A stretch of 64,000 bases of DNA, from contig NZ_JAKGRW010000002.1 in assembly GCF_021555175.1 (NCBI RefSeq), positions 124,001 to 188,000 of the forward strand, given 5' to 3'. Positions 1-64,000 of the stretch are shown in pieces; positions within the stretch are counted from its first letter, which is position 1, and every line of letters begins with the position of its first letter. The position numbers and the translations under genes are program-made. Under the pieces are notes generated by a model that had not been told where the DNA came from, made no database searches, and saw only the letters and a program-made list of their open reading frames with translations. Source of the stretch: Nocardioides alcanivorans. GTDB lineage: Bacteria; Actinomycetota; Actinomycetes; Propionibacteriales; Nocardioidaceae.

Positions 1-168
1 ATGTTGAAGTACTCCTTCAACCTGCTCGACGACGGTCTCGTCGGACAGCAGCTCTTCGCGGGCGAGACCACCCGGCTCGCCTACATGACCGACGAGGCCC
101 AAGAGGGCCGTGACCAGTTCCTCGAGAAGCGGGAGCCGGACTGGTCCCCCTTCCCCTGGTACTACTGA
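1..168 (+). CDS. menB: 1,4-dihydroxy-2-naphthoyl-CoA synthase, C-terminal 55 residues (5' truncated by window)
   Basis: This is the end of a crotonase-family enzyme that closes the naphthoate ring in menaquinone synthesis. The frame is open from the first base to TGA at 166-168. The tail reads TDEAQEGRDQFLEKREPDWS followed by PFPWYY, which matches the MenB C-terminus known from actinobacteria (the F-x-x-K-R-x-P-D-W-S-P-F-P pattern). The last codons and the stop codon are also the 18-bp repeat used as the attachment core of the neighbouring element, so the insertion leaves the protein sequence intact. The N-terminal and catalytic parts lie outside the window. Confidence 0.85.
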   Translation: MLKYSFNLLDDGLVGQQLFAGETTRLAYMTDEAQEGRDQFLEKREPDWSPFPWYY

Positions 169-170
169 GT
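153..170. repeat. Left attachment core (attL) in the 3' end of menB
   Basis: An 18-bp sequence beginning CCCCTGG and ending TGAGT is repeated exactly at 18639-18656. It overlaps the last menB codons and stop. The integrase gene lies close by, as expected for a site-specific element. Imperfect similarity continues downstream (176-193 against 18661-18677). Confidence 0.82.
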
Positions 171-222
171 TTCAGGCGTTTGCGCAGGTCAGGAACGGTT
201 TGGGGGTCGCCCGACCCCCTCT

Positions 223-245
223 GGTCCGCAAAAAGTCCGCAAGAA
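223..245 (+). repeat. Candidate integrase arm-type site, left end
   Basis: A 23-bp sequence holds two direct copies of GTCCGCAA separated by AAA. It recurs identically at 18489-18511, inside the right end of the element, and with two changes at 18707-18730, just beyond the right core. The distance from core to repeat is 52 bp at the left core and 50 bp beyond the right core. Paired short direct repeats flanking the core are typical of arm sites for tyrosine integrases; that role here is inferred. Confidence 0.55.
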
Positions 246-336
246 TCTCAGCGGCGCTTTCGGAGCAGGCATCGCGCAGGTGAGCAGCCGTCAGGCGCGC
301 GGAATCTCCTTGGCCGTGTCGGCTCGCGCTGCTACA

Positions 337-430
337 GTTGGTGATCTGGGCTGGCCGCAAGGCCCTGGTCCAACCTTTAGGCGGGGACATCCCCCGCCAC
401 CCTCTTGAGGCGGGTTCTTCCCGCCTCAAG
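337..430 (+). ncRNA. Candidate structured RNA upstream of the DUF3800 gene (copy 1)
   Basis: Three helices can be drawn. P1 pairs GTTGG (337-341) with CCAAC (370-374), extended by ATC/GGT. P2 is GGCC (353-356), a GCAA tetraloop, and GGCC (361-364). P3 is GGCGGGG (380-386) with CCCCGCC (392-398). An 11-bp perfect hairpin follows (404-414 with 420-430, loop TTCTT) just before the DUF3800 start at 451. A related sequence at 20231-20310 keeps P1, P2 and P3 with compensatory changes in P1 and a GUGA loop in P2. RNA motifs named DUF3800-I to -XI were described upstream of DUF3800 genes by comparative genomics; I cannot say whether this is one of them. Confidence 0.6.
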
Positions 431-450
431 TCGTTTGCAGGGGTCGCGGC

Positions 451-1146
451 GTGCGTGAGTTGAGCATCTTCATCGACGAGTCAGGCGACTTCGGTCCTTT
501 CGAGAAGCATTCGCCGTTCTACGTGCTCAGCCTTGTCTTCCACGACCAGAGTGATGACATCGGCGGCCACCTCGACAAGATTCACGAGGCACTGGTGGTG
601 CGGGGACTGCCGGCCAATCATGCGATTCACACCGGGCCACTCATCCGACGCGAACAGGACTACGGTCTGCTCGACCGGGCGTCTCGGCGATCGATCTTCC
701 GGGTCCTGGTCGACTTCGTGCGCACCTGCGACATCACTCACCACTCATGGGTCTTCAGCAAGCGCGAGCTTGGCGACACGGACCAACTCGTCAGCGCGAT
801 GGCGCGCGAACTCGGCGCCCTCATCCGGTCGAACTACGAGTTCTTCCTGTCCTGGGAGCGCATCGTCGTCTACTACGACAACGGCCAGAGAGAGATCACC
901 CACCTCGTCAACAGCATCTTCAATGCCCACCTCAGCGTCGAGGTACGCAAGGTGGTTCCTGCCGACTACAGCCTGTTCCAGGCCGCCGACCTGTGCTGCA
1001 CGCTGGCACTTCTGCGGCAGAAGATCAACACCGTCGGACTCACAGCTTCAGAGCGCGACTTCTTCTCAACCCCGAAGGATAGAGCCGAGCGAGCCTTGAA
1101 GAAGGGCTACTTCAAGACGCTCGACCGCAAGCGGTTCGGCGCGTAG
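451..1146 (+). CDS. DUF3800 family protein
   Basis: A 231-residue protein with a GTG start. It has the family's RNase H-like acidic signature: IDESGDF near the N-terminus (D9), VYYDNG at the centre, and DYSLFQAADL toward the C-terminus (the Q-x-A-D motif). Biochemical function is not established; the fold suggests nuclease or integrase-like chemistry, and such genes are common on mobile elements. It sits directly behind a structured-RNA candidate and faces the integrase gene convergently. A rearranged fragment of a second copy lies at 22831-23015, so this gene family has been duplicated or traded within the island. Confidence 0.8.
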   Translation: MRELSIFIDESGDFGPFEKHSPFYVLSLVFHDQSDDIGGHLDKIHEALVVRGLPANHAIHTGPLIRREQDYGLLDRASRRSIFRVLVDFVRTCDITHHSWVFSKRELGDTDQLVSAMARELGALIRSNYEFFLSWERIVVYYDNGQREITHLVNSIFNAHLSVEVRKVVPADYSLFQAADLCCTLALLRQKINTVGLTASERDFFSTPKDRAERALKKGYFKTLDRKRFGA

Positions 1147-1153
1147 GCCGAAC

Positions 1154-1187
1154 CCGCTCACCTGAGAGACGGGTCTTGGGTGAGCGG
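1154..1187. terminator. Hairpin between convergent DUF3800 and integrase genes
   Basis: CCGCTCACC (1154-1162) pairs perfectly with GGTGAGCGG (1179-1187), with extra GAC/GTC pairing inside the loop. It starts 7 bp after the DUF3800 stop and lies just beyond the integrase stop at 1203, which suits a bidirectional terminator. No U-tract is visible. Confidence 0.5.
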
Positions 1188-1202
1188 CCCGCAAGGTTGG
1201 CG

Positions 1203-2414
1203 TCACAAGGAGAGCCCTCTCGGTGGTTGCTGGCGCGCTGCGGGACTGCCACGGCTGGCGTCTGGTGCGGTCATTCGCCGCTGGCCGCCATGTCGAGCGG
1301 AGGGGTTCGGCTTGGATGCGCTGCCACCGACAGCTTGCTTCATCAGGTCTCCTGCCGCAGCCCGCGTGCGGTCTTCAGCTGTGGGCCACAGGTGGCTGTA
1401 GGTGTTCAGTGTCGTGGTCGCGGTGGAGTGGCCCAGAGCTCGCTGGACGGTGACGACATCGCAGCCTGCTGCAATGAGACCCGAGGCGTAGAAGTGCCTG
1501 AGGTCGTGCAGCCGGACGTGCGGCAGCTTGGCGGCCGTGCGCGTGGCTCGCCAGCGCCAAGTGATGTCGTTGTCATACATCGGCCCGTCGCCGACCGTGA
1601 ACAACCAGGCGTTCGGTTCGGCCTCAGGTAGGTGGGTGGTGATGTGCTCCGACAGTGCGGTCAGCAGGTCGTCGGGGAGGAAGACCACGCGCTCGGAGTT
1701 GTACTTCGGCAACCGCACGGCGTACGTCGACCCCTCGCGTTGAAGTTGGCGAGCGATCGTCAGAGTTCGCTGTTGGAAGTCGATGTCGCGGACCTGCACC
1801 GCAGCAGCCTCGCCCTTGCGAAGCCCGGCGAAGGCGCAAAGTGCGACGTAGGCGCGGAAACCCTTGCGTGTCGAAACGCGGGTGCTGTCGGCGTGGGCGA
1901 GGAGGCGGCCGACCTCGGCGACCGTGGGGATCTGCATGGCGGCTTCGGTCTTGCGCCGGCGTGGAAGGGTGACCCCGGCACACGGATCGGCACCGATGAC
2001 GCGATCGGCGACTGCGGCACGAAAGACGGATCGAACAATCACGAATCTGACCTTCACGGTGGTCGGCGCCCACTTCTCGGAGGCTTCCTTGACCCAGGCC
2101 TCGATGTGGGAGCGGCGGATGGCCTTGAACGGCAGATCGCCGAATGGAACAGACCCAACGGCCAGGTCCGCGTTTGCCCTGGTCGATGGCAACCAGAGTT
2201 GTCGAGGTGCCCAGTCGGCGTAGAACTCGTCGAAGGTGGTCCTGCCTGCGCGAGGTTCGACCCAGGTGCCGTCGCGGAGGCTGGCGGTGATGTCGTCGAG
2301 CCAGCGTTGGGCATCAATGCGCCGACCGAAGTGACGGGACCGTTCGCGGCCTCGTTCATCGCGGTAGCGTGCGCGCCAGCGCCCGTCGGGTCGCTTGGCG
2401 ATGTTGCCAGCCAT
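1203..2414 (-). CDS. int: Tyrosine site-specific integrase
   Basis: A 403-residue phage-type tyrosine recombinase that would insert and excise the element at the menB core. An AP2-like N-terminal arm-binding region (NIAKRPDGRWRARYRDERGR) is followed by a SAM-like core-binding domain (about 60-145) and the catalytic domain. The catalytic residues are all present: R199 (GLRKGE), the K237 region, H303-x-x-R306 (HDLRH), H329 (LGHS) and nucleophile Y339 (NTYSHLW). A 60-residue basic tail follows. The excisionase-like gene lies 6 bp upstream on the same strand. Confidence 0.93.
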   Translation of the reverse strand: MAGNIAKRPDGRWRARYRDERGRERSRHFGRRIDAQRWLDDITASLRDGTWVEPRAGRTTFDEFYADWAPRQLWLPSTRANADLAVGSVPFGDLPFKAIRRSHIEAWVKEASEKWAPTTVKVRFVIVRSVFRAAVADRVIGADPCAGVTLPRRRKTEAAMQIPTVAEVGRLLAHADSTRVSTRKGFRAYVALCAFAGLRKGEAAAVQVRDIDFQQRTLTIARQLQREGSTYAVRLPKYNSERVVFLPDDLLTALSEHITTHLPEAEPNAWLFTVGDGPMYDNDITWRWRATRTAAKLPHVRLHDLRHFYASGLIAAGCDVVTVQRALGHSTATTTLNTYSHLWPTAEDRTRAAAGDLMKQAVGGSASKPNPSARHGGQRRMTAPDASRGSPAARQQPPRGLSL

Positions 2415-2420
2415 GGCACC

Positions 2421-2642
2421 TCACCGCGCTTCCGGGCGGCGGCTCTGCTCGGCACGCCAGAGAATCAAATCAGTGCGCCAGTAGCGGACGTGGCGACCGA
2501 GGCGAAAGCTGTGGGGTCCGTCGCCGCAGTAGCGCCAGTAGCGCATGGTGGCGACGGGGACTCGCAGGAGGACGGCAGCTTCCTGGATCGAGAGCATCTC
2601 GTCGTGTTCGTGGTTGTCGGGATCGATGAGTGGAGTCGTCAT
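2421..2642 (-). CDS. Excisionase-like helix-turn-helix protein
   Basis: A 73-residue protein with one MerR/HTH_17-type domain: MLSIQEAAVLLRVPVATMRY, then a wing ending in RLGRHVRYWRTDL. Such proteins bend DNA or direct the integrase toward excision. I chose the ATG at 2642 because AAGGAG lies about 8 bases upstream; an in-frame start at 2690 would add 16 residues that overlap this ribosome site. It is transcribed with the integrase and diverges from the XRE gene at 2742. Confidence 0.82.
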   Translation of the reverse strand: MTTPLIDPDNHEHDEMLSIQEAAVLLRVPVATMRYWRYCGDGPHSFRLGRHVRYWRTDLILWRAEQSRRPEAR

Positions 2643-2729
2643 GGTCGTGCTCCTTGCCTGGTGAGGAGGCCAAGCGGTTCTCAGCCTCACCCATTAGGTG
2701 CGCGAGCGCTTCCCATCGATGTTCAGCGA

Positions 2730-2741
2730 TATTCTGTGACG
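2730..2741 (+). promoter_or_regulatory. -10 box of a leaderless promoter for the XRE gene
   Basis: TATTCT (2730-2735) ends 6 bases before the ATG at 2742, with no ribosome-binding site between, so transcription would begin at or near the start codon. Confidence 0.55.
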
Positions 2742-3431
2742 ATGGAGGCATCGGAGACGGTCATCGAGCGGGCCCGCCGCGCAGCGGGTCTGACCCAGGC
2801 GCACATGGCGTACTGGTCGGGCACGCAACAGTCGTCGGTCTCGGAGTATGAGGCTCGCAAGAAGGCACCGACGTTGGAGGTCGTTGAACGGCTGCTGGCA
2901 GCGGCCGATGCGGAACTCACGTTCAAGCCGATCATCAACTTCGAGGAGCACGATGACCCAGAGATCGGGACCTTCTGGGTTCCTGAGCGCTTGTGGACCG
3001 TGCCGATTCCGGCGTGCTTCAGCAAGGTCCAAGTCGCCGGCTTCTTGTTCAAGTCCTCGCGTACACGGGTGTGGGACCTGTCGGTCGAGACTGAACGCAT
3101 CGACTTCTACACGTGGGCGATCCTGCACGGCACCGCAGAACTGTTGCTGGACGCGGTCGACGGTGTGTTGTTGGTCCAAGTCTGGGACAGGCTGGAAATC
3201 CCCGAGGCGATCCGGCGAGCGTGGCAACCGGTTCTGGCAGCGGCCATCTCCTCGCAGGACACGTCACCGCGGGACCCGGGCGGATTCAGCGCCTGGATCA
3301 CTAACGAGGTCGGCGTGACGTGGCGCCCGATCCGCAAACGGAAGCCCCGTCCGCCTCAGAAGCCGATCCCACGCATCTCTCGGGATTCGCCGGTCAGCAT
3401 CGTGCGGCGGGCCTGGGCTTCCGGCCGTTGA
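2742..3431 (+). CDS. XRE-family transcriptional regulator with unknown C-terminal domain
   Basis: A 229-residue protein. Residues about 6-55 form a lambda-repressor-like HTH (AAGLTQAHMAYWSGTQQSSV then SEYEARKKAPTL). The rest (about 60-229) is an unrecognised domain rich in Trp and Phe, ending in a very basic tail. It may repress the divergent xis-int pair or regulate transfer; this is inferred from position only. The frame stays open upstream, but leader-free promoter placement and the HTH position favour 2742. Its 3' end overlaps the convergent relaxase gene by 76 bp. Confidence 0.75.
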   Translation: MEASETVIERARRAAGLTQAHMAYWSGTQQSSVSEYEARKKAPTLEVVERLLAAADAELTFKPIINFEEHDDPEIGTFWVPERLWTVPIPACFSKVQVAGFLFKSSRTRVWDLSVETERIDFYTWAILHGTAELLLDAVDGVLLVQVWDRLEIPEAIRRAWQPVLAAAISSQDTSPRDPGGFSAWITNEVGVTWRPIRKRKPRPPQKPIPRISRDSPVSIVRRAWASGR

Positions 3432-5974
3432 GGACCGCCCCGGCTGCCGTAGCGATCGACAGCGTCGATGGCCTGCCGCCGGGCATGTGCAGGGCCGAGG
3501 TCAGCGCGGTCGCGCTGGAAGACCTCGACCCACTGTCGCTGGGCGTCCTCGACGCTGTCAGCCACGACATGCGCAGTGTTTGCCTGGCGCCCGCGGGTCA
3601 TCGCGACGTACGCCGCCGCGGCTCCAGTGGTCTGGCTGATGGCGACGTGCGCCCGCTCGACGGTCTCGCCTTGGGCGCCGTGGACGGTGGTCGCGTACGC
3701 CAGTTCGACGAAGCGGGCGGCGTACGCGGCCGGCACCACTCGGTCGCGGCCATTGCTGCGCAGGGTGAGCGTTCCGTCGAGACCCACGCCGGCGACGGTC
3801 CAGGTCTGCCGGTTGGCGACACCGAGGGTGCTGTCGTTGCGACGGGTCGCGACGCGATCACCGACCCCCAACTGCTCCCCACGCGCCGTGACGAGCACAC
3901 CCTCGTTCTCGGTGACTGTCTGGCGTCGGCCGCGGATGGCAGTGTTGAAGTCAGCGACCTGCTCGCGGGTGTCGGCGACCACGAGATCTCCGTCGGCGCC
4001 GGCTGCGGCCATTGCCGCGTCGCGCTCGCTCTTACTTGCGTGGACCACAATCTGTCCTCGGCGGTGCAGTGCGTCGAACACGCCCATTGGGTTCTCACCG
4101 GTACGCATCTGCAGGCTGATGGCGGCATAGTCGGGGTCGCTGAATCGATGCACCTTTTCCAACGTGACGACAGCGGTCGGGTGCGCCCACGAGACGGCAT
4201 GGTCGAGCAGACCGCCGCGACCGACCGCGGGAAGCTGGTGCCGATCTCCGACGAGCGCGACTCGCGCACCCGCCTCGTCAGCGATGGACAGCAGGGCACG
4301 AGCGCTGTCCTGATCGAGCATCCCGGCCTCATCGACCAGCAGCAGATCACCGCGTCGCAGACGCGCCGCCGGGGTTGGCGTCGCATCGGGCAGGCGTGCC
4401 CAGTGACCCTCGCGGTCCCAACGCCACCCGTGCTGGTGGATCAGCCACGCAGCTGAGTGCCCCTGTGCACCGGTCTCGGCCGCGGCGACCTCGGCAGCTT
4501 TCAATGTCGGTGTGACGACCATCAGCCGGTGCCCCCGGGCAGCGAGGACTTCCTGAGTGGCCCGCAACGCTGTGGTCTTGCCGGCGCCGGCCGCACCCTC
4601 CACGACCACCAGCGTCCCGTCGCCCGCCAGCGCACCCACGACTGCCGCTTGGCTTGGGGAAACTCGCGTGAGCCCCCGAGGTGACAGCCGAAGACGGCGC
4701 GCAGGCCGCTCGCCACGGCGGGCGAGTCGACGAAGGAGATCGGCCTCCACTGCGAGCACCTGCGGCGAGGTCAATGCGCGAACGTGTTCGGGTACGTCGT
4801 CCGGGTTGGTGAGCAGTGGTGTGCACCGGACGGTCGCGCGAGCTGTGATGTCCTCGACCAACTCGATCCGCACGGCCGCCTCAGCCACCAGGTTCGCCTC
4901 AGATACGAGCATCTCCACCCGGCCCCGGATGTCTGCCATGTTCCAGGCTGACCGCTTGGCCGAGAGCTGCGCCAACGCCCACTCCGCGGCACCGTCCCGA
5001 TCGACCTGTGCCACCAGCATCGACGTGACGGTTGCCGGTCGGTTCGCGTCGCGGTAGCCGAGGTCGCGCAACTCGTCGTTCCATCGGGCCACGAGGTCTG
5101 CGCCGCTGAGCGGAGTCACCTTGTCCGGCCGAGCCTCGGCCCACGCACGTCTGTCCCAGACTTCCCTCAGCCGTGGCCCCGGCTCTTCATTGGGGTGTTG
5201 CTGCCGCCAGTCGGCCTCGTAACGGTCGGTGTGGCGGTGGATCTGCCGGGTGCGTGCACTGAACGCCCCGGTGTAGGCGTCGAGTTGTTCGACCTCGCCC
5301 GATCTGGCGTCCAACGTCAGCCCGTGGGCGGCAAGTGCGCGACGGAACTCGGGGTCGGTGGCCACTGCAGCGTGTCCGATGCCGTTGATGGCCTCGATCA
5401 TGTCGCGCACGCCGACCGAATGCAGACCGCGCCATTGGCCGGCGGCCCACACCCGCGCGTTGATTTGGAGGTGCAGATGCCGATGCGGGTCGCCCGCCCT
5501 CGACGTGTAGTGCCGGATCACCGCTGCCTCGATCTGCTCGACCGGCACCTGCACTTGACGACCACGAGGCCCCAACCGTGTCGTTGCGTGCTGCGCCACC
5601 CACTCAACAATCTGGCGAGCGGCTCTGCCCTGGGCGGCGTCCAGAGCCGCCGACACCTCTGGGTGCAGAGCCGCGGCCAGTGACCACGTCTTCGGGCCGT
5701 TGACGATGACCTCGACGAACCGCAGCGCGTTCGCGTCGTCACGCAAGCGGCCCTTCTTGGCACCGGTGTCGACGTCGATCCCGGCTACCCAGGACTCGTA
5801 GGCACCGGCGTCCAGATCACCCTTCGCAGCCACGCGCTCAGGATTGGCGACCAGACGCTGCGCCAGACCGCTGCCTTCGGCGAGATAGTAGTCATCAGCC
5901 CGCGAGTGATCGGCCTCGACGTACGCCCGGGCGGCCTTCGCCGACCCTCGGTAGAACTTCACTCCACCGTGCAT
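3356..5974 (-). CDS. MobF-type conjugative relaxase with RecD/TraI-like helicase domain
   Basis: An 872-residue protein that would nick the transfer origin and unwind the transferred strand. The N-terminal TrwC relaxase domain (about 1-300) shows the catalytic tyrosine pair at Y29/Y30 (DDYYLAEGSG) and the metal-binding histidines H155, H164, H166 and H168 (HYTSRAGDPHRHLHLQIN). The helicase half has Walker A GAAGAGKT (460-467), Walker B LLLVDEAG (544-551), GDRHQLPAVG, and the late TVHGAQGET and YVAMTRGR motifs. I prefer the start at 5974 (MHGGVKFYRG); the frame runs on to 6205 through lower-GC sequence holding a hairpin. No type IV secretion genes are present, so the element looks mobilisable rather than self-transmissible. 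Confidence 0.9.
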   Translation of the reverse strand: MHGGVKFYRGSAKAARAYVEADHSRADDYYLAEGSGLAQRLVANPERVAAKGDLDAGAYESWVAGIDVDTGAKKGRLRDDANALRFVEVIVNGPKTWSLAAALHPEVSAALDAAQGRAARQIVEWVAQHATTRLGPRGRQVQVPVEQIEAAVIRHYTSRAGDPHRHLHLQINARVWAAGQWRGLHSVGVRDMIEAINGIGHAAVATDPEFRRALAAHGLTLDARSGEVEQLDAYTGAFSARTRQIHRHTDRYEADWRQQHPNEEPGPRLREVWDRRAWAEARPDKVTPLSGADLVARWNDELRDLGYRDANRPATVTSMLVAQVDRDGAAEWALAQLSAKRSAWNMADIRGRVEMLVSEANLVAEAAVRIELVEDITARATVRCTPLLTNPDDVPEHVRALTSPQVLAVEADLLRRLARRGERPARRLRLSPRGLTRVSPSQAAVVGALAGDGTLVVVEGAAGAGKTTALRATQEVLAARGHRLMVVTPTLKAAEVAAAETGAQGHSAAWLIHQHGWRWDREGHWARLPDATPTPAARLRRGDLLLVDEAGMLDQDSARALLSIADEAGARVALVGDRHQLPAVGRGGLLDHAVSWAHPTAVVTLEKVHRFSDPDYAAISLQMRTGENPMGVFDALHRRGQIVVHASKSERDAAMAAAGADGDLVVADTREQVADFNTAIRGRRQTVTENEGVLVTARGEQLGVGDRVATRRNDSTLGVANRQTWTVAGVGLDGTLTLRSNGRDRVVPAAYAARFVELAYATTVHGAQGETVERAHVAISQTTGAAAAYVAMTRGRQANTAHVVADSVEDAQRQWVEVFQRDRADLGPAHARRQAIDAVDRYGSRGGPQRPEAQARRTMLTGESREMRGIGF

Positions 5975-6257
5975 CCGGATCACCCCGAAATCGGTGCTGG
6001 AATTAGCCTCAGCAACCTTCAGCAACGTCCAACAACTACCCTGAAAATCGATCATGGGCCGCCCAACCAGGGCGACCCATCTACGTTCTTCGTAGCATGC
6101 GTGCCGACGCTTTGACAGGGTCTGACAGCGATACAGAGGCGGGTTGAAGTCGAAAGTTGAGCGGCCGGCAACGGCCAACTTCGTCAAGTATCGTGAGCCG
6201 TTCATTTGTCAGTTGTGCACAGCTCGACTTCGGACGTCTTTGTCCACAGAATCATCG
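5975..6257. other. Gene-free lower-GC stretch upstream of the relaxase; candidate oriT
   Basis: This 283-bp stretch is less GC-rich than its surroundings and carries the hairpin at 6151-6183. It separates the divergent relaxase and hypothetical genes. MobF relaxases usually act on an oriT next to their own gene, so this is the best oriT candidate in the element. No nic site can be named. Confidence 0.4.
6151..6183. repeat. Inverted repeat, possible oriT hairpin
   Basis: CGAAAGTT (6151-6158) faces AACTTCG (6177-6183) with one bulged base, enclosing a perfect inner hairpin GGCCG-GCAA-CGGCC (6163-6176). A role in transfer is inferred only from its place beside the relaxase gene. Confidence 0.4.
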
Positions 6258-6584
6258 ATGGCGTCCCGCACCCAGTCATTTCCGCCGAACGCTCGCTGCA
6301 TGACACATTTCATGGAAGCGGCGTACATCGCGGCTTACGCCACAGCGCGGTCGTCACTGGCCGCGCTCGCGGACCAGGCCGACGGCGAGGACTCGTTCAG
6401 GTATGAGCGCGCTGTGCTCTCCCTCGATGTGATCCACAAAGGCGTCTTTCCTGCGACCTATCCGATCGTGGGTACGCGCCGCGACCTCATGCTCTGGCTC
6501 GAAGGTGCGATCGAGCAGATGATCGTGCTCGACGGTGATGGCCTCGCGCTTGAGCTGCTCCTTGGTGATGCGCCGAACCTCTGA
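6258..6584 (+). CDS. Hypothetical protein
   Basis: A protein of about 108 residues, not recognised. The segment from MTHFMEAAYIAAY onward has strongly GC-biased third positions and reads as alpha-helical, with an acidic C-terminus ending LLLGDAPNL. The start is uncertain: ATG at 6258 or 6300, or an upstream ATG at 6144. Its stop codon lies inside the terminator hairpin shared with the convergent coiled-coil gene. It stands between the mobilisation gene and the defence operon and could belong to either. Confidence 0.5.
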   Translation: MASRTQSFPPNARCMTHFMEAAYIAAYATARSSLAALADQADGEDSFRYERAVLSLDVIHKGVFPATYPIVGTRRDLMLWLEGAIEQMIVLDGDGLALELLLGDAPNL

Positions 6585-6619
6585 TGGGGAGATCGCCACC
6601 ACCGGCGGTCTCCCCATCA
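6582..6619. terminator. Strong bidirectional terminator
   Basis: TGATGGGGAGA (6582-6592) pairs perfectly with TCTCCCCATCA (6609-6619), and inner CGCC/GGCG pairs close a short loop. It sits exactly between the convergent genes ending at 6584 and 6627. Confidence 0.75.
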
Positions 6620-6626
6620 GAGGTCA

Positions 6627-8051
6627 TCAGGCAGCGTATTCGGCCGAGGGGCGCTCCGTCTGGCCCGGGCCGGACTCGTGCCCGGCGAGGGCAACCAGCG
6701 CCTGGTCGAGGAGCCGGCGAATGGCCGTCGTGATCGAGGTGCACTCGCTCTCGATCTTCTCGGCGCCCTTCTGGATCGACCCCGCGGTCTTCTTGATGGT
6801 GTCGATCTTGTCGAGCTGCGTGACCGCCTCGCCGATCTTCTCTTCGGCCGTGTCGATCTCGGCGTCGCCGGTGCGGACGGAGGCGGCGATCGCGACCGTG
6901 CGCAGCAGCAGTGCGACGGTGCGGACCACCTCGGTGTCGTCGCTGTCGGGATCGAAGGCGAGGACGACTCGTCGCTGGCCGAGGACGCGGATCGAGTGGC
7001 CGGCGTTCTGCTCGGCGGAGCGGACCACGCCCAGCGAGGCGCTGGCGCCCCGGTTGCGCTCGGCCTCGTCGAAGTACTCGCCCCAGTTGGCCCGAGAAGA
7101 GTCGGTCGTCTCGACGACGACGCGGGCGCTCGCACCCGCGACGGACAGCACACCGTCGCCCTTCTTGCTTCGGGACACCAGGCCGGTCGTACGAGTGGTG
7201 TCCTCGTACTCATCGCCGAGGCCGGCCGCGATGTCGTTCATCAGCGCGTGGATCTGGTCTTCGAAGGACGCACCCTTGATCGGGGTCACCTGGGCGAGCG
7301 ATGCCTTTGCGTCCTGAATTTTCAGGGCGGTGCAGAGCGTGTCGACCTTCGTGGCCAGGTCGGCCTGGCCCTTCTCGAACTTCTTGGTGAGCTCCTCCTG
7401 CTGCTGGGCGAGCGTCGCTGCGTGCTTCGCCATCGGAGACGTGGGGTCGCTCGGGTCGAGCTGCTTGGTGGCCTTCGCGAGCAACTCGCTCGTGCTCGTC
7501 TGCACCTGCTTCTCCAGGGTGACCGCGAACTTGTCGAGGACGGGCTGCAGGCGCTCAAGCATCTCCGGGTTGTCGCCGCCGAACAGCCGACGCGTCTCGG
7601 CGAGCAGGTCCTTCTTGGTCGCGGCCACCGCCTCCGCGAGGTGCTTGCGGGTTGCGTCGTCGGCCTCGGTCATGGCCTTCTTCGCGTCGGCGGCGGCCTT
7701 CGTGACGGTCTCCGTCGCCGACTTGGCAGCGTCCGCCGTTGCCTCAGCTGCACGCCGTGTCGCGTCAGAGGTCTGGTCGCCGACATCCCTGAGCATCCGC
7801 TCGAGAGCACGGGTCTCCGACGTCAGTGCGGTCAGGCTGAGTGCCTTGGCCCCGAGGACCAACGCCTCGGTCGCGAACTTCGTCAGATCGGCGTCGGCGA
7901 GCGCAGCCGGGTCGTCACAGCGCTGCCCGCGCCCGCCGGTGACCCAGTGCCGAGCCTCGTTGACGACGTCGATCTCGGTGAGCGCGAGCGCGTCGATGAT
8001 CACCGTCGAGCCCGCCTCATCGAACCGTGCTCCAGTCATTTCCGTGTGCAT
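6627..8051 (-). CDS. Coiled-coil protein with C-terminal nuclease-like domain, divergent from the defence operon
   Basis: A 474-residue protein. Residues about 50-250 are Ala/Lys/Glu/Thr-rich heptad sequence (DAAKSATETVTKAAADAKKA), a long coiled coil. A globular region follows with VRVVVETTDSS-like and NWGEYFDEAERNRGA segments, resembling the E-x-K...W region of DUF2130 or RmuC-type PD-(D/E)XK folds but lacking a clear E-x-K. The start at 8051 is set by GGAGG 6 bases upstream; an in-frame GTG at 8129 would run through the operator region. It shares a 194-bp divergent promoter region, with a 20-bp palindrome, with the restriction-CBASS operon, so it is probably a co-regulated accessory component. 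Function unknown. Confidence 0.7.
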   Translation of the reverse strand: MHTEMTGARFDEAGSTVIIDALALTEIDVVNEARHWVTGGRGQRCDDPAALADADLTKFATEALVLGAKALSLTALTSETRALERMLRDVGDQTSDATRRAAEATADAAKSATETVTKAAADAKKAMTEADDATRKHLAEAVAATKKDLLAETRRLFGGDNPEMLERLQPVLDKFAVTLEKQVQTSTSELLAKATKQLDPSDPTSPMAKHAATLAQQQEELTKKFEKGQADLATKVDTLCTALKIQDAKASLAQVTPIKGASFEDQIHALMNDIAAGLGDEYEDTTRTTGLVSRSKKGDGVLSVAGASARVVVETTDSSRANWGEYFDEAERNRGASASLGVVRSAEQNAGHSIRVLGQRRVVLAFDPDSDDTEVVRTVALLLRTVAIAASVRTGDAEIDTAEEKIGEAVTQLDKIDTIKKTAGSIQKGAEKIESECTSITTAIRRLLDQALVALAGHESGPGQTERPSAEYAA

Positions 8052-8136
8052 TCCGTACCTCCAGGTGTGCGGGCCACCCCGGCGGCGACCTCCCTTTCGA
8101 TGGTGGGGGCCTGTGACCATTCGAACCATGTTGAGC

Positions 8137-8156
8137 CTGTTTAGTGGGCTAAACAG
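8137..8156. promoter_or_regulatory. Operator-like palindrome between divergent defence genes
   Basis: CTGTTTAG and CTAAACAG form a perfect 8-bp inverted repeat around TGGG. It lies in the divergent promoter region 8052-8245. The first protein of the right-hand operon carries an N-terminal HTH and is the natural candidate to bind it. AT-rich compared with its surroundings. Confidence 0.6.
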
Positions 8157-8245
8157 TCGCAGACAGCCAGAAGGCTAGGACGACGGCTAGCGTTTCATCC
8201 ATCATCGGACCGACCGGTCGACCAGGAGAGAAGGGAGGAGGAACA

Positions 8246-10099
8246 GTGGAGTCGCTCGTCACGATGTCTGACATCGCCCGCATCGCAAGCGTCACCCGCC
8301 AGGCCGTCACCAACTGGCGCTCACGATCTGCAAGCATCCCGTTCCCTTCTCCGAGGTCGGTCGTGGCTGACGTCGAACACTTCGACCGCGACGAGGTGAT
8401 CGACTGGTTGGAGGAGACTGGTCGAGGACTCAACGCCAGCGCCCGGCTCGACGCGCCGGCTGTGGCTGTTCCCACTGGCCTCGACGTTGAGGACGCGGTG
8501 GTGCTGCTCGCGCTCCGAGCCAGCGTCGGGCAGGACCTCGCACCTCTGGGGGCCGACGAGCGCATCGCGTTGGCACGAGAGGTCGACCCCGACGACACGT
8601 TCCTTCTGGACGAAGTGATCCGGCTTTCGGCTGCCGACGATCTCGCCGCCTATGTCGACGGCCTGCACGAGGCGTCGTACGGCCCGTCGGACGCACTGGA
8701 TCGGCTGTACCTGACGCGCGCGGCTCAGGGTGGCCGCGGTCTGACGGCGGCCGCCGTCGCCCTCCTTCAGCAGCTTGCCGATGTGTGCCGCACCTTCCTC
8801 GGGCCCGACGGCGTTGCGGTCGAACTCCGCCTCGACCCGCAGGCCCGGTCGGTGGCCGCTGGATTCGAGTCGGCGAGTCCCGACAGCGAGCGCGCAGCGC
8901 TTCGGTTCCACGCGATCGACGGACGCCAGGTCGAGTCGATTCCCGGGCCGCTGGTCAGGGTGATTTCGTTGGCTGGCCTCGACGATCACGCGGCTCTCGA
9001 TGCGGCAGATGAGATCGCGGTCGATCTCGACACCGACCAGATAGCAGTTATCGTCGGTCCGGCGTCTGCACTGTGTGATCGGCTGCGCGGTGACTTGTAC
9101 AACGATCGGAAGTCGACCCTTCAGGCGGGGGCAGAGGACCACGGATGCGCTCTGGTCGCGGCCTTCAAGCTGCCCCGCGGTCTGTGGCGCGACGCTCACC
9201 GGCAGAACTTGGGTCTGTGGGTTCTTCGGGGCGCCTCTGCGGCAACGGCCGCAGTCGTCGGGGATCTTTCTGGCTCACTGGTCGATGGCCCCGAGCTGGC
9301 TGCCGATCTGCTCGGCGCGCTTGAGCAGACCGGTGCCCGGTCGTATCGATACGGCCGCGCGGTGCGGTACGCCGCGGTGTGGACCGGCGACACCGTCGTT
9401 CCGGTCGGTATCGGCGCGCAGCCCGCGACCGCGCTGGAAGCGTCGTCGGCGCACGAACGATTGGTCCGCTCCACGCTGGTTACTCGCGAGCCCATCCCGG
9501 GCTTCGATCTCCCTGACGCCCGACCCGGCACTACTGGGCCGAGCGCAACCCGCTCCCTCGGCGAGCTGGTTGATGCCGGGCTCATCGTCCGCCAGAGCGG
9601 CGCACGGATTTCGGACGATGATCTCGATCCCGCAGGCTCGGTTCGGGTCATCACCGCAGACGGCGGCGAGCCCCGGTGGATCGATCGCCTGGTCGAAGCT
9701 GCCCGCTATCGCTCCGCCGTTCACACCGAGCCGGGCGACGTCGTGTTCTCCCCCAATCCGCCGAAAGCCGTTGTTGATGAGACCGGTGGTGCGATCGTGG
9801 AGTCCCCGAGCCGGATCCTGCGTCCCGACTCGGCACGCGCTGGGATCGGGCCGCGAGCGCTCGCCGCCACGATCAATCGCCTGCGTGGCAACACCGAATG
9901 GAAGACCTGGCAGATCCCCGGGCTTCCGGCAGACCAGGTCGACCGTGTTGAGGCTGCGCTGGGCACAGTCGAAGAGCACCTCTCCGAGATCCGCAAGCGC
10001 GAGACGGCAGCCGCCGACCTCGTCACCAGTTTGATTCAGGGCGTCGCCGCAGGGTCAGTGACCCTCGACGAGCCCGACACCGAGAAGAAGGCAGGCTGA
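8246..10099 (+). CDS. HTH protein with degenerate N6-methyltransferase/HsdM-like body and HsdS-like tail
   Basis: A 617-residue protein; GTG start preceded by GGAGG. Residues about 5-60 form a MerR-like HTH (SDIARIASVTRQAVTNW, then FDRDEVIDWLEE). The middle follows the HsdM layout: LYNDRKSTLQAG..., ALVAAFKLPRGLW and NLGLWVLRG match the region after the catalytic motif in N6 methylases. The SAM motif (D-P-x-x-G-S-G) and N-P-P-F/Y are missing; FLGPDGVAVELRLDP and IVGPAS stand in their places. The last 70 residues (WQIPGLPADQVDRVEAALGT...) look like the conserved helix of HsdS subunits. It ends one base before hsdM. It is likely an inactive methylase recast as regulator or specificity partner. 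Confidence 0.72.
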   Translation: MESLVTMSDIARIASVTRQAVTNWRSRSASIPFPSPRSVVADVEHFDRDEVIDWLEETGRGLNASARLDAPAVAVPTGLDVEDAVVLLALRASVGQDLAPLGADERIALAREVDPDDTFLLDEVIRLSAADDLAAYVDGLHEASYGPSDALDRLYLTRAAQGGRGLTAAAVALLQQLADVCRTFLGPDGVAVELRLDPQARSVAAGFESASPDSERAALRFHAIDGRQVESIPGPLVRVISLAGLDDHAALDAADEIAVDLDTDQIAVIVGPASALCDRLRGDLYNDRKSTLQAGAEDHGCALVAAFKLPRGLWRDAHRQNLGLWVLRGASAATAAVVGDLSGSLVDGPELAADLLGALEQTGARSYRYGRAVRYAAVWTGDTVVPVGIGAQPATALEASSAHERLVRSTLVTREPIPGFDLPDARPGTTGPSATRSLGELVDAGLIVRQSGARISDDDLDPAGSVRVITADGGEPRWIDRLVEAARYRSAVHTEPGDVVFSPNPPKAVVDETGGAIVESPSRILRPDSARAGIGPRALAATINRLRGNTEWKTWQIPGLPADQVDRVEAALGTVEEHLSEIRKRETAAADLVTSLIQGVAAGSVTLDEPDTEKKAG

Positions 10100-10100
10100 C

Positions 10101-11720
10101 ATGCCCCCGCGTAAGAAGACCGACACCACGGCACCTTCCACGATGAAGGAGCTCAAGGACACCCTGTGGAAGGCCGCCGACAAGCTCCGTGGGTCGCTGT
10201 CGGCGAGCCAGTACAAGGACGTCATCCTCGGTCTCGTCTTCCTCAAGTACGTCTCTGACGCCTACGACGAGCGCCGCGAGGCCATCCGATCGGATCTGCT
10301 CGCCGAGGGCTATGACGACGAGCAGATCGGCGACCTGATCGACGACCCGGAGGAGTACCAGGGCTACGGTGTCTTCGTCGTTCCGGAGGAGGCCCGGTGG
10401 GCCTACCTGTCCGAGAACGCCAAGGGCAGGCCCGCCATCGGTGACGAACCCGCCAAGACGATCGGTGCGCTCATCGACACCGCCATGGACGCGGTGATGC
10501 AGGAGAACCCGACCCTCGTCGGCACCCTGCCGCGCATCTACAACCGTGACAACATCGACCAGCGCCGTCTTGGCGAGCTTGTCGACCTGTTCAACAACGC
10601 ACGGTTCAGTCGCCAGGGCGAGCATCGCGCCCGCGATTTGATGGGCGAGGTGTACGAGTACTTCCTCGGTGCATTCGCCCGCGCCGAGGGCAAGCGGGGT
10701 GGGGAGTTCTTCACGCCGCCCTCGGTCGTCAAGGTCATCGTCGAGCTCCTGGAGCCGAACCACGGCCGTGTCTACGACCCGTGCTGTGGGTCGGGCGGCA
10801 TGTTCGTCCAGACCGAGAAGTTCATCCACGAGCACGAGGGCGACCCCAAGGACATCGCGGTGTTCGGCCAGGAGGGCAACGAGGAGACCTGGCGTCTCGC
10901 CAAGATGAACCTCGCCATCCACGGCATCGAGAACAAGGGCCTCGGCGCCCGCTGGGGCGACACCTTCGCGCGCGACCAGCACGCCGACCTTCAGATGGAC
11001 TTCGTGATGGCCAACCCGCCCTTCAACATCAAGGATTGGGCACGCAACGTCGAGGACGCGCGGTGGAAGTACGGCGTCCCGCCGGCCAACAACGCCAACT
11101 ACGCCTGGATCCAGCACATCCTGTCCAAGCTCGCGCCGGGCGGTAGGGCCGGCGTCGTCATGGCGAACGGGTCGATGTCGTCCAACTCCAACGGCGAGGG
11201 CGACATCCGAGCTCAGATCGTCGAGGCCGATCTCGTCTCCTGCATGATCGCCCTGCCGACCCAGCTCTTCCGCAGCACCGGCATCCCGGTCTGTCTCTGG
11301 TTCTTCGCCAAGGACAAGACGAAGGGCAAGCAGGGCTCCATCGACCGCTCCGGTCAGGTGCTCTTCATCGACGCCCGCGAGTTCGGCTACATGGTCGATC
11401 GTGCTGAGCGCGACCTCGACGACGAGAACGACATCAAGAAGATCGCCGACACGTTCCACGCCTGGCGCGGGACGAAGTCAGCGACGGCCGAGTACGCCGA
11501 CGTGCCGGGCTTCTGCAAGTCGGTCACATTGGCCGAGATCAAGGAAGCCGATTACGCATTGACTCCCGGCCGGTACGTCGGCGCTGCTGAGGCAGAAGCC
11601 GATGGCGAGGAGATCGACTCCAAGATCGAACGGCTCACGAAGGAACTGCTTGAGGCCTTCGACGCGACCGAGCATGCGGCCGCAGCTGTGCGCAAGCAGT
11701 TGGAGCGGGTCGATGTCTGA
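10101..11720 (+). CDS. hsdM: Type I restriction-modification system methyltransferase subunit
   Basis: A 539-residue N6-adenine methylase that protects host sites and forms the complex with HsdS and HsdR. The HsdM_N helical domain (about 14-170) is followed by the N6_Mtase domain, with FFTPPSVV, SAM-binding DPCCGSGG (226-233) and catalytic NPPF (305-308). The C-terminal ALPTQLFRSTGIPVCLWFFA segment is typical. It starts one base after the preceding stop and overlaps hsdS by 8 bp, so all are on one transcript. Confidence 0.95.
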   Translation: MPPRKKTDTTAPSTMKELKDTLWKAADKLRGSLSASQYKDVILGLVFLKYVSDAYDERREAIRSDLLAEGYDDEQIGDLIDDPEEYQGYGVFVVPEEARWAYLSENAKGRPAIGDEPAKTIGALIDTAMDAVMQENPTLVGTLPRIYNRDNIDQRRLGELVDLFNNARFSRQGEHRARDLMGEVYEYFLGAFARAEGKRGGEFFTPPSVVKVIVELLEPNHGRVYDPCCGSGGMFVQTEKFIHEHEGDPKDIAVFGQEGNEETWRLAKMNLAIHGIENKGLGARWGDTFARDQHADLQMDFVMANPPFNIKDWARNVEDARWKYGVPPANNANYAWIQHILSKLAPGGRAGVVMANGSMSSNSNGEGDIRAQIVEADLVSCMIALPTQLFRSTGIPVCLWFFAKDKTKGKQGSIDRSGQVLFIDAREFGYMVDRAERDLDDENDIKKIADTFHAWRGTKSATAEYADVPGFCKSVTLAEIKEADYALTPGRYVGAAEAEADGEEIDSKIERLTKELLEAFDATEHAAAAVRKQLERVDV

Positions 11721-12936
11721 GTGGACCACTCTCACACTTGCTGAGATCTGCGCGGCCTCGGGCGGGGGCATTCAGACGGGGCCGTTCGGGTCCCAGCTGC
11801 ACGCGAGCGACTACGTAGCTGAGGGGACACCGAGTGTGATGCCGCAAAACATCGGCGACAATCGCATCTCGACGGAGAGCATCGCTCGGATCAACGACGC
11901 TGATCTTGCGCGACTGGCCAAGTACACGCTCCAGGCTGGCGACATCGTCTACTCGCGACGAGGTGACGTTGAGCGCCGAGCGCTTGTCCGGGAAGAGAAC
12001 GCCGGATGGTTGTGCGGAACCGGATGCCTTCGCGTTCGGATCCAGGACCAGAGCGTCCATGACTCCCGTTTTATCTCGTTCGCGCTCGGCCTCGCCGAGT
12101 CGCGCGAGTGGATCGTTCGTCACGCAGTTGGGGCCACGATGCTGAACCTGAACACGGGGATCCTCGGTGGCGTCCCGCTCAGAGTTCCCGGGGTGAGCCA
12201 GCAGCAGGCGATCGCGGAGGTGCTCAGTGCGCTCGACGACAAGATCGCCGCGAACAAGGAGACCACCGAGCTTCTGCTCGGGTTGGCAGATGCGCAGTTC
12301 GTGAAGGCAGTGGCGGGTTCCAGTCCTGGTCCGTTGACGTTCGGAGAAGTGGCGGACATCGGAGGTGGAGGTACCCCTCGGACGACCGTGGACGAGTACT
12401 GGGGCGGTGCCGTCCAGTGGGCGACGCCGACGGACGTCACGGCCCTCGGCGCGCCTTACCTCGCAGGGACGTCGCGGACCATCACGGATGAAGGCTTGGC
12501 AGCCTGTTCGTCAGCGCTCTATCCGGTTGGGTCGATCCTGATGACGTCTCGGGCGACGATCGGCGCGTTCGCGGTGGCGAAGATTCCGACTGCAGTCAAC
12601 CAAGGCTTCATCGTCGTCAATGCAAAGAACCCTGCGCACCAGTGGTGGCTGTTCCACGAGATGAAGAGCCGTGTGCCCGAGTTCCTGAGCTTTGCAAACG
12701 GAGCAACGTTTCTTGAGCTTCCGCGGGGCCGTTTCAAGGGGGTGAACGTGCGACTCGCCAGCGGGGACGCAATGGCCGAATTCGGCAGCGTCGTTGGCCC
12801 GTTGCACGAAGCGGCGGCCGCCGTCGTGGCGGAATCGGAGACCCTCGCGCGCACACGCGACGCACTGCTGCCGCTGTTGATGTCAGGGAAGGTTCGCGTC
12901 CAGGACGCGGGGAAGACCGTGGAAGGGGTGCTTTGA
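11713..12936 (+). CDS. hsdS: Type I restriction-modification specificity subunit
   Basis: A 407-residue protein that sets the bipartite target sequence. Two half-repeats are visible, each a target-recognition domain plus a conserved helix: TRD1 (about 1-160) ends with VPGVSQQQAIAEVLSALDDK, and TRD2 (about 215-370) ends with a matching coiled helix, SETLARTRDALLPLLMSGKV. The start at 11713 is the only ATG near the domain edge; it overlaps the hsdM stop by 8 bp. The frame is open upstream only as a shadow of hsdM. Confidence 0.92.
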   Translation: MSEWTTLTLAEICAASGGGIQTGPFGSQLHASDYVAEGTPSVMPQNIGDNRISTESIARINDADLARLAKYTLQAGDIVYSRRGDVERRALVREENAGWLCGTGCLRVRIQDQSVHDSRFISFALGLAESREWIVRHAVGATMLNLNTGILGGVPLRVPGVSQQQAIAEVLSALDDKIAANKETTELLLGLADAQFVKAVAGSSPGPLTFGEVADIGGGGTPRTTVDEYWGGAVQWATPTDVTALGAPYLAGTSRTITDEGLAACSSALYPVGSILMTSRATIGAFAVAKIPTAVNQGFIVVNAKNPAHQWWLFHEMKSRVPEFLSFANGATFLELPRGRFKGVNVRLASGDAMAEFGSVVGPLHEAAAAVVAESETLARTRDALLPLLMSGKVRVQDAGKTVEGVL

Positions 12937-15900
12937 TGGTCAGCGAAGCTGAGTGGGAAGAGCAGATGGTCGACGAGCTCTCCTTCCACGGGTGGCTCCC
13001 GCGGCAGGGCAAGGACGTCGCGCCCGGCACGGAGGGTGGCCGCGAGTCGTGGGACGACATCGTCTTGCCGGGCCGAGCGCTGACGGCGCTGCGCAAGCTG
13101 AACCCGACGGTGCCGGGCGAGTACCTGATCCAGGCACTCGCTGAGATCCGGGCACCGAAGTCGCAGGACCCGCTGGCTGAGAACTTCCGCCTTCACCAGA
13201 TCCTCGTGGACGGCTACCGCGGGATTGCCTACGTCGATTCCGATGGCGTCGAGCAGAACCCGACCATCCGGTTCGTCAGCCACAACGTCGACGACAACGA
13301 GTTCCTCACGGTCAACCAGGTCACCATCCGATCCGTCGACGTTGTACGTCGCTTCGACATCGTGCTCTACGTGAACGGCCTGCCGGTCGTCATCGCAGAA
13401 CTCAAGCGTGCGGGCGCTGAGGCGGCAGACATCGCCTCGGCTCACGCCCAGTTGGCGACCTACCTCCGCGAGTTCCCCATGGCGTTCCGCTTCGTCGTGC
13501 TCACGGTCATCTCCGACGGAATCCACGCCCGGTACGGCACGCCGTTCACGCCGCTGAACCACTACTCCCCGTGGAACGTCGACGACGACGGGAAGCCGCT
13601 CGGACGCCTCGACCCCGCCGACCTTGTCGAGCCCGGCGTTAACCCCGACGATGTCTGGCTGCCCGTAACGGTCGAGATGTTTGACCTGGTTCCCGGGATC
13701 TTCAACCAGGAGCGCTTCCTCCAACTCCAGCGAGACTTCGTCGCCTTCGACGAGGGGGCCGATGGCTACGCCAAGCGGATCGCGAAGCCGCACCAGTACT
13801 TCGCAGTGACCAAGGCCGTCGGCTCGACGGTCGACGCCCTTGAGTCGAACGGCAAGGCCGGCGTCGTGTGGCACACCCAGGGTTCGGGCAAGTCGATGGA
13901 GATGGAGCTCTACGCCCACGCTGTCTCTCGCCAGCCGAAGCTGAAGAACCCGACCCTCGTAGTCGTTACCGACCGCACCGAGCTCGACAGCCAGCTGTTC
14001 GAGGCGTTCAACCGCTCGCAGCTTCTGGCTGAGAACCCGATCAATGTGACGACCCGCAAGCAGTTGCGCGAGGAGCTGATCAACCGAGTCACCGGCGGGA
14101 TCTACTTCACGACTCTGCAGAAGTTCGGTCTCACCGGCAAGGAGCGCGAGGCCGGCCTTGACCATCCGTTGCTCACCGATCGCCGCAACATCATCGTGAT
14201 CGTCGACGAGGCCCACCGCAGCCACTACGACGACCTCGACGGCTTCGCCCGTCACATCCGTGATGCGCTCCCCAACGCCGCCTTCATCGCCTTCACCGGC
14301 ACGCCCCTCTCGACCGCGGAGCGGGACACGCAAGAGGTGTTCGGGCGAGTCATCGACACCTACGACCTCACCCGCGCCGTGGCAGACGGTGCGACCGTGC
14401 CGGTCTACTTCGAGCCCCGCCTCGTCGCAGTGAAGCTCGCGGGCGAGGTGACCGAGGACGAGCTCGACGCGGCAGCGGACGAGGCGGTCACCGGCCTCGA
14501 TGAGGTCGAGCGCGAGAGGGTCGAGAAGTCCGTGGCGGTCATCAACGCGATGTACGGCGCCCCCGCGCGGCTGGAGGCGCTGGCAAAGGACATCGTCGAC
14601 CACTGGGACAAGCGCTCAGCCGCGATGGTGTCGTTCATCGAGTCGCCCGGCAAGGCGTTCATCGTCGGCGCAACGCGTGAGATTTGCGCGAACCTCTACG
14701 AGGAGATCATCAAGCTTCGGCCTGAATGGCACGACGACGCGGTCGACAAGGGCGTCGTCAAGGTCGTCTATTCAGGCTCCGCGTCTGACAGGGGCGTCGT
14801 CGCCAAGCACGTCCGCCGCGAGGCCTTGAACAAGGTCATCCAGAAGCGGCTCAAGGACGCTGAGGACCCGCTTCAGATCGTCATCGTCAAGGACATGATG
14901 CTCACGGGCTTCGACGCGCCGCCGCTTCACACGCTCTACCTCGACCGCCCGCTCAAGGGTGCTCTCCTGATGCAGACGTTGGCGCGGGTCAACCGCACCT
15001 TCCGTGGCAAGCCCGATGGCCTGCTGGTGGCGTACGCGCCGCTGGTCGAGAACCTGAGCAAGGCGCTGGCCGAATACACCGAGACCGACCAGGCGAAGAA
15101 GCCAGTTGGGCGCAACATCGACGAGGCCGCCGTTCTCGCACGCCAACTGATCGCCTCTTTGGACGAGGTGTGCGCTGGATACCCGTGGCGTCAGCAGCTC
15201 CAAGGCGATGCACGCAGCTGGATCAAGGCCGCTGTCGGACTGACCAACTACCTCCGCTCGCCTGCGACGCCCGGCAACCAGCCGGGCGAGGGCGAGACAG
15301 CGCTGGTCGATCGGTTCCGGAAGTTCGCGAACCAGCTGGCTCGAGCGTGGGCGTTGGCTGCTGGTTCGCAGACCCTCGAAGACCTGCGCCCGACGGCGAA
15401 GTTCTACGAGGAGGTGCGCGTCTGGGTGGGCAAGTTCGATGCCCAGGAGCGGCAGGCACAGGGCCGGCCGGTCCCCGAAGAGATCCAGCGCCTGCTGTCG
15501 AGCCTCGTCGCGACCTCGACCGAGACCGGCGACGTCATCGACATCTATGAGGCAGCTGGCATGCCCAAGCCGTCGCTGTCGCAGCTCGGCCCGGAGTTCG
15601 TCGCCAAGACCCTGCAGGCCGAGAACCCGCACCTTGCGATCGAGGCGCTGCGTGACCTGCTGACCGAGGAGAGCACGAAGGCAACGAGTCGCAACCTCGT
15701 GCGCCACCGCGCGTTCTCCGAGAAGCTCCGCGAGTTGATGAACAAGTACACCAACCAGCAACTGACCTCCGCCGAGGTCATCGCCGAGCTGATCGAGTTG
15801 GCGAAGGAGGTCGCGGCCGAGGGCAACCGCGGCGCGCACTTCACGCCGCCCCTCAACTCCGACGAGTTGGCGTTCTACGACGCTGTGTCGTCCAACGAGT

Positions 15901-16154
15901 CCGCCGTCGAACTCCAGGGCGAGGACATCCTGGCCGAGATCGCGCGGGAACTCGTCGGCGTGATGCGCCGCGACATCAAGACGGACTGGACCGTGCGCGA
16001 TGACGTACGCGCCAAGCTCCGCTCGTCGATCAAGCGGCTGCTTGTGAAGTACAAGTACCCGCCGGACAAGCAGCCCGAGGCCATCCGGCTCGTCATCGAG
16101 CAGATGGAGAGCATGGCACCAAGTTTCGTGTCTGGTCGGGCTGGGCAGTCCTGA
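12936..16154 (+). CDS. hsdR: Type I restriction-modification endonuclease/translocase subunit
   Basis: A 1072-residue ATP-driven translocase that cleaves unmodified DNA. The N-terminal PD-(D/E)XK nuclease has D141 and E155-x-K157 (FDIVLYVNGLPVVIAELKR). The SF2 motor follows, with Walker A HTQGSGKS (313-320), DEAH (424-427) and FTGTPL, then helicase motifs to about 700 and the C-terminal HsdR helical region (MRRDIKTDWTVRDDVRAKLR), which binds the methylase core. The ATG at 12936 shares its A with the hsdS TGA stop. All catalytic motifs look intact. Confidence 0.95.
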   Translation: MVSEAEWEEQMVDELSFHGWLPRQGKDVAPGTEGGRESWDDIVLPGRALTALRKLNPTVPGEYLIQALAEIRAPKSQDPLAENFRLHQILVDGYRGIAYVDSDGVEQNPTIRFVSHNVDDNEFLTVNQVTIRSVDVVRRFDIVLYVNGLPVVIAELKRAGAEAADIASAHAQLATYLREFPMAFRFVVLTVISDGIHARYGTPFTPLNHYSPWNVDDDGKPLGRLDPADLVEPGVNPDDVWLPVTVEMFDLVPGIFNQERFLQLQRDFVAFDEGADGYAKRIAKPHQYFAVTKAVGSTVDALESNGKAGVVWHTQGSGKSMEMELYAHAVSRQPKLKNPTLVVVTDRTELDSQLFEAFNRSQLLAENPINVTTRKQLREELINRVTGGIYFTTLQKFGLTGKEREAGLDHPLLTDRRNIIVIVDEAHRSHYDDLDGFARHIRDALPNAAFIAFTGTPLSTAERDTQEVFGRVIDTYDLTRAVADGATVPVYFEPRLVAVKLAGEVTEDELDAAADEAVTGLDEVERERVEKSVAVINAMYGAPARLEALAKDIVDHWDKRSAAMVSFIESPGKAFIVGATREICANLYEEIIKLRPEWHDDAVDKGVVKVVYSGSASDRGVVAKHVRREALNKVIQKRLKDAEDPLQIVIVKDMMLTGFDAPPLHTLYLDRPLKGALLMQTLARVNRTFRGKPDGLLVAYAPLVENLSKALAEYTETDQAKKPVGRNIDEAAVLARQLIASLDEVCAGYPWRQQLQGDARSWIKAAVGLTNYLRSPATPGNQPGEGETALVDRFRKFANQLARAWALAAGSQTLEDLRPTAKFYEEVRVWVGKFDAQERQAQGRPVPEEIQRLLSSLVATSTETGDVIDIYEAAGMPKPSLSQLGPEFVAKTLQAENPHLAIEALRDLLTEESTKATSRNLVRHRAFSEKLRELMNKYTNQQLTSAEVIAELIELAKEVAAEGNRGAHFTPPLNSDELAFYDAVSSNESAVELQGEDILAEIARELVGVMRRDIKTDWTVRDDVRAKLRSSIKRLLVKYKYPPDKQPEAIRLVIEQMESMAPSFVSGRAGQS

Positions 16155-17131
16155 TGTCAACTGACCCGGTTCCCGTCATCGAGGATGCGCCCGTCTTTCG
16201 GGTGCTCTCCTTGGACGGCGGCGGCATCAAGGGAACCTTCTCGGCCTCGGTCCTTGCCGATTTTGAGGAAACCCTAGGTGAGCCGCTGGTCGAATACTTC
16301 GACCTCATCGCAGGAACTTCGACCGGCGGCATCATCGCCCTGGGTCTGGGACTTGGGCTCACCGCGAAGGACATCCTCAACTTCTACGAGTCTCACGGCC
16401 CGGCCATCTTTGCCCGGGCGAAGGGGGCCTTCGGTGGGCTACTCGGCGCAAAGTACGGCGCTGAACCCCTTCGCGAAGCGCTCGTGGATGTATTCGGGGA
16501 TCGGCTACTCGGCGAGGCGAAGACCCGACTCGTCGTACCCGCAACGAATCTCGACACCGGTGATGTCCACGTCTTCAAGACAGCGCATCACGCGCGGTTC
16601 GAGCGCGACCACCAGGCCAAGGTTGTGGACGTCGCGATGGCGACCGCAGCAGCCCCGACCTACTTCCGTACTCATCGGCTTCCGGCGGGCACGCCGCTCA
16701 TCGATGGCGGCCTCTGGGCGAACAACCCGATGGGCGCAGTAGCCGTTGAGGCGCTCGGCGTTCTCGACTGGCCGAAGGGCTCCGTCAGGCTGCTGAGCAT
16801 CAGTTGCACCGAGTCTGCGCCGACCATGCGTGACCGCAGCCGGGGTGGGCTCGGCATCGGACGCTGGCTGCCAAACTTGGTCGGCACATTCATGAGCGCC
16901 CAGTCGTCCGCCTCGATCGGGACCGCCACGCTTCTGCTTGGCCACGACAACGTCCACCGCATCTCCAAGACTGTCGGCGGCGACCGATACAAGTTGGATG
17001 GCATCAAGGAGATCGGATCGCTGCGGGGACTCGGCTCGACCGTGGCGCGCGATGAGTTCCCGAAGGTGAAGCAGATGTTTCTGATCGACAAGGCGCGGCC
17101 CTTCGTGCCGCTGCACCAGGGTGCCCGATGA
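16154..17131 (+). CDS. capV: Patatin-like phospholipase, CBASS effector (CapV-like)
   Basis: A 325-residue patatin-fold lipase. It has the oxyanion loop DGGGIKG (21-27), nucleophile elbow GTSTG (S56) and catalytic aspartate in DGG (D184). In CBASS, CapV lipases are switched on by the cyclic nucleotide made by the adjacent cyclase and degrade the inner membrane of infected cells; here that role is inferred from the partner gene. The start overlaps the hsdR stop by 1 base and the end overlaps the cyclase start as ATGA, so restriction and CBASS genes are translationally coupled. Confidence 0.88.
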   Translation: MSTDPVPVIEDAPVFRVLSLDGGGIKGTFSASVLADFEETLGEPLVEYFDLIAGTSTGGIIALGLGLGLTAKDILNFYESHGPAIFARAKGAFGGLLGAKYGAEPLREALVDVFGDRLLGEAKTRLVVPATNLDTGDVHVFKTAHHARFERDHQAKVVDVAMATAAAPTYFRTHRLPAGTPLIDGGLWANNPMGAVAVEALGVLDWPKGSVRLLSISCTESAPTMRDRSRGGLGIGRWLPNLVGTFMSAQSSASIGTATLLLGHDNVHRISKTVGGDRYKLDGIKEIGSLRGLGSTVARDEFPKVKQMFLIDKARPFVPLHQGAR

Positions 17132-18471
17132 AGCTGGTCAAGCACTTCGACGCGTTCCTCAAGAACAAGGTCAACCTCAGCGACAGCCGCATCGCCACTC
17201 TCGACAGCCGCGTCGAAGCGGTCGGCAACTTCTTGTCGTCGGGGTCAGACGTCATCTCGAGCAACTTCATCGAACTCATACCTCAGGGTTCGTACGCGCA
17301 ACGGACGATCATTAACCCCGTCGGGCTTAGCGACGAGTTCGACGCTGACGTCTTGTTCGACATGAACGAGGTCGACGGCTGGGACGCCAAGGACTACGTC
17401 GAAGAGCTGTACAAGGTCTTCCGGTCGAGTGGCACCTATCGAGAAAAGGTGAGCCGCCGGTCGCGGTGTGTCGTCGTCAACTACGCGGGCGAGTTCCACA
17501 TGGACGTCGTCCCGTTCCTGACCAGGCACGACCAGCGGTACATCACGAACCGCAACCAGAACGCCTACGAGCGCACCAACCCCGAGGGCTTCAATCAGTG
17601 GCTCGATGACCAGAACCGCCTGACGAGCGGGCGCCTCGTCAAGGCGATCCGGCTCCTGAAATACGTCCGCGACTTCAAGAACAACTACTCGGTCAAGTCC
17701 GTCATTCTGACCATCCTCGTCGGCGAGCGGGTCACTGGTGCTGCTCTCCTCGCGAACCCCGACCGCTACAAGGATCTGCCGACAGCGTTCCTCAGCCTGC
17801 TGGTCGATCTCGACGACTACCTTCAGGCCAACCCGACGATGCCCAGCATCGACGACCCGAGCTGCCCGACGGAGAACTTCAACCACCGATGGGACCAGGC
17901 CCAGTACGCCAACTTCCGGACATGGATCAATGTCTACGCCGGCTGGGCGCAGGATGCCTACGACGAGCCGGATCCCGCCGAGAGCTACCGGAAGTGGCGC
18001 AAGCTCTTTGGGGACAAGTTCGGCACCTACTCGACGACCGCGGTCAAGACGTCCGAGGCTCACCGCGCCGCGTCCAGCGTCCACGACACGGAGGAGTTCG
18101 CCGAATCGAAGTTCGTGGTCGCGCTCAACCCCGCGTATCGCGTCAGGCTGCAAGCGCGGACCGTCCGACGCGATGGCTGGCGGACCTACACGCTCTCGAA
18201 GCGCGGCAACCGTGTCGACCGAGGCCGAAACCTCACCTTCTCAATCGCTTCCTCGAACGTGCCGGAGCCCTACGAGGTCTGGTGGAAGGTACGCAACACT
18301 GGGCCCGAGGCGATCGCACGCAACTCGATCCGCGGCCAGATCGTGAGGGACGGGGGATCCCGTTCGCGGACGGAACCCACGTCGTTCCGGGGGAACCACT
18401 ACGTCGAGGTGTACGTCGTCAAGGGCGGCGTGGTAGTCGCGAAGGACCACCATCCGGTGATCATCACGTAG
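17128..18471 (+). CDS. CD-NTase: CBASS cyclic oligonucleotide synthase
   Basis: A 447-residue SMODS-type nucleotidyltransferase that would make a cyclic di- or trinucleotide on phage sensing. The active site is complete: PQGSY (G54-S55), D72-A-D74 (EFDADVLF) and the third acid D126 (HMDVVPF). The C-terminus (about 330-447) matches the AGS_C/SMODS-associated sensor type (PYEVWWKVRNTGPEA... RGNHYVEVYVVKGGV). No Cap2/Cap3 or HORMA/TRIP13 genes are adjacent, so this is a two-gene, type I layout. The nucleotide product cannot be read from sequence; a cGAMP-like product is usual with CapV. Confidence 0.88.
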   Translation: MKLVKHFDAFLKNKVNLSDSRIATLDSRVEAVGNFLSSGSDVISSNFIELIPQGSYAQRTIINPVGLSDEFDADVLFDMNEVDGWDAKDYVEELYKVFRSSGTYREKVSRRSRCVVVNYAGEFHMDVVPFLTRHDQRYITNRNQNAYERTNPEGFNQWLDDQNRLTSGRLVKAIRLLKYVRDFKNNYSVKSVILTILVGERVTGAALLANPDRYKDLPTAFLSLLVDLDDYLQANPTMPSIDDPSCPTENFNHRWDQAQYANFRTWINVYAGWAQDAYDEPDPAESYRKWRKLFGDKFGTYSTTAVKTSEAHRAASSVHDTEEFAESKFVVALNPAYRVRLQARTVRRDGWRTYTLSKRGNRVDRGRNLTFSIASSNVPEPYEVWWKVRNTGPEAIARNSIRGQIVRDGGSRSRTEPTSFRGNHYVEVYVVKGGVVVAKDHHPVIIT

Positions 18472-18488
18472 CCAAGGTCCGCGAGGTC

Positions 18489-18511
18489 GGTCCGCAAAAA
18501 GTCCGCAAGAA
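18489..18511 (+). repeat. Candidate integrase arm-type site, right end
   Basis: Identical over 23 bp to 223-245 and built of two GTCCGCAA units. Similarity continues for about 12 bases (TTCAGCAGCGCC against CTCAGCGGCGCT). Confidence 0.55.
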
Positions 18512-18638
18512 GTTCAGCAGCGCCACGAAGTGACCAACAACGCCCGGCGCGACTGAGGCGACGTTTCCGCTGTTCACACGGGCTTTTCAGCCAACCACCA
18601 GCAACGGCCAGCCCCTGCCAACACGCCCGTGCCGACTA

Positions 18639-18656
18639 CCCCTGGTACTACTGAGT
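18639..18656. repeat. Right attachment core (attR)
   Basis: An exact 18-bp copy of 153-170. The sequence upstream of the core differs from menB, and the sequence downstream resembles that following the left core, as expected if another element or an old attachment remnant lies beyond it. Confidence 0.8.
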
Positions 18657-18706
18657 CTTTGCGTTTCCGCAGGTCAGACGGGGCACGAGGCCGAAAGTCC
18701 GCGTCT

Positions 18707-18730
18707 GGTTCGCAAAAAAGTCCGCAAGAT
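18707..18730 (+). repeat. Third arm-type repeat, outside the right core
   Basis: GG-T-T-CGCAA, six As in total before GTCCGCAAGA, differs from 223-245 by one substitution and one extra A. It lies 50 bp beyond the right core, matching the 52-bp spacing at the left core. Confidence 0.5.
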
Positions 18731-18861
18731 TCCGACGATCATCGACAGGCTCCAACATCGGCCAGCCAGATGGCAGACGTCGACGCGTGGTCGTTGCCGG
18801 GGTACGCGTGGCACAGCTGCCGACAGCCTGGCCGGATCCCACGTCATCGCGAGACGGGCGA

Positions 18862-20046
18862 CTATGGCTCGCTCACCAGTCGGGAGAACCGGTTCGTCTC
18901 GCTCTCCGGATGATGGATCTCGTGATCTAGGTCGGCCCGGAGCGCGGTGCGAAGGTCCGGCAAGTCGGGTCCGGGGTATGCCGGCTGCTCCATAAAGCTG
19001 ACAACCTCGCGGATTGCTGCGTCCCACCACTTCTGCGTGCCGCGCTCGCCGCGCTGTGACTTTCGGTCCTCGAGCAAGTCCTGCCAGACCCGGAGTTCCC
19101 AACTGTTGCGAGCGGCGTCCAGCGACACGTCCCCGCCGAGCAGTTCGCGTAGCCGGCGTTCGATCAGCCCCGCCCGCTTCGAGTTGTGCTCCCAGGTATC
19201 CACGGTGAAGTTCCACCACACCTGCCGACGGAGATTGAGGACTCGATAGGCCAGGTTCTGCAACGAGTCGTCCTGCAATTCCTTGACGACGTCTCGCAGG
19301 TCCCGCATCAGACGCTGAACGTGTTCGACCTCGTACTGAACGGAGTCGGCGGAGGCAGAGGCCGAGTCCGCGGATGATGACGCGGACGCTGCCGCGTCAG
19401 CCGCTTCCGCTGTGGTTCCGATCAACTGTCGAATCGGGTCCGCGATGTGGCGTTGGATGCCCTCAGCGATCTGGTCGACCTGACTCCCGACGGCACCAAC
19501 TGCCAACTGCAGTTCCGCACTAGTCTGGCGGAAGCGTGTGGCGAAGCTGCCTGCCTCGCGGTCGAGGTAGATACGCAACAACTCTTCGTCTGCCAGGGCA
19601 CGAGTTGATCGACCTTGGCGAGTCTGACGCCGCCCCTGATCATCGAAGTGCGGCGGCATGGTCGGGCGTACCTCGACACGGACGAACGGAGTCTTCTCGG
19701 CGACGCCCTCTTCCACAATAAATACGTCGACAGGGACTGGACGTGTTTTGCTCGCAACGTCCTGGATCCGGGCGACCGCTTTGTCGAGCCCCTTCGGGAG
19801 GCCGAAGGGGACGCCTGCGACGAGACCCGTCGTCGCGTCTTCGACCTCATCCACGCCGACGAGCAGATGGGCAACGTCGCGCGCAGGATCAGCAGCGACC
19901 CAGTTGGCCAGCGCGGCCAGCAGTCCCACCGTGACGGCGTCAACGTCGCGCTTAAACTCGTATCGGTCCGATTCGCCGAGCGCCAGCATTTGGCGCGCCG
20001 CGGCGCTGATGGTCTGGTACCTCGAAGCTGCGGGCGCACTCGTCAC
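18862..20046 (-). CDS. AlbA_2/Schlafen-like domain protein with coiled coil
   Basis: A protein of about 394 residues. The N-terminal domain has ESDRYEFKRDV and a following GVDEVEDATTG-type segment, characteristic of the AlbA_2 (divergent AAA_4, Schlafen-like) family of nucleic-acid-binding proteins. An Ala/Ser-rich hydrophilic helix (about 215-250) and a helical C-terminal region rich in Arg and Trp follow. The start is uncertain: I used GTG at 20046, preceded by TACAAA with no ribosome site; an ATG at 20127 would add 27 residues. It is the first gene of the second accessory segment, and a defence role is plausible but unproven. Confidence 0.65.
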   Translation of the reverse strand: MTSAPAASRYQTISAAARQMLALGESDRYEFKRDVDAVTVGLLAALANWVAADPARDVAHLLVGVDEVEDATTGLVAGVPFGLPKGLDKAVARIQDVASKTRPVPVDVFIVEEGVAEKTPFVRVEVRPTMPPHFDDQGRRQTRQGRSTRALADEELLRIYLDREAGSFATRFRQTSAELQLAVGAVGSQVDQIAEGIQRHIADPIRQLIGTTAEAADAAASASSSADSASASADSVQYEVEHVQRLMRDLRDVVKELQDDSLQNLAYRVLNLRRQVWWNFTVDTWEHNSKRAGLIERRLRELLGGDVSLDAARNSWELRVWQDLLEDRKSQRGERGTQKWWDAAIREVVSFMEQPAYPGPDLPDLRTALRADLDHEIHHPESETNRFSRLVSEP

Positions 20047-20230
20047 ATGCCGTTTGTAGCAGGGAGCGCCGACGGACGAGTCCCGTGAGGTGTCACCGCT
20101 AGGATGACGCCGCGCGCAGAGTTCCACACGGATTTGGGCAGCCGCCTGCGAGCGTCTGTTCCGGCCATCGGCAACAACAGTCCGGCGTGGCGCGGCCTCC
20201 GGGGGACTTGGAAGGGGCTCGGCCCTGTGC

Positions 20231-20310
20231 CCTAGAGGTATCCTTGTGGAACTGGGCTGGCCGTGAGGCCACGGTCCACCCTCTAGGCGGGGATACCCCC
20301 GCCGCCTAAG
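20231..20310 (+). ncRNA. Candidate structured RNA upstream of the Fic toxin operon (copy 2)
   Basis: Related to 337-398. P1 is GTGGA (20246-20250) with TCCAC (20275-20279); P2 is GGCC-GTGA-GGCC (20259-20270); P3 is GGCGGGG-ATAC-CCCCGCC (20286-20303). Two further pairings are possible: CCTAGAG (20231-20237) with CTCTAGG (20281-20287), and GGTATCC (20237-20243) with the P3 loop region GGATACC (20291-20297). TAGGCGG (20284-20290) could instead pair with CCGCCTA (20302-20308), which borders the AAGGAG ribosome site of the antitoxin gene. This suggests a cis-acting switch or processed RNA; inferred. Confidence 0.58.
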
Positions 20311-20318
20311 GAGCAGCG

Positions 20319-20474
20319 ATGACCAAGCACACGATGTCGGCTGAGGCCCGTCGTCGGTTGGTTGCGCGCTCGACCAAGGCGTCCGCCCGGCTGGAACGAC
20401 GTGAGGTCCCTGCAGACCACGTCCGCTCCGAGAAGGTCGAGAACTTCGTCGCTGCCCTCCGCGCCAAGGCCTGA
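20319..20474 (+). CDS. Small Fic antitoxin carrying the inhibitory S-x-x-x-E-N motif
   Basis: A 51-residue, very basic protein: ATG with AAGGAG 7 bases upstream. Near its end it reads S37-E-K-V-E41-N42, an exact match to the (S/T)-x-x-x-E-(G/N) helix by which class I Fic antitoxins block ATP binding in the partner Fic active site (as in VbhA/VbhT). Its stop shares one base with the Fic start, so toxin and antitoxin are co-translated. Too short to show up in routine gene calls. Confidence 0.75.
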   Translation: MTKHTMSAEARRRLVARSTKASARLERREVPADHVRSEKVENFVAALRAKA

Positions 20475-21109
20475 TGGCCTTCCGGCCGGACTACGGCGAA
20501 ACCCTTCTCACCGAGGAAGAGCGCGAGGCCCTTACTGACGCTGCTCGAGAACTTCTCGGTGATCCGATCCGCAAGGCAGACCTCTACGACCTCGAGCAAC
20601 TGATCCAGAACGAGGTCGCCGACGAATACGTCGCTCGCGTGGTGCGACGCGATCTGACGGCGTCCGACCTGCTGACCGACCACCTCGTCCGCGAGCTGCA
20701 CCGGCGCCTGTACGCGGCGGTCTGGGAATGGGGAGGGCGCCAGCGATCGCGAGAGACGAACATTGGCATCGCCCCGGAACACATCGCCGTCGAGATGCGG
20801 AACTCTCTCGACAACCTGCGCTGGCAGTGGGAACACGGCGCGGGCGTAACGCCGACATGGCTGGGCATCGCCGCCCACGCGGCGCTGGTCCATATCCACC
20901 CGTTTGTCGACGGCAATGGTCGCGTGACACGGCTGATCGCCGACCTCGTGTTCCTCGCCGCTCAGGACGACGACGGCCCTGTCATGGCATACGACTGGGC
21001 GATCGATCGGAAGACGTACATCCGGCTGCTTGGTGAGTACGACTTGACCCGCGACCCCGCGCAGTTGGTCGACTTCATCAACGTCTTCGAGGTCGGCGAC
21101 GAGGCTTGA
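20474..21109 (+). CDS. Fic-domain AMPylase toxin
   Basis: A 211-residue Fic protein that transfers AMP (or another nucleotide group) to a target protein. The active-site loop is complete: H142-PFVDGNG-R-V-T-R153, matching H-x-F-x-D-G-N-G-R-x-x-R. The upstream flap region (ETNIGIAPEH) and a helical N-terminus are as in the mobile mystery protein B group. It lacks its own inhibitory helix, which fits a class I system with the separate 51-residue antitoxin upstream. Confidence 0.88.
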   Translation: MAFRPDYGETLLTEEEREALTDAARELLGDPIRKADLYDLEQLIQNEVADEYVARVVRRDLTASDLLTDHLVRELHRRLYAAVWEWGGRQRSRETNIGIAPEHIAVEMRNSLDNLRWQWEHGAGVTPTWLGIAAHAALVHIHPFVDGNGRVTRLIADLVFLAAQDDDGPVMAYDWAIDRKTYIRLLGEYDLTRDPAQLVDFINVFEVGDEA

Positions 21110-21174
21110 TCGGACGCACAGCTGCCGGTGGCCGCGATGGACCGATTTCGCGCTGGTGAAGTGGGAAGACCAGC

Positions 21175-21186
21175 TAGGCTGGCCAA
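21175..21186 (+). promoter_or_regulatory. -10 box of a leaderless promoter for the reverse transcriptase
   Basis: TAGGCT (21175-21180) followed by six bases and GTG at 21187. The TAG in this box also closes the reading frame upstream, so no earlier start is possible. Confidence 0.55.
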
Positions 21187-22736
21187 GTGCGGTTGTCGGA
21201 CGCGTTGGCGCGCGGGTATCTGCCCCAGGAGCTGCCGCCGTGCTTCACCTCCGCCGACTTCGCCAGCAAGGCCAGCTCGCTCACCCTCCCTCGGATGGGA
21301 AGTGGAGGTATCCGGCCAAGTTCAGCCTGACGCGTGCTGGGGGCCTGCGGCGGTCGGCCGAAATTCCGAACCCATTCAGCCAGTACTTCTTGGCGGAGGC
21401 GTGTTCGGCAAACTGGACGCGACTCCAGCGCCTCTCGGCGCAGAGCCCGATCTCGCTCAGCCGACCCGTGCGCGGCTACTACTCAGCCGGGCGGTCGCTT
21501 GCGTACAAGAAGCCCATCGCTGAGTGGGGCCGGGAACTTGTGGCCCGCATGCCAGGCGGCCGCCTCACGCTTAGGACCGACATCAGTCAGTTCTACCCCT
21601 CCATCTACACCCACGCGGTCGACTGGGCGATCCGGGGGAAGAAGAAGGCGAAGCTGAACATCCACGGCACGGGGCTTGGGCCGACCTTGGACAAGCTCCT
21701 CCGCAACGGACGTGGTGGGCAGACGATCGGTCTCTCCGTAGGTCCCGACACCTCCTGGCTGATTGCCGAAGTGGTGCTCGCGAAGATCGATGCTGAGCTT
21801 GCCAAGCGTCATCCCTCGCTGTCGAAGCGCTGCGCGCGGTTCGGTGACGACATGACGTTCTATGCGACCAGTCACGATGAAGCGCACAGCGTGCTGGCGA
21901 CCTACCAGCACCTGCTGTTGGACTTCGAACTCGCGGTAAACCCGAACAAGGTCGCGGTCATCGATGGGCTTGAGCCCGTTGAGGCACGTTGGGTTCGAAA
22001 ACTTCGCACGCACCGCTACAGGGACCGCTCTGATAGCAATTTGGCGGCAGACATCGTTGACCTGTTTGACCTCGCGTTCGATGAGCGGCAGCGGTTCGCT
22101 ACGCAAGGTGTCATGAGCTACGCGATCATGCGTTGCAACCCGTTCCCCGCCGGTGCGTCGAGTTGGCCGTTGTACCGCGACCTTGTCCTGGCCTCGGTCG
22201 GCCTTGAGCCGAGCACGCTGCGACACGCGTACCGCGTGCTTCGGTTCGCCAAGGATCACGGCCTTCCTGTTGACCAGGACAGGGTGTCGGAGGTTCTCAA
22301 CGACCTCCTGGCCCGACACGCGGCATTGGAGCACGGGTTCGAGACCGCGTGGATCTTGTTCATACTCCGCGAGCTGGGTCTACCCCTCGACGCCGCCAGC
22401 GGGCGAGCAGTGGCCGGCATGAGCGATGCGTGCAGCCTGATTCTGCTCAGGGACTTGTGCGAGGGATCGAGTCGGCTGATGCAGTCGGTCGATTTCAACC
22501 AGGCCGTGAAGCGGGCGGAGGCCGATGATGCGTTGAGCTCAAGCGATTGGCTCCTTGCCTACGAGTTCCGGCATGCTCGGTGGGCGCGCCCGAAGAAGTG
22601 GGACTCAGTCGACGGTTGGAAGGACGCGCATCGTTTGGGCGTGACGTTCTATGTCAGCCCAAACAAGATGCCGAAGCCGCGGTTGCGTCGACGTCTTCCC
22701 CTCTTCCGTCCCTCCTGGGCATACCCGGTCCGCTGA
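21187..22736 (+). CDS. Defence-type (DRT/unknown-group) reverse transcriptase, with apparent frameshift near 21298
   Basis: A reverse transcriptase of about 516 residues, related to phage-defence RTs rather than group II introns. Catalytic motifs: TDISQFYPSIYTHAVDWA (first Asp), QTIGLSVGPDTSWLIAE, and RFGDDMTFYA (the paired Asp; FGDD rather than YxDD). The N-terminus expected for this family (LARGYLPQELPPCFTSADFA) is present but in the +1 frame from GTG 21187, and switches to the main frame at about 21297-21299 (a GGG run). One missing G would give LPRMGKWRYPAKFSLTRAGG. No maturase or endonuclease domain is visible; the C-terminal 220 residues are helical and unrecognised. DRT subtype not assignable by eye. 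Confidence 0.8.
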
Positions 22737-23198
22737 CCCGGGGCACTGCGTGCTGGTTCGGGGGATGCTTTGCGCAGGTGAGCAGTGTTGGGTGCGCGAA
22801 TTCTTACTCGGCCCTGTCGACTCGCGTTGCTGCCGGCCAACCATGCGATTCACGCAGGGCCGCTCATCCGACGTGAACAGGGCTACGGCCTGCCCGACCG
22901 GGCGTCTCGACGATCGATCTTCCGCGTCCTGGTCGACTCGTGCGTACCTGCGACATCACTCACCACTCAGGGAAGTGGAGAAGAAGTCGCGCTCCGAGGC
23001 CGTGAGTCCGACCGGGGCGACGGCGTACTGCCCGCCACCGGGTCGGATCTTGCCTGGTGAAAAGGGGCCACCGGACCGTTCTTCGTCATGGTGGGCCCGC
23101 CTGCGTCGCCCGGCTGGGGCGGCCCCGCGGAAGCTGGGATGCAGGGCGTAGGCTCGTGAGACGGAGCCGTCCAGGCTTCCTCTCAGAGAGTTGCGCCC
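22737..23198. other. Gene-free stretch with island debris
   Basis: This 462-bp stretch holds a decayed DUF3800 copy (22831-23015) and, just upstream at about 22770-22830, sequence resembling 271-333 in front of the intact DUF3800 gene. The right boundary of the accessory region probably lies between 23020 and 23198; no copy of the 18-bp core is visible there. Confidence 0.55.
22831..23015 (+). pseudogene. Rearranged DUF3800 remnant
   Basis: Bases 22831-22970 closely match 608-747 of the intact DUF3800 gene (LPANHAIH-GPLIRREQ-YG encoded). The next bases, about 22975-23015, match the reverse complement of about 1031-1068 of that gene. The fragment is thus part of the gene joined to an inverted part. 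The RNA candidate and first 52 codons are missing. Not translatable. Confidence 0.75.
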
Positions 23199-23330
23199 AT
23201 GAGTGACAAGTCACCGCGGCAGGGCATGAGCAAGAAGTCCGGCAAGTCCATCAAGGAGAAACGCGCCGAGAAGCGCGGCAAGGTCTCGGAGGCGATCCTC
23301 CCCGACAAGACCCCGGCCCGGAAGAAGTGA
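23199..23330 (+). CDS. Small basic hypothetical protein
   Basis: A 43-residue Lys/Arg-rich protein beginning MSDKSPRQGMSKKSGKSIKE and ending PARKK. Its stop overlaps the next start as GTGA, which supports co-translation with the following enzyme. TAGGCT at 23149-23154 could be its -10 box. Similar short basic proteins are common in actinobacteria; function unknown. Confidence 0.65.
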   Translation: MSDKSPRQGMSKKSGKSIKEKRAEKRGKVSEAILPDKTPARKK

Positions 23331-24466
23331 CGCTCCTGGGGCTTGGCGTCGTGGGTTCGTCGGTGATGGAGAACGAACGTCGGCTGCCGCTCCACCCGGA
23401 TCACATCCCACACCTCGACGCCGACATCAGGGCCAGCATCACCCTCGAGCACGGGTACGGCGCGCGCTTCGGTGTCTCCGACGCCGCGCTGGGCGAGCAC
23501 GTCGCCGGGTTCGCCTCGCGCGAGCAGATCCTGGCGGACTCCGACGTCGTGCTGCTGCCCAAGCCCCAGCACTCGGACGTCGCCGCGCTGGGGTCGGGCC
23601 AAGTGCTGTGGGGGTGGCCGCACTGCGTGCAGGACCCGGAGCTCACCCAGCTCGCGATCGACCGGCAGCTGACGCTGATCGCCTTCGAGGTGATGAACCA
23701 CTGGAGCCGCGACGGCGGTGTCGGCCTGCACGTGTTCCACAAGAACAACGAGCTCGCCGGCTACAGCTCGGTGCTCCACGCGCTCGAGCTGGCTGGCCTC
23801 ACCGGCGACTACGGACGGCGCCTGTCGGCCGTGGTCATCGGGTTCGGTGCCACCGCCCGCGGAGCCGTGACGGCCCTCAATGCCCACGGCGTCCACCAGG
23901 TCGCGGTCTTGACCAATCGCGGCGTCACCGCCGTGGGGTCGCCGATCCACTCGGTGCTGATCCGCCAGTTCGACCACGACCCGGACGAGGGCGTCAGCCA
24001 CGTCATCACCGAGCGGGGCCGCGAGCCGTTGCCGGCCTACCTGGCCGAGAACGACATCGTCGTCAACTGCACCCTGCAGGACACCGCCCACCCCCTCGTC
24101 TACCTCGACGAGAGCGACCTCGACGCCTTCCATCCGGGAAGCGTGATCGTCGACGTCTCGTGCGACCGGGACATGGGCTTCAGCTGGGCACGGCCGACGA
24201 CGTTCGACGAGCCGACGTTCGTGGTGGGTGACAACGTCCTCTACTACGCCGTCGACCACAGCCCCTCCTACCTGTGGAACTCGGCGACATGGGAGAACAG
24301 CAACGCGTTGATCCCCTTCCTGCGCCCAGTGCTCGAGGGCCCCACCGGCTGGGACGGCAACGAGACACTCAGCCGGGCGATCGAGATCCGGGAGGGTCGC
24401 GTCGTCAACCCCGCGATCCTGGACTTCCAGCGGCGGGCCACCGAGTCGCCGTACGCGCTGCTCTGA
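23327..24466 (+). CDS. Alanine dehydrogenase-family protein, N5-(carboxyethyl)ornithine synthase-like
   Basis: A 379-residue enzyme. The N-terminus (LGVVGSSVMENERRLPLHPD) is that of the alanine dehydrogenase/NAD transhydrogenase fold, and the Rossmann domain shows VVIGFGATARGAV (about 175-187). The closest named family I recognise is N5-(carboxyethyl)ornithine synthase, which condenses pyruvate with ornithine reductively; the substrate is not proved here. The GTG start is set by the conserved LGVVGSS motif and overlaps the upstream stop by 4 bases. Confidence 0.72.
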   Translation: MTLLGLGVVGSSVMENERRLPLHPDHIPHLDADIRASITLEHGYGARFGVSDAALGEHVAGFASREQILADSDVVLLPKPQHSDVAALGSGQVLWGWPHCVQDPELTQLAIDRQLTLIAFEVMNHWSRDGGVGLHVFHKNNELAGYSSVLHALELAGLTGDYGRRLSAVVIGFGATARGAVTALNAHGVHQVAVLTNRGVTAVGSPIHSVLIRQFDHDPDEGVSHVITERGREPLPAYLAENDIVVNCTLQDTAHPLVYLDESDLDAFHPGSVIVDVSCDRDMGFSWARPTTFDEPTFVVGDNVLYYAVDHSPSYLWNSATWENSNALIPFLRPVLEGPTGWDGNETLSRAIEIREGRVVNPAILDFQRRATESPYALL

Positions 24467-24498
24467 GACCTGGCTCCATCGGAACCCCCTCAGCGCTG

Positions 24499-24560
24499 CC
24501 TTCGGTGGAGTGAAAATGCGGTGAATCCAGCGAATCACAGCAGTTCCACTCCATCGAAGG
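24499..24560. terminator. Long-stem inverted repeat after the dehydrogenase gene
   Basis: CCTTCGGTGGAGTG (24499-24512) pairs along 14 bases with CACTCCATCGAAGG (24547-24560), with one G-U pair and a 34-base loop. It lies 33 bases after the upstream stop. Confidence 0.5.
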
Positions 24561-24628
24561 TGCGGACCGGGCTCGAACCGTCCGATCGAGTCCGGACGGG
24601 TGCCGCATCCTGGTTGCGTGACGGCGAT

Positions 24629-24641
24629 TACTCTGGCCCGC
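24629..24641 (+). promoter_or_regulatory. -10 box of a leaderless promoter for the sirtuin gene
   Basis: TACTCT (24629-24634), seven bases, then GTG at 24642 with no ribosome site between. Confidence 0.45.
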
Positions 24642-25340
24642 GTGAACATCGTCGTGCTGACCGGTGCCGGGATCTCTGCCGAGAGTGGGGTGCCGACCTT
24701 CCGTGACGCCGACGGTCTCTGGGCTGGCCACCGGATCGAGGACGTGGCCACGCCCGAGGCCTACGAGGCAACCCCCACCGCGGTGCAGCACTTCTACGAC
24801 GAGCGCCGCCGGGCGCTTGCCGACGTGACGCCGAACCCGGCACACGTCGCGCTGGGCAGGCTCGAAGAGGTGCTCGGCGAGGGTCTCTTCCTGGTCACGC
24901 AGAACATCGACGACCTGCATGAGCGGGGTGGGTCCCAGCAGGTGGCGCACATGCACGGTGAACTGCTCTCCGCGCTCTGTCGCAGCTGCGGTGGCCGGAG
25001 CCACTGGACCGACGACCTCTACGACTTCCCGCCCTGCCCGCGCTGCGGCATGCCCGAGCTGCGGCCCGATGTGGTCTGGTTCGGGGAGGTGCCCTACGGC
25101 ATGGACGTGATCCAGGGCAGGCTCATGCGCGCCGACCTCTTCGTCTCGATCGGCACCTCGGGCGCGGTCTACCCAGCGGCTGGCTTCGTGCAGATGGCGG
25201 CAGCATGCGGAGCCCGCACCCTCGAGCTCAACCTCGAACCCAGTGAGGGCACCGACTTCTTCGCCGAGGCCCGCCACGGACGGGCCAGTGAGCTCGTGCC
25301 CGCGTGGGTCGACGAGGTGCTCCACCCGCTGGGTTTCTGA
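24642..25340 (+). CDS. cobB: Sirtuin, NAD-dependent protein deacylase
   Basis: A 232-residue sirtuin that removes acyl groups from lysines using NAD. Visible motifs: TGAGISAESGVPTFRD, TQNIDDLHE, the catalytic His in HMHGELLSALC, zinc ligands CRSC and CPRC, and the GTSGAVYPAAG nucleotide-binding loop. A Y/R pair (HFYDERRRA) suggests the class III, desuccinylase-type pocket. GTG at 24642 is chosen from the leaderless -10 box; the frame continues to 24600. Confidence 0.88.
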   Translation: MNIVVLTGAGISAESGVPTFRDADGLWAGHRIEDVATPEAYEATPTAVQHFYDERRRALADVTPNPAHVALGRLEEVLGEGLFLVTQNIDDLHERGGSQQVAHMHGELLSALCRSCGGRSHWTDDLYDFPPCPRCGMPELRPDVVWFGEVPYGMDVIQGRLMRADLFVSIGTSGAVYPAAGFVQMAAACGARTLELNLEPSEGTDFFAEARHGRASELVPAWVDEVLHPLGF

Positions 25341-25343
25341 CCC

Positions 25344-26090
25344 TCAGGATCCGCGAGCCAGCTCCACGTCCACGAGGGCGTGCAAGCGCTCCGCGTCCGG
25401 CTCCAACCCCAAGCGGGGGATCCAGGTGTGCACCATCTGCACGAGCATGGCGCCGCTCTCGATGACTCGCGGATCCATGTGTCCGAAGACCTCGAGCGTG
25501 ACCACGCCGTAGAGCGCCTGCCAGGCCTGCATGAAGATCCACAGCACGCCGCGGTCGGCAGCGTCGATGACCGAGGCATCCATCGGGATGAGCGGTTCCT
25601 CGACCGCCTCCCGCACGGCCACGGGCAGCTCGTCCAGTGTGGGATGGGCGAAGTCGGTGCGCCGCCAGACCTGCACGAGCAGCCCGTTCATGAAGTGTCC
25701 CGAGGTTGCCGTGGTGAGGAGCTCACGCCGGACGCACGCGGTGTCGGCGATCGGGTTGGCGAAGACCAGCCCGAACTCGCGGGGACTGCTCAGCGCCCAT
25801 CGCCTGAAGGCCACCGCTGCCGCAACCAACCGCGCGGCCGGGTCGTCCTCGGGGTGACGCTCGGCGGCGAGGATGAGTGAATCGGTCGCGGCCCGGTCGA
25901 TCTCGAAGGCGACCAGGTCGACGAGCTCCTGGTAGCTGGCCACGTAGCGGTAGAGCGCCGGAGCCGTCATCCCCATCCGCTTGGCGATCGCCCGCAGCGA
26001 CAACTCCCCGCCCTCGGCCAGCAGGTTGCGTGCGGTGCCGACGATCTCGGCGTACGTCGCCTCGCGTTGCTTCTCCCGGCGCCCCGTCAT
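25344..26090 (-). CDS. TetR-family regulator, likely repressor of the adjacent MMPL transporter
   Basis: A 248-residue regulator. The N-terminal HTH reads LSLRAIAKRMGMTAPALYRY; the C-terminal ligand domain is of the WHG-like (TetR_C_13) type. It diverges from the MMPL gene across 94 bp containing two overlapping palindromes (26130-26154), the expected operator. It converges on the sirtuin gene with 3 bp between stops. Confidence 0.85.
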   Translation of the reverse strand: MTGRREKQREATYAEIVGTARNLLAEGGELSLRAIAKRMGMTAPALYRYVASYQELVDLVAFEIDRAATDSLILAAERHPEDDPAARLVAAAVAFRRWALSSPREFGLVFANPIADTACVRRELLTTATSGHFMNGLLVQVWRRTDFAHPTLDELPVAVREAVEEPLIPMDASVIDAADRGVLWIFMQAWQALYGVVTLEVFGHMDPRVIESGAMLVQMVHTWIPRLGLEPDAERLHALVDVELARGS

Positions 26091-26129
26091 CGAAAAACCC
26101 TCCCCGAGCCATTGACGCCGGAAGTTTAC

Positions 26130-26154
26130 ACTGTTTACAGTTAACGGCGTTAAC
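26130..26154. promoter_or_regulatory. TetR operator candidate
   Basis: ACTGTTTACAGT (26130-26141) is a perfect 12-bp palindrome; GTTAACGGCGTTAAC (26140-26154) is a second, overlapping one. Both are AT-rich and lie midway between the divergent TetR and MMPL genes. Confidence 0.6.
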
Positions 26155-26184
26155 TAACCTGAACGGTATTCACGGAGACACGTC

Positions 26185-28376
26185 ATGATCGATCGTTGGG
26201 GCGGGTACGTCGCCCGTCGCTCCCTGCCCGTCCTGCTCGTCACGTTGCTCGTCGCCGCTCTTGCCGTGGTGCTCGGAGCGGGTGTCTTCGGCAGCCTCTC
26301 CGACGGCGGGTTCGACGACCCGGACAGCGAGACGGCTCGAGAGCTCGCCCTCGAGCGGGAGGTCTTCGGCAACCAGGCCGTCGATGTCGTCGCGATCTAC
26401 TCCAGCGACGAGATGACCGCGGAGGACCCGGCCTTCCGAGACGCCGTCGAGCAGACCCTGGCTGCGCTGCCGTCAGGAGTGACCGCGACGAGCTGGTACG
26501 AAACCGGCGACCCCTCGATGCTGAGTCATGACGGCAACGCCGTCACCGCACTGATCTCGCTTGCGGGCGAGACCCAGGCCGAGAACTCCGAGAGCTTCGA
26601 CGCGATCAAGGATGACCTCGAGGCTGCGGGACTGACCACCCAGCTCGCCGGGCCGTGGGCCGTCTACGCCGATGTCAACGACATCACCAGCGCCGACCTC
26701 GCCCGCGCCGAGCTGATCGCGCTGCCGCTGGTGCTGCTGCTCTCACTGGTCATCTTCGGCAGCCTGGTGGCGGCAAGCATGCCGGTGCTGGTCGGAGGTG
26801 TGGCCGTGGTCGGCGCGCTCGGGGTGCTGCGCCTGATCGCGGAGGTGACCGAGGTGTCGATCTTCTCGGTCAACATCATCACCTTGCTCGGCATGGGCCT
26901 GGCGATCGACTACGCGCTCTTCGTGGTCTCCCGCTTCCGTGAGGAGTTGGCCGGCCGCGACGACGATGACCCGGACGCCGTGTCGGCCGCGCTGCGCCGC
27001 ACGATGGCCACCGCCGGACGCACGGTGCTCTTCTCCGGCCTCACGGTGGCGGTCGCGATGAGCTCACTGCTGGTCTTCCCGCAGAACTTCCTGCGCTCCA
27101 TCGGGTACGGCGGCATGGCGGCAGTGCTCGTGGCGATGCTGGCCTCCCTCACGGTGCTGCCGGCCGTCCTGGGCTTGCTGGGACGACGCATCGACGCCGG
27201 CCGGGTGCCCTTCCTCAACCGACGCCGCCCGGCGGATCCCCGTGCCGAGACCGGCGCCTGGTCACGGTTGGCGCACGGAGTGATGCGGCGTCCCGTCGTG
27301 GTGGCGGCCGGGATCGTGGTCGTGCTGCTGGCGATCGGCTCACCGTTCCTCGGGGTCAAGTGGGGAGCGTCGACTACCGGGTGCTGCCCGACGACGCGGT
27401 CTCCCACCAGGCGGCCGAGCGCCTCAACACCGACTTCGGTCCGGAGCGTTCCACCGCAAACATCACCCTGAGCGGTGCCGACCGGACGCAGGTGGCGGCC
27501 TACACCGACGACCTGCTTGCCGTGGACCGGGTCATCGACGTCCAGCCGGTGGCCGACCGTGACGACGTCACGCTGCTGCGGGTCGCGTGGGAGGGCAACT
27601 CCCAGGCCGAGACCTCCCAACAGGTGGTGCACGACCTGCGTGCCGTCGAGCCTCCTGGCGGGACCCAGGCGCTGGTGGGTGGCCTGTCGGCCGACACCGT
27701 CGACCTGCTCGGCTCGATCGGTGACCACCTGCCGTGGATGGCGCTGGTCGTGGTTCTGGTGATGCTGGTGCTGCTCTTCCTCGCCTTCGGCTCGGTGGTG
27801 CTGCCGATCAAGGCGGTGCTCATGAATGCCCTGTCGATCACGGCGTCCTTCGGTGTGGTGACCTGGATCTTCTCCGAGGGACACCTCGAAGGGCTGCTGG
27901 GCTACACCAGTTCCGGATTCCTCGATGCCACCCAACCGATCCTCATGCTGGCGATCCTCTTCGGGCTCTCCATGGACTACGAGGTCTTCCTGCTCTCCCG
28001 GGTGCGGGAGCAGTGGGACGCGACCGAGGACACGGTGCCGGATCCCGGACGTCGCAACGACCTCGCCGTCGCCACGGGTCTGCAGCGCACGGGCCGGATC
28101 ATCACGTCGGCTGCGTTGTTGTTGGCGATCGTGATCGGCGCCTTCGGCACGAGCGACATCGTCTTCATGAAGATGATCGGGATCGGCATGCTCGTCGCCC
28201 TGTTGATCGACGCCACCGTCGTCCGTGCGCTGCTGGTGCCGGCCACCATGAAGCTGCTCGGGCGGTGGAACTGGTGGGCACCGGGGCCACTCGCCCGCTG
28301 GTGGGAGCGGCACGGCTTCCGAGAGGAAGCCTCTACCGCTGCGCGGGACCTGGACGGCGTCGGATCTCCGCGCTGA
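26185..28376 (+). CDS. MMPL/RND-family transporter, with apparent frameshift near 27363
   Basis: About 730 residues once joined. First half: signal-anchor helix, periplasmic loop, then MMPL membrane segments with LLGMGLAIDYALFVVSRFRE. Second half: matching loop and helices with ILFGLSMDYEVFLLSRVRE. This is the two-repeat layout of actinobacterial MmpL transporters for lipids or drugs. The frame changes at a GGGG run (27362-27365); one extra G joins FLGVKWG to SVDYRVLPDD. GGAG precedes the ATG. Probably regulated by the divergent TetR. Confidence 0.85.
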
Positions 28377-28419
28377 GTAGTTTCGCTGTGTCGAATCACG
28401 AAACACGAAAGGCACACAC

Positions 28420-29236
28420 GTGACCGCAACGCAGCGCTTCACCGGCAAGGTCGTCTTCATCACCGGGGCCGCTCGCGGTCAGGGTCGGGCCGAGGCCCTG
28501 AAGTTCGCGCAGGAGGGGCGAACATCATCGCCGTCGACGCCTGCACGCAGTTCGCTTCCACGTCGTACGCCGGCGCCACGGAGGCCGACCTCGCCGAGAC
28601 CGTCCGACTGGTCGAGGCAACCGGTCGGCAGATCCACTCCGCCAAGGTCGACGTGCGTGACTTCGACGGGCTCGCCGCCGCGCTCAACGCGGGCATCGAG
28701 AGGTTCGGCCGCCTCGACGTCGTCGTGGCCAACGCCGGTGTCTGCTCCGGGAAGCTGTCCTGGGAGATCACCGCCGAGGAGTGGCAGGAGACCGTCGACA
28801 TCAACCTGGGTGGGGTGTTCAACACCGCCAAGGCCGCGATCCCGTTCCTGATCGAGCAGGGCGAGGGTGGCTCACTGGTGTTCACGAGCTCGGTCTCCGG
28901 CCTCAAGGGCACGCCCTTCAACGCGCACTACGTGGCGTCGAAGCACGGCGTCACCGGCTTGGCCAAGACGATGGCGAACGAGCTCGGTGCGCACAAGATC
29001 AGGGTCAACACCGTGCACCCGGCCGGCGTGGCGACCGGCATGGACCTGCGCGCGGACATGCTTCCCTGATCGAAGCCCATGCCCACACGCTCGGCCCGAT
29101 CTTCATGAACACGCTGCCCTACGAGATCACCCAGCCGGAGGACATCGCCGACGTCGTCGCGTGGGTCTCCTCCGACGAGGCGAAATACATCACCGGCACG
29201 CAGGTCCCCGTCGACTTCGGCAACCTCAACCGGTAG
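28420..29236 (+). CDS. Mycofactocin-type SDR oxidoreductase, with two apparent frameshifts
   Basis: A short-chain dehydrogenase of about 273 residues. It starts RFTGKVVFITGAARGQGRAE (NAD-binding T-G-x-x-x-G-x-G) and has NAG in VVVANAGV and catalytic Y-x-x-x-K in HYVASKHGV. The long insert after the second strand (TQFASTSYAGATEADLAETV) is typical of mycofactocin-associated SDRs, whose NAD is not exchanged. Breaks occur at a GGGG run (28515-28518) and a CCC run (29064-29066), each consistent with one missing base. No mycofactocin genes are in the window. Confidence 0.8.
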
Positions 29237-29299
29237 GCGTGCTCCGGCCCCGGCCAGCCCAAACCCTAGGACGTACGCCGCGACACGGGCCGCGCCTCA

Positions 29300-29311
29300 T
29301 AGAGTGCTGCC
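29300..29311 (+). promoter_or_regulatory. -10 box of a leaderless promoter for the PhzE-like gene
   Basis: TAGAGT (29300-29305), six bases, then ATG at 29312. Confidence 0.5.
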
Positions 29312-31219
29312 ATGACTGATCACGCCTCTGCCCGTGCCGCGCTCGACGCGATCCTGGGGTGCGAGGCGTGGTCGGTGATCCGTCGCGGCGATGCCGCGGA
29401 GGCGGTGCTGGTCGGGGGCGAGCGCACTGTCGTGGAGAGCCTCCTCGACGTACCGCTCGAGACCGGCACGCCAGCGGGTGGCGCCAAGCTCGACCGATTG
29501 CTGGCGGTGCCGTTCCGCCAGGTGCGCGAGCGTGGCTTCGACGCGATCGACGACGAGACCCCGCTCGTGGTGGTGACCCTCTCGGAGGAGCACCACCTGT
29601 CGGTGGACGACCTGCTCGCGGTGCTGCCCGACGTACCCCTCGACTTCACCGACCCGGGTGGTTTCGAGGTCGATGACGCCAGCTACATCAAACTCGTCGA
29701 GCAGGTGATCGCCGAGGAGATCGGGCGCGGTGAGGGTGCCAACCTGGTCGTGGCCCGCAACTACCGGGCCAAGCTCGCCGACTGGGGTGCCGACCAGGCG
29801 CTGACCGTGCTGCGACGCCTGCTGGAGCGCGAGCGCGGCGCCTACTGGACCTATGTCTTCCACACCGGAGACCGGATCCTCGTCGGTGCCAGTCCCGAGC
29901 GCCACGTCAGCGTGATCGGCGGCGACGTGCGGATGAACCCGATCTCGGGCACCTACCACCTGCCCAAGCAGGCACAGCCCGCCGAACGGACCAAGGCAGA
30001 GCTCCTCGAGTTCCTCTCGGACGAGAAGGAGATCTATGAGCTCTTCATGGTCGTCGACGAAGAGCTCAAGATGATGTGCGAGATCTGCAACGAGGGCGGC
30101 CAGGTGCTCGGCCCGTTCCTCAAGCCGATGACGCACCTCGTGCATACCGAGTACCTCCTCGCGGGCCGCACCAAGCGCGACATCCGCGAGGTGCTGCGCG
30201 ACACCATGTATGCCGCCACCCTCACCGGCTCGCCGGTCGAGAACGCCTGCAAGCTGATCGCCGAGTACGAGCCGGAGGGCCGGGCCTACTACGGCGCTGC
30301 GCTGGCCCTGATCGGCCGCGGAGCAGACGGCTCGCCGATGCTCGACAGCCCCATCGTCATCCGCTCGGCCGACGTCTCCCTCGACGGCGAGCTCCGCGTC
30401 GTCGCCGGGGCCACGCTGGTGCGCGATTCCGACCCTGCGACCGAGGTCCGCGAGACCCACGCCAAGGCCGGCGGCATCCTTTCCGCCTTCGGCCTCGTGC
30501 CCCCTGCCGCCGCGCCCGCCGGCAGCCTGGGCGAACTGGCTCGTGACGAGGACGTGCTGATCGCGCTCAACCAGCGCAACCAGCGGCTGAGCACCTTCTG
30601 GCTGACGAACCAGGCCGAGACCACGCCCGACGGCGCGCTGCGTGGCAAGAGCGCGGTGATCCTCGACGGCGAGGACGACTTCGTCAACATGCTGCGCCAC
30701 GTGCTCAGCGTGCTCGGCATGACGTCGCGCACGGTGCGTCACGAGGATTGGAGGCCGGGCGCGCTCGACGGCGCCGATCTCGTGATCGTCGGCCCCGGCC
30801 CAGGCGACCCGCGTGACGGCGCCGACCCGAAGATCCAACGGATCCGCGCCGCTGTCGACGAGCTGCTCGCTGCTGGGCGCCCGACGCTGGCCGTGTGCCT
30901 GGGCCACCAGACCCTCTGCGAGCGCCTCGGGCTCCCGCTGGCCTTCAAGGACATCGTCTTCCAGGGCACCCAGTCGCCCGTCGAGCTCCCGCGCGGCACC
31001 GAGCGAGTCGGCTTCTACAACACCTTCGTGGCACGGGTGGACGACTCCACGCCGCTTCCCGAGGACGTGGTGGTCTGGAAGGACGAAGAGACCGGTGACG
31101 TGCACCAGATCGAGGGCCCGCACTACCGCGGCATCCAGTTCCACGCCGAGTCGGTGCTCACCGAGCACGGTTTCGACCTGATCCACGATCTCGTCCGCGA
31201 CCTGCTCGTCGGCGGCTGA
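29312..31219 (+). CDS. PhzE-like fused chorismate aminase/glutamine amidotransferase
   Basis: A 635-residue protein. The N-terminal chorismate-binding half (about 1-410) has TGSPVENACKLI and AEYEPEGRAYYGAALALIGR; the latter form is typical of PhzE (2-amino-2-desoxyisochorismate synthase) rather than TrpE. The C-terminal class I amidotransferase half (about 445-635) has nucleophile Cys in LAVCLGHQT and FHAESVL. It may supply a phenazine-like or anthranilate product; no other phz genes are in the window, so an anthranilate synthase of secondary metabolism is the alternative. Leaderless ATG start. Confidence 0.8.
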   Translation: MTDHASARAALDAILGCEAWSVIRRGDAAEAVLVGGERTVVESLLDVPLETGTPAGGAKLDRLLAVPFRQVRERGFDAIDDETPLVVVTLSEEHHLSVDDLLAVLPDVPLDFTDPGGFEVDDASYIKLVEQVIAEEIGRGEGANLVVARNYRAKLADWGADQALTVLRRLLERERGAYWTYVFHTGDRILVGASPERHVSVIGGDVRMNPISGTYHLPKQAQPAERTKAELLEFLSDEKEIYELFMVVDEELKMMCEICNEGGQVLGPFLKPMTHLVHTEYLLAGRTKRDIREVLRDTMYAATLTGSPVENACKLIAEYEPEGRAYYGAALALIGRGADGSPMLDSPIVIRSADVSLDGELRVVAGATLVRDSDPATEVRETHAKAGGILSAFGLVPPAAAPAGSLGELARDEDVLIALNQRNQRLSTFWLTNQAETTPDGALRGKSAVILDGEDDFVNMLRHVLSVLGMTSRTVRHEDWRPGALDGADLVIVGPGPGDPRDGADPKIQRIRAAVDELLAAGRPTLAVCLGHQTLCERLGLPLAFKDIVFQGTQSPVELPRGTERVGFYNTFVARVDDSTPLPEDVVVWKDEETGDVHQIEGPHYRGIQFHAESVLTEHGFDLIHDLVRDLLVGG

Positions 31220-31229
31220 ACCGGTTCCC

Positions 31230-31814
31230 ATGGCCGGGCCGTCGGTCGTCGTGGTCGACCACCACGACTCCTACACCTGGAACCTCGTGCACCTCGTGGC
31301 CGAGGTGACCGGGCGGCTGCCGGACGTGGTGCAGCATGACGCGACGGAGGCTGCCCATCTGCTCGGCTTCGATCGCATCGTGCTCTCCCCGGGACCCGGC
31401 CATCCCGGCGACCCGGCGGACTTCGCGGTGGGACGCCTCGTGCTCGCGCAGGGTGAGGTCCCGGTGCTCGGTGTCTGCCTGGGCATGCAGGGCCTCGTGA
31501 TGGCGTACGACGGCACGGTGGAGCGCATCGAGCCTGCGCACGGCGAGGTGGCCCGGGTGCGCCACGAAGGCTCCTCGGTCTTCGCGGGCCTGCCGTCGCC
31601 GTTCGAGGCGGTGCGCTACCACTCACTGGCCGCAACCGTGGTGCCCGACGAGCTCGAGGTCACCGCCGTGTGCGACGGCGGGGCCGGCCAGCCCGACGTG
31701 GTGATGGGCGTGCGGCACCGCACCCGACCGCTGCACGGGGTGCAGTTCCATCCCGAGTCGATCCTCTCCGAGCACGGGGCCGCGATGGTCCGCACGTTCG
31801 TGGAGCGACCATGA
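31230..31814 (+). CDS. pabA: Aminodeoxychorismate synthase component II (glutamine amidotransferase)
   Basis: A 194-residue class I amidotransferase that feeds ammonia to the PabB partner for 4-aminobenzoate and folate synthesis. Catalytic Cys is in GVCLGMQG; His and Glu in FHPESIL. It begins 10 bases after the PhzE-like gene and overlaps the pabB-like start as ATGA, so the two subunits are co-translated. Confidence 0.82.
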   Translation: MAGPSVVVVDHHDSYTWNLVHLVAEVTGRLPDVVQHDATEAAHLLGFDRIVLSPGPGHPGDPADFAVGRLVLAQGEVPVLGVCLGMQGLVMAYDGTVERIEPAHGEVARVRHEGSSVFAGLPSPFEAVRYHSLAATVVPDELEVTAVCDGGAGQPDVVMGVRHRTRPLHGVQFHPESILSEHGAAMVRTFVERP

Positions 31815-33082
31815 TCGGGGCCACGGCGAGCGGCATCTCCCCGAGCGAGCGCTTCGCCGAGGTGGCATCGAAGCAGGCGCGCTGCTTCTGGCTCGACGGC
31901 GGAGGTGCTCGCAGTTGGTCGGGGCGGCGTTCCTTGATCGGATGGCTCGACGACGACGACCTCTCGCTCACCCATGACGCCGTCCGGCAGGAAGTGGTGG
32001 CTCATCGCTCGTCGGGCGCGGAGGTGGTCGGCAGCGACATCTTCGAGGTGCTCGGCGAGCTCGTGGCACGTGACCGCGACCGGGCCGATCCGGTGCACTG
32101 GGTGGGCTACTTCGGCTATCCGTCGCGGTCCGACCTGCCGGCATCGATCGATCCGGACGACCCGGCCCCGACCGCGGTCTGGATGCGGGCCCGGCACGTG
32201 GAGTTCTACCGCCACGACTCGGAGGTCGGCGTCGAGGCGGAGGTTGCCGGGCCGTCAGCCGGAGGTGCGGTGCCGTCCGACTACCTGACCGCCTTCGACC
32301 GCGTCCAGGAGCACCTGCGCGCGGGCAACTCCTACGAGGTCAATTTGACCCACCGGGAGCAGTTGACCGGTGAACTCGACCCGATCGCCACCTACCTGCG
32401 GCTCCGGCGACTCAACCCGGCGCCGTACGCGGGCTTCCTGCAACATGACGGCAGCTGGCTGCTCAGCTCCTCACCCGAGCGGTTCGCCACCATCGACGCC
32501 GAGCGCTGGGTGGAGACCAAGCCGATCAAGGGGACCACGCCCCGGGGAGCCACCACGGAGGAGGACGACGCGCACCGGCGTCGTCTGGCGCAGGACCCCA
32601 AGTTTCGTGCCGAGAACCTGATGATCGTCGACCTGCTGCGCAATGACCTGGCGATGGTCTGCGAGCCCGGGACGGTGCAGGTGCCGGTGCTGATGGAGGT
32701 GGAGAGTTATCGCTCGGTGCACCAGTTGGTCTCGACGGTGCGTGGCCGACTGCGGCCGGAGCTGAGCACCATCGAGGCCCTGCGTGCACTCTTCCCCGCG
32801 GGCTCGATGACCGGTGCCCCGAAGCTGCGCACGATGGAGATCATCGCTGAGGTGGAGAGCAGTGCGCGTGGTGCCTATTCGGGGGCCTTCGGCTGGATCG
32901 CTCCAGACGGCCGTGCCGACCTCGGGGTGATCATCCGCAGCCTCAGTGGCGGCACTGATCCTGACGGTCGCCGCCGTTGGCAGTTGGGGACTGGTGGCGG
33001 CATCACAGTGGCCTCGGACGCCGTCGAGGAGTTCGCGGAGACCCAGTGGAAGGCCGCGCTGCTGCGCCAAGCGCGTTGCTGA
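31811..33082 (+). CDS. pabB: Aminodeoxychorismate synthase component I
   Basis: A 423-residue chorismate-binding enzyme. Characteristic segments: NSYEVNLTHREQLTG, AGFLQHDGSWLLSSSPERF, KPIKGTTPRG, ENLMIVDLLRNDL and FPAGSMTGAPKLRTME. The KPIKGT form favours PabB over TrpE. The start at 31811 overlaps pabA; the open frame upstream is a shadow. No pabC is adjacent. Confidence 0.84.
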   Translation: MIGATASGISPSERFAEVASKQARCFWLDGGGARSWSGRRSLIGWLDDDDLSLTHDAVRQEVVAHRSSGAEVVGSDIFEVLGELVARDRDRADPVHWVGYFGYPSRSDLPASIDPDDPAPTAVWMRARHVEFYRHDSEVGVEAEVAGPSAGGAVPSDYLTAFDRVQEHLRAGNSYEVNLTHREQLTGELDPIATYLRLRRLNPAPYAGFLQHDGSWLLSSSPERFATIDAERWVETKPIKGTTPRGATTEEDDAHRRRLAQDPKFRAENLMIVDLLRNDLAMVCEPGTVQVPVLMEVESYRSVHQLVSTVRGRLRPELSTIEALRALFPAGSMTGAPKLRTMEIIAEVESSARGAYSGAFGWIAPDGRADLGVIIRSLSGGTDPDGRRRWQLGTGGGITVASDAVEEFAETQWKAALLRQARC

Positions 33083-33124
33083 GAGGGACTGTGCTCGCCC
33101 CGCTCAAAGCTGAACTGGTGGTGC

Positions 33125-33906
33125 CTACTCCCTGACACCCTTCGCCAGCTCGTCGACCAGCCGCTGGAAGGAGTCACCCTTCTTGCCCTCCGCGGCGGGC
33201 CAGTCACCCATCTCGACGTCGCGCTGGTCGACGACGCCACTGACGTAGGAGCCGTCGGAGTCCTCGAAGAAGAGCCCTTGCGGAACTCCGCTGAGCAGCG
33301 TCGTGCCGGGCCGTGGGGACGACCAGGACCGAACCACGACGTTGCCCCCGACTGCATCGATCTCATCATCGCTGGGCGCCGCGACGCCGAGGATCAGCAC
33401 GCGCCCCCGGCAGGAGCGGCCTGGGACAACTCGTCGACAGAGCGCTGCACGTAGCGCTCGCCTTCACGCAGTTCTTGGTCGGAGCCGTCGGGGTTGATCA
33501 GGGTGCCACCACGCGAGATCTCCACATAGAGGGTGTCGCCCTCCTGCGCGCCGGCGAAGGCCTGCTCCACCTCGATCTCCACTACGGCGCGCTTGAGGGA
33601 CTCGTCTCCGTCGTGGATGAGACGGCCGTCCGACCAGCCGACCACGCGGCCGACAGCCACGACCTCTGCCTTCGCGGCCACTTCGGTCACGGAAAGGGCG
33701 ATGTCATAGTTGTATTGTCCGCTCCCTCTGAGGACCGCGCCGTCGACCTTGGTCTGGCTGGAATCGGACGACGACTGCTGATGGGTCTGGCCGGCGGAGG
33801 GCGGTGACGAGTCCGGGTCATTCGCTGAGCAGCCCGCCCCCACGGACAGGATGCAGGCAACTGCCGCCGTGCTCGCCAACCATCGAGAGTTGGATCCGCG
33901 TTCCAT
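33125..33906 (-). CDS. Lipoprotein of unknown function, with apparent frameshift near 33406
   Basis: About 260 residues once joined. A signal peptide ends in lipobox VGAGC, followed by a Ser/Asp/Gln-rich linker and a beta-rich domain (VVAVGRVVGWSDGRLIHDGD, ...GDTLYVEISRGG). The frame breaks at a CCCCC run (33404-33408); adding one base continues as GGRVLILGVAAPSDDEID. The ATG at 33906 has GAGGG upstream. It begins 11 bases after the metalloprotease stop, on the same strand. Confidence 0.68.
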
Positions 33907-33917
33907 CTGTTTCCCTC

Positions 33918-34507
33918 TCAACTGAACCACGGGTTGATGTGCTTCTGGATGTGGTGCGGCCCATAGCGGGTGTGCCATGGCTTGCCGGCAGACGGCACAC
34001 GCCCGTTGCGCAGGCAGCTGTGCGCCGTGTCGGCGACTCCTCCTCCGCTGGGGTAGTTGGTGCCGCTGTCATGGTTGACGCCCAGTGTGTGACCGAGTTC
34101 GTGGCAGAAGGTTTGGCGACGCTGGGAGGCGACATGGTCAGACGTCGCCATCTCGACCTCGTCAATGTCGATCCGAAATCGATCACAGTTGCCGGCGGTG
34201 TTGCGGAGCTTGCATTCCGTGTATCCGAAGTAGCCAACCACTCGAGTTTCGGCCCAACGCACATCGGTGAACTTGCCGCACGGAGAATGGAAAGCGGTGT
34301 CGACGACCGTCTGAGCGCGCAGCCGAGTCATTGTTTTGTCGGCCAGATTCTTATGATCGAAGCTGGGCAGGTAGCACCAGGAGTGGTGGCCCTTGTCTGG
34401 GTGCCCGTCGATGAATGCGGAGTCCGCAGTTGCAGGGGGACGGCAACCCAGGCCACGAGCATTGTGCAGGCGACGGCGACCAAGCTAAGGGATGTGGTTC
34501 GTAGCAT
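33918..34507 (-). CDS. Secreted zinc metalloprotease-like protein, with apparent frameshift near 34437
   Basis: About 196 residues once joined. The N-terminus (MLRTTSLSLVAVACTMLVAW) is a Sec signal peptide. After a break at a run of five Gs on the plus strand (34435-34439) the frame continues ADSAFIDGHPDKGHHSWCYL. The active-site motif HELGHTLGVNH is of the H-E-x-x-H-x-x-G-x-x-H (metzincin) type, and paired cysteines suggest disulfides. The protein is small for a metzincin. Co-transcribed with the lipoprotein. Confidence 0.72.
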
Positions 34508-34809
34508 GAGAGCCTCCGAGTGGCTTCGAGGTTGCTTGAATCGGGGAGAATAGATCCTCGCTCGAGGGGCGGTCTGAGAGTGCCACTTCTCGTTGAGGTC
34601 CAGGGAGTTGCGCTGAAACCAGGCGAGAACTTGTCACCTGCGTAACAACTTCATGACGCGCACGGACCGAGCAGTCTCGCCTGACACTGGGGTGGAATCC
34701 GGTCGGTCTCCGGGTTGCCAGAACCGTCGTCGGAGACCTGCCGGGAGACAGCGTGGCTGCACACGGCGCTAGGGTGAGGCCCACGGTCGACAACTCGAAG
34801 GGGAGAGCG
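34508..34809. other. Divergent intergenic stretch
   Basis: About 300 bp between the metalloprotease and sulfotransferase genes. TAGGGT at 34770-34775 could be the -10 box for the right-hand gene, with AAGGGGAG near 34798-34805 as its ribosome site. No RNA or coding feature recognised. Confidence 0.4.
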
Positions 34810-35933
34810 TTGGTCCGCCGGGTCCACCTGCACATCGGTCTGCCGAAGACCGGGACGACCTACCTCCAGCTCGGCCTGTGGCAGCACCAGGAGGAGCTGG
34901 CGCATCGTGGAGTGCTCCTCCCGGGCCGCCACCAACGCCGTCACCTGCTTGCCTCGCTGGACTTCCGCGACGACCCCAAGTTGGCCTCCCGTCCCGGTGA
35001 CGTGAGTCAGCCCTGGCGCGACCTCGTCGACGAGATCGCCTCCTGGACGGGCGAGGCCGCCGTGGTCAGCCACGAGTTCTTCGCTCCTGCCACGGTCGAA
35101 CAGATCCGCCGCGGCGTCGAGCAGCTCGCGCCCGCGGAGGTGCATGTCGTGCTCACCGCCCGGCCGATGACGGAACTCGCCCCGAGCCGCTGGCAGGAGT
35201 GGGTCAAGAACGGCGGCCGCAAGGGGATCGACGACTATCCGCCACGTGCCGACTACGACCCGCACGATGCGTGGGGTTGGGGGTCGTTCGACCTGGCCGA
35301 CGTGCTCGACCGCTGGTCGCAGGTGGTGCCGCCCGAACGGATCCACGTCCTGCCGACCTCGGGCGCCGGGGCGCCGCCCGACGAGATCTGGGGGCGCTTC
35401 ACCGACGTCATCGGAGTGCCGGGTGCACGGCTGCTGCCACCGGACCGCAAGGTCAACGAGCGCCTCGGGCTGGTGCAAGTCGAGGCGCTTCGGCGGGTCA
35501 ACGAGCAGCTACGGGGTTTCAGTGAGGGCTACGACCGGGGCCGGTGGATCCGGGGTTACCTGGCCTCCTCCGAGGTGATGCCTGCGGGGAGGCGGAGCCC
35601 TACCGTTGTTCGGAGGAAACCTGGGCCGGCTGGGTCGAGCGCGGCGATCGTGCCGCGGCCCTGGTGCGTGACGGTGGCTTCGACGTACGGGGAGATCTCG
35701 ACCGGCTCGTTCCGCAACGTTCGTTGCCGTCCGGTCGGCACCCCGACGAGGTCGACGATGCCGAGCTCCTGCAGGTCGCCAACCAGATGATCGCCGCGAT
35801 CCTCACCACTGCGCGCGCCCACAACCGCGAGCGTCACCGGCTGGAGGCCGCGATCCGGGAGGCGCAGATCCCACCGCCGCCGAGTCGGTTGCGTCTGCTC
35901 GTCCGACGCATCCGCGGCTTCTGGCGGATCTGA
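34810..35933 (+). CDS. Sulfotransferase-family protein, with apparent frameshift near 35587
   Basis: About 374 residues once joined. The N-terminal HLHIGLPKTGTTYLQ is the PAPS 5'-phosphosulfate-binding loop; VVLTARPMTELAPSRWQEW fits the 3'-phosphate-binding segment. The frame changes at a GGGG run (35586-35589), continuing GEAEPYRCSEE to the stop at 35933. I chose TTG 34810 because a purine-rich ribosome site precedes it; GTG at 34753 would add 19 residues. Substrate unknown. Confidence 0.7.
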
Positions 35934-37351
35934 TCACTCGAGCGGGGGTCGGCGTCCTCGGGCGGCGTCGGCGATCCGGGCAACGTCAGCGTGAGGCAAG
36001 CGCCCCTCCCGGGGCTTCCGTGGCGTCGACCCAACCCGAGTGACGCAGTGCCGTCTGTCGCACGATCGACAGGCCGAGTCCGGAACCGGGCATCGAGCGT
36101 GACTCGTCCGAGCGGTAGAAGCGCTCGAAGACCTTGGGCCGGTCTGCCTCGGCGATGCCCGGACCCTCGTCGGCGACGGTGAGCACGCCCTCCTCGAGAG
36201 TGATGGTGACCCGGCCTTCGGGCGGGCTCCACTTGGCGGCGTTGTCGAGCAGGTTGGTCACCGCACGCTCGAGCGAGGCCTCCTCGCCGATGACCCACCA
36301 GTCCCGCGCGCGTACGTCGAAACGCACCCCCGGCGCCCGGCGGCGGACCCGGGTGATCGCCCGGTCGAGCAGGTCGGCGAGGTCGACCGGCGCGACCACG
36401 TGGGAGCCGTGCTCGTCACGCGCGAGCTCCACCAGGTCACCGATCAGCGTGGTCATCTCGTCGATCTGCGCGCGCACGTCCTCGAGCAGCTCGCTCCTCG
36501 CCTCGTCGGGGAGGCCGCCGGTGGCATCGGCCTGGATGAGCAGGTCGAGGTTGGTGCGGAGGGAGGTGAGAGGGTGCGGAGCTCGTGGCTGGCGTCTGCG
36601 ATGAGCTGTCGCTGGCGCGAGCGTGAGGCGTCCAGTGACTGCAGCATCGTGTTGAAGGCGCTGGAGAGCCGAGCGACCTCGTCGGTGCCCTCGACCGTGA
36701 TCGGCGTGAGCCGGTCGGTGCGAGCGATCTCCTCCGCCTTGGCGGTGAGCCGGCGGACCGGACGCAGGCCGTTGCGGGCCACCCCCAACCGGCGAGTCCA
36801 GCGACGATGACGCCGGCAAGCCCGAAGCAGAGCATCACCAGCCCGAGCCGGTCGAGCACCTGCTCCTGGGAGTCGAGACTCTGCGCGATGATCAGTGCCC
36901 GGCCGGGCTCGACGGCGCTGGGCACCGTGACGACCCGATAGCGCTCGCCGTCGGCCTCCACCGTGCGGATCGCATGATCACGCTTTCCCTGGGCCACCCG
37001 GAGCTCGGGCTTGCCCAGGGGAAGGTCGCCGGCTCCGTCGATCGACCGGCCGGTGCCGTCGGACCACAGGAAGGCGATGCGGACGTCGGCGGCGCCGAAT
37101 GCCCACGAGGGCATCTCCATGTCGTTGAGGTCACCCAGTGTCGAGCTCTGGGCGGCGCGTTCGGCCCGGTCGAGCAGCGACGCGTCCAAGGTGCTCTGCA
37201 TCTGCACCCGCACGGTGACGTAGGCGCCGAGCGCCACGAACGCCACGGTCAGGCCCACCGCGAAGGTGGTCAGCAGCGTGACCCGGCTGGCGAGGCTGCG
37301 CTTGTAGTGCCAGCGGCCGTCGGAGTCGCGATCAGCCGCAGGCGCCTCCAT
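35934..37351 (-). CDS. Sensor histidine kinase, MprB-like, with at least three apparent frameshifts
   Basis: About 470 residues once joined: a TM helix near residue 30, an extracytoplasmic domain, a second TM, HAMP (LRPVRRLTAKAEEIA), a phosphoacceptor box (ADASHELR), and an ATPase with NLLDNAAKWSP, DEGPGI and GSGLGLSIVRQ. Breaks lie at a C5 run (36782-36786), a GGG run (36572-36574) and a CCCC run (36003-36006). A fourth at 35944-35948 would put the stop at 35934, exactly abutting the sulfotransferase stop; the end is therefore uncertain. It overlaps the response regulator by one base. Confidence 0.8.
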
Positions 37352-38082
37352 CAGGAGGTCTCCTTGAGGACGTAGCCGACGCCCCGGACGGTGTGGATCA
37401 GCCGCGGCTCACCCTCGGCCTCGGTCTTGCGACGGAGGTAGCCGACATAGACCTCGAGTGAGTTGGCGGTGGTGGGGAAGTCGTAGCCCCACACCTCCTC
37501 GAGGATGAAGGCACGCTCGAGCACCCGCCGCGGCCTCCGCAGGAACATGTCGAGCAGGGTGAACTCGGTGCGGGTCAGCTCGATCGGGCGATCGCCGCGG
37601 CGTACCTCGCGGGTCGCCACGTCGAGCGAGAGGTCGGCGAACGAGAGCACCTCGCCGCCGTCTTCCTCGGGCACCACGCGGCGCAGCAGCGCACGCAGTC
37701 GAGCGAGGAGCTCCTCCAGGGCGAAGGGCTTGGTCAGGTAGTCGTCGGCGCCGGCGTCGAGACCCGCCACGCGGTCGCCGACGGCGTCGCGGGCGGTGAG
37801 CACGAGGATGGGCACGTCGTTGCCGGCCGTCCGCAGGGCGCGGGTGGTCTCGATACCGTCGAGGCGCGGCATCATCACGTCCATCACGACGACATCGGGA
37901 CGCACCGTGGCGATGCCGGCCAGTGCCTCCGCGCCGTCATTGGCCAACGAGACCTTGAACCCGTTGAACTCCAACGAACGGCGCAGCGACTCACGCACCG
38001 CCTTGTCGTCGTCGACGACCAGGACATGCGCGGCGGTCGACTGACCGGCGTTGGCGGAGGAGACGGAGGACGAGAGGGCCAC
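37351..38082 (-). CDS. OmpR-family response regulator, MprA-like
   Basis: A 243-residue two-component regulator. The receiver domain has the acidic pocket VDDDK, phosphoacceptor D68 ([11 protein letters not shown]), T in LVLTARD and K in YLTKPF; the C-terminal winged helix is of the OmpR type ([16 protein letters not shown], then TVRGVGYVL). It is transcribed with the overlapping sensor kinase. Confidence 0.92.
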
Positions 38083-38123
38083 GCCCCTACTCTGCCACCC
38101 CTACCTGAGTCCTCGCTGAGACT

Positions 38124-38977
38124 TCAGAAGCGCGCCGCGAGCGCAGCGGCGCGAGATGCGTAGCCGCCGCCGAACATGGCGGCGTGGGTGAGCAGCGGGA
38201 AGAGCTGGTGCAGGGACTGTCGGTCGGCCCATCCCTCGGCAAGCGGGGTCACCGCCTCGTAGGCGTCGACGACCTGTTGCAGGTGGGGCAGCCCGAAGAG
38301 CGCCAGCATCGCCAGGTCGGTCTCGCGGTGGCCGCCGTGGGCGGCGGGGTCGACGAGCCACACCCGCCCGTCGGTCGCCCACAGCACGTTGCCGCTCCAC
38401 AGGTCGCCGTGCAGCCGGGCCGGGGGCTCGTCGGGGACGAGCTGGGCCAGCCGCCCGAGCACCGACTCGATCACCTGGGCATCGTCAGGTGTCGCATGAC
38501 CGCGGTCGCGGGCCAGCTTCAGGTAGGGCAGCACCCGCCGGGTCGCGTAGAACTCCGCCCACGACGGTGCGGGGGAGTTGGGCAGGGGCAGGCGCCCGAT
38601 GAACCCGTCCTTGTCCCAGCCGTACGTCGCGGCACCGGCTGCGTGCAGCGTTGCCAGCTCCCGCCCGAGGAGGGCGGCAGCGTCGACGGTCGGCTTGCCC
38701 GTCTCGACGAAGGGCAGCAGCAGGCAGTCGACGTCGACGGCCAGCACCGCCGGGACCAGGCGCGGCGCGGCCTCGTGGAGCCAGCGCAGAGAACGTGCCT
38801 CGGCATCGAAGAAGCCGGCGGGCGGGTGCACGTGGGTCTTCATCAGCACGGTGCGGCCGTCTGCCACCTTCACCCGGGTGGCGGTGCAGATGTCGCCACC
38901 CGCGACGGGGAGGTCGCCGCCACTGCCGAGCCGAGCAGTTCCTCGGCGCGGCGGGCGACAGTGGGGTTGCGGGTCAC
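38124..38977 (-). CDS. Fructosamine kinase-family protein, with apparent frameshift near 38908
   Basis: About 284 residues once joined. The kinase-like fold has LHGDLWSGNVLW (catalytic loop) and LVDPAAHGGHRETDLAM (metal-binding Asp), the signature of fructosamine-3-kinases that repair glycated proteins. The N-terminal VTRNPTVARRAEELLGSAV is in another frame, joined across a GGGG run (38907-38910). The GTG start overlaps the upstream phosphatase stop by 4 bases (GTGA). Confidence 0.8.
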
Positions 38978-39495
38978 CTGGTTGCCCCCTCCCGGCTGTC
39001 GAGCACGTCGCTCAGCTGAGCGATGAGAGCGTTGCTGCACCGCGACACGATGTCGAGCACCTGGGTGAAGCCCTCGTCGGCGCCGTAGTAGGGGTCGGGG
39101 ACCGATTCGTCGTCCGGCGCCGGGTCGAAGCTGCGGAAGAGCAGCAGCCGGTCGCCTGCGACTCCCAGCTCGGCGAGATCGGCACGGTTGTCGGCGTCCA
39201 TTGCGAGGACCAGGTCGAAGCCGTTGGTCTGCCGGGTGAACTGGCGCGCCCGGTGGCGCGTGGCGTCGTACCCGGCTCCGGTCAGGGTGGCTGCAGCTCG
39301 CGCGTCCATCGTCTTGCCGACGTGCCAGCCCGCGGTGCCGAAACTCTCCACCTCGACGACGTCGTCCAGACCCGCAGCGGCGACCCGGGCGTTGAGCACC
39401 ACGTCAGCCATCGGAGAGCGGCAGATGTTGCCCAGGCACACCACGGCGATGCGGTAGTGGCCGGCCGCGCCGGGGAAGGGAGCACGGTCAGTCAC
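38974..39495 (-). CDS. Low-molecular-weight protein-tyrosine phosphatase
   Basis: A 173-residue phosphatase. The P-loop is complete (VCLGNICRSP, nucleophile C20, R26), and the general acid lies in VPDPYYG. Such enzymes are secreted or cytosolic PtpA-like phosphatases in actinobacteria. GTG start inside the end of the holin-like gene (8-bp overlap), followed by the fructosamine-kinase gene: a three-gene unit. Confidence 0.88.
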   Translation of the reverse strand: MTDRAPFPGAAGHYRIAVVCLGNICRSPMADVVLNARVAAAGLDDVVEVESFGTAGWHVGKTMDARAAATLTGAGYDATRHRARQFTRQTNGFDLVLAMDADNRADLAELGVAGDRLLLFRSFDPAPDDESVPDPYYGADEGFTQVLDIVSRCSNALIAQLSDVLDSREGATR

Positions 39496-39862
39496 GCTCC
39501 AGCACGAAGGCCGAGGTGAAGGCGCCGACGATGCTCAGCACGATCGCGCCACCGACGGCGGTCCAGAAGCCGTCGACGCCGAAGCCCACGTCGAACCCGT
39601 CGGCGATCCAACCGGCCAGCAGGAGCATGCAGGCATTGACCACCAGCAGGAAGAGCCCCAACGTGAGCACTATGAACGGGATCGACAGCAGCTTCACCAC
39701 AGGGGCGACGTACATGTGGATCACGCTCAGGATCGCCGCGCCGATCAGCAGCGGCACGAGCTTCTCCTGCCAGTCGGAGCCTTCGAACCAGATACCGTCG
39801 AAGAACCAGGCGGCAACCGCCAGCCCGGCGACGTCGGCCACGAACCAGCTCAGGAACCTCAT
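39488..39862 (-). CDS. Four-helix membrane protein, phage holin/YvlD family
   Basis: A 124-residue protein with four hydrophobic segments (near 5-20, 35-55, 60-85, 100-120) and little else, matching the mycobacterial 4-TMS holin-like/YvlD family. The family name reflects topology; a chromosomal role is unknown and there are no phage genes nearby. Overlaps the phosphatase gene. Confidence 0.75.
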   Translation of the reverse strand: MRFLSWFVADVAGLAVAAWFFDGIWFEGSDWQEKLVPLLIGAAILSVIHMYVAPVVKLLSIPFIVLTLGLFLLVVNACMLLLAGWIADGFDVGFGVDGFWTAVGGAIVLSIVGAFTSAFVLERD

Positions 39863-39902
39863 GCGGCAAGCCTAGTGGAGGCGGGGAAGTCCGGCTCGGG
39901 AA

Positions 39903-39914
39903 TAGTCTGGGGCC
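39903..39914 (+). promoter_or_regulatory. -10 box of a leaderless promoter for the aminotransferase
   Basis: TAGTCT (39903-39908), six bases, then ATG at 39915. Confidence 0.5.
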
Positions 39915-41009
39915 ATGGCAGCGCTCCCCACCCCTCGCGCATGTGTGGCGGCGATCCCGCCCTACGTCCCCGGTCGTACGCCGGCACCCCGGCCCGGTCT
40001 CACGACCTACAAGTTGAGCTCCAACGAGAACCCGTATCCGCCACTGCCCGGCGTGCTCGAGGCGGCCAGGACAGCGGCCGAGCAGCTCAACCGCTACCCC
40101 GACATGGGGTGCACGGCCCTCTACGAGGAGTTGTCGCGCCGCTTCGGACTTCCGGTCGAGCGGTTCGCTGCAGCGACGGGATCGGTCGCGCTGATCTATC
40201 AGCTCCTGCAGGCGTTCTGCGACCCGGGCGACGAGGTGGTGCACGCCTGGCGCTCCTTCGAGGCCTACCCGATCGCGCTCACCGCTGCCGCCGCGACCGG
40301 GGTGCCGGTGCCGGTGACCCCGGCCGGGGAGCACGACCTCGACGCGATGGTCGCCGCGGTCGGCGACCGCACCAAGGTGCTGCTGCTGTGCACCCCCAAC
40401 AACCCCACGGGGCCGGCGCTCACCGACACGCAGGTCCGCCGAGTGCTCGCCGGCGTGCCGAGCCACGTGCTCGTGGTGGTCGACGAGGCCTATGTGGAGT
40501 TCGTGCGGATGGCGGACCCGGTGGACGGATTCGCGCTGCTGCGCGACTTCGCCAACGTGGTGCTGCTGCGCACCTTCTCCAAGGCCTACGGGCTGGCGAA
40601 CCTCCGGGTCGGGTACGCCGCCTCGACGGTCGAGATCGCCGGTGCCCTGCGCGCGGTCTCGCTGCCGTTCGGGGTCTCGGGGATCGCCCAGGCCGCGGCG
40701 ATCGCCTCGCTGGAGGCCGAGGACGCCCTGTTGGAGCGGGTCGAGGCCCTGGTGCTCGAGCGCGGTCGGGTGCTCGACGGACTGCGCGACAGCGGCTGGG
40801 AGATCCCCGACGCCCAGGGCAACTTCGTCTGGTTCGACCTGCCCGATGCGGGCGGCGACCGCACCACTGTCTTCGCAGCGGCCGCCGAGAAGGCCGGGAT
40901 CGTCGTACGTCCCTTCCCGGGAGAGGGCGTGCGGGTCAGCATCGGTGAGCCGGAGGCCAACGACCGGCTGCTCGACCTCGCAGCTCGCCTGTTCAGATCA
41001 ACTTCTTGA
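39915..41009 (+). CDS. HisC/Pat-type class I/II aminotransferase
   Basis: A 364-residue PLP enzyme. Substrate loop KLSSNENPYPPLP, PLP-phosphate region TPNNPTGP, VVDEAYVEF, Schiff-base lysine in TFSKAYGLANLRVGY, and a C-terminal Arg in GVRVSIGEPEAN. It is histidinol-phosphate aminotransferase-like; in actinobacteria such stand-alone copies are often aromatic aminotransferases (Pat). No his genes are nearby, so Pat is more likely. Its end overlaps the convergent SDR by 17 bp. Confidence 0.82.
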   Translation: MAALPTPRACVAAIPPYVPGRTPAPRPGLTTYKLSSNENPYPPLPGVLEAARTAAEQLNRYPDMGCTALYEELSRRFGLPVERFAAATGSVALIYQLLQAFCDPGDEVVHAWRSFEAYPIALTAAAATGVPVPVTPAGEHDLDAMVAAVGDRTKVLLLCTPNNPTGPALTDTQVRRVLAGVPSHVLVVVDEAYVEFVRMADPVDGFALLRDFANVVLLRTFSKAYGLANLRVGYAASTVEIAGALRAVSLPFGVSGIAQAAAIASLEAEDALLERVEALVLERGRVLDGLRDSGWEIPDAQGNFVWFDLPDAGGDRTTVFAAAAEKAGIVVRPFPGEGVRVSIGEPEANDRLLDLAARLFRSTS

Positions 41010-41739
41010 AGATCGACAGCGGAGCGTGCCGCATCACCGGCTTCATCGGTGCCCAGGGCCATGAAGGCACGCAGGCCGTTGCCTTCTCCCGCTCGATGGC
41101 GCCGACCATGGCGCGCACGCCCTTCTCGGTGGAGACCAGCAGAGGATTCCTGTTCTCCGAGCGGTCGTTCATCTCCGACTCGATGTAGCCGGGATAGAGC
41201 ACGGTGACCTTGATCGGCTTGCCGTGGAGCTCGGTGCGCAGGCCTTCGGCGAGGTGGGCCACCCCGGCCTTCGTGGCGGCGTACGTCGTCATCGTCTTCG
41301 GCATGCCCCGCATCGCGGACATCGACGAGACCATCACGAAGTGCCCGCGGCCCTGGTCGCGGAAGATCTCCATCGCAGCCTCGGACTGGGCGAGGGCGGC
41401 GACGAAGTTGGTCATCGCGGTCTCCCGGTTCGCCTCGTAGCGCCCGGTGCCGAGTGGTGCGCCCTTGCCGAGACCGGCGTTGATGACGATCCGGTCGATG
41501 GTGGCGAAGTCGTCGGCGAAGGCGTGGAACACCTCGAAGACGGCATCCTCGTCGGTCACGTCGAGCGCGCGGACCTCCACCCGGCGGTCGGGATGCGCGG
41601 CCAGGATCTCGGCCTTCAGCACCTCGAGCTTCTCGAGGCGACGCGCGCATAGCGCGAGGTCGTTGCCCCGGGCGGCGAACTGGCGGGCCATCTCGGCGCC
41701 GAGGCCAGCACTCGCCCCGGTGATCAGAATCGTGGTCAC
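40993..41739 (-). CDS. SDR-family oxidoreductase
   Basis: A 248-residue classical short-chain dehydrogenase: TGASAGLGAEMA cofactor motif, INAGLG, SSMSAMRG and the catalytic pair in TYAATKAGV. The C-terminal PWAPMKPVMRHAPL helix resembles mycobacterial SDRs of lipid metabolism. GTG start. Substrate unknown. Confidence 0.82.
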   Translation of the reverse strand: MTTILITGASAGLGAEMARQFAARGNDLALCARRLEKLEVLKAEILAAHPDRRVEVRALDVTDEDAVFEVFHAFADDFATIDRIVINAGLGKGAPLGTGRYEANRETAMTNFVAALAQSEAAMEIFRDQGRGHFVMVSSMSAMRGMPKTMTTYAATKAGVAHLAEGLRTELHGKPIKVTVLYPGYIESEMNDRSENRNPLLVSTEKGVRAMVGAIEREKATACVPSWPWAPMKPVMRHAPLSIFKKLI

Positions 41740-41866
41740 ACCACCTGACGCTACCGCCGAGTAGGCACAAATGGCAGCCGATGGTGCCTCATGCCTCTAC
41801 GCCGTTCATCGGCGCAATAAAAGACAGGGTTGACTGTTTGTTGGAGGGGCTGTCACGCTGTGCCTC

Positions 41867-42487
41867 GTGACGACCACCACCCGCGTGCCGCAGGAGGAGC
41901 GCACCCGCGCCATGCGGGAGCGTCTGCTCATCGCGTCCGTCGAGTTGCTGATCGAGCGAGGCTGGAGCGGCACGTCGACCACACTCGTCTCGCAGCGAGC
42001 CGGCGTCAGCCGCAGGGCACAGTTGCACCACTTCCCGAGCAAGGGCGCCCTCGTGGTGGCAGCGGTCGAGTGGTTGGCCGAGCGCCGTGCGGAGGAACTG
42101 GCTGCCCTGGCCGAGGGGCTCCCGCGGGGCAAGGGCCGCACCCGTGCGGTCGTCCAGGCCCTCGGCGACCACTTCGCCGGCGAGGTCTTCACCGCCGCGC
42201 TCGAGCTGTGGGTGGCCGCTCGCACCGATCCTGACCTGCTGGCCGTCGTCGGCCCGCTGGAGCAACGGCTCGGACGTGAGACCCACCGCACCGCCGTGGA
42301 GTTGCTGGGAGTCGACGAGACCGTCCCCGGTGCCCGGGAACTCATCCAGGCCACGCTCGACCTGGTCCGCGGACTCGGGTTGGCCAACACCATCTCCGAC
42401 GACACCCGACGCCGCCGGCAGATCCTCAACCGCTGGGCCGACCAACTCGACCTGTTCCTCACCACGACGACCTTGGAGGGCGCGTGA
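41867..42487 (+). CDS. TetR-family regulator of the Atu-like catabolic cluster
   Basis: A 206-residue regulator with N-terminal HTH (STTLVSQRAGVSRRAQLHHF) and a ligand domain. It heads the operon, overlapping the next gene as GTGA, so it probably controls its own cluster. TTGACT (41830-41835) could be a -35 box. GTG start. Confidence 0.82.
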   Translation: MTTTTRVPQEERTRAMRERLLIASVELLIERGWSGTSTTLVSQRAGVSRRAQLHHFPSKGALVVAAVEWLAERRAEELAALAEGLPRGKGRTRAVVQALGDHFAGEVFTAALELWVAARTDPDLLAVVGPLEQRLGRETHRTAVELLGVDETVPGARELIQATLDLVRGLGLANTISDDTRRRRQILNRWADQLDLFLTTTTLEGA

Positions 42488-43293
42488 GCAACCCCATCCT
42501 CGAGCAGATCCTCGGTGATCTCTCGGCCGAGGGCGACCGGCTCGAGCAGCTCGTCACCCCGCTCTCCGACGCGCAGTGGCGCGTCGCCACTCCCGCCGAC
42601 GGCTGGGATGTCGCCGCCCAGGTCTCCCACCTGGCCTGGACCGACGAGACAGCCGTGGCGGCAGCCGGCCCCAAGGAACAGTGGGACGCATTGGTCATGA
42701 AGGCGATCGAGGACCCCGCCGGCTACGTCGACCAGGAGGCACTGGAGGGCGCCAAGGCATCCGCGGCCGACCTGCTCGCCCGGTGGCAGGCCTCGCGCAG
42801 TGCCCTCCAGCAGACCTTGCGTGATCTCCCCGACGGCACCAAGTTGCCGTGGTTCGGCCCGCCGATGTCGGCGACCTCCATGGCCACCGCTCGTTTCATG
42901 GAGACCTGGGCGCACTCGCTCGACGTGCACGAGGCGCTGATCTCGACAGGCTCGATCACCGAGATGCCGGAGCCGACCGACCGCATCAAGCATGTCGCCC
43001 ACATCGCCGTGCGCACCCGCAACTACTCCTACTCGGTCAACCAGCTCCCGGCTCCCGACGAAGAGTTCCGTGTCGAGCTCGTCGCCCCCAGCGGCGAGTT
43101 GTGGACGTGGGGCCCACCGGGCGCTGCCCAGAAGGTGAGCGGACCGGCGTACGACCTGTGTCGGCTGGCCACCCAACGCGTCCACCGCGACGACACCGCG
43201 CTGGTGGCTGTCGGCGCCGACGCGGAGCAGTGGCTCACGATCGCGCAGTGCTTCGCAGGGCCTCCCGGTGCGGGAAGGGCGGTCCGGTCATGA
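42484..43293 (+). CDS. TIGR03084-family metal-binding protein (MDMPI/DinB-like)
   Basis: A 269-residue protein. The four-helix N-terminal part has WDVAAQVSHLAWTD and METWAHSLDVHEAL, the metal-binding histidine pattern of the mycothiol-dependent maleylpyruvate isomerase N-terminal fold. The TIGR03084 family is regularly found beside AtuA-like genes; activity unknown. Overlaps both neighbours by 4 bases. Confidence 0.78.
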   Translation: MSNPILEQILGDLSAEGDRLEQLVTPLSDAQWRVATPADGWDVAAQVSHLAWTDETAVAAAGPKEQWDALVMKAIEDPAGYVDQEALEGAKASAADLLARWQASRSALQQTLRDLPDGTKLPWFGPPMSATSMATARFMETWAHSLDVHEALISTGSITEMPEPTDRIKHVAHIAVRTRNYSYSVNQLPAPDEEFRVELVAPSGELWTWGPPGAAQKVSGPAYDLCRLATQRVHRDDTALVAVGADAEQWLTIAQCFAGPPGAGRAVRS

Positions 43294-45022
43294 GCGTGCG
43301 GATCGGCAACTGCTCCGGCTTCTACGGCGACCGGCTGTCGGCGATGCGGGAGATGCTCGAGGGTGGCCATCTCGACTACCTGACCGGCGACTACCTGGCC
43401 GAGCTGACGATGCTCATCCTCGGCAAGGACACGATGAAGGACCCCAGCCTGGGTTATGCGCGCACCTTCGTGCGGCAGCTCGAGGACTGCCTCGGCCTCG
43501 CCGTCGAGAAGGGGTTCGGATCGTCAGCAACGCGGGCGGCCTCAATCCTGCTGGACTCGCCGACAAGGTTCGCGAGGTCGCCTCCGGGCTGGGGCTCGAC
43601 GTGCCCATCGCGTACGTCGCGGGTGACGACCTGCGCCCCAGGGCGGCTGAGCTGGGGTTCGGTGATGCGCTCACCGCCAACGCCTATCTCGGTGCCTTCG
43701 GCATCGCCAAGGCGCTCGACGCTGGTGCCCGGATCGTGGTGACCGGACGGGTCACCGACGCCTCCGTGGTGGTGGGCCCGGCGGCTCACGCCCACGGATG
43801 GAGCCCCGACGACCACGACGCATTGGCCGGAGCGATGATCGCCGGCCACGTCATCGAGTGCGGGTGCCAGGCCACGGGCGGCAACTTCTCCGGTTTCCGG
43901 GCACTGGCGCGACAGGGGCTGTTCAACACCCCGATCGGCTTCCCGCTCGCCGAGATCGCGGCCGACGGCAGCACGGTGATCACCAAGCACGAAGGCACCG
44001 GAGGTGCGGTCACGATCGACACCGTCACCGCACAGCTGGTCTACGAGATCCAGTCGACCCGCTATCTCGGCCCCGACGTCACCGCAGACCTCACCTCGAT
44101 CCGTCTCGAGCAGGAGGCTCCCGACCGGGTCGCCATCACCGGCGTCCGTGGCGAGGCCCCGCCGGAGACGCTCAAGGTCTGCGTCAACGAGCTCGGCGGC
44201 TGGCGCAACAGCGTCGAGTTCGTGCTCACCGGGCTGGAGACCGAGGCCAAGGCCGACTGGGTGCGCGAACAGATGACCGCCACGATGGCCGCCCACCCGC
44301 CGCAGACCGTGCACTGGTCGCGTACCTCCCACCCACACACGGATGCCGACACGGAGGAGGGCGCCAGCGTGCTGCTGCGTTGTTCGGTGCTCGACCCCGA
44401 TGCCGGCCCGGTCGGCAAGCCCTTCACCGCTGCCGCCGTCGAGCTCGCGCTGGCGTCCTACCCGGGCTTCACGATGACCGGACCACCACCGGCGCCGACT
44501 CCCTACGGTGTCTACCTGCCCCACCAGGTGCCGCGCTCAGCGGTCACGCACACGGTGCACCATGCCGATGGCAGCACCGAGGTGGTGCCCGACCCGCGAC
44601 AGCTGTCATCGGCGAGTGTCGACACACCAGCTGTGCCGCCGGCGATGGAGCAGGTGGGCCACCAGGTGCGTCGGGTCCCGCTGGGGACCTTTGTGCACGC
44701 CAGGTCCGGCGACAAGGGCGGCGACGCCAACCTCGGGCTGTGGGTCGCTCGTGATGATGTCGACGGCGCCGAGGTCTGGCAGGCGCGCGTCGCCTGGCTG
44801 ACTGCGTTGATCACGCCTGCCAAGGTGCGCGAACTGGTACCGGAGGCGGCCGACCTCGACATCGAGGTGCACCGGCTGTCCAACCTCGGCGGCGTCAACG
44901 TGCTCATCCGGGGTCTGCTCGGTCAGGGCGTCGCGTCATCCACCCGGTTCGACCCGCAGGCCAAGGGCTTGGGCGAATGGGTGCGTTCGCGCATGGTCAC
45001 CGTCGACGAGGGGCTGCTGTGA
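43290..45022 (+). CDS. AtuA/DUF1446 acyclic terpene utilisation protein, with apparent frameshift near 43512
   Basis: About 578 residues once joined. Starts MSVRIGNCSGFYGDRLSAM, the hallmark of AtuA proteins needed for citronellol/geraniol use. After a break at a GGGG run (43511-43514) it continues VRIVSNAGGLNPAGLADKV and later GRVTDASVVVGPAAHAHGW. The C-terminal section after about 480 (LGTFVHARSGDKGGDANLGL) is the second domain found in fused AtuA forms. Catalytic role not established. ATGA overlap with the gene upstream. Confidence 0.82.
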
Positions 45023-45041
45023 GCGCGGCGTCCGTGGTCCC

Positions 45042-45077
45042 CAGCTCGACCACCGGTCTCGCAAGCTCGACCAACGG
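45042..45077. repeat. Interspersed TCGACC repeat, copy upstream of acyl-CoA dehydrogenase
   Basis: Two units, AGCTCGACCACCGG and AAGCTCGACCAACGG, match the reverse complement of the array at 48351-48484. Lies between the AtuA and dehydrogenase genes. Confidence 0.65.
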
Positions 45078-45097
45078 TTGCAGGAAAGGGGGCACGG

Positions 45098-46234
45098 ATG
45101 TTCACCGATGACCAGCTCACCCTGCGCGAGAGCGCGGCGGAGTTCACCCGGCGCGAGGTCATGCCGTACCTCGACGAGTGGGAGGAGGCCGGCCTGCTTC
45201 CACGGGAGCTGCACAGGACCGCGGCCGCTGCCGGCATGCTCGGTGTCGGCCACCCGGAGGAGATGGGCGGCGAGGGTGGCACCCTCCTCGACGGCTGCGC
45301 CCTGCAGGAGGGCTTCATGGCAGCGGGCGCCTCCGGTGGGTTGATGGCCTCGCTCTTCACCCACGGCATCGCACTGCCGCACATGATCGCCAACGGTTCG
45401 ACCGATCTCGTCGACCGCTTCGTGCGCCCCACCCTGGCCGGTGAGCAGATCGGATCGCTCGCGATCACCGAGCCCGGCGGGGGATCCGACGTCGCCGGCA
45501 TCACCACCCGGGCGGTGCGCGATGGCGACCACTACGTCGTCAACGGCTCGAAGACCTTCATCACCTCCGGCACCCGCGCCGACTTCGTCACCACCGCCGT
45601 GCGCACCGGCGGTCCCGGCCACGGCGGCATCTCGCTGCTGGTCGTCGAGGCCGACAGCCCCGGCTTCACGGTCACCCGGGCCCTGCGCAAGATGGGGTGG
45701 CACGCCTCCGACACAGCCGAACTTTCGTACGTCGACGTGCGGGTCCCGGTCGACAACCTCGTCGGCGAGGAGAACCACGGGTTCTACTACATCGCGGAGC
45801 AGTTCGTGGTCGAGCGCATCTTCTTGGCGCTGATGGGCTACGGCCACGCGTCGCGCTCACTCGACCTCGCGGCGGCGTACTCCAAGGAGCGGCGGACCTT
45901 CGGCAAGCCACTCGTCGACAACCAGGTGGTCCGCGCCAAGCTCGTGGAGATGCGCCGTCAGGTCGACGTCGCACGCACCTACACGCTCGACGTGGCGCGT
46001 CGTCATGTCGCCGGCGAGTCGGTCATCGCCGAGGCGTGCCTGGCCAAGCAGACCGCGGTCGACACCGCGGTCGCCGTCACCGACATGGCCGTGCAGCTCT
46101 TCGGCGGCACCGGCTACATGCACGGCACCGAGGTGGAGCGTCACTACCGCGACGCCCGGCTGCTGCCGATCGGCGGTGGCGCCACCGAGGTGCTCACCGA
46201 CCTCGCCGCTCGACTCTTCGGTTACTCCGCATGA
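45098..46234 (+). CDS. Acyl-CoA dehydrogenase
   Basis: A 378-residue FAD enzyme that makes the 2,3-double bond of an acyl-CoA. Signatures: LAITEPGGGSDVAGI, YVVNGSKTFITSG and QLFGGTGYMHGTEVERHYRD; the catalytic Glu should be in the final RLLPIGGGATEVL segment. Part of the Atu-like operon; the likely substrate is a branched or isoprenoid acyl-CoA, by context (AtuD-like). Confidence 0.86.
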   Translation: MFTDDQLTLRESAAEFTRREVMPYLDEWEEAGLLPRELHRTAAAAGMLGVGHPEEMGGEGGTLLDGCALQEGFMAAGASGGLMASLFTHGIALPHMIANGSTDLVDRFVRPTLAGEQIGSLAITEPGGGSDVAGITTRAVRDGDHYVVNGSKTFITSGTRADFVTTAVRTGGPGHGGISLLVVEADSPGFTVTRALRKMGWHASDTAELSYVDVRVPVDNLVGEENHGFYYIAEQFVVERIFLALMGYGHASRSLDLAAAYSKERRTFGKPLVDNQVVRAKLVEMRRQVDVARTYTLDVARRHVAGESVIAEACLAKQTAVDTAVAVTDMAVQLFGGTGYMHGTEVERHYRDARLLPIGGGATEVLTDLAARLFGYSA

Positions 46235-46247
46235 AGGAAGGCAACGC

Positions 46248-46724
46248 ATGAAGCCGCTCAGCGACAGCGTCACCGTCTGGATCCACGCCCCGGTCGCCGA
46301 GGTGTGGGACCTGGTCAGCGACGTCACCCGGATCGGGGAGTTCTCGCCGGAGACCTTCGAGGCCAAGTGGACGCGCGGAGCAACCGGCCCCGAGGTGGGG
46401 GCGCACTTCGCCGGGCACGTGAAGCGCAACGGTGTGGGGCCGACGTACTGGTCGCCGTGTCGAGTGACCCGTTGCGAGCCGGGCGAGGTCTTCGAGTTCA
46501 GCGTCGGCACCGACAAGGTCGCGATCAACAACTGGGGTTACGAGTTGCGCGAGAGCGAGGGTGGCACGGAGGTGACGGAGTACTTCCGCCTCGAACCGTC
46601 GCTGCCCGTTCGTCTCTACTGGCTGGCGTTGGGCCGGCTGCGTGGCCGGACCAACGAGCGTGGCATGCGCACCACCTTGGAACGAATGAAGCAGGTCCTC
46701 GAGGCAGGCAAGGAGCAGCAGTGA
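46248..46724 (+). CDS. SRPBCC (START-like) family protein
   Basis: A 158-residue polyketide-cyclase/START fold protein: VTVWIHAPVAEVWDLVSDVTRIGEFSPE at the N-terminus and a C-terminal helix (GMRTTLERMKQVLEAG). Binds a hydrophobic ligand in a cavity; substrate unknown. ATG at 46248 with GAAGGAAGG upstream; overlaps the carboxylase beta gene by 4 bases. Confidence 0.78.
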   Translation: MKPLSDSVTVWIHAPVAEVWDLVSDVTRIGEFSPETFEAKWTRGATGPEVGAHFAGHVKRNGVGPTYWSPCRVTRCEPGEVFEFSVGTDKVAINNWGYELRESEGGTEVTEYFRLEPSLPVRLYWLALGRLRGRTNERGMRTTLERMKQVLEAGKEQQ

Positions 46725-48334
46725 GCGACAACCGTACGGCGATGCTCGACAAGATCGCCGACCTCGCGGCGGAGCAGGCCAAGGCGGTCGATGCCGGAGG
46801 CAAGTACATCGCCCGGCACAAGGAGCGCGGCAAGCTGACCGCGCGTGAACGGATCGAGTTGCTGGTCGACGAGGGATCCGCCTTCCTGGAGCTCATGCCG
46901 CTGGCCGGCTGGGGGAGCGACTTCGCGGTGGGTGCCAGCATCGTCACGGGCATCGGTGTCGTCGAGGGCGTCGAGTGCATGATCGTCGCCAATGACCCGA
47001 CGGTGAAGGGCGGAGCCCTCAACCCCTGGTCGGTGAAGAAGTCCTTCCGCGCCGCCGAGATCGCCGAGCGCAACGGCCTGCCGACGGTCAACCTCACCGA
47101 ATCGGGCGGCGCCGACCTGCCGACGCAGAAGGAGATCTTCATCCCCGGTGGTCGTGGTTTCCGCGACCTCACCCGCTCGTCGGCGCGCAAGGTGCCCACG
47201 GTCTCCGTCGTCTTCGGCAACTCGACGGCTGGCGGCGCCTACGTGCCCGGCATGAGCGACTACGTGATCATGGTCAAGGAACAGGCGAAGGTCTTCCTGG
47301 CCGGCCCGCCGCTGGTGAAGATGGCCACCGGCGAAGAGACCGACGACGAATCCCTGGGCGGCGCCGAGATGCACTCGCGGGTCTCCGGGTCCTCAGACTT
47401 CCTGGCCGCGGACGAGTACGACGCGATCCGGCTTGCGCGCCGAGTGGTGGCGCGCCTCAACTGGCGCAAGGCCGGCGACACCCCACTGCCGACGTACGCC
47501 GATCCGGACCTCGACCCCGAGGATCTGCTCGACCTCATCCCCCAGGACCTGAAGGAGCCGTTCGACCCGCGCGAGGCGATCCTGCGGATCGTCGACGGGG
47601 TCTCGACCCTTCGACAGGCTCAGGACGGCGCAGGCTCGACCACCGGTGGTGGCAACGAGGTCGCCTTCGACGAGTTCAAGCCGCTCTACGGCTCGGCGTT
47701 GTGCGTCGGCTGGGCGCGGCTGCACGGGCACCCGATCGGCATTCTCGCCAATGCCCGTGGTGTGCTGATGAGTGAGGAGGCCCAGAAGGCCGCGCAGTTC
47801 ATCCAGCTGGCGAACCAGAAGGACACACCGCTGCTCTTCCTGCACAACACCACGGGCTACATGGTCGGAAAGGACTACGAGCAGGGCGGCATCATCAAGC
47901 ACGGTGCCCAGATGATCAACGCCGTCTCCAACTCGCAGGTGCCGCACCTGACGGTGATCATGGGGGCGTCGTACGGCGCGGGGAACTACGGCATGAACGG
48001 CCGCGCCTACGACCCGCGCTTCCTCTTCACTTGGCCGTCGGCGAAGTCGTCGGTGATGGGACCTGCCCAGCTGGCCGGTGTGCTCGAGATCGTGGCGCGG
48101 GAGTCCGCGGAGAAGAAGGGCCAGGTCTTCGACGCCGACGGGTTCAAGGCGATCAAGGAGATGGTCGAGACGCAGATCGAGGAGCAGTCGCTGCCCTACG
48201 TGCTGTCGGGGATGGTCTATGACGACGGCGTGATCGACCCTCGCGACACCCGCACCGTGCTGGGCATCTGCCTCTCGGTCATCCACAACCAGCGGGTGGA
48301 GGGCGCCATGAACTTCGGCGTCTTCCGGCTGTAG
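46721..48334 (+). CDS. Acyl-CoA carboxylase carboxyltransferase (beta) subunit, with in-frame repeat insertion
   Basis: A 537-residue carboxyltransferase of the methylcrotonyl/geranyl-CoA carboxylase type: KHKERGKLTARERI-like N-terminus, SVVFGNSTAGGAYVPGMSDY, and MGASYGAGNYGMNGRAYDPR. Between IVDG and FDEFKPLYG, normally close together, lie about 20 extra residues (VSTLRQAQDGAGSTTGGGNE) encoded by an interspersed DNA repeat (47599-47646). The reading frame is kept. It pairs with the alpha subunit downstream. GTG start overlapping the SRPBCC stop. Confidence 0.86.
   Translation: MSDNRTAMLDKIADLAAEQAKAVDAGGKYIARHKERGKLTARERIELLVDEGSAFLELMPLAGWGSDFAVGASIVTGIGVVEGVECMIVANDPTVKGGALNPWSVKKSFRAAEIAERNGLPTVNLTESGGADLPTQKEIFIPGGRGFRDLTRSSARKVPTVSVVFGNSTAGGAYVPGMSDYVIMVKEQAKVFLAGPPLVKMATGEETDDESLGGAEMHSRVSGSSDFLAADEYDAIRLARRVVARLNWRKAGDTPLPTYADPDLDPEDLLDLIPQDLKEPFDPREAILRIVDGVSTLRQAQDGAGSTTGGGNEVAFDEFKPLYGSALCVGWARLHGHPIGILANARGVLMSEEAQKAAQFIQLANQKDTPLLFLHNTTGYMVGKDYEQGGIIKHGAQMINAVSNSQVPHLTVIMGASYGAGNYGMNGRAYDPRFLFTWPSAKSSVMGPAQLAGVLEIVARESAEKKGQVFDADGFKAIKEMVETQIEEQSLPYVLSGMVYDDGVIDPRDTRTVLGICLSVIHNQRVEGAMNFGVFRL
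47599..47646 (+). repeat. Interspersed repeat inserted in-frame in the carboxyltransferase gene
   Basis: GGTCTCGACCCTTCGACAGG and following bases nearly match the reverse complement of 63891-63937, in intergenic DNA at the window end. The length keeps the frame open and encodes STLRQAQ-type peptide. Confidence 0.75.
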
Positions 48335-48350
48335 CCGCCGGCCGGCCTGC

Positions 48351-48484
48351 CGCATCCGTTGGTCGAGCTTTTCGCATCCGTTGGGCGAGCTTGTCGCATC
48401 CGGAGGTCGAGCCTGTCGCATCCGTTGGTCGCTCGCCATCCGTTGGTCGCTCGCCATCCGTTGGTCGAGCTTGTCGAGACCCCG
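48351..48484 (+). repeat. Tandem array of a degenerate TCGAGCTTGTCG repeat
   Basis: Six units of roughly 18-22 bp built on CATCCGTTGGTCGAGCTTGT fill the gap between the beta and alpha carboxylase genes. The last runs into TTGTCGAGACCCCG. Same family as the copies at 45042, 47599 and 63891. Confidence 0.75.
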
Positions 48485-48507
48485 CAACAACCACTGAAGG
48501 AACTCCC

Positions 48508-50457
48508 ATGATCACCAAGATCCTGGTCGCCAACCGAGGCGAGATCGCCCGGCGCGTCTTCCGCACCGCCCGCCGGCTGGGCATCGCCACGGTGGCCGTG
48601 CACTCCGACGTCGACGCCGACATGCCCTTCGTGCTCGATGCCGACGAGGCCGTGTGCCTGCCCGGCAACAGTCCGGCGGAGACCTATCTGCGTGCCGACC
48701 TCATCCTCGACGCAGCCCGGCGCTCCGGTGCCGATGCGATCCACCCCGGCTACGGCTTCCTGTCGGAGAACGCCGACTTCGCGAGGGCGGTCGTCGATGC
48801 CGGCCTGGTGTGGATCGGTCCCGCGCCCGAGTCGATCGAGGTGATGGGAGACAAGCTGCGGGCCAAGGAGCTCATGCACGCGGCCGGCGTCCCCCAGTTC
48901 GGTCAGCTGGAGCCGGATGCCTTGACCACGTTCGACCTGCCGGTGATCGTGAAGGCCGCTGCGGGCGGTGGCGGCCGCGGGATGCGGGTCGTGCACGACC
49001 TCGACCAGGTGGCCACGTCGGTGGCTGCCGCATCGGCCGAGGCTGCCTCCGCCTTCGGTGACCCGACGGTCTTCGTCGAGACCTACGTCGAGAACGGCCG
49101 CCATGTCGAGGTCCAGGTCATGGGCACCGCCGACGGCGCGGTCGTGCTGGGGGAGCGCGACTGCTCGCTGCAGCGACGGCACCAGAAGGTCATCGAGGAG
49201 GCGCCCGCCCCGGGGCTCACCGACGACACCCGCAAGGCGCTGCACGAAGCGGCGCGCAAGGCCGTCGAGGCAATCGACTACCGCGGCGCGGGGACGGTCG
49301 AGTTCCTCTATGACACCGACGCGGACAGGCTCTACTTCCTCGAGATGAACACCCGCCTCCAGGTGGAGCACCCGGTCACGGAGCAGGTCTTCGGGGTCGA
49401 CCTGGTGGAGATGCAGATCGCGGTTGCCGAGGGGCGTCCGGTGGCGCCGGTGGGTGAGCCGCGGGGACACGCCATCGAGGTGCGGCTCTATGCGGAGGAC
49501 CCGGCTGCCGACTACGCACCGCAGACCGGTCGGCTCCTGGACTTCACGGTGCCGCACGATGCGGAGTTCTTCCTTGCTGCACACGGGATCCGGCTCGACA
49601 CCGGATTCGTCGCAGGTGACGACGTCTCCACCTTCTATGACGCGATGCTGGCCAAGGTGATCGCCTGGGCGCCGACGCGTGAACAGGCAGCACGGTCGCT
49701 CGCCGGGGCGCTGGAGCGCTCGTCGTTGCACGGACTGGTCACCAACCGTGACCAGCTGGTTGCCTCGTTGCGGCACGACGACTTCCTTGCCGGGAAGCTC
49801 TCCACCGGCTTCTATGCCGACCACCCGGAGGTCTTGACCGGCGCCGCTGCCGATTCGCAGGTGGGGCTGGTCGCGGCGGTCGCGCTGGCCTCGCACCGGC
49901 AGCGCAACGCCGTGGTGCAGAGCCGGATCCCGGCTGGCTTCCGCACCGTCGTCGCGCAGCCACAGGTCACGCGATTCGGGCTGGCAGGCGACGAAGTGGA
50001 GGTTGCCTGGTATGGCGGTCGTGAGGGTTTCCGGCCTGCTGACGCCGACAGCGGAGTGCAGGTGCTCGAGGTGTCTCCGGAGGCGGTGCTGCTCGACGTC
50101 GGCGGAGTCCGCCGTCGCTACCGCACCCGGGTCCTGGCCGACGCGGTGCTGGTCGACGGCCCGCGTGGCGGCGCCACCCTGCGCATCCTGCCGCGCTTCG
50201 TGGACCCGGCCGACCAGGTCGCCGAGGGGTCGCTGCTGGCGCCGATGCCTGGATCGATCGTCGGTGTCCATGCGGCCGTTGGTGATGTCGTGACGGCGGG
50301 GCAGACCCTCGTCGTCATGGAGGCGATGAAGATGCAGCACACCATCGTGGCGCCGTACGCCGGCGTCGTGGGCGAGCTCCCGGTCGCGGAGGGCGAGCAG
50401 GTCGAAGCGGGTGCGGTGCTGGCCCTGGTCAACGCAGGTTCCGAAGAAGGGGAATGA
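48508..50457 (+). CDS. Acyl-CoA carboxylase biotin carboxylase/BCCP (alpha) subunit
   Basis: A 649-residue subunit. Biotin carboxylase domain (1-450): KILVANRGEIARRVFRTARR, HPGYGFLSENADFA, AAGGGGRGMRV, EMNTRLQVEHPVTE. C-terminal biotinyl domain with EAMKMQHTIVAPYAG, where the Lys is biotinylated. Together with the beta subunit it carboxylates an acyl-CoA (AtuC/AtuF or methylcrotonyl-CoA type). ATG at 48508, directly after the tandem repeats. Confidence 0.9.
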   Translation: MITKILVANRGEIARRVFRTARRLGIATVAVHSDVDADMPFVLDADEAVCLPGNSPAETYLRADLILDAARRSGADAIHPGYGFLSENADFARAVVDAGLVWIGPAPESIEVMGDKLRAKELMHAAGVPQFGQLEPDALTTFDLPVIVKAAAGGGGRGMRVVHDLDQVATSVAAASAEAASAFGDPTVFVETYVENGRHVEVQVMGTADGAVVLGERDCSLQRRHQKVIEEAPAPGLTDDTRKALHEAARKAVEAIDYRGAGTVEFLYDTDADRLYFLEMNTRLQVEHPVTEQVFGVDLVEMQIAVAEGRPVAPVGEPRGHAIEVRLYAEDPAADYAPQTGRLLDFTVPHDAEFFLAAHGIRLDTGFVAGDDVSTFYDAMLAKVIAWAPTREQAARSLAGALERSSLHGLVTNRDQLVASLRHDDFLAGKLSTGFYADHPEVLTGAAADSQVGLVAAVALASHRQRNAVVQSRIPAGFRTVVAQPQVTRFGLAGDEVEVAWYGGREGFRPADADSGVQVLEVSPEAVLLDVGGVRRRYRTRVLADAVLVDGPRGGATLRILPRFVDPADQVAEGSLLAPMPGSIVGVHAAVGDVVTAGQTLVVMEAMKMQHTIVAPYAGVVGELPVAEGEQVEAGAVLALVNAGSEEGE

Positions 50458-50458
50458 G

Positions 50459-51625
50459 ATGACGACGATGTTCACCGAGCCCGAGGAGCGGGTGGCGCTG
50501 CGCGAGGCGGTGCGCAAGCTGGCCGGCAAGTATGGCCACGACTACGTCGCCAAGCAGGCAGCGAGCGGCGGCAAGATGACAGAGATGTGGCTCGAGATGG
50601 GCCGCAACGGCTTCCTTGGCGTCAACCTCCCCGAGGAGTACGGCGGCGGTGGCGGCGGGATGGCCGACCTGGCCGCGGTGCTCGAGGAGACCGCTGCCGC
50701 TGGCGCGCCGCTGCTGATGATGGTGGTCTCACCGGCGATCTGCGGCTCGATCATCACCCGCTGCGGCACCGAGGAGCAGAAGAAGCGCTGGCTGCCCTCC
50801 ATCGCCGACGGCACCCATCTGATGGCGTTCGGCATCACGGAGGCCGATGCCGGATCCAACTCGCACCAGATCACCACCACCGCCACCCGTGACGGTGACG
50901 AGTGGGTGCTCAGCGGACAGAAGACCTTCATCTCCGGGGTCGACGAGGCGCAGTCGGTGCTCGTCGTCGCGCGCACCGCCGACGAGAAGACCGGCAAGCT
51001 CAAGCCGGCCCTCTTCGTGTTGCCCACCGACTCCGAGGGATTCAGCAAGCAGGTGATCCCGATGTCGTGGCAGGCACCGGAGAAGCAGTTCACGCTGTTC
51101 CTCGACCAGGTACGGCTGCCGGCGGATGCGCTCGTCGGCGACGAGGACGGCGGCCTCTGGCAGCTCTTCGCCGGCCTCAACCCCGAGCGGATCATGGGCG
51201 GTGCCTTCTCCTGCGGCATGGCGATCTATGCCCTCGACAAGGCGGTCGAGTACGCGAAGGTCCGCTCTGTCTGGAAGGACCAGCCCATCGGTGCCCACCA
51301 GGGCATCGCGCACCCGCTGGCGAAGATCAAGATCGAGCTCGAGCAGGCGCGGTTGCTGTGGCAGAAGGCCGCAGCGCTCTACGACGCCGGCGACGACATG
51401 ACCGCGGGTGAATACGCCAACATGGCGAAGTACGCCGGCGGCGAGGTGGCCTGCAACGCCACCGACGTCGCGGTGCACACCCACGGCGGCAACGGCCTCA
51501 CGGTCGAGTACGGGCTGGCCAACATGCTCGTCGCCGCCCGCCTCGGCCGGATCGCCCCCGTCTCGCGCGAGATGATCCTCAACTTCGTCGCCATGCACTC
51601 CCTGGGTCTCCCCAAGTCCTACTGA
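50459..51625 (+). CDS. Acyl-CoA dehydrogenase (second)
   Basis: A 388-residue FAD enzyme: GFLGVNLPEEYGGGGGGMAD, MAFGITEADAGSNSHQITTT, WVLSGQKTFISGVDEA, HTHGGNGLTVEYGLANM. It begins one base after the carboxylase alpha stop and closes the catabolic cluster. Only about one third of residues appear shared with the enzyme at 45098, so the two probably act on different intermediates. Confidence 0.86.
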   Translation: MTTMFTEPEERVALREAVRKLAGKYGHDYVAKQAASGGKMTEMWLEMGRNGFLGVNLPEEYGGGGGGMADLAAVLEETAAAGAPLLMMVVSPAICGSIITRCGTEEQKKRWLPSIADGTHLMAFGITEADAGSNSHQITTTATRDGDEWVLSGQKTFISGVDEAQSVLVVARTADEKTGKLKPALFVLPTDSEGFSKQVIPMSWQAPEKQFTLFLDQVRLPADALVGDEDGGLWQLFAGLNPERIMGGAFSCGMAIYALDKAVEYAKVRSVWKDQPIGAHQGIAHPLAKIKIELEQARLLWQKAAALYDAGDDMTAGEYANMAKYAGGEVACNATDVAVHTHGGNGLTVEYGLANMLVAARLGRIAPVSREMILNFVAMHSLGLPKSY

Positions 51626-51627
51626 CC

Positions 51628-51685
51628 CGCGAGGTCGCCCGGGTTGTGCGCGAGGTTGCCCGGGTTCCGCGCGAGGTCTGCGCCG
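51628..51685 (+). repeat. Short tandem repeat GCGAGGTTGCCCGGGTTCCGC
   Basis: About two and a half diverged units (GCGAGGTCGCCCGGGTTGTGC, GCGAGGTTGCCCGGGTTCCGC, GCGAGGTCTGCG) between the dehydrogenase and MmcQ genes. Confidence 0.6.
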
Positions 51686-51713
51686 TGTCGGGAGGTCGTG
51701 GCAGGCTGGTCCT

Positions 51714-52094
51714 GTGGCAAGACGGAAGCAGCGGGCAGAGGTGTCGACGTGGATGGTGGAGCGGGTCCGCGAGCTCGTCGCTGCACTGCCGCGCGTCGAT
51801 GAGGAGAAGGCCTGGGTCGGGGTGCGTTGGCAGGTGTCCGGGTCGACGTTCGCGCACATCTTCGGCGGTGAGGACGACCTCATCCGGATCACCCTGCGCG
51901 GCGAGCCGGACGAGGTGGCCGCCTTCCAACACCTGGGCCACCCCTACTTCAAGTCGGGCTGGGGCAACGACGTGATCGGGATGGTGCTCGACGAGCAGAC
52001 CGACTGGGACGAGGTCGGGGAGCTGCTCGTCGACTCCTATTGCTTGCGCGCTCCCGCCGGGCTCGCCGCCACGGTGGAGCGCCCCGCACCCTGA
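51714..52094 (+). CDS. MmcQ/YjbR-family DNA-binding-fold protein
   Basis: A 126-residue protein with the single-domain MmcQ/YjbR (CyaY-like) fold: VSTWMVERVRELVAALPRVD and KSGWGNDVIGMVLDEQTDWD. GTG start with CAGGCT six bases upstream, close to a leaderless -10. Function unknown. Confidence 0.75.
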   Translation: MARRKQRAEVSTWMVERVRELVAALPRVDEEKAWVGVRWQVSGSTFAHIFGGEDDLIRITLRGEPDEVAAFQHLGHPYFKSGWGNDVIGMVLDEQTDWDEVGELLVDSYCLRAPAGLAATVERPAP

Positions 52095-52142
52095 CCAACG
52101 CGCCATCGGTGGTCGCGCACAGGTGCCAGTCATGATGGAGGC

Positions 52143-53263
52143 ATGCGCATCCTCGGCGACGACCTCCCCACGCTCCGGGCCACCCGTACCAGTGTGAAGT
52201 GGCGTCTCCACGATCCCGACGTCTTGCCGGTCTGGGTCGCCGAGATGGATGCGCGGCCATGTCCGGCCGTCGTCGAGGCGGTCACCCGCGCGATCAGCAG
52301 CGGCGACACCGGTTATGGCTGGGCGCCCCCGCTCATCGAGGCCTTTCGCGACTTCGCCGCCCGTCGCTGGGGCTGGATCACCCACTCCGAGAGCTTCGGG
52401 CTCGTGCCCGACGTGATGGGTGGCATCGCCGAGATCCTGCACCTGCTGCCGGGCGAGGCCGTCGTGGTCAGCCCGCCTTGCTATGAGAGCTTCTTCGGAT
52501 TCGTCGAGTCGGTGCGCAAACGGGCGGTCATGGCTCCGCTCGACACCGAGCATCGACTCGACCCGGAAGCGCTCGAGCGCGCGTTCGTCGAGGCCGGGCC
52601 AGGTTCGGCCTATCTGCTGTGCAATCCGCAGAACCCCACCGGCACGGTGCACACGCCGGAAGAGCTGGGAGAGCTCGCGGAGCTGGCAGATCGCCACGAC
52701 ATCCAAGTGATCAGCGACGAGATCCATGCACCGCTGGTGCACGAACCTGCCGCTTTCACCCCTACCTGCAGGTGCCGCAGGCTGCGCGTGGCATCGCGAT
52801 CGTCTCCGGCTCCAAGGCCTGGAACCTTGCTGGGCTCAAGGTCGCCCTCACGGTCGGTGGCCCCGAGGTCACGGTGCTGGCGGAACTGCACGAGGTCGTC
52901 ACCCACGGCGCCAACCACCTGGCCGTGCTCGCCCAGACCGCCGCCTATTCCGAGGGCGAGGGATGGCTCGACCAGGTGCTCGGTGAACTCACCGACCGCC
53001 GCGCCCTGCTCGCAGACCTCCTGGCCGAGGAACTCCCGCAGGTGCGCATCGCACCGTCAGCGGCGACGTACCTCTCGTGGCTCGACTGCAGCGCACTCGG
53101 ACTGGACGACCCGACGCAGACCTTCCTCGACAAGGGCCGCGTCGCCTTGGCGCAGGGCTGGCGTTATGACCCCCTACGAGGCAGGCAGTGGGCGCGGATC
53201 AACCACGCGACCTCGCCCGAGGTACTGACGGAGGCCGTACGTCGGATGGCGGCGTCGCTCTGA
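52143..53263 (+). CDS. PatB/MalY-type aminotransferase (cystathionine beta-lyase), with apparent frameshift near 52755
   Basis: About 373 residues once joined. VLPVWVAEMDARPCPAVVEA is the MalY/PatB N-terminal signature; LLCNPQNPTGTVHTPEEL and ISDEIHAPLVH follow, and the PLP lysine is in IAIVSGSKAWNLAGLK. The frame breaks at a TTT run (52754-52756); one extra T gives AAFHPYLQVPQAARG. Such enzymes cleave C-S bonds. Confidence 0.82.
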
Positions 53264-53267
53264 CCGC

Positions 53268-54371
53268 TCAGTTGACGATGACTTGGCGCAGGGCGGTGCC
53301 AGCGGCGAGGTGGTCCATCGCTTCGTTGACGTCGCCCAACGCGATCCGGTCGGAGATGAGCCGTTCCACCGGAAGCCGCCCCTCGCGCCACAACTGCTCG
53401 AACGCAGGCACGTCGCGAGCCGGCACGGCAGAACCCAGATAGCTCCCCACCAGCGAGCGGCCCTCGGCAACGAATCCCAGGGGAGACACGCTGATGCGCG
53501 CGTCGGGATGCGGCAGACCCACGGTGACGGTGGTGCCACCCGCGCCCGTGAGGCCGATCGCACCTTCCAGGGCACGTGCGCTGCCGGCGGCCTCGACCAC
53601 CACCCGGCCCTTCACACCCTCGGCCTGTGCCTGGGCAGGGGTCAACGCCCGGTGCGCACCCAAGTCGGTGGCGAGACCCAGCTTCGAGTCGACCGGGTCG
53701 ACCGCCACCACGGTGACGTCGGGCACCGACAGCGCGGTCAGTACGGCGGCCATCCCGACACCACCGAGTCCGACGACGACCACCGTCTCGCCCGCACGTG
53801 GGCGACCCGCGTTGAGCACTGCCCCGCCGCCGGTCAGCACCGCGCAACCCAGCAGCGCTGCGACGTCGGCAGGTACGTCGGCCCCGACCGGCACCACCGA
53901 GCGGCGATCCATCACGGTGTGGGTGGCGAACCCGGAGACGCCCAAATGATGCAGCACCCGCTCGCCACGACGCGTCAGGCGAGTGCCGCCGGCAATGAGC
54001 TCGCCGAGGTTGTTGGCAGCGCTGCCCGGGGTGCACGGCGTGATCCCGCCACGACCGCACGCCTCGCACTCCTCGCAGCGCGGCAGGAAGGTGGCGACGA
54101 CCCGCTGGCCGACCTCGACGTCGGACACCGCGGTGCCGACACGTTCGACGATCCCCGCAGCCTCATGGCCGAGCAGCATCGGCACCGGTCGGGGTCGGTC
54201 GCCGTTGAGCACCGACAGGTCGGAGTGGCACAGGCCGGCGGCCTCGATGCGCACCAAGAGCTCGGTCGGACCTGGCTCACCCAGCTCCAGGGTGTCGATC
54301 GTCAAGGGGCGACTTTCGGCAAAGGGGCCGGGAGCGCCGACCTGGTTGAGCACCGCGCCCTGGATCTGCAT
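53268..54371 (-). CDS. Zinc-dependent alcohol dehydrogenase
   Basis: A 367-residue medium-chain dehydrogenase. Catalytic zinc site GLCHSD and GHEAAGIVE; structural zinc cysteines CEECEACGRG...C; Rossmann motif VVGLGGVGMAAV. Related to class III-type/formaldehyde and aryl alcohol dehydrogenases. The ATG at 54371 is preferred over the adjacent TTG. Convergent with PatB, 4 bp between stops. Confidence 0.86.
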   Translation of the reverse strand: MQIQGAVLNQVGAPGPFAESRPLTIDTLELGEPGPTELLVRIEAAGLCHSDLSVLNGDRPRPVPMLLGHEAAGIVERVGTAVSDVEVGQRVVATFLPRCEECEACGRGGITPCTPGSAANNLGELIAGGTRLTRRGERVLHHLGVSGFATHTVMDRRSVVPVGADVPADVAALLGCAVLTGGGAVLNAGRPRAGETVVVVGLGGVGMAAVLTALSVPDVTVVAVDPVDSKLGLATDLGAHRALTPAQAQAEGVKGRVVVEAAGSARALEGAIGLTGAGGTTVTVGLPHPDARISVSPLGFVAEGRSLVGSYLGSAVPARDVPAFEQLWREGRLPVERLISDRIALGDVNEAMDHLAAGTALRQVIVN

Positions 54372-54493
54372 CAACTGACTCCTTCACCCGCGAACCCTCA
54401 CGAATGTCCCGCGAACTGGCAGAAATATCCAGCGAACCAGCGAAAACGCGCGCAACAACCGCTACCTCGGCGCGTAACCAGCGCCACTTCGCG

Positions 54494-55557
54494 TCAGCCG
54501 CTGACGAGCATGCAGACCGGGCGCTGGACGCCTGCGTCCTGGATCGGGATCCCCGGATACTCCCAGGTCGGCTGCATCGCCTCGGTGACCCGGTCGAGAT
54601 CTCCGGAGCGCACCGCCTCCAGCCGGTTGCCGTAGACATCGATGCGCTCCCGGGCCGCGGCGAGTACGTCGTCCCACTCGTCCTGCAGTGGTGGTGCCGC
54701 GTCGACGGCCTCGAGATCGACCACGGTCTGCTCCCACTCGGAGACGATGCGCTCGTAGGCCGGAGCGAGGGTGTCGAGGTCCCCGTCGGTGAGGTCGTCA
54801 CCGGTCTTGATCTTGGCGAGGACGTTGAGGCCGACCGTGAGATCGTTCTCGAAGTCACTCTCGTCACGACGGATGCCGACGGCCAGACAGGCCTCGCTGA
54901 CCTGGGTCACGAACTCCGCGGAGCCCTCCACGACGGCTCGCAGCGAATAGGGATCCATGCAATCCGTCCGGCCGAGGCCCAGTGTCGCGAGTGCGTCGTT
55001 CAAGGAGCCGGACTCGGCCCCTCCGGGCTGGACCCGTCCGTGGCATCCGCGTCGGTCGAACCGGGCAGGAACCCCGTGCTGACCTTCGCCCAGTCGCCCG
55101 TTGCCAACAGGTCGCGCCTGGTCTCGGTCTGGGTGATGAGCTGGTCACCGGAGTCGATCACGACCTCCCACGCCGCCTGCTCCTCGGGCTTGTCGGAGCT
55201 CAGTGCGGACAGGATCTCCTGCATGGCCCGCAACCGGTCCAGCCGGGAGTCGAACCCATGGTGCCACTGCGCGAGCTGCTCCGCGCTCGGCTCCTGCTTG
55301 TCGAGGATGCTCGTCACGACGTCGATGGCGGGGGACTCCTCGGCCGACAGTGCCGAGTTGACCGACGCCGTGCATGCCGCCATCGCCCGCTGGTGGAAGG
55401 GTGCGTCGTCCGGGACGGGCAGTCTGGTCTCGGACGTTGAGCGGCCGTCCGGCGTGGCGTCGTCGCCGGCGTCGTCGTCCGACGAGCCGTTGCAGGCGCC
55501 GAGCAGGAGGAGAGCAGCAGCGGCGAGAGCCATCCGCGAGGAGGTTCGTGGGTTCAC
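54494..55557 (-). CDS. Lipoprotein of unknown function, with apparent frameshift near 55019
   Basis: About 354 residues once joined. The signal peptide ends with lipobox LLLLGAC, followed by an Asp/Gly/Ser-rich linker and an all-helical acidic domain in two halves (LSSDKPEEQAAWEVVIDSGD; ...LTVGLNVLAKIKTGDDLTDG). The frame breaks at a CCCC run (55018-55021). Not recognised. It begins 29 bases after the P450 gene on the same strand. Confidence 0.65.
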
Positions 55558-55586
55558 GTCCTCGGCCTACCCCGGGGGCAGTCGTC

Positions 55587-56810
55587 TCACACCCGCGACT
55601 CCAGGTCCCCGACCGGCAGGTGGTGCCAACTGCGGACGAAGAACGAATCATGCCGTACGCCGCGGCTGGGGTCCGCGCTGATGTGGGGGTGCGCGGCCAG
55701 CAGCTCCTCGATCGCGATCGTCGCCTGGAGACGGGCTGCGTGGCTTCCGATGCAGAAGTGCGGACCGCTGCTGAAGGCCAGGTGCCGGTCGGGCCGCCGG
55801 CGTACGTCCAATTCTGCTGCGGTCTCCCCGAACTCCCGCGGATCGCGGTTGGCGGAGGCGTAGAGCATCATCACCTTCGCGCCCTCGGGAAGCACCGTGT
55901 CGTGGATCCGTACCTCGCGGGTGGTGCTCCGCGCGAGTCCCTGCACCGACGACTCGAGGCGCAGGAACTCGAGCACGGCACCGGAAATCAGGGAGGGGTC
56001 GTCGAGCAGTAGTCGACGCTGGCCAGGAGCGGCGGTGAGCAGGGTGATCCCGTGCGAGACCAGGCTCGCCGACGTGTCGCTGCCACCGGCGACCATCACG
56101 AAGCAGAAGCCCAGGATGTCCCAGTCGGAGAGCCTCTCCCCGTCGAGCTCGGCGGCAACCAGAGCCCCCAGCAGGTCGTCGTGCTCGCAGGTACGGCGAT
56201 GGGTGATCTGCTCGGAGAAGTAGCCCATCATCTGCGCCGCCGCGTCCATGCCACTCAGCTGTTCGGGGTCGACGGCGAAGCCGTCGTTCTGCACCTGCGT
56301 GAGCGCTGCGACCCACGGTGCGAAGGCGGCGCGATCGCTCTCGGGCACCCCGAGGAGATCGGCCAGCACGAAGACCGGAAGGGGGGACGACACCAGCTGG
56401 TGGAGATCGACCTCCTCGCCGGCCGCAGCGCGCTCGGTCAGGTCGGCGATTCGCTCCCGCACGAAGTCGCGGATCTTCTGTTCCATGCTCGCGATCCGGC
56501 GCGGGGTGAAGGCGCGACCGATGAGGCTGCGCAAGGCGGTCTGCACGGGCGGATCCAGCATCACGATCGTCGGCGGGATCCCCAGCTTCCCGATCTCGTC
56601 GGGGTGGAAGGTCAGTCCACGTGCCGACGAGTACGTCGCGGGCTCACGGACCGCGTCCCAGATGTCGTCGAACCGTGCGAACGACCAGAACTCGGGAATC
56701 CCGGGTGCCCCTGGATGGTGGTGCACCGGCCGTTCCTCGCGAAGTGCGGCGTAGGCCGGGTAGGGGTCGGCGCGGAACGCGGGATCCAGCGGGTCGTACG
56801 CCACCGTCAT
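55587..56810 (-). CDS. Cytochrome P450
   Basis: A 407-residue soluble bacterial P450. I-helix oxygen-binding motif MVAGGSDTS, K-helix E-x-x-R (EFLR), and heme loop FSSGPHFCIGSHAARL with the proximal Cys. The redox partner is not in the window. It diverges from a TetR gene, which probably controls it. Substrate unknown; family members hydroxylate terpenes, steroids or alkanes. Confidence 0.9.
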   Translation of the reverse strand: MTVAYDPLDPAFRADPYPAYAALREERPVHHHPGAPGIPEFWSFARFDDIWDAVREPATYSSARGLTFHPDEIGKLGIPPTIVMLDPPVQTALRSLIGRAFTPRRIASMEQKIRDFVRERIADLTERAAAGEEVDLHQLVSSPLPVFVLADLLGVPESDRAAFAPWVAALTQVQNDGFAVDPEQLSGMDAAAQMMGYFSEQITHRRTCEHDDLLGALVAAELDGERLSDWDILGFCFVMVAGGSDTSASLVSHGITLLTAAPGQRRLLLDDPSLISGAVLEFLRLESSVQGLARSTTREVRIHDTVLPEGAKVMMLYASANRDPREFGETAAELDVRRRPDRHLAFSSGPHFCIGSHAARLQATIAIEELLAAHPHISADPSRGVRHDSFFVRSWHHLPVGDLESRV

Positions 56811-56851
56811 GGGGACATCCTTCTAACAAGAGCCGTTAAATTGGCTGTCGC

Positions 56852-56865
56852 TAGTGTTCAGTGCC
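56852..56865 (+). promoter_or_regulatory. -10 box of a leaderless promoter for the TetR gene
   Basis: TAGTGT (56852-56857), eight bases, then GTG at 56866. The upstream TAACAAGAGCCGTTAAATTGG (56824-56844) in the P450-TetR gap is AT-rich and may hold the operator. Confidence 0.42.
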
Positions 56866-57465
56866 GTGGCCCGAGATGCAACCCCCACCAGGCAACGACT
56901 GGTGCGCGCGGCCGAGCGGCAGTTCGCCCGCGACGGCGTGGGCGGTGCCCGGCTGGCGTCGATCGTCCGCGAGGCCGGCCAGGCCAATGACTCGGCCGTG
57001 GGTTACCACTTCGGCTCGCGGCAGGGCCTGGTCGCCGCGATCGCGGCGGAACATCTGGGCACGATGGAGGGTCGGCGCAAGGGGCCCGCGCCCGGGGACG
57101 GAGTGCTGGAACTGGTCCGCAAGGTCGTCGAGCCGACCACCGACCTGCTGAACGACGAGCGCGGCAGGGACTTCCTCCGGATCATGGAGCAGTTGGCCGG
57201 ATTCTCCGGGTTGGCCACCGGGCGCACGGTCGAGTTGCTGACCGGCACTGTCCTGGACCAGCAGCTGCGGGCCCTGGTCGAGGCACTGGAGGCGGAGTTC
57301 GGCACCGACGTCGCTAGGGAACGCGTCGCGACCGTCGTCACCTTCTTCGCCGCGGCACTGGCCGAGCGGGCGCGCGAGGTGGAGTCGTCGCGCCGGGTCC
57401 GGCTCTCGCACTCACGCTTCGTGGACCACCTCGTGTCGATGCTGACCGGTGCCCTGACGGGCTGA
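56866..57465 (+). CDS. TetR-family regulator, divergent from P450
   Basis: A 199-residue regulator with HTH LASIVREAGQANDSAVGYHF and a TetR_C ligand domain. GTG at 56866 follows a -10 box; GTG at 56854 is in frame but lies inside that box. The 55-bp divergent gap suggests repression of the P450 gene. Confidence 0.8.
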   Translation: MARDATPTRQRLVRAAERQFARDGVGGARLASIVREAGQANDSAVGYHFGSRQGLVAAIAAEHLGTMEGRRKGPAPGDGVLELVRKVVEPTTDLLNDERGRDFLRIMEQLAGFSGLATGRTVELLTGTVLDQQLRALVEALEAEFGTDVARERVATVVTFFAAALAERAREVESSRRVRLSHSRFVDHLVSMLTGALTG

Positions 57466-57476
57466 CGCAGCCTCGG

Positions 57477-57541
57477 GCGCAATCAGCGCGACTTCGGCCC
57501 GCAACTGCGCGACCTCGGCACGCAACTGCGCGACTTCGGCG
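57477..57541. repeat. Three tandem copies of a 21-bp CGCAACTGCGCGACTTCGGC unit
   Basis: Three slightly diverged units between the convergent TetR and rskA genes. Function unknown; possibly a shared terminator or intergenic repeat family. Confidence 0.65.
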
Positions 57542-57545
57542 TGGG

Positions 57546-58286
57546 TCAGCCGTCCGCGAGGTCGAAGAAGACGATCGGGTCACTTGTCGGCTGGGGAGAT
57601 CCGCCGTCGGGTTCCACGGTGATCCCGGCACCGACGGCGTCGGTGGCGTCACCGGTGAGGAGCATGGTCTGGTCGGGACGGTCCGGCATCAGGCCGGCAT
57701 CGACCATCTCGCCGTCGGGTGTCTGCAACCAGAGCTGGTAGTCGCGGCCCTCGGGAGCGGACGGCATGTCCTGGGTGATCACGACTGCCCGCCCCTGCGA
57801 CACCGAACGCACCAGGCGGGCGGTCGCGCCGTCGGCCAGGTCGAGCCTGACCTCCTGTGCGTCGTCGGCGGCCATCACCTGGTCCGCCATGTTCGGTGCC
57901 TCGCTGGTCTCGTCCGTCCACGGTTGGATGACTGCCACGGCGCCGCCCAGCAGGACGACGACGGCCGCGGCGGCCGCGAGCAGCGGCAGCCGACGTCGGC
58001 GCCGTTCGATGGGCACGACCGCAGCCGACGGTTCCGACTCGGTCGGCGGTGTACGCAGGGGCGGCAGCGGGCGAACCTTGGCGATCTCGGAGAGTACGGC
58101 GTCGCGCAGGGCCGGCGGCGGAGGTGCGCTGGTCAGCTCGGGGAGGAGGCCGGTGGCTTCGCGAAGCTCAGCCACCTCGATCCGGCAGTCTCCGCAGACC
58201 GCCAGGTGTGCCTCGAAGGCGACGCGTTCCGCGTCGTCGAGTGCGTCGACCGCGTAGGCACCGGAGAGTGCATGGATGTCGTTCAC
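57546..58286 (-). CDS. rskA: Anti-sigma-K factor RskA
   Basis: A 246-residue membrane anti-sigma factor. The N-terminal anti-sigma domain has the zinc-finger-like H-x3-C-x2-C (HLAVCGDC), a TM helix lies at about 110-130 (PLLLAAAAAVVVLLGGAVAV-like), and an outer RskA domain follows with DYQLWLQTPDGEMVDAGLM. GTG start overlapping the sigK stop by 4 bases. It should hold SigK inactive until regulated proteolysis. Confidence 0.88.
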   Translation of the reverse strand: MNDIHALSGAYAVDALDDAERVAFEAHLAVCGDCRIEVAELREATGLLPELTSAPPPPALRDAVLSEIAKVRPLPPLRTPPTESEPSAAVVPIERRRRRLPLLAAAAAVVVLLGGAVAVIQPWTDETSEAPNMADQVMAADDAQEVRLDLADGATARLVRSVSQGRAVVITQDMPSAPEGRDYQLWLQTPDGEMVDAGLMPDRPDQTMLLTGDATDAVGAGITVEPDGGSPQPTSDPIVFFDLADG

Positions 58287-58885
58287 TGGGCCACTCCCAT
58301 CGTGTCTCGCAGTCGGATCAGGCCGTCTCGGATGCGTGTCTTCGCCGTCCCGACCGGGAGGTCGAGCAGGCTGGCCACCTCGGTGTGCGTGTAACCGCCG
58401 AAGTAGGCAAGTTCGATCGCCTCGCGTTGGACGGTCGTCAAGCTCGTGAGCGCCGCGCGGACCCTCCTGCTCTCCAGCCCGGCCAGCGCCGCCTCCTCGG
58501 TGGAGTCGTGCTCCACACGGTGGTCGGCGCGGGCGTAGGTCGTGTCGCGACGACTCGACGACTCGGCCGAACGTACCCGGTCGACGGCTCGTCGGTGGCC
58601 GATGGTCATCAGCCACGACAACGCGCTGCCGCGCCGCGGGTCGAACCGCGACGCGGTGCGCCAGATCTCGAGGTAGGCCTCCTGGGTCACCTCGTCGGAC
58701 TGCGCCGGATCGCGTACGACGCGGGTCACCAGGCCGTGCAGCCTCGCGGCCGTGGCGTCGTACAACTGTGCAAAGGCTGCCTCGTCCCCACGAGCCGACC
58801 GGTGCAGCATGCCGGCCAGTGGGTCCGCGGTGCCTCGCCCCACCGGCGATGTGTCGCCGGTGGAGTCGGGATGGGCCTGGTTCAC
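58283..58885 (-). CDS. sigK: ECF RNA polymerase sigma factor SigK
   Basis: A 200-residue ECF sigma factor. Region 2: DEVTQEAYLEIWRTASRFDP and SALSWLMTIGHRRAVDRVR; region 4: LTTVQREAIELAYFGGYTHT then EVASLLDLPVGTAKTRIRDGL. Together with RskA and fasciclin this is the SigK module known from mycobacteria. It lies 31 bases after the fasciclin gene, so the SigK-type promoter before fasciclin probably drives it too (autoregulation). Confidence 0.9.
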   Translation of the reverse strand: MNQAHPDSTGDTSPVGRGTADPLAGMLHRSARGDEAAFAQLYDATAARLHGLVTRVVRDPAQSDEVTQEAYLEIWRTASRFDPRRGSALSWLMTIGHRRAVDRVRSAESSSRRDTTYARADHRVEHDSTEEAALAGLESRRVRAALTSLTTVQREAIELAYFGGYTHTEVASLLDLPVGTAKTRIRDGLIRLRDTMGVAQ

Positions 58886-58916
58886 GTCTTCGATCCTTGC
58901 GCTCGACGGTGGTGAA

Positions 58917-59590
58917 TCAGGGCATCAACACGGTGTCGATGACATAGACCGTGGCATTGGCGGTCGGGATGTTGCCGCAGAGCACGGTCGCCTTCTCGTC
59001 GGCGACCTTGAACGACTCACCGGAGCCGGTGACCTTGATCGTGTCGCCGGCCAGGGTCTCGTGCTCGCCGGCGAGGTCCTCCGGCGCCAGCTTGCCGGCC
59101 ACCACGTGGTGGGTGAGGACGGTCGTCAGCATCTCCTTGTCGGCCATCACGCCGGCCATCGCGTCCTTCGGGATCTCCGCGAAGGCGTCGTCGGTGGGCG
59201 CGAACACCGTCAGGGCCTCGGCCGAGTTGAGGGTGTCCACGAGGCCGGCCTCGCCGACGGCGGAGACCAGGGTCTTGAGCAGCGGGTTGGCGGAGGCCGC
59301 GGTTGCGACCGGCTCGGTGGCCATGCCGTTGAAGGAGCCCGCACCGTCGGTCGGGATGAGGCTGCAGCCCTCGCCGAAGGTGGCGGCCGCGGCGTCCATG
59401 TCGTCACCGTCGGCGTCGTCGCCCCCATGTCGTCGTTGCCATCGGTCATGTCGACGCCCGAGTCCTGGCTGGTGTTGTCGTCTCCCGACGAGTTGTCGTC
59501 GGAGTCGTCCGAGCCGCAGGCAGCGAAGGAGGCGGTCATGGCGATCGCGGCCGCGGCGACGCCGGCCCGCTTGAGGATGGTGCGCTTCAT
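58917..59590 (-). CDS. Fasciclin-domain lipoprotein (MPT70/MPT83-like), with apparent frameshift near 59424
   Basis: About 224 residues once joined. Signal peptide with lipobox FAAC, a Ser/Asp-rich linker, then one FAS1 domain: NPLLKTLVSAVGEAGLVDTL, LTVFAPTDDAFAEIPKDA, LTTVLTHHVVAGKL, ATVYVIDTVLMP. The frame breaks at a C5 run (59422-59426). MPT70/83 homologues are the main SigK targets in mycobacteria; a SigK-type promoter lies upstream (59625-59652). Confidence 0.86.
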
Positions 59591-59624
59591 GATGAGGCCT
59601 TTCGATGGTGGATTGTCAGGAGTG

Positions 59625-59652
59625 ATTCGGAGCTGGCGCGAGGGCCGGATTG
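59625..59652 (-). promoter_or_regulatory. SigK-type promoter of the fasciclin-sigK-rskA unit
   Basis: On the minus strand: CAATCC (59652-59647), 16-base spacer, CCGAAT (59630-59625). Both boxes recur before the molybdopterin gene. This agrees with the mycobacterial SigK consensus as I recall it (CCATCC and CCGAAT, spacer about 16-17). Confidence 0.7.
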
Positions 59653-59663
59653 GTCCAAACCCC

Positions 59664-61343
59664 TTATTTTTCGACGGTTACGAGGATTTCCTGGATGCCG
59701 CTCGACCCGTCCGGGAACGGAGTGGCGCGTACGCCGGTCTGTACCTCGCCGTCGACGGTCGTCGCGCGCACCGCCAGCGTGTGCCGACCCGGGGTGGCGT
59801 CCCAGAGGTGGAACCACTGGCTCCAGTAGTCGACACCGGCGTCCGGGCCCAGCCGGGCGGCCTGCCACGGGCCACCGTCGATGCAGACCTCGACCGCCGC
59901 GATGCCGCGGTGCTGGGCCCAGGCGACCCCGCCGATCGCGACCCGGCCGGCGGCGACCCGATCCGCGGAGCGCGGCGTGTCGATCCGTGAGGACACCTTG
60001 ATCGGACCGTCCTCGGACCAGTCGCGTTCGGTCCAGTACGCCGTCGCCTTGCCGTAGCGGGTGATCGTCAGCTTGCGCAACCATTTGGTGGCGCTGACGT
60101 AGCCGTAGAGCCCGGGCACGATGAGACGCGCCGGCGAGCCGTGCTCAGCGAGGAGCGGCTGGCCGTTCATCCCGATCGCGACCAGCGCATCGCGCCCGTC
60201 GAGGGCGACCGCGAGCGGGGTGCTGATGGTGAAGCCGTCAGCTGCCGTGCTGAGGATCTGGTCGGCACCGGACTGCACGCCCGCTCGTTCCAGCAGCGTC
60301 GCCAGCGGTACGCCGAGCCACCGGGCGGAGCCGATGTATCTGCCGCCGACCTCGTTGGAGACACAGGTCATGGTGATGTCACGCTCGACCATCGGCAAGG
60401 CGCAGAGCTCATCGAAGTCGAGGGTGAAGGGCTGATCGACCTCGCCGTCGACGCGAAGGTCCCAGTCGTCCACCGGGACCAGCGGGACGCTGAGGTTGAT
60501 GTCGACGCGATAGAAGTCGCCATTCGCGGTGCGGAAGTCGGAGATCCCAGGGATCGCCTTCTCCAGCCCGGTCGGCAACGGTGCCGGCACGCTGCTGGCC
60601 TTGGGCAGCACGATGTTGCCGATGCTGGTGCGGGCCTGCTCGACCACCCGGCCGATCCAGCCACCCGCTCCTGCCAGCACCGCGACGGCACCGGCGGTCA
60701 GGAGCAGGGTGCGGCGTGAGGTGCCGGCAACCTGGGGCTGGGCGGTGCCGCGCGCCATCGGGTGCCAAGCAGGTGGGTCGGGGAGGGGTGCTCCGTCGTG
60801 CGGGGACTCGTCCACTGGGGCCGGATCGTCCGGCGGGGTGTCCGCTGCCGACTCAGGGTCGTCCGGCAGTGCGGCCCCGTCGAGACGGCGCAGCACCAGC
60901 AGCACGCCGGCGCCGGTGAGACCCGCCGCCAGCGCCGGGAGGGCGTCGTACGGCTCGGCGAGAGGGCGGTTGAGTGCGGCGAGCCCGGCCAGGCCGACCA
61001 GGGCGAGGAGGAGGGCGAGGCCGACGGCGAACCGCCGGTGCGCGAGCGCGCCCGCAACGGCGGCGAGCAGGATCGTCACGGCCAGCACGCTGCCGACCAG
61101 GATCGTCTTGTCGTTGTCGCCGAACTGTCGGATCGCCCATTCCTTCATGGGTGTCGGCGTCTGGTCGATGACGGTCGCTCCGACCGCCAGTACCGGCGAC
61201 GACGCGGGAGTGAGCAGCGCTGCGACGAGGTGGCCGATCGCCATGCCGGCCAGGCAGGCGAGCACCCCGAACCCCAGCCACACCAGGAGCCCCGGTCGGT
61301 ACGGCGGCGCTGATGTCGGGCGGTCACTCGCTCGGGTGTCCAT
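59664..61343 (-). CDS. Membrane-anchored molybdopterin oxidoreductase, sulfite oxidase/YedY-like
   Basis: A 559-residue protein. About 200 N-terminal residues carry four or five TM helices, then a Pro/Asp-rich linker, a further hydrophobic segment, and the Mo-cofactor domain: [21 protein letters not shown] (the Cys is the molybdenum ligand), [20 protein letters not shown], and a C-terminal dimerisation domain. The likely role is extracytoplasmic reduction or repair of oxidised protein residues. The ATG at 61343 lies 7 bases after a SigK-type -10 box. Confidence 0.84.
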
Positions 61344-61350
61344 GCGAGTG

Positions 61351-61377
61351 ATTCGGAGCGAGCCGGCGTCCGGATTG
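61351..61377 (-). promoter_or_regulatory. SigK-type leaderless promoter of the molybdopterin oxidoreductase
   Basis: On the minus strand: CAATCC (61377-61372), 15-base spacer, CCGAAT (61356-61351), then 7 bases to the ATG. Same boxes as 59625-59652. Confidence 0.68.
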
Positions 61378-61378
61378 T

Positions 61379-61391
61379 TAGCGTCGTCGTC
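61379..61391 (+). promoter_or_regulatory. -10 box of a leaderless promoter for the ABC ATPase gene
   Basis: TAGCGT (61379-61384), seven bases, then ATG at 61392. Divergent from the SigK-type promoter, almost back to back. Confidence 0.45.
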
Positions 61392-62317
61392 ATGACCGAT
61401 GTCATCGAGATCGCTGGACTGGTGAAGACGTTCGGGAGGTTCCGGGCGCTGGACGGGCTCGACCTGCAGGTCGCCGAGGGCGAGGTGCACGGCTTCCTTG
61501 GTCCCAACGGGCAGGCAAGTCCACGACGATCCGGGTGCTGCTCGGGCTGCTGCGTGCCGACTCCGGCGCCGTGCGGCTGCTCGGCGGTGACCCGTGGAAG
61601 CAGGCGGCGGAGCTGCACCGGCGTCTCGCCTACGTGCCCGGCGACGTGAACCTGTGGCCCAACATGACCGGCGGTGAGGTGATCGACCTGCTCGGTCGAC
61701 TCCGCGGTGGCATCGACGAGCAGCGCCGTGCGGACCTTCTTGAGCGCTTCGAGCTCGACCCGACGAAGAAGGGGCGCTCCTACTCCAAGGGCAACCGTCA
61801 GAAGGTCGCCCTGGTCGCGGCGCTGGCGTCCCCGGTCGAGCTGCTGATCCTCGACGAGCCGACGAGCGGATTGGACCCCATCAAGGAGGCCGCCTTCCAG
61901 GAGGCGATCGACGAGTTCCGCTCCGATGGACACAGTGTGCTGCTCTCCAGCCACATCCTCGCGGAGGTGGAACGGCTCTGCGATCGGGTGACGATCATTC
62001 GCAACGGGGTGGGCGTCGAGTCGGGCAGCCTGAGCGAGTTGCGCCACCTCACCCGCACCTCGGTGATGGCAGAGGTCGCCGAGGCGCCGCACGGCCTCGA
62101 CCGTCTCGTGGGCGTCCACGACCTCGTCGTGGAGGGCAAGCGGGCCGTGTTCGAGGTCGACACCGATCAGCTCGACTCGGCAGTCGGAGCCTTGCACCGG
62201 CTGGGGATCAGGTCGCTGACCGCGCAGCCGCCCACGCTCGAGGAGCTCTTCCTGCGGCACTACGGCGACGAGCTCCCCGCAGCTGGCTCGGCCACTGCCG
62301 AGGGGGATCCAGCATGA
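61392..62317 (+). CDS. ABC exporter ATP-binding protein, with apparent frameshift in the Walker A region
   Basis: About 308 residues once joined. FLGPNG precedes a break at a GGG run (61509-61511); with one more G the Walker A reads [18 protein letters not shown]. Signature [15 protein letters not shown], Walker [14 protein letters not shown] and H-loop LLSSHIL are intact. DrrA/CcmA-type subunit of a drug or polyketide exporter. It overlaps the permease gene by 4 bases. Confidence 0.85.
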
Positions 62318-63883
62318 CCGGCGCCGGTCTGCTGCTGCGCACCTTCCTCAGGCGTGACAAGTGGTGGTGCTGGCGTGGACCGTGGGCATCACGCTGCTCT
62401 ACTGGTCGCAGGCCGTGGGCATCGAGGGGGTCTACGAGAGTCAGGCGGAGTTCGACAAGGCGGCGGCGTTGATGGAGAAGAACGCCGCCTTCATCGCGAT
62501 GGCCGGACCACCGCGGGCCCTCAACACGGTCGGCGGCCAGGTGACGTGGCAGGCCAGCGCCTTCGGGGCGGTATGCGCCGGCCTGATGAGCATGTACCTG
62601 ATCGCGCGCCACACCCGGGCCGAGGAGGAGAGCGGCCGCGACGAGATCCTCCGCGCCACCGCGATCGGCAGGTGGGCTCCGCAGACCGCTGCGCTCGTGA
62701 CGGCGCTGCTGGCCAACGTGTTGGTCGGCCTCTGTGTCGCGGGCAGCCTCTGGTCCTACGGTCTTCCGACCGCCGGCTCGGTCACCAGCGGTCTGCAGGT
62801 GGGACTGACCGGGTGGGTCTTCACCGGAACCGCACTCGTTGCGGCCCAGCTCACCCAAAGCACCCGCGGCATGTATGGCATCGCAGGGTCGGTGATCGCC
62901 ATCTCCTACGTGCTCCGTGCTGTCGGCGATGTCGGCAACGGCATCCTCTCGTGGCTCTCCCCGATCGGCTGGGGCCAGGCCATGCGGGCCTTCTCCGGTG
63001 AGCGTCTCGCTCCCGCGCTGCTCCTGCTGGTGGTGGCCGCGCTGGCCGTCGGGGCGTCGTACCTGCTCTTCGAGCGGCGCGACGTCGGGAGTGGGTTGCT
63101 CGCAGCGCGCCCGGCCCAGCCCGGGCCCCGGCGTCGCTGGGTGGGCCCGTCGGACTGGCCTGGCGGCTGCAACGCGGCTCGGTCGTCGGCTGGGTGGTCG
63201 GCCTCTTCCTCTTCGGCCTGGCCTACGGATCCATCGGAGACAGCGCTGCTGACCTGATCGGCGGTTCCGACACCACCCGCGAGCTCCTCGAGGTCGCTGG
63301 GGCGGCGCTGGTCGACGGGTTCTATGCCAACGCGCTGTTGATGTTGGCCCTGCTGGGGTGCGCCTTCGCGATCTCTTCCGCGCTCCGGCCCCGTGCCGAG
63401 GAGGAGGCCGGCCGCGTCGAACCCCTGCTCGCGACCCCGTTGCCGCGGGGACGTTGGTATGCCGCCCACGGTCTGGTCAGCGTGACCGGCACCTTCGCCG
63501 TCGCCGTTGCGGGAGCGCTCGGCATGGCGATCGGGTACGCCGGGGTCACCGGATCCCTGGATCGCTTCGCCCCGTTCCTCGTGGGGGCGCTCTCGCTGAC
63601 CGCCGCCACCTTGGTGTGGATGGGAGTGGCCCGGCTGCTCCACGCGTTGTCGGCCGACTGGGCGCCCTGGGCCTGGGCCGGGCTCGGCTTCAGCGTGGTC
63701 GTGGTGCTCTTCGCCCGACCGCTGGACTTCCCCGACTGGCTCACCGCGTTGTCGCCCTACGAGCACCTCGCCCTGGTGCCTGCCCAGGACCTCGACTGGC
63801 CCCCACTGCTGGTGCTGCTGGCGCTGGCCGGACTGCTCTGGTGGGCCGCCCAGGCCGCCTTCGCCCGGCGCGACGTGCACTGA
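62314..63883 (+). CDS. ABC exporter permease (polyketide-antibiotic exporter type), with two apparent frameshifts
   Basis: About 523 residues once joined. Two six-helix-like halves: [20 protein letters not shown]... and [20 protein letters not shown], each with an E-E-E/S-G-R-x-E/D segment before its helices ([23 protein letters not shown]). This duplicated layout is that of the large ABC-2 exporters annotated for polyketide antibiotics. Breaks lie near 62362-62364 and 63152-63153 (GG runs). Substrate unknown. Confidence 0.82.
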
Positions 63884-63890
63884 CCCCCAT

Positions 63891-63937
63891 CGGAGGTCGA
63901 GCCTGCGCCGTCTCGAGCCTGTCGAAGGGTCGAGACC
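63891..63937. repeat. Interspersed repeat near window end
   Basis: Nearly the exact reverse complement of 47599-47645. Intergenic, 8 bases after the permease stop. The remainder to 64000 shows no complete gene. Confidence 0.7.
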
Positions 63938-64000
63938 CACCCACCCCGTCCCGGAGGCCCAGCCTCAGGCCAGTTCCCGGTCGAGCCGGGCCAACTGGCC

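Follow-up and report, generated by a model that had tools for sequence, protein, structure and literature searches.

The window, the whole 64,000-nucleotide stretch of Nocardioides alcanivorans DNA that was analysed (contig NZ_JAKGRW010000002.1, positions 124,001 to 188,000), was searched with cmscan against Rfam. Two RNAs were recovered, both belonging to RF02975 (DUF3800-XI): copy 1 at 347–395 (59.6 bits, E 1.1e-10) and copy 2 at 20253–20301 (46.3 bits, E 4e-7). Both scores exceed the gathering cut-off of the family (37.8 bits) over the full model (1–48), and both RNAs are real, catalogued DUF3800-XI members; no further gathering-level Rfam match was found in the 64-kb window. The DUF3800 motifs reportedly go back to Weinberg et al. 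2017. The RNAs and the genes and signals described with them lie on the forward (+) strand. With its folded 3′ end included, copy 1 spans 347..398 (64.8 bits with our own covariance model, R1) and is followed by a DUF3800 gene for a protein of 231 aa with a GTG start (451..1146; PF12686, E 1.7e-11). Copy 2 spans 20253..20303 (48.8 bits with R1) and is followed by an open reading frame of 51 aa (20319..20474) and a Fic gene (20474..21109; PF02661, E 1.9e-11). A DUF3800 gene downstream, as described for RF02975, thus applies to copy 1; copy 2 differs in heading a Fic operon instead. The first-pass annotation, made from the letters alone, had claimed that a structured, DUF3800-type RNA precedes a DUF3800 gene and recurs ahead of a Fic operon, and had recommended comparison with the Rfam DUF3800 models; the RNA and both neighbouring genes were borne out.

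The surrounding region is read as a mobile defence island because it combines the end of menB, att-like repeats, an integrase, a TrwC relaxase, type I restriction-modification, CBASS and a DRT-type reverse transcriptase. The type I system occupies 10101–16154 (methylase 10101–11720, specificity subunit 11602–12936, restriction subunit 12933–16154). It is followed by a CBASS pair, consisting of a phospholipase-type effector (16154–17131; PADLOC, E 4.1e-102) and a cyclase with SMODS and AGS_C domains (17128–18471). The reverse transcriptase (21156–22736) was matched best by PADLOC Drt6 (E 2.5e-113), then Drt4 (4.9e-99), and scored below the NCBIfam Drt4 cut-off. Direct repeats were found at 223–257/18489–18523 (91%) and 150–247/18636–18732 (76%); they may be the attachment sites of an integrative element that settled behind menB and carries the integrase and TrwC relaxase.

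In the cmscan alignments, P1 and the GNRA-capped P2 of the RF02975 model were present in both copies with no broken pairs. In copy 1, P1 is formed by 347–352/367–372 (Rfam model) and P2, a GGCC-GNRA-GGCC hairpin, by 353–364 (pairs 353–356/361–364; fold), followed by a 3′ hairpin of 7 bp (GGCGGGG; 380–386/392–398; fold). In copy 2, P1 is formed by 20253–20258/20273–20278 (Rfam model) and the 3′ hairpin by 20286–20292/20297–20303 (fold), with no U-run behind it. The GGCC-GNRA-GGCC hairpin and the 7-bp GGCGGGG/CCCCGCC hairpin had both been drawn correctly beforehand; P2 loops outside the GNRA class occur in homologues L230, L231, L308 and L317. Between copy 1 and its gene, a second hairpin of 11 bp was predicted by folding (404..430), which is a possible terminator lacking a clear U-run; the leaders of L003, L004 and L172 show a hairpin resembling it. 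Folded alone, the copies were only moderately more stable than shuffled sequences (z −2.6 and −2.9). Copy 1 together with the 404–430 hairpin reached z −6.8, and copy 2 together with the bases downstream z −1.7.

The P1 of the first-pass annotation, for which two compensatory changes between the copies had been claimed (GUUGG 337–341/CCAAC 370–374; GUGGA 20246–20250/UCCAC 20275–20279), did not hold up. This helix competes with the Rfam P1, the bases CCA being common to both, and its 5′ strand either runs into a −10-like box or begins right behind one (TACAGT, 333..338, at copy 1; TATCCT, 20239..20244, at copy 2), so that this strand probably lies outside the transcript. In favour of the helix, the lowest-energy fold of copy 2 (20246–20325) pairs GUGGA with UCCAC, provided that those bases are transcribed. 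Any 5-bp helix of this kind was found in 13/140 homologues, compared with a mean of 5.7 after column shuffling and of 8.2 after permutation of partners (2/200 permutations reached 13), which leaves a weak excess over the controls; outside the window copies, most of these helices fall in the arms or loops of a different 5′ hairpin. The helix is missing from the nearest relatives, L205, L208, L004 and L007, with 4 bp possible in L205 and L208.

Homologues were collected with a search pattern derived from both window copies plus the first relatives, so that much of P1 and P2 is set by the pattern itself, and at least 116 matching stretches in genome contigs and 11 in viral contigs were obtained. 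The alignment comprised 127 rows, or 76 after removal of near-duplicates. Left out were L031, L039, L050 and L108, which looked by eye like fortuitous matches in GC-rich coding DNA, as well as L014 (its RNA meets a contig end), L046 (a duplicate of the L009 record), L001/L002 (the window itself) and three rows whose 3′ part is lost at a contig end; added were both window copies, L004 and L172. Across the 76 distinct rows, 95.2% of the 1368 cells of P1, P2 and the 3′ hairpin were paired, and 51 cells were changed on both sides, compared with a mean of 11.4 in shuffled alignments. The covariation score was attained in 0/500 shuffles, 6/18 pairs were changed on both sides (a number reached by 7/500 shuffles), and structures slid along the alignment gave lower covariation scores. 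RNAalifold returned the identical three helices. Further, more divergent copies were found with covariance model R1; in the resulting 49 distinct rows, in an alignment fitted to the model, 12/18 pairs were changed on both sides. By eye, L230 and L231 exchange most of P2 with pairing kept, and the gene-adjoining RNA of L186 exchanges most of P1 and still pairs. Covariation in these alignments thus points to P1, P2 and the 3′ hairpin as real helices. The Rfam model leaves the 3′ hairpin unpaired; in the present alignments the same hairpin is paired and covaries, and it belongs to the RNA, as this covariation and the pairing kept in divergent copies show. Homologues with compensatory changes, on whose existence the first-pass annotation had staked its proposal, exist in number in both alignments (76 and 49 rows).

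At the window copies, strict sigma-70 and terminator scans returned neither a promoter nor a terminator. The −10-like boxes TACAGT and TATCCT each start 15 nt before the GGGC of their copy, and a promoter and a terminator are suggested here by position and homology. Clearer signals were met in relatives. In the 64 low-GC loci whose gene is intact, the stem is followed by a U-run, counted as 5 or more T within the next 9 nt, in 62/64, and the promoter score lies above the locus's own shuffled mean in 60/64. The best −10 box of these loci stands about 29–40 nt before GGGC in 38/64 and 13–20 nt before it in 17/64, and 35/64 carry a stable hairpin on the 5′ side (at most −5 kcal/mol within 32 nt), compared with 2/64 by the shuffled mean. 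In the high-GC loci, the commonest place of the best −10 box is 13–16 nt before GGGC (9/16), as in the window, and the U-run is rarer (7/16). Comparison of the low-GC loci thus suggests that the 3′ hairpin with its U-run is like an intrinsic terminator.

Promoter-like box, RNA and DUF3800 gene form a compact module (327..1146), delimited by DNA homology to L208 (327–1142, 84%), L205 (327–1139, 81%) and L004 (346–1141, 75%). Beyond the module, only the end of menB (L205) and 150–246 (L208) match; the module sits behind menB both in the window and in L205, which is from another genus of the same family. In 69/72 intact loci, the gene start (taken from the HMM match) lies 62–116 nt from the first model base of the RNA, so there is little space for a second promoter.

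Co-occurrence was assessed by searching with the protein first. In this clade, every full-length open DUF3800 gene that was recovered (37/37) had the RNA just upstream; the 37 are made up of 17 from a 200-genome set, 4 and 2 from further sets and 14 from viral contigs; at least 9 of the 37 genes are also in the RNA-first set. In the set of four, the RNA was present at 4/4, one of them at 26.9 bits, and in the set of two full-length genes at 2/2. The viral-contig genes without in-frame stops had it at 14/14, two at 22–26 bits and some of the genes being near-duplicates; four further viral-contig matches comprised two with RNA, one with a weak match (14.4 bits) and one with none. The 200 genomes belong to one family centred on G596, the genome of L024 (Acetatifactor muris); G596, G597 and G627 had entered through RNA matches. 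A protein profile gave 31 loci in these genomes (fragments merged by hand), 17 full-length and open and 14 broken. The RNA scan of the same genomes listed 69 matches, of which the 40 scoring at least 38 bits adjoin 16 intact, 11 broken and 13 no DUF3800 genes; some of the 29 lower ones may be diverged members. The one intact gene without an RNA among these 40, L218, stands at a contig end that truncates its RNA and leaves the terminator half in view, and 3/14 broken loci (L240–L242) gave no RNA match.

The RNA-first set of 144 loci comprised 72 with an intact gene, 25 with a broken gene, 32 with no gene and 15 undecided (11 with short downstream sequence, 4 at contig ends). As a rough control, a single Pfam search of the 200-genome set found in-locus stops in 4/22 loci of this clade and in 0/26 other DUF3800 loci, the two groups having been split by hand; the other loci are not an RNA-free control, because 3/18 of those scanned with Rfam carry a DUF3800-I or -VII RNA. 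These counts suggest that the gene is often lost before the RNA, and the gene decay may also have other explanations. Orphan RNAs have weaker promoters (mean score 9.3 versus 12.9; 18/28 exceed the shuffled mean), and their 5′ hairpins are weaker too, so many of them may be relics in decay and not functioning antitoxins; the same weakness counts, for many of them, against orphan RNAs as maintained decoys. One orphan copy, with no DUF3800 gene adjoining, is shared by the viral contigs L132, L134 and L140. In L186 (2161–2336, 3570–3638), two tandem RNAs and one inverted RNA surround a single DUF3800 gene, and in L305 a DUF3800-I RNA and a GA-cis RNA (RF02987) lie in one stretch (1188–1294 and 2924–3008).

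The DUF3800 protein of the window matched PF12686 as its sole Pfam family, and not Abi_2, and no PADLOC or NCBIfam model matched it at E 0.01. No convincing solved relative was found by sequence among PDB chains (best E 0.46, or 0.28 with a profile). Phage records gave one partial DUF3800 match and plasmid records one at 29.6% identity. A model predicted with AlphaFold2 from 46 homologues (L053, with a misread start, left out; pLDDT 94.2) was compared with known structures, and RNases HII, H2 and HIII were the top fold matches (Foldseek, E 4.2e-5; VIA, Z 8.7, rmsd 4.0 over 163 residues, a Z that can also reflect a common arrangement of elements). Longer helices between the strands set the DUF3800 model apart from these RNases H. 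Integrases and transposases of RNase H-type fold appeared further down the fold lists. The type III toxin ToxN has the ToxN fold; for DUF3800 an RNase H2-like fold is predicted instead, and ToxN-like chains were not among the fold matches listed, with the VIA list not excluding folds beyond those listed. D9, E10, D143 and D180 are invariant in the 46 proteins and may form the catalytic set; their placing may be reminiscent of the DEDD set of RNase H2. The model thus predicts a nuclease of RNase H2-like fold. PMC10910872 also mentions a catalytic rearrangement.

An antitoxin–toxin relation is suggested by this arrangement because the RNA accompanies every intact gene found, the gene is often destroyed with the RNA kept, a terminator lies between the two, the protein is nuclease-like and there is little space for a second promoter; the mobile defence-island setting is counted in favour as well. 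Counting against it are the single motif, the rarer U-run of high-GC loci, the empty strict scans in the window, the weakened promoters of orphan RNAs and the other possible reasons for gene decay. We give an even chance to the reading that the DUF3800-XI RNA acts as an antitoxin in the manner of type III systems, holding back a nuclease that is expressed by terminator read-through. The RNA would be a discrete small RNA with a core of about 50 nt and, in low-GC bacteria, an optional 5′ hairpin, made from its own promoter, ended by the terminator hairpin and placed directly before its partner DUF3800 gene. Most transcripts would stop at the terminator and yield free RNA; a minority would read through into the DUF3800 mRNA. 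The excess of RNA would bind DUF3800 and keep the nuclease inactive, and a shortage of RNA, for example upon phage shut-off of host transcription, would free it. The pair would then act as a type III toxin–antitoxin or abortive-infection module.

Co-occurrence alone also fits a cofactor or a cis regulator, because RNA and gene move as one block, and a ribonucleoprotein cofactor and a cis attenuator are the main rivals to the antitoxin reading. As a cofactor, the RNA would activate the DUF3800 nuclease as a scaffold, guide or substrate-positioning part. The 37/37 co-occurrence and the predicted RNase H-like fold suit this, as does the presence of DUF3800 proteins beside some Cas12a2 and type VI-F loci (PMC10910872, PMC12669027), and leftover RNA after loss of the gene is expected of any two-part unit. 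However, no variable guide-like stretch was recognised by eye outside the paired regions of the alignment, and a terminator between RNA and gene together with frequent gene loss with the RNA kept suits an inhibitor better; we consider a cofactor unlikely. A somewhat smaller chance is given to an attenuator that senses a ligand or DUF3800 and sets transcription of the gene only, with no role in trans. A structured leader and a terminator do stand immediately before the gene, and the RNA of AbiF also reduces transcription of its own gene through its terminator (PMC12373285). Against it, RNAs without a gene are common (32/144 loci and 13/40), the best RNAalifold structure comes without an alternative antiterminator pairing, and Rfam classes the family as an sRNA gene. 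Least probable of these is a mobile element whose end the RNA marks, with the DUF3800 nuclease serving movement and broken or orphan copies being non-autonomous: the compact block with differing flanks, internal deletions, inverted RNA copies in a few loci (L186, L188, L204) and the integrases and transposases lower in the fold lists would fit, but the 39 genomes selected for holding the RNA carry 1–5 diverged copies each, L188 has no inverted pair of like sequence (59.2 vs 39.6 bits), no common 3′ end past the stop codon was seen and RNase H2/H3 rather than transposases head the fold matches, so that of this reading only compact transfer is supported by the sequence comparisons.

Copy 2 was considered separately. 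Its RNA stops 15 nt short of the start codon (ATG) of the 51-aa ORF. This ORF is kept in L175 and L176, two relatives on the Fic side, had no Pfam, PADLOC or NCBIfam match and is antitoxin-like by position only. The Fic protein resembles 'mobile mystery protein B' (TIGR02613, E 1.9e-27; 96.4 bits, below the cut-off of 124.4). The two closest relatives of the Fic operon (69–71% identity) share the coding region and the ribosome-binding site with the window and have a different leader with no RNA. When the 140 other sequences with classified RNA loci were searched by tblastn at E 1e-4, no match to Fic, the 51-aa ORF or the reverse transcriptase was obtained. By self-BLAST, a scrambled remnant of a further DUF3800 module, with the RNA absent, was located nearby at 22757..23012 (+ strand; 22757–22831 resembling 259–333, 76%; 22830–22972 resembling 607–750, 91%; 22975–23012 resembling 1033–1070 in inverted orientation, 89%). 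Because of this remnant and the different leader of the Fic relatives, copy 2 looks like a single event, a one-off fusion by recombination among module relics, by which the same RNA and promoter-like box would now head the Fic operon. Of the earlier claim of a copy before a Fic toxin operon, the RNA itself thus stands; the arrangement was not seen in other loci or in the Fic relatives. Functional recruitment, with copy 2 now controlling the Fic operon or giving protection in trans from the DUF3800 protein encoded behind copy 1, seems rather improbable to us: the RNA lies close to the 51-aa ORF, has kept its helices (46.3 bits) and occupies the place of another leader in the relatives, but it is a single case for which accidental recombination suffices with the DUF3800 remnant nearby, no U-run follows its hairpin and its fold is ambiguous.

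For the antitoxin reading, the nearest parallel is AbiF with its RNA RCd22 (RF03085), which has the same layout and for which neutralisation is reported as demonstrated (PMC12373285). The order of promoter, structured small RNA, terminator and toxin gene, the last a proposed toxin gene in the case of DUF3800, is common to both, both RNAs were first found as comparative motifs, and both occur in a mobile-element setting. They differ in that AbiF belongs to the Abi_2/AbiD/F family linked to Cas13 and is not RNase H-like, and in that RCd22 has two motifs and demonstrated neutralisation, as against the neutralisation proposed here for DUF3800-XI. With the type III toxin–antitoxin systems described in PMC12373285 (ToxIN, CptNI, TenpNI) and PMC10511110 (AvcID), the module would share the unit of RNA gene, terminator and protein gene; this order is seen in the low-GC loci, and the window has hairpins without a U-run. 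Type III antitoxins have repeats, whereas one DUF3800-XI motif was found per locus inspected, the exception being L186 with its two tandem copies.

Tentatively, and with somewhat less confidence than in the antitoxin reading itself, DUF3800-XI RNA and protein may represent a new class of RNA antitoxin with a single-motif RNA and a toxin of RNase H2 fold; the other DUF3800 RNAs would then be distinct antitoxins, and the DUF3800 nucleases of Cas12a2 and type VI-F loci would be derived from such modules, parallel to AbiF and Cas13. Among the papers searched, none explains the role of the DUF3800-linked RNAs. Through the counts obtained here, a previously unexplained annotation becomes accessible to an inexpensive experimental test. 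With DUF3800 proteins accompanying some Cas12a2 and type VI-F loci (PMC10910872, PMC12669027), a natural control of DUF3800 would matter for these CRISPR loci too.
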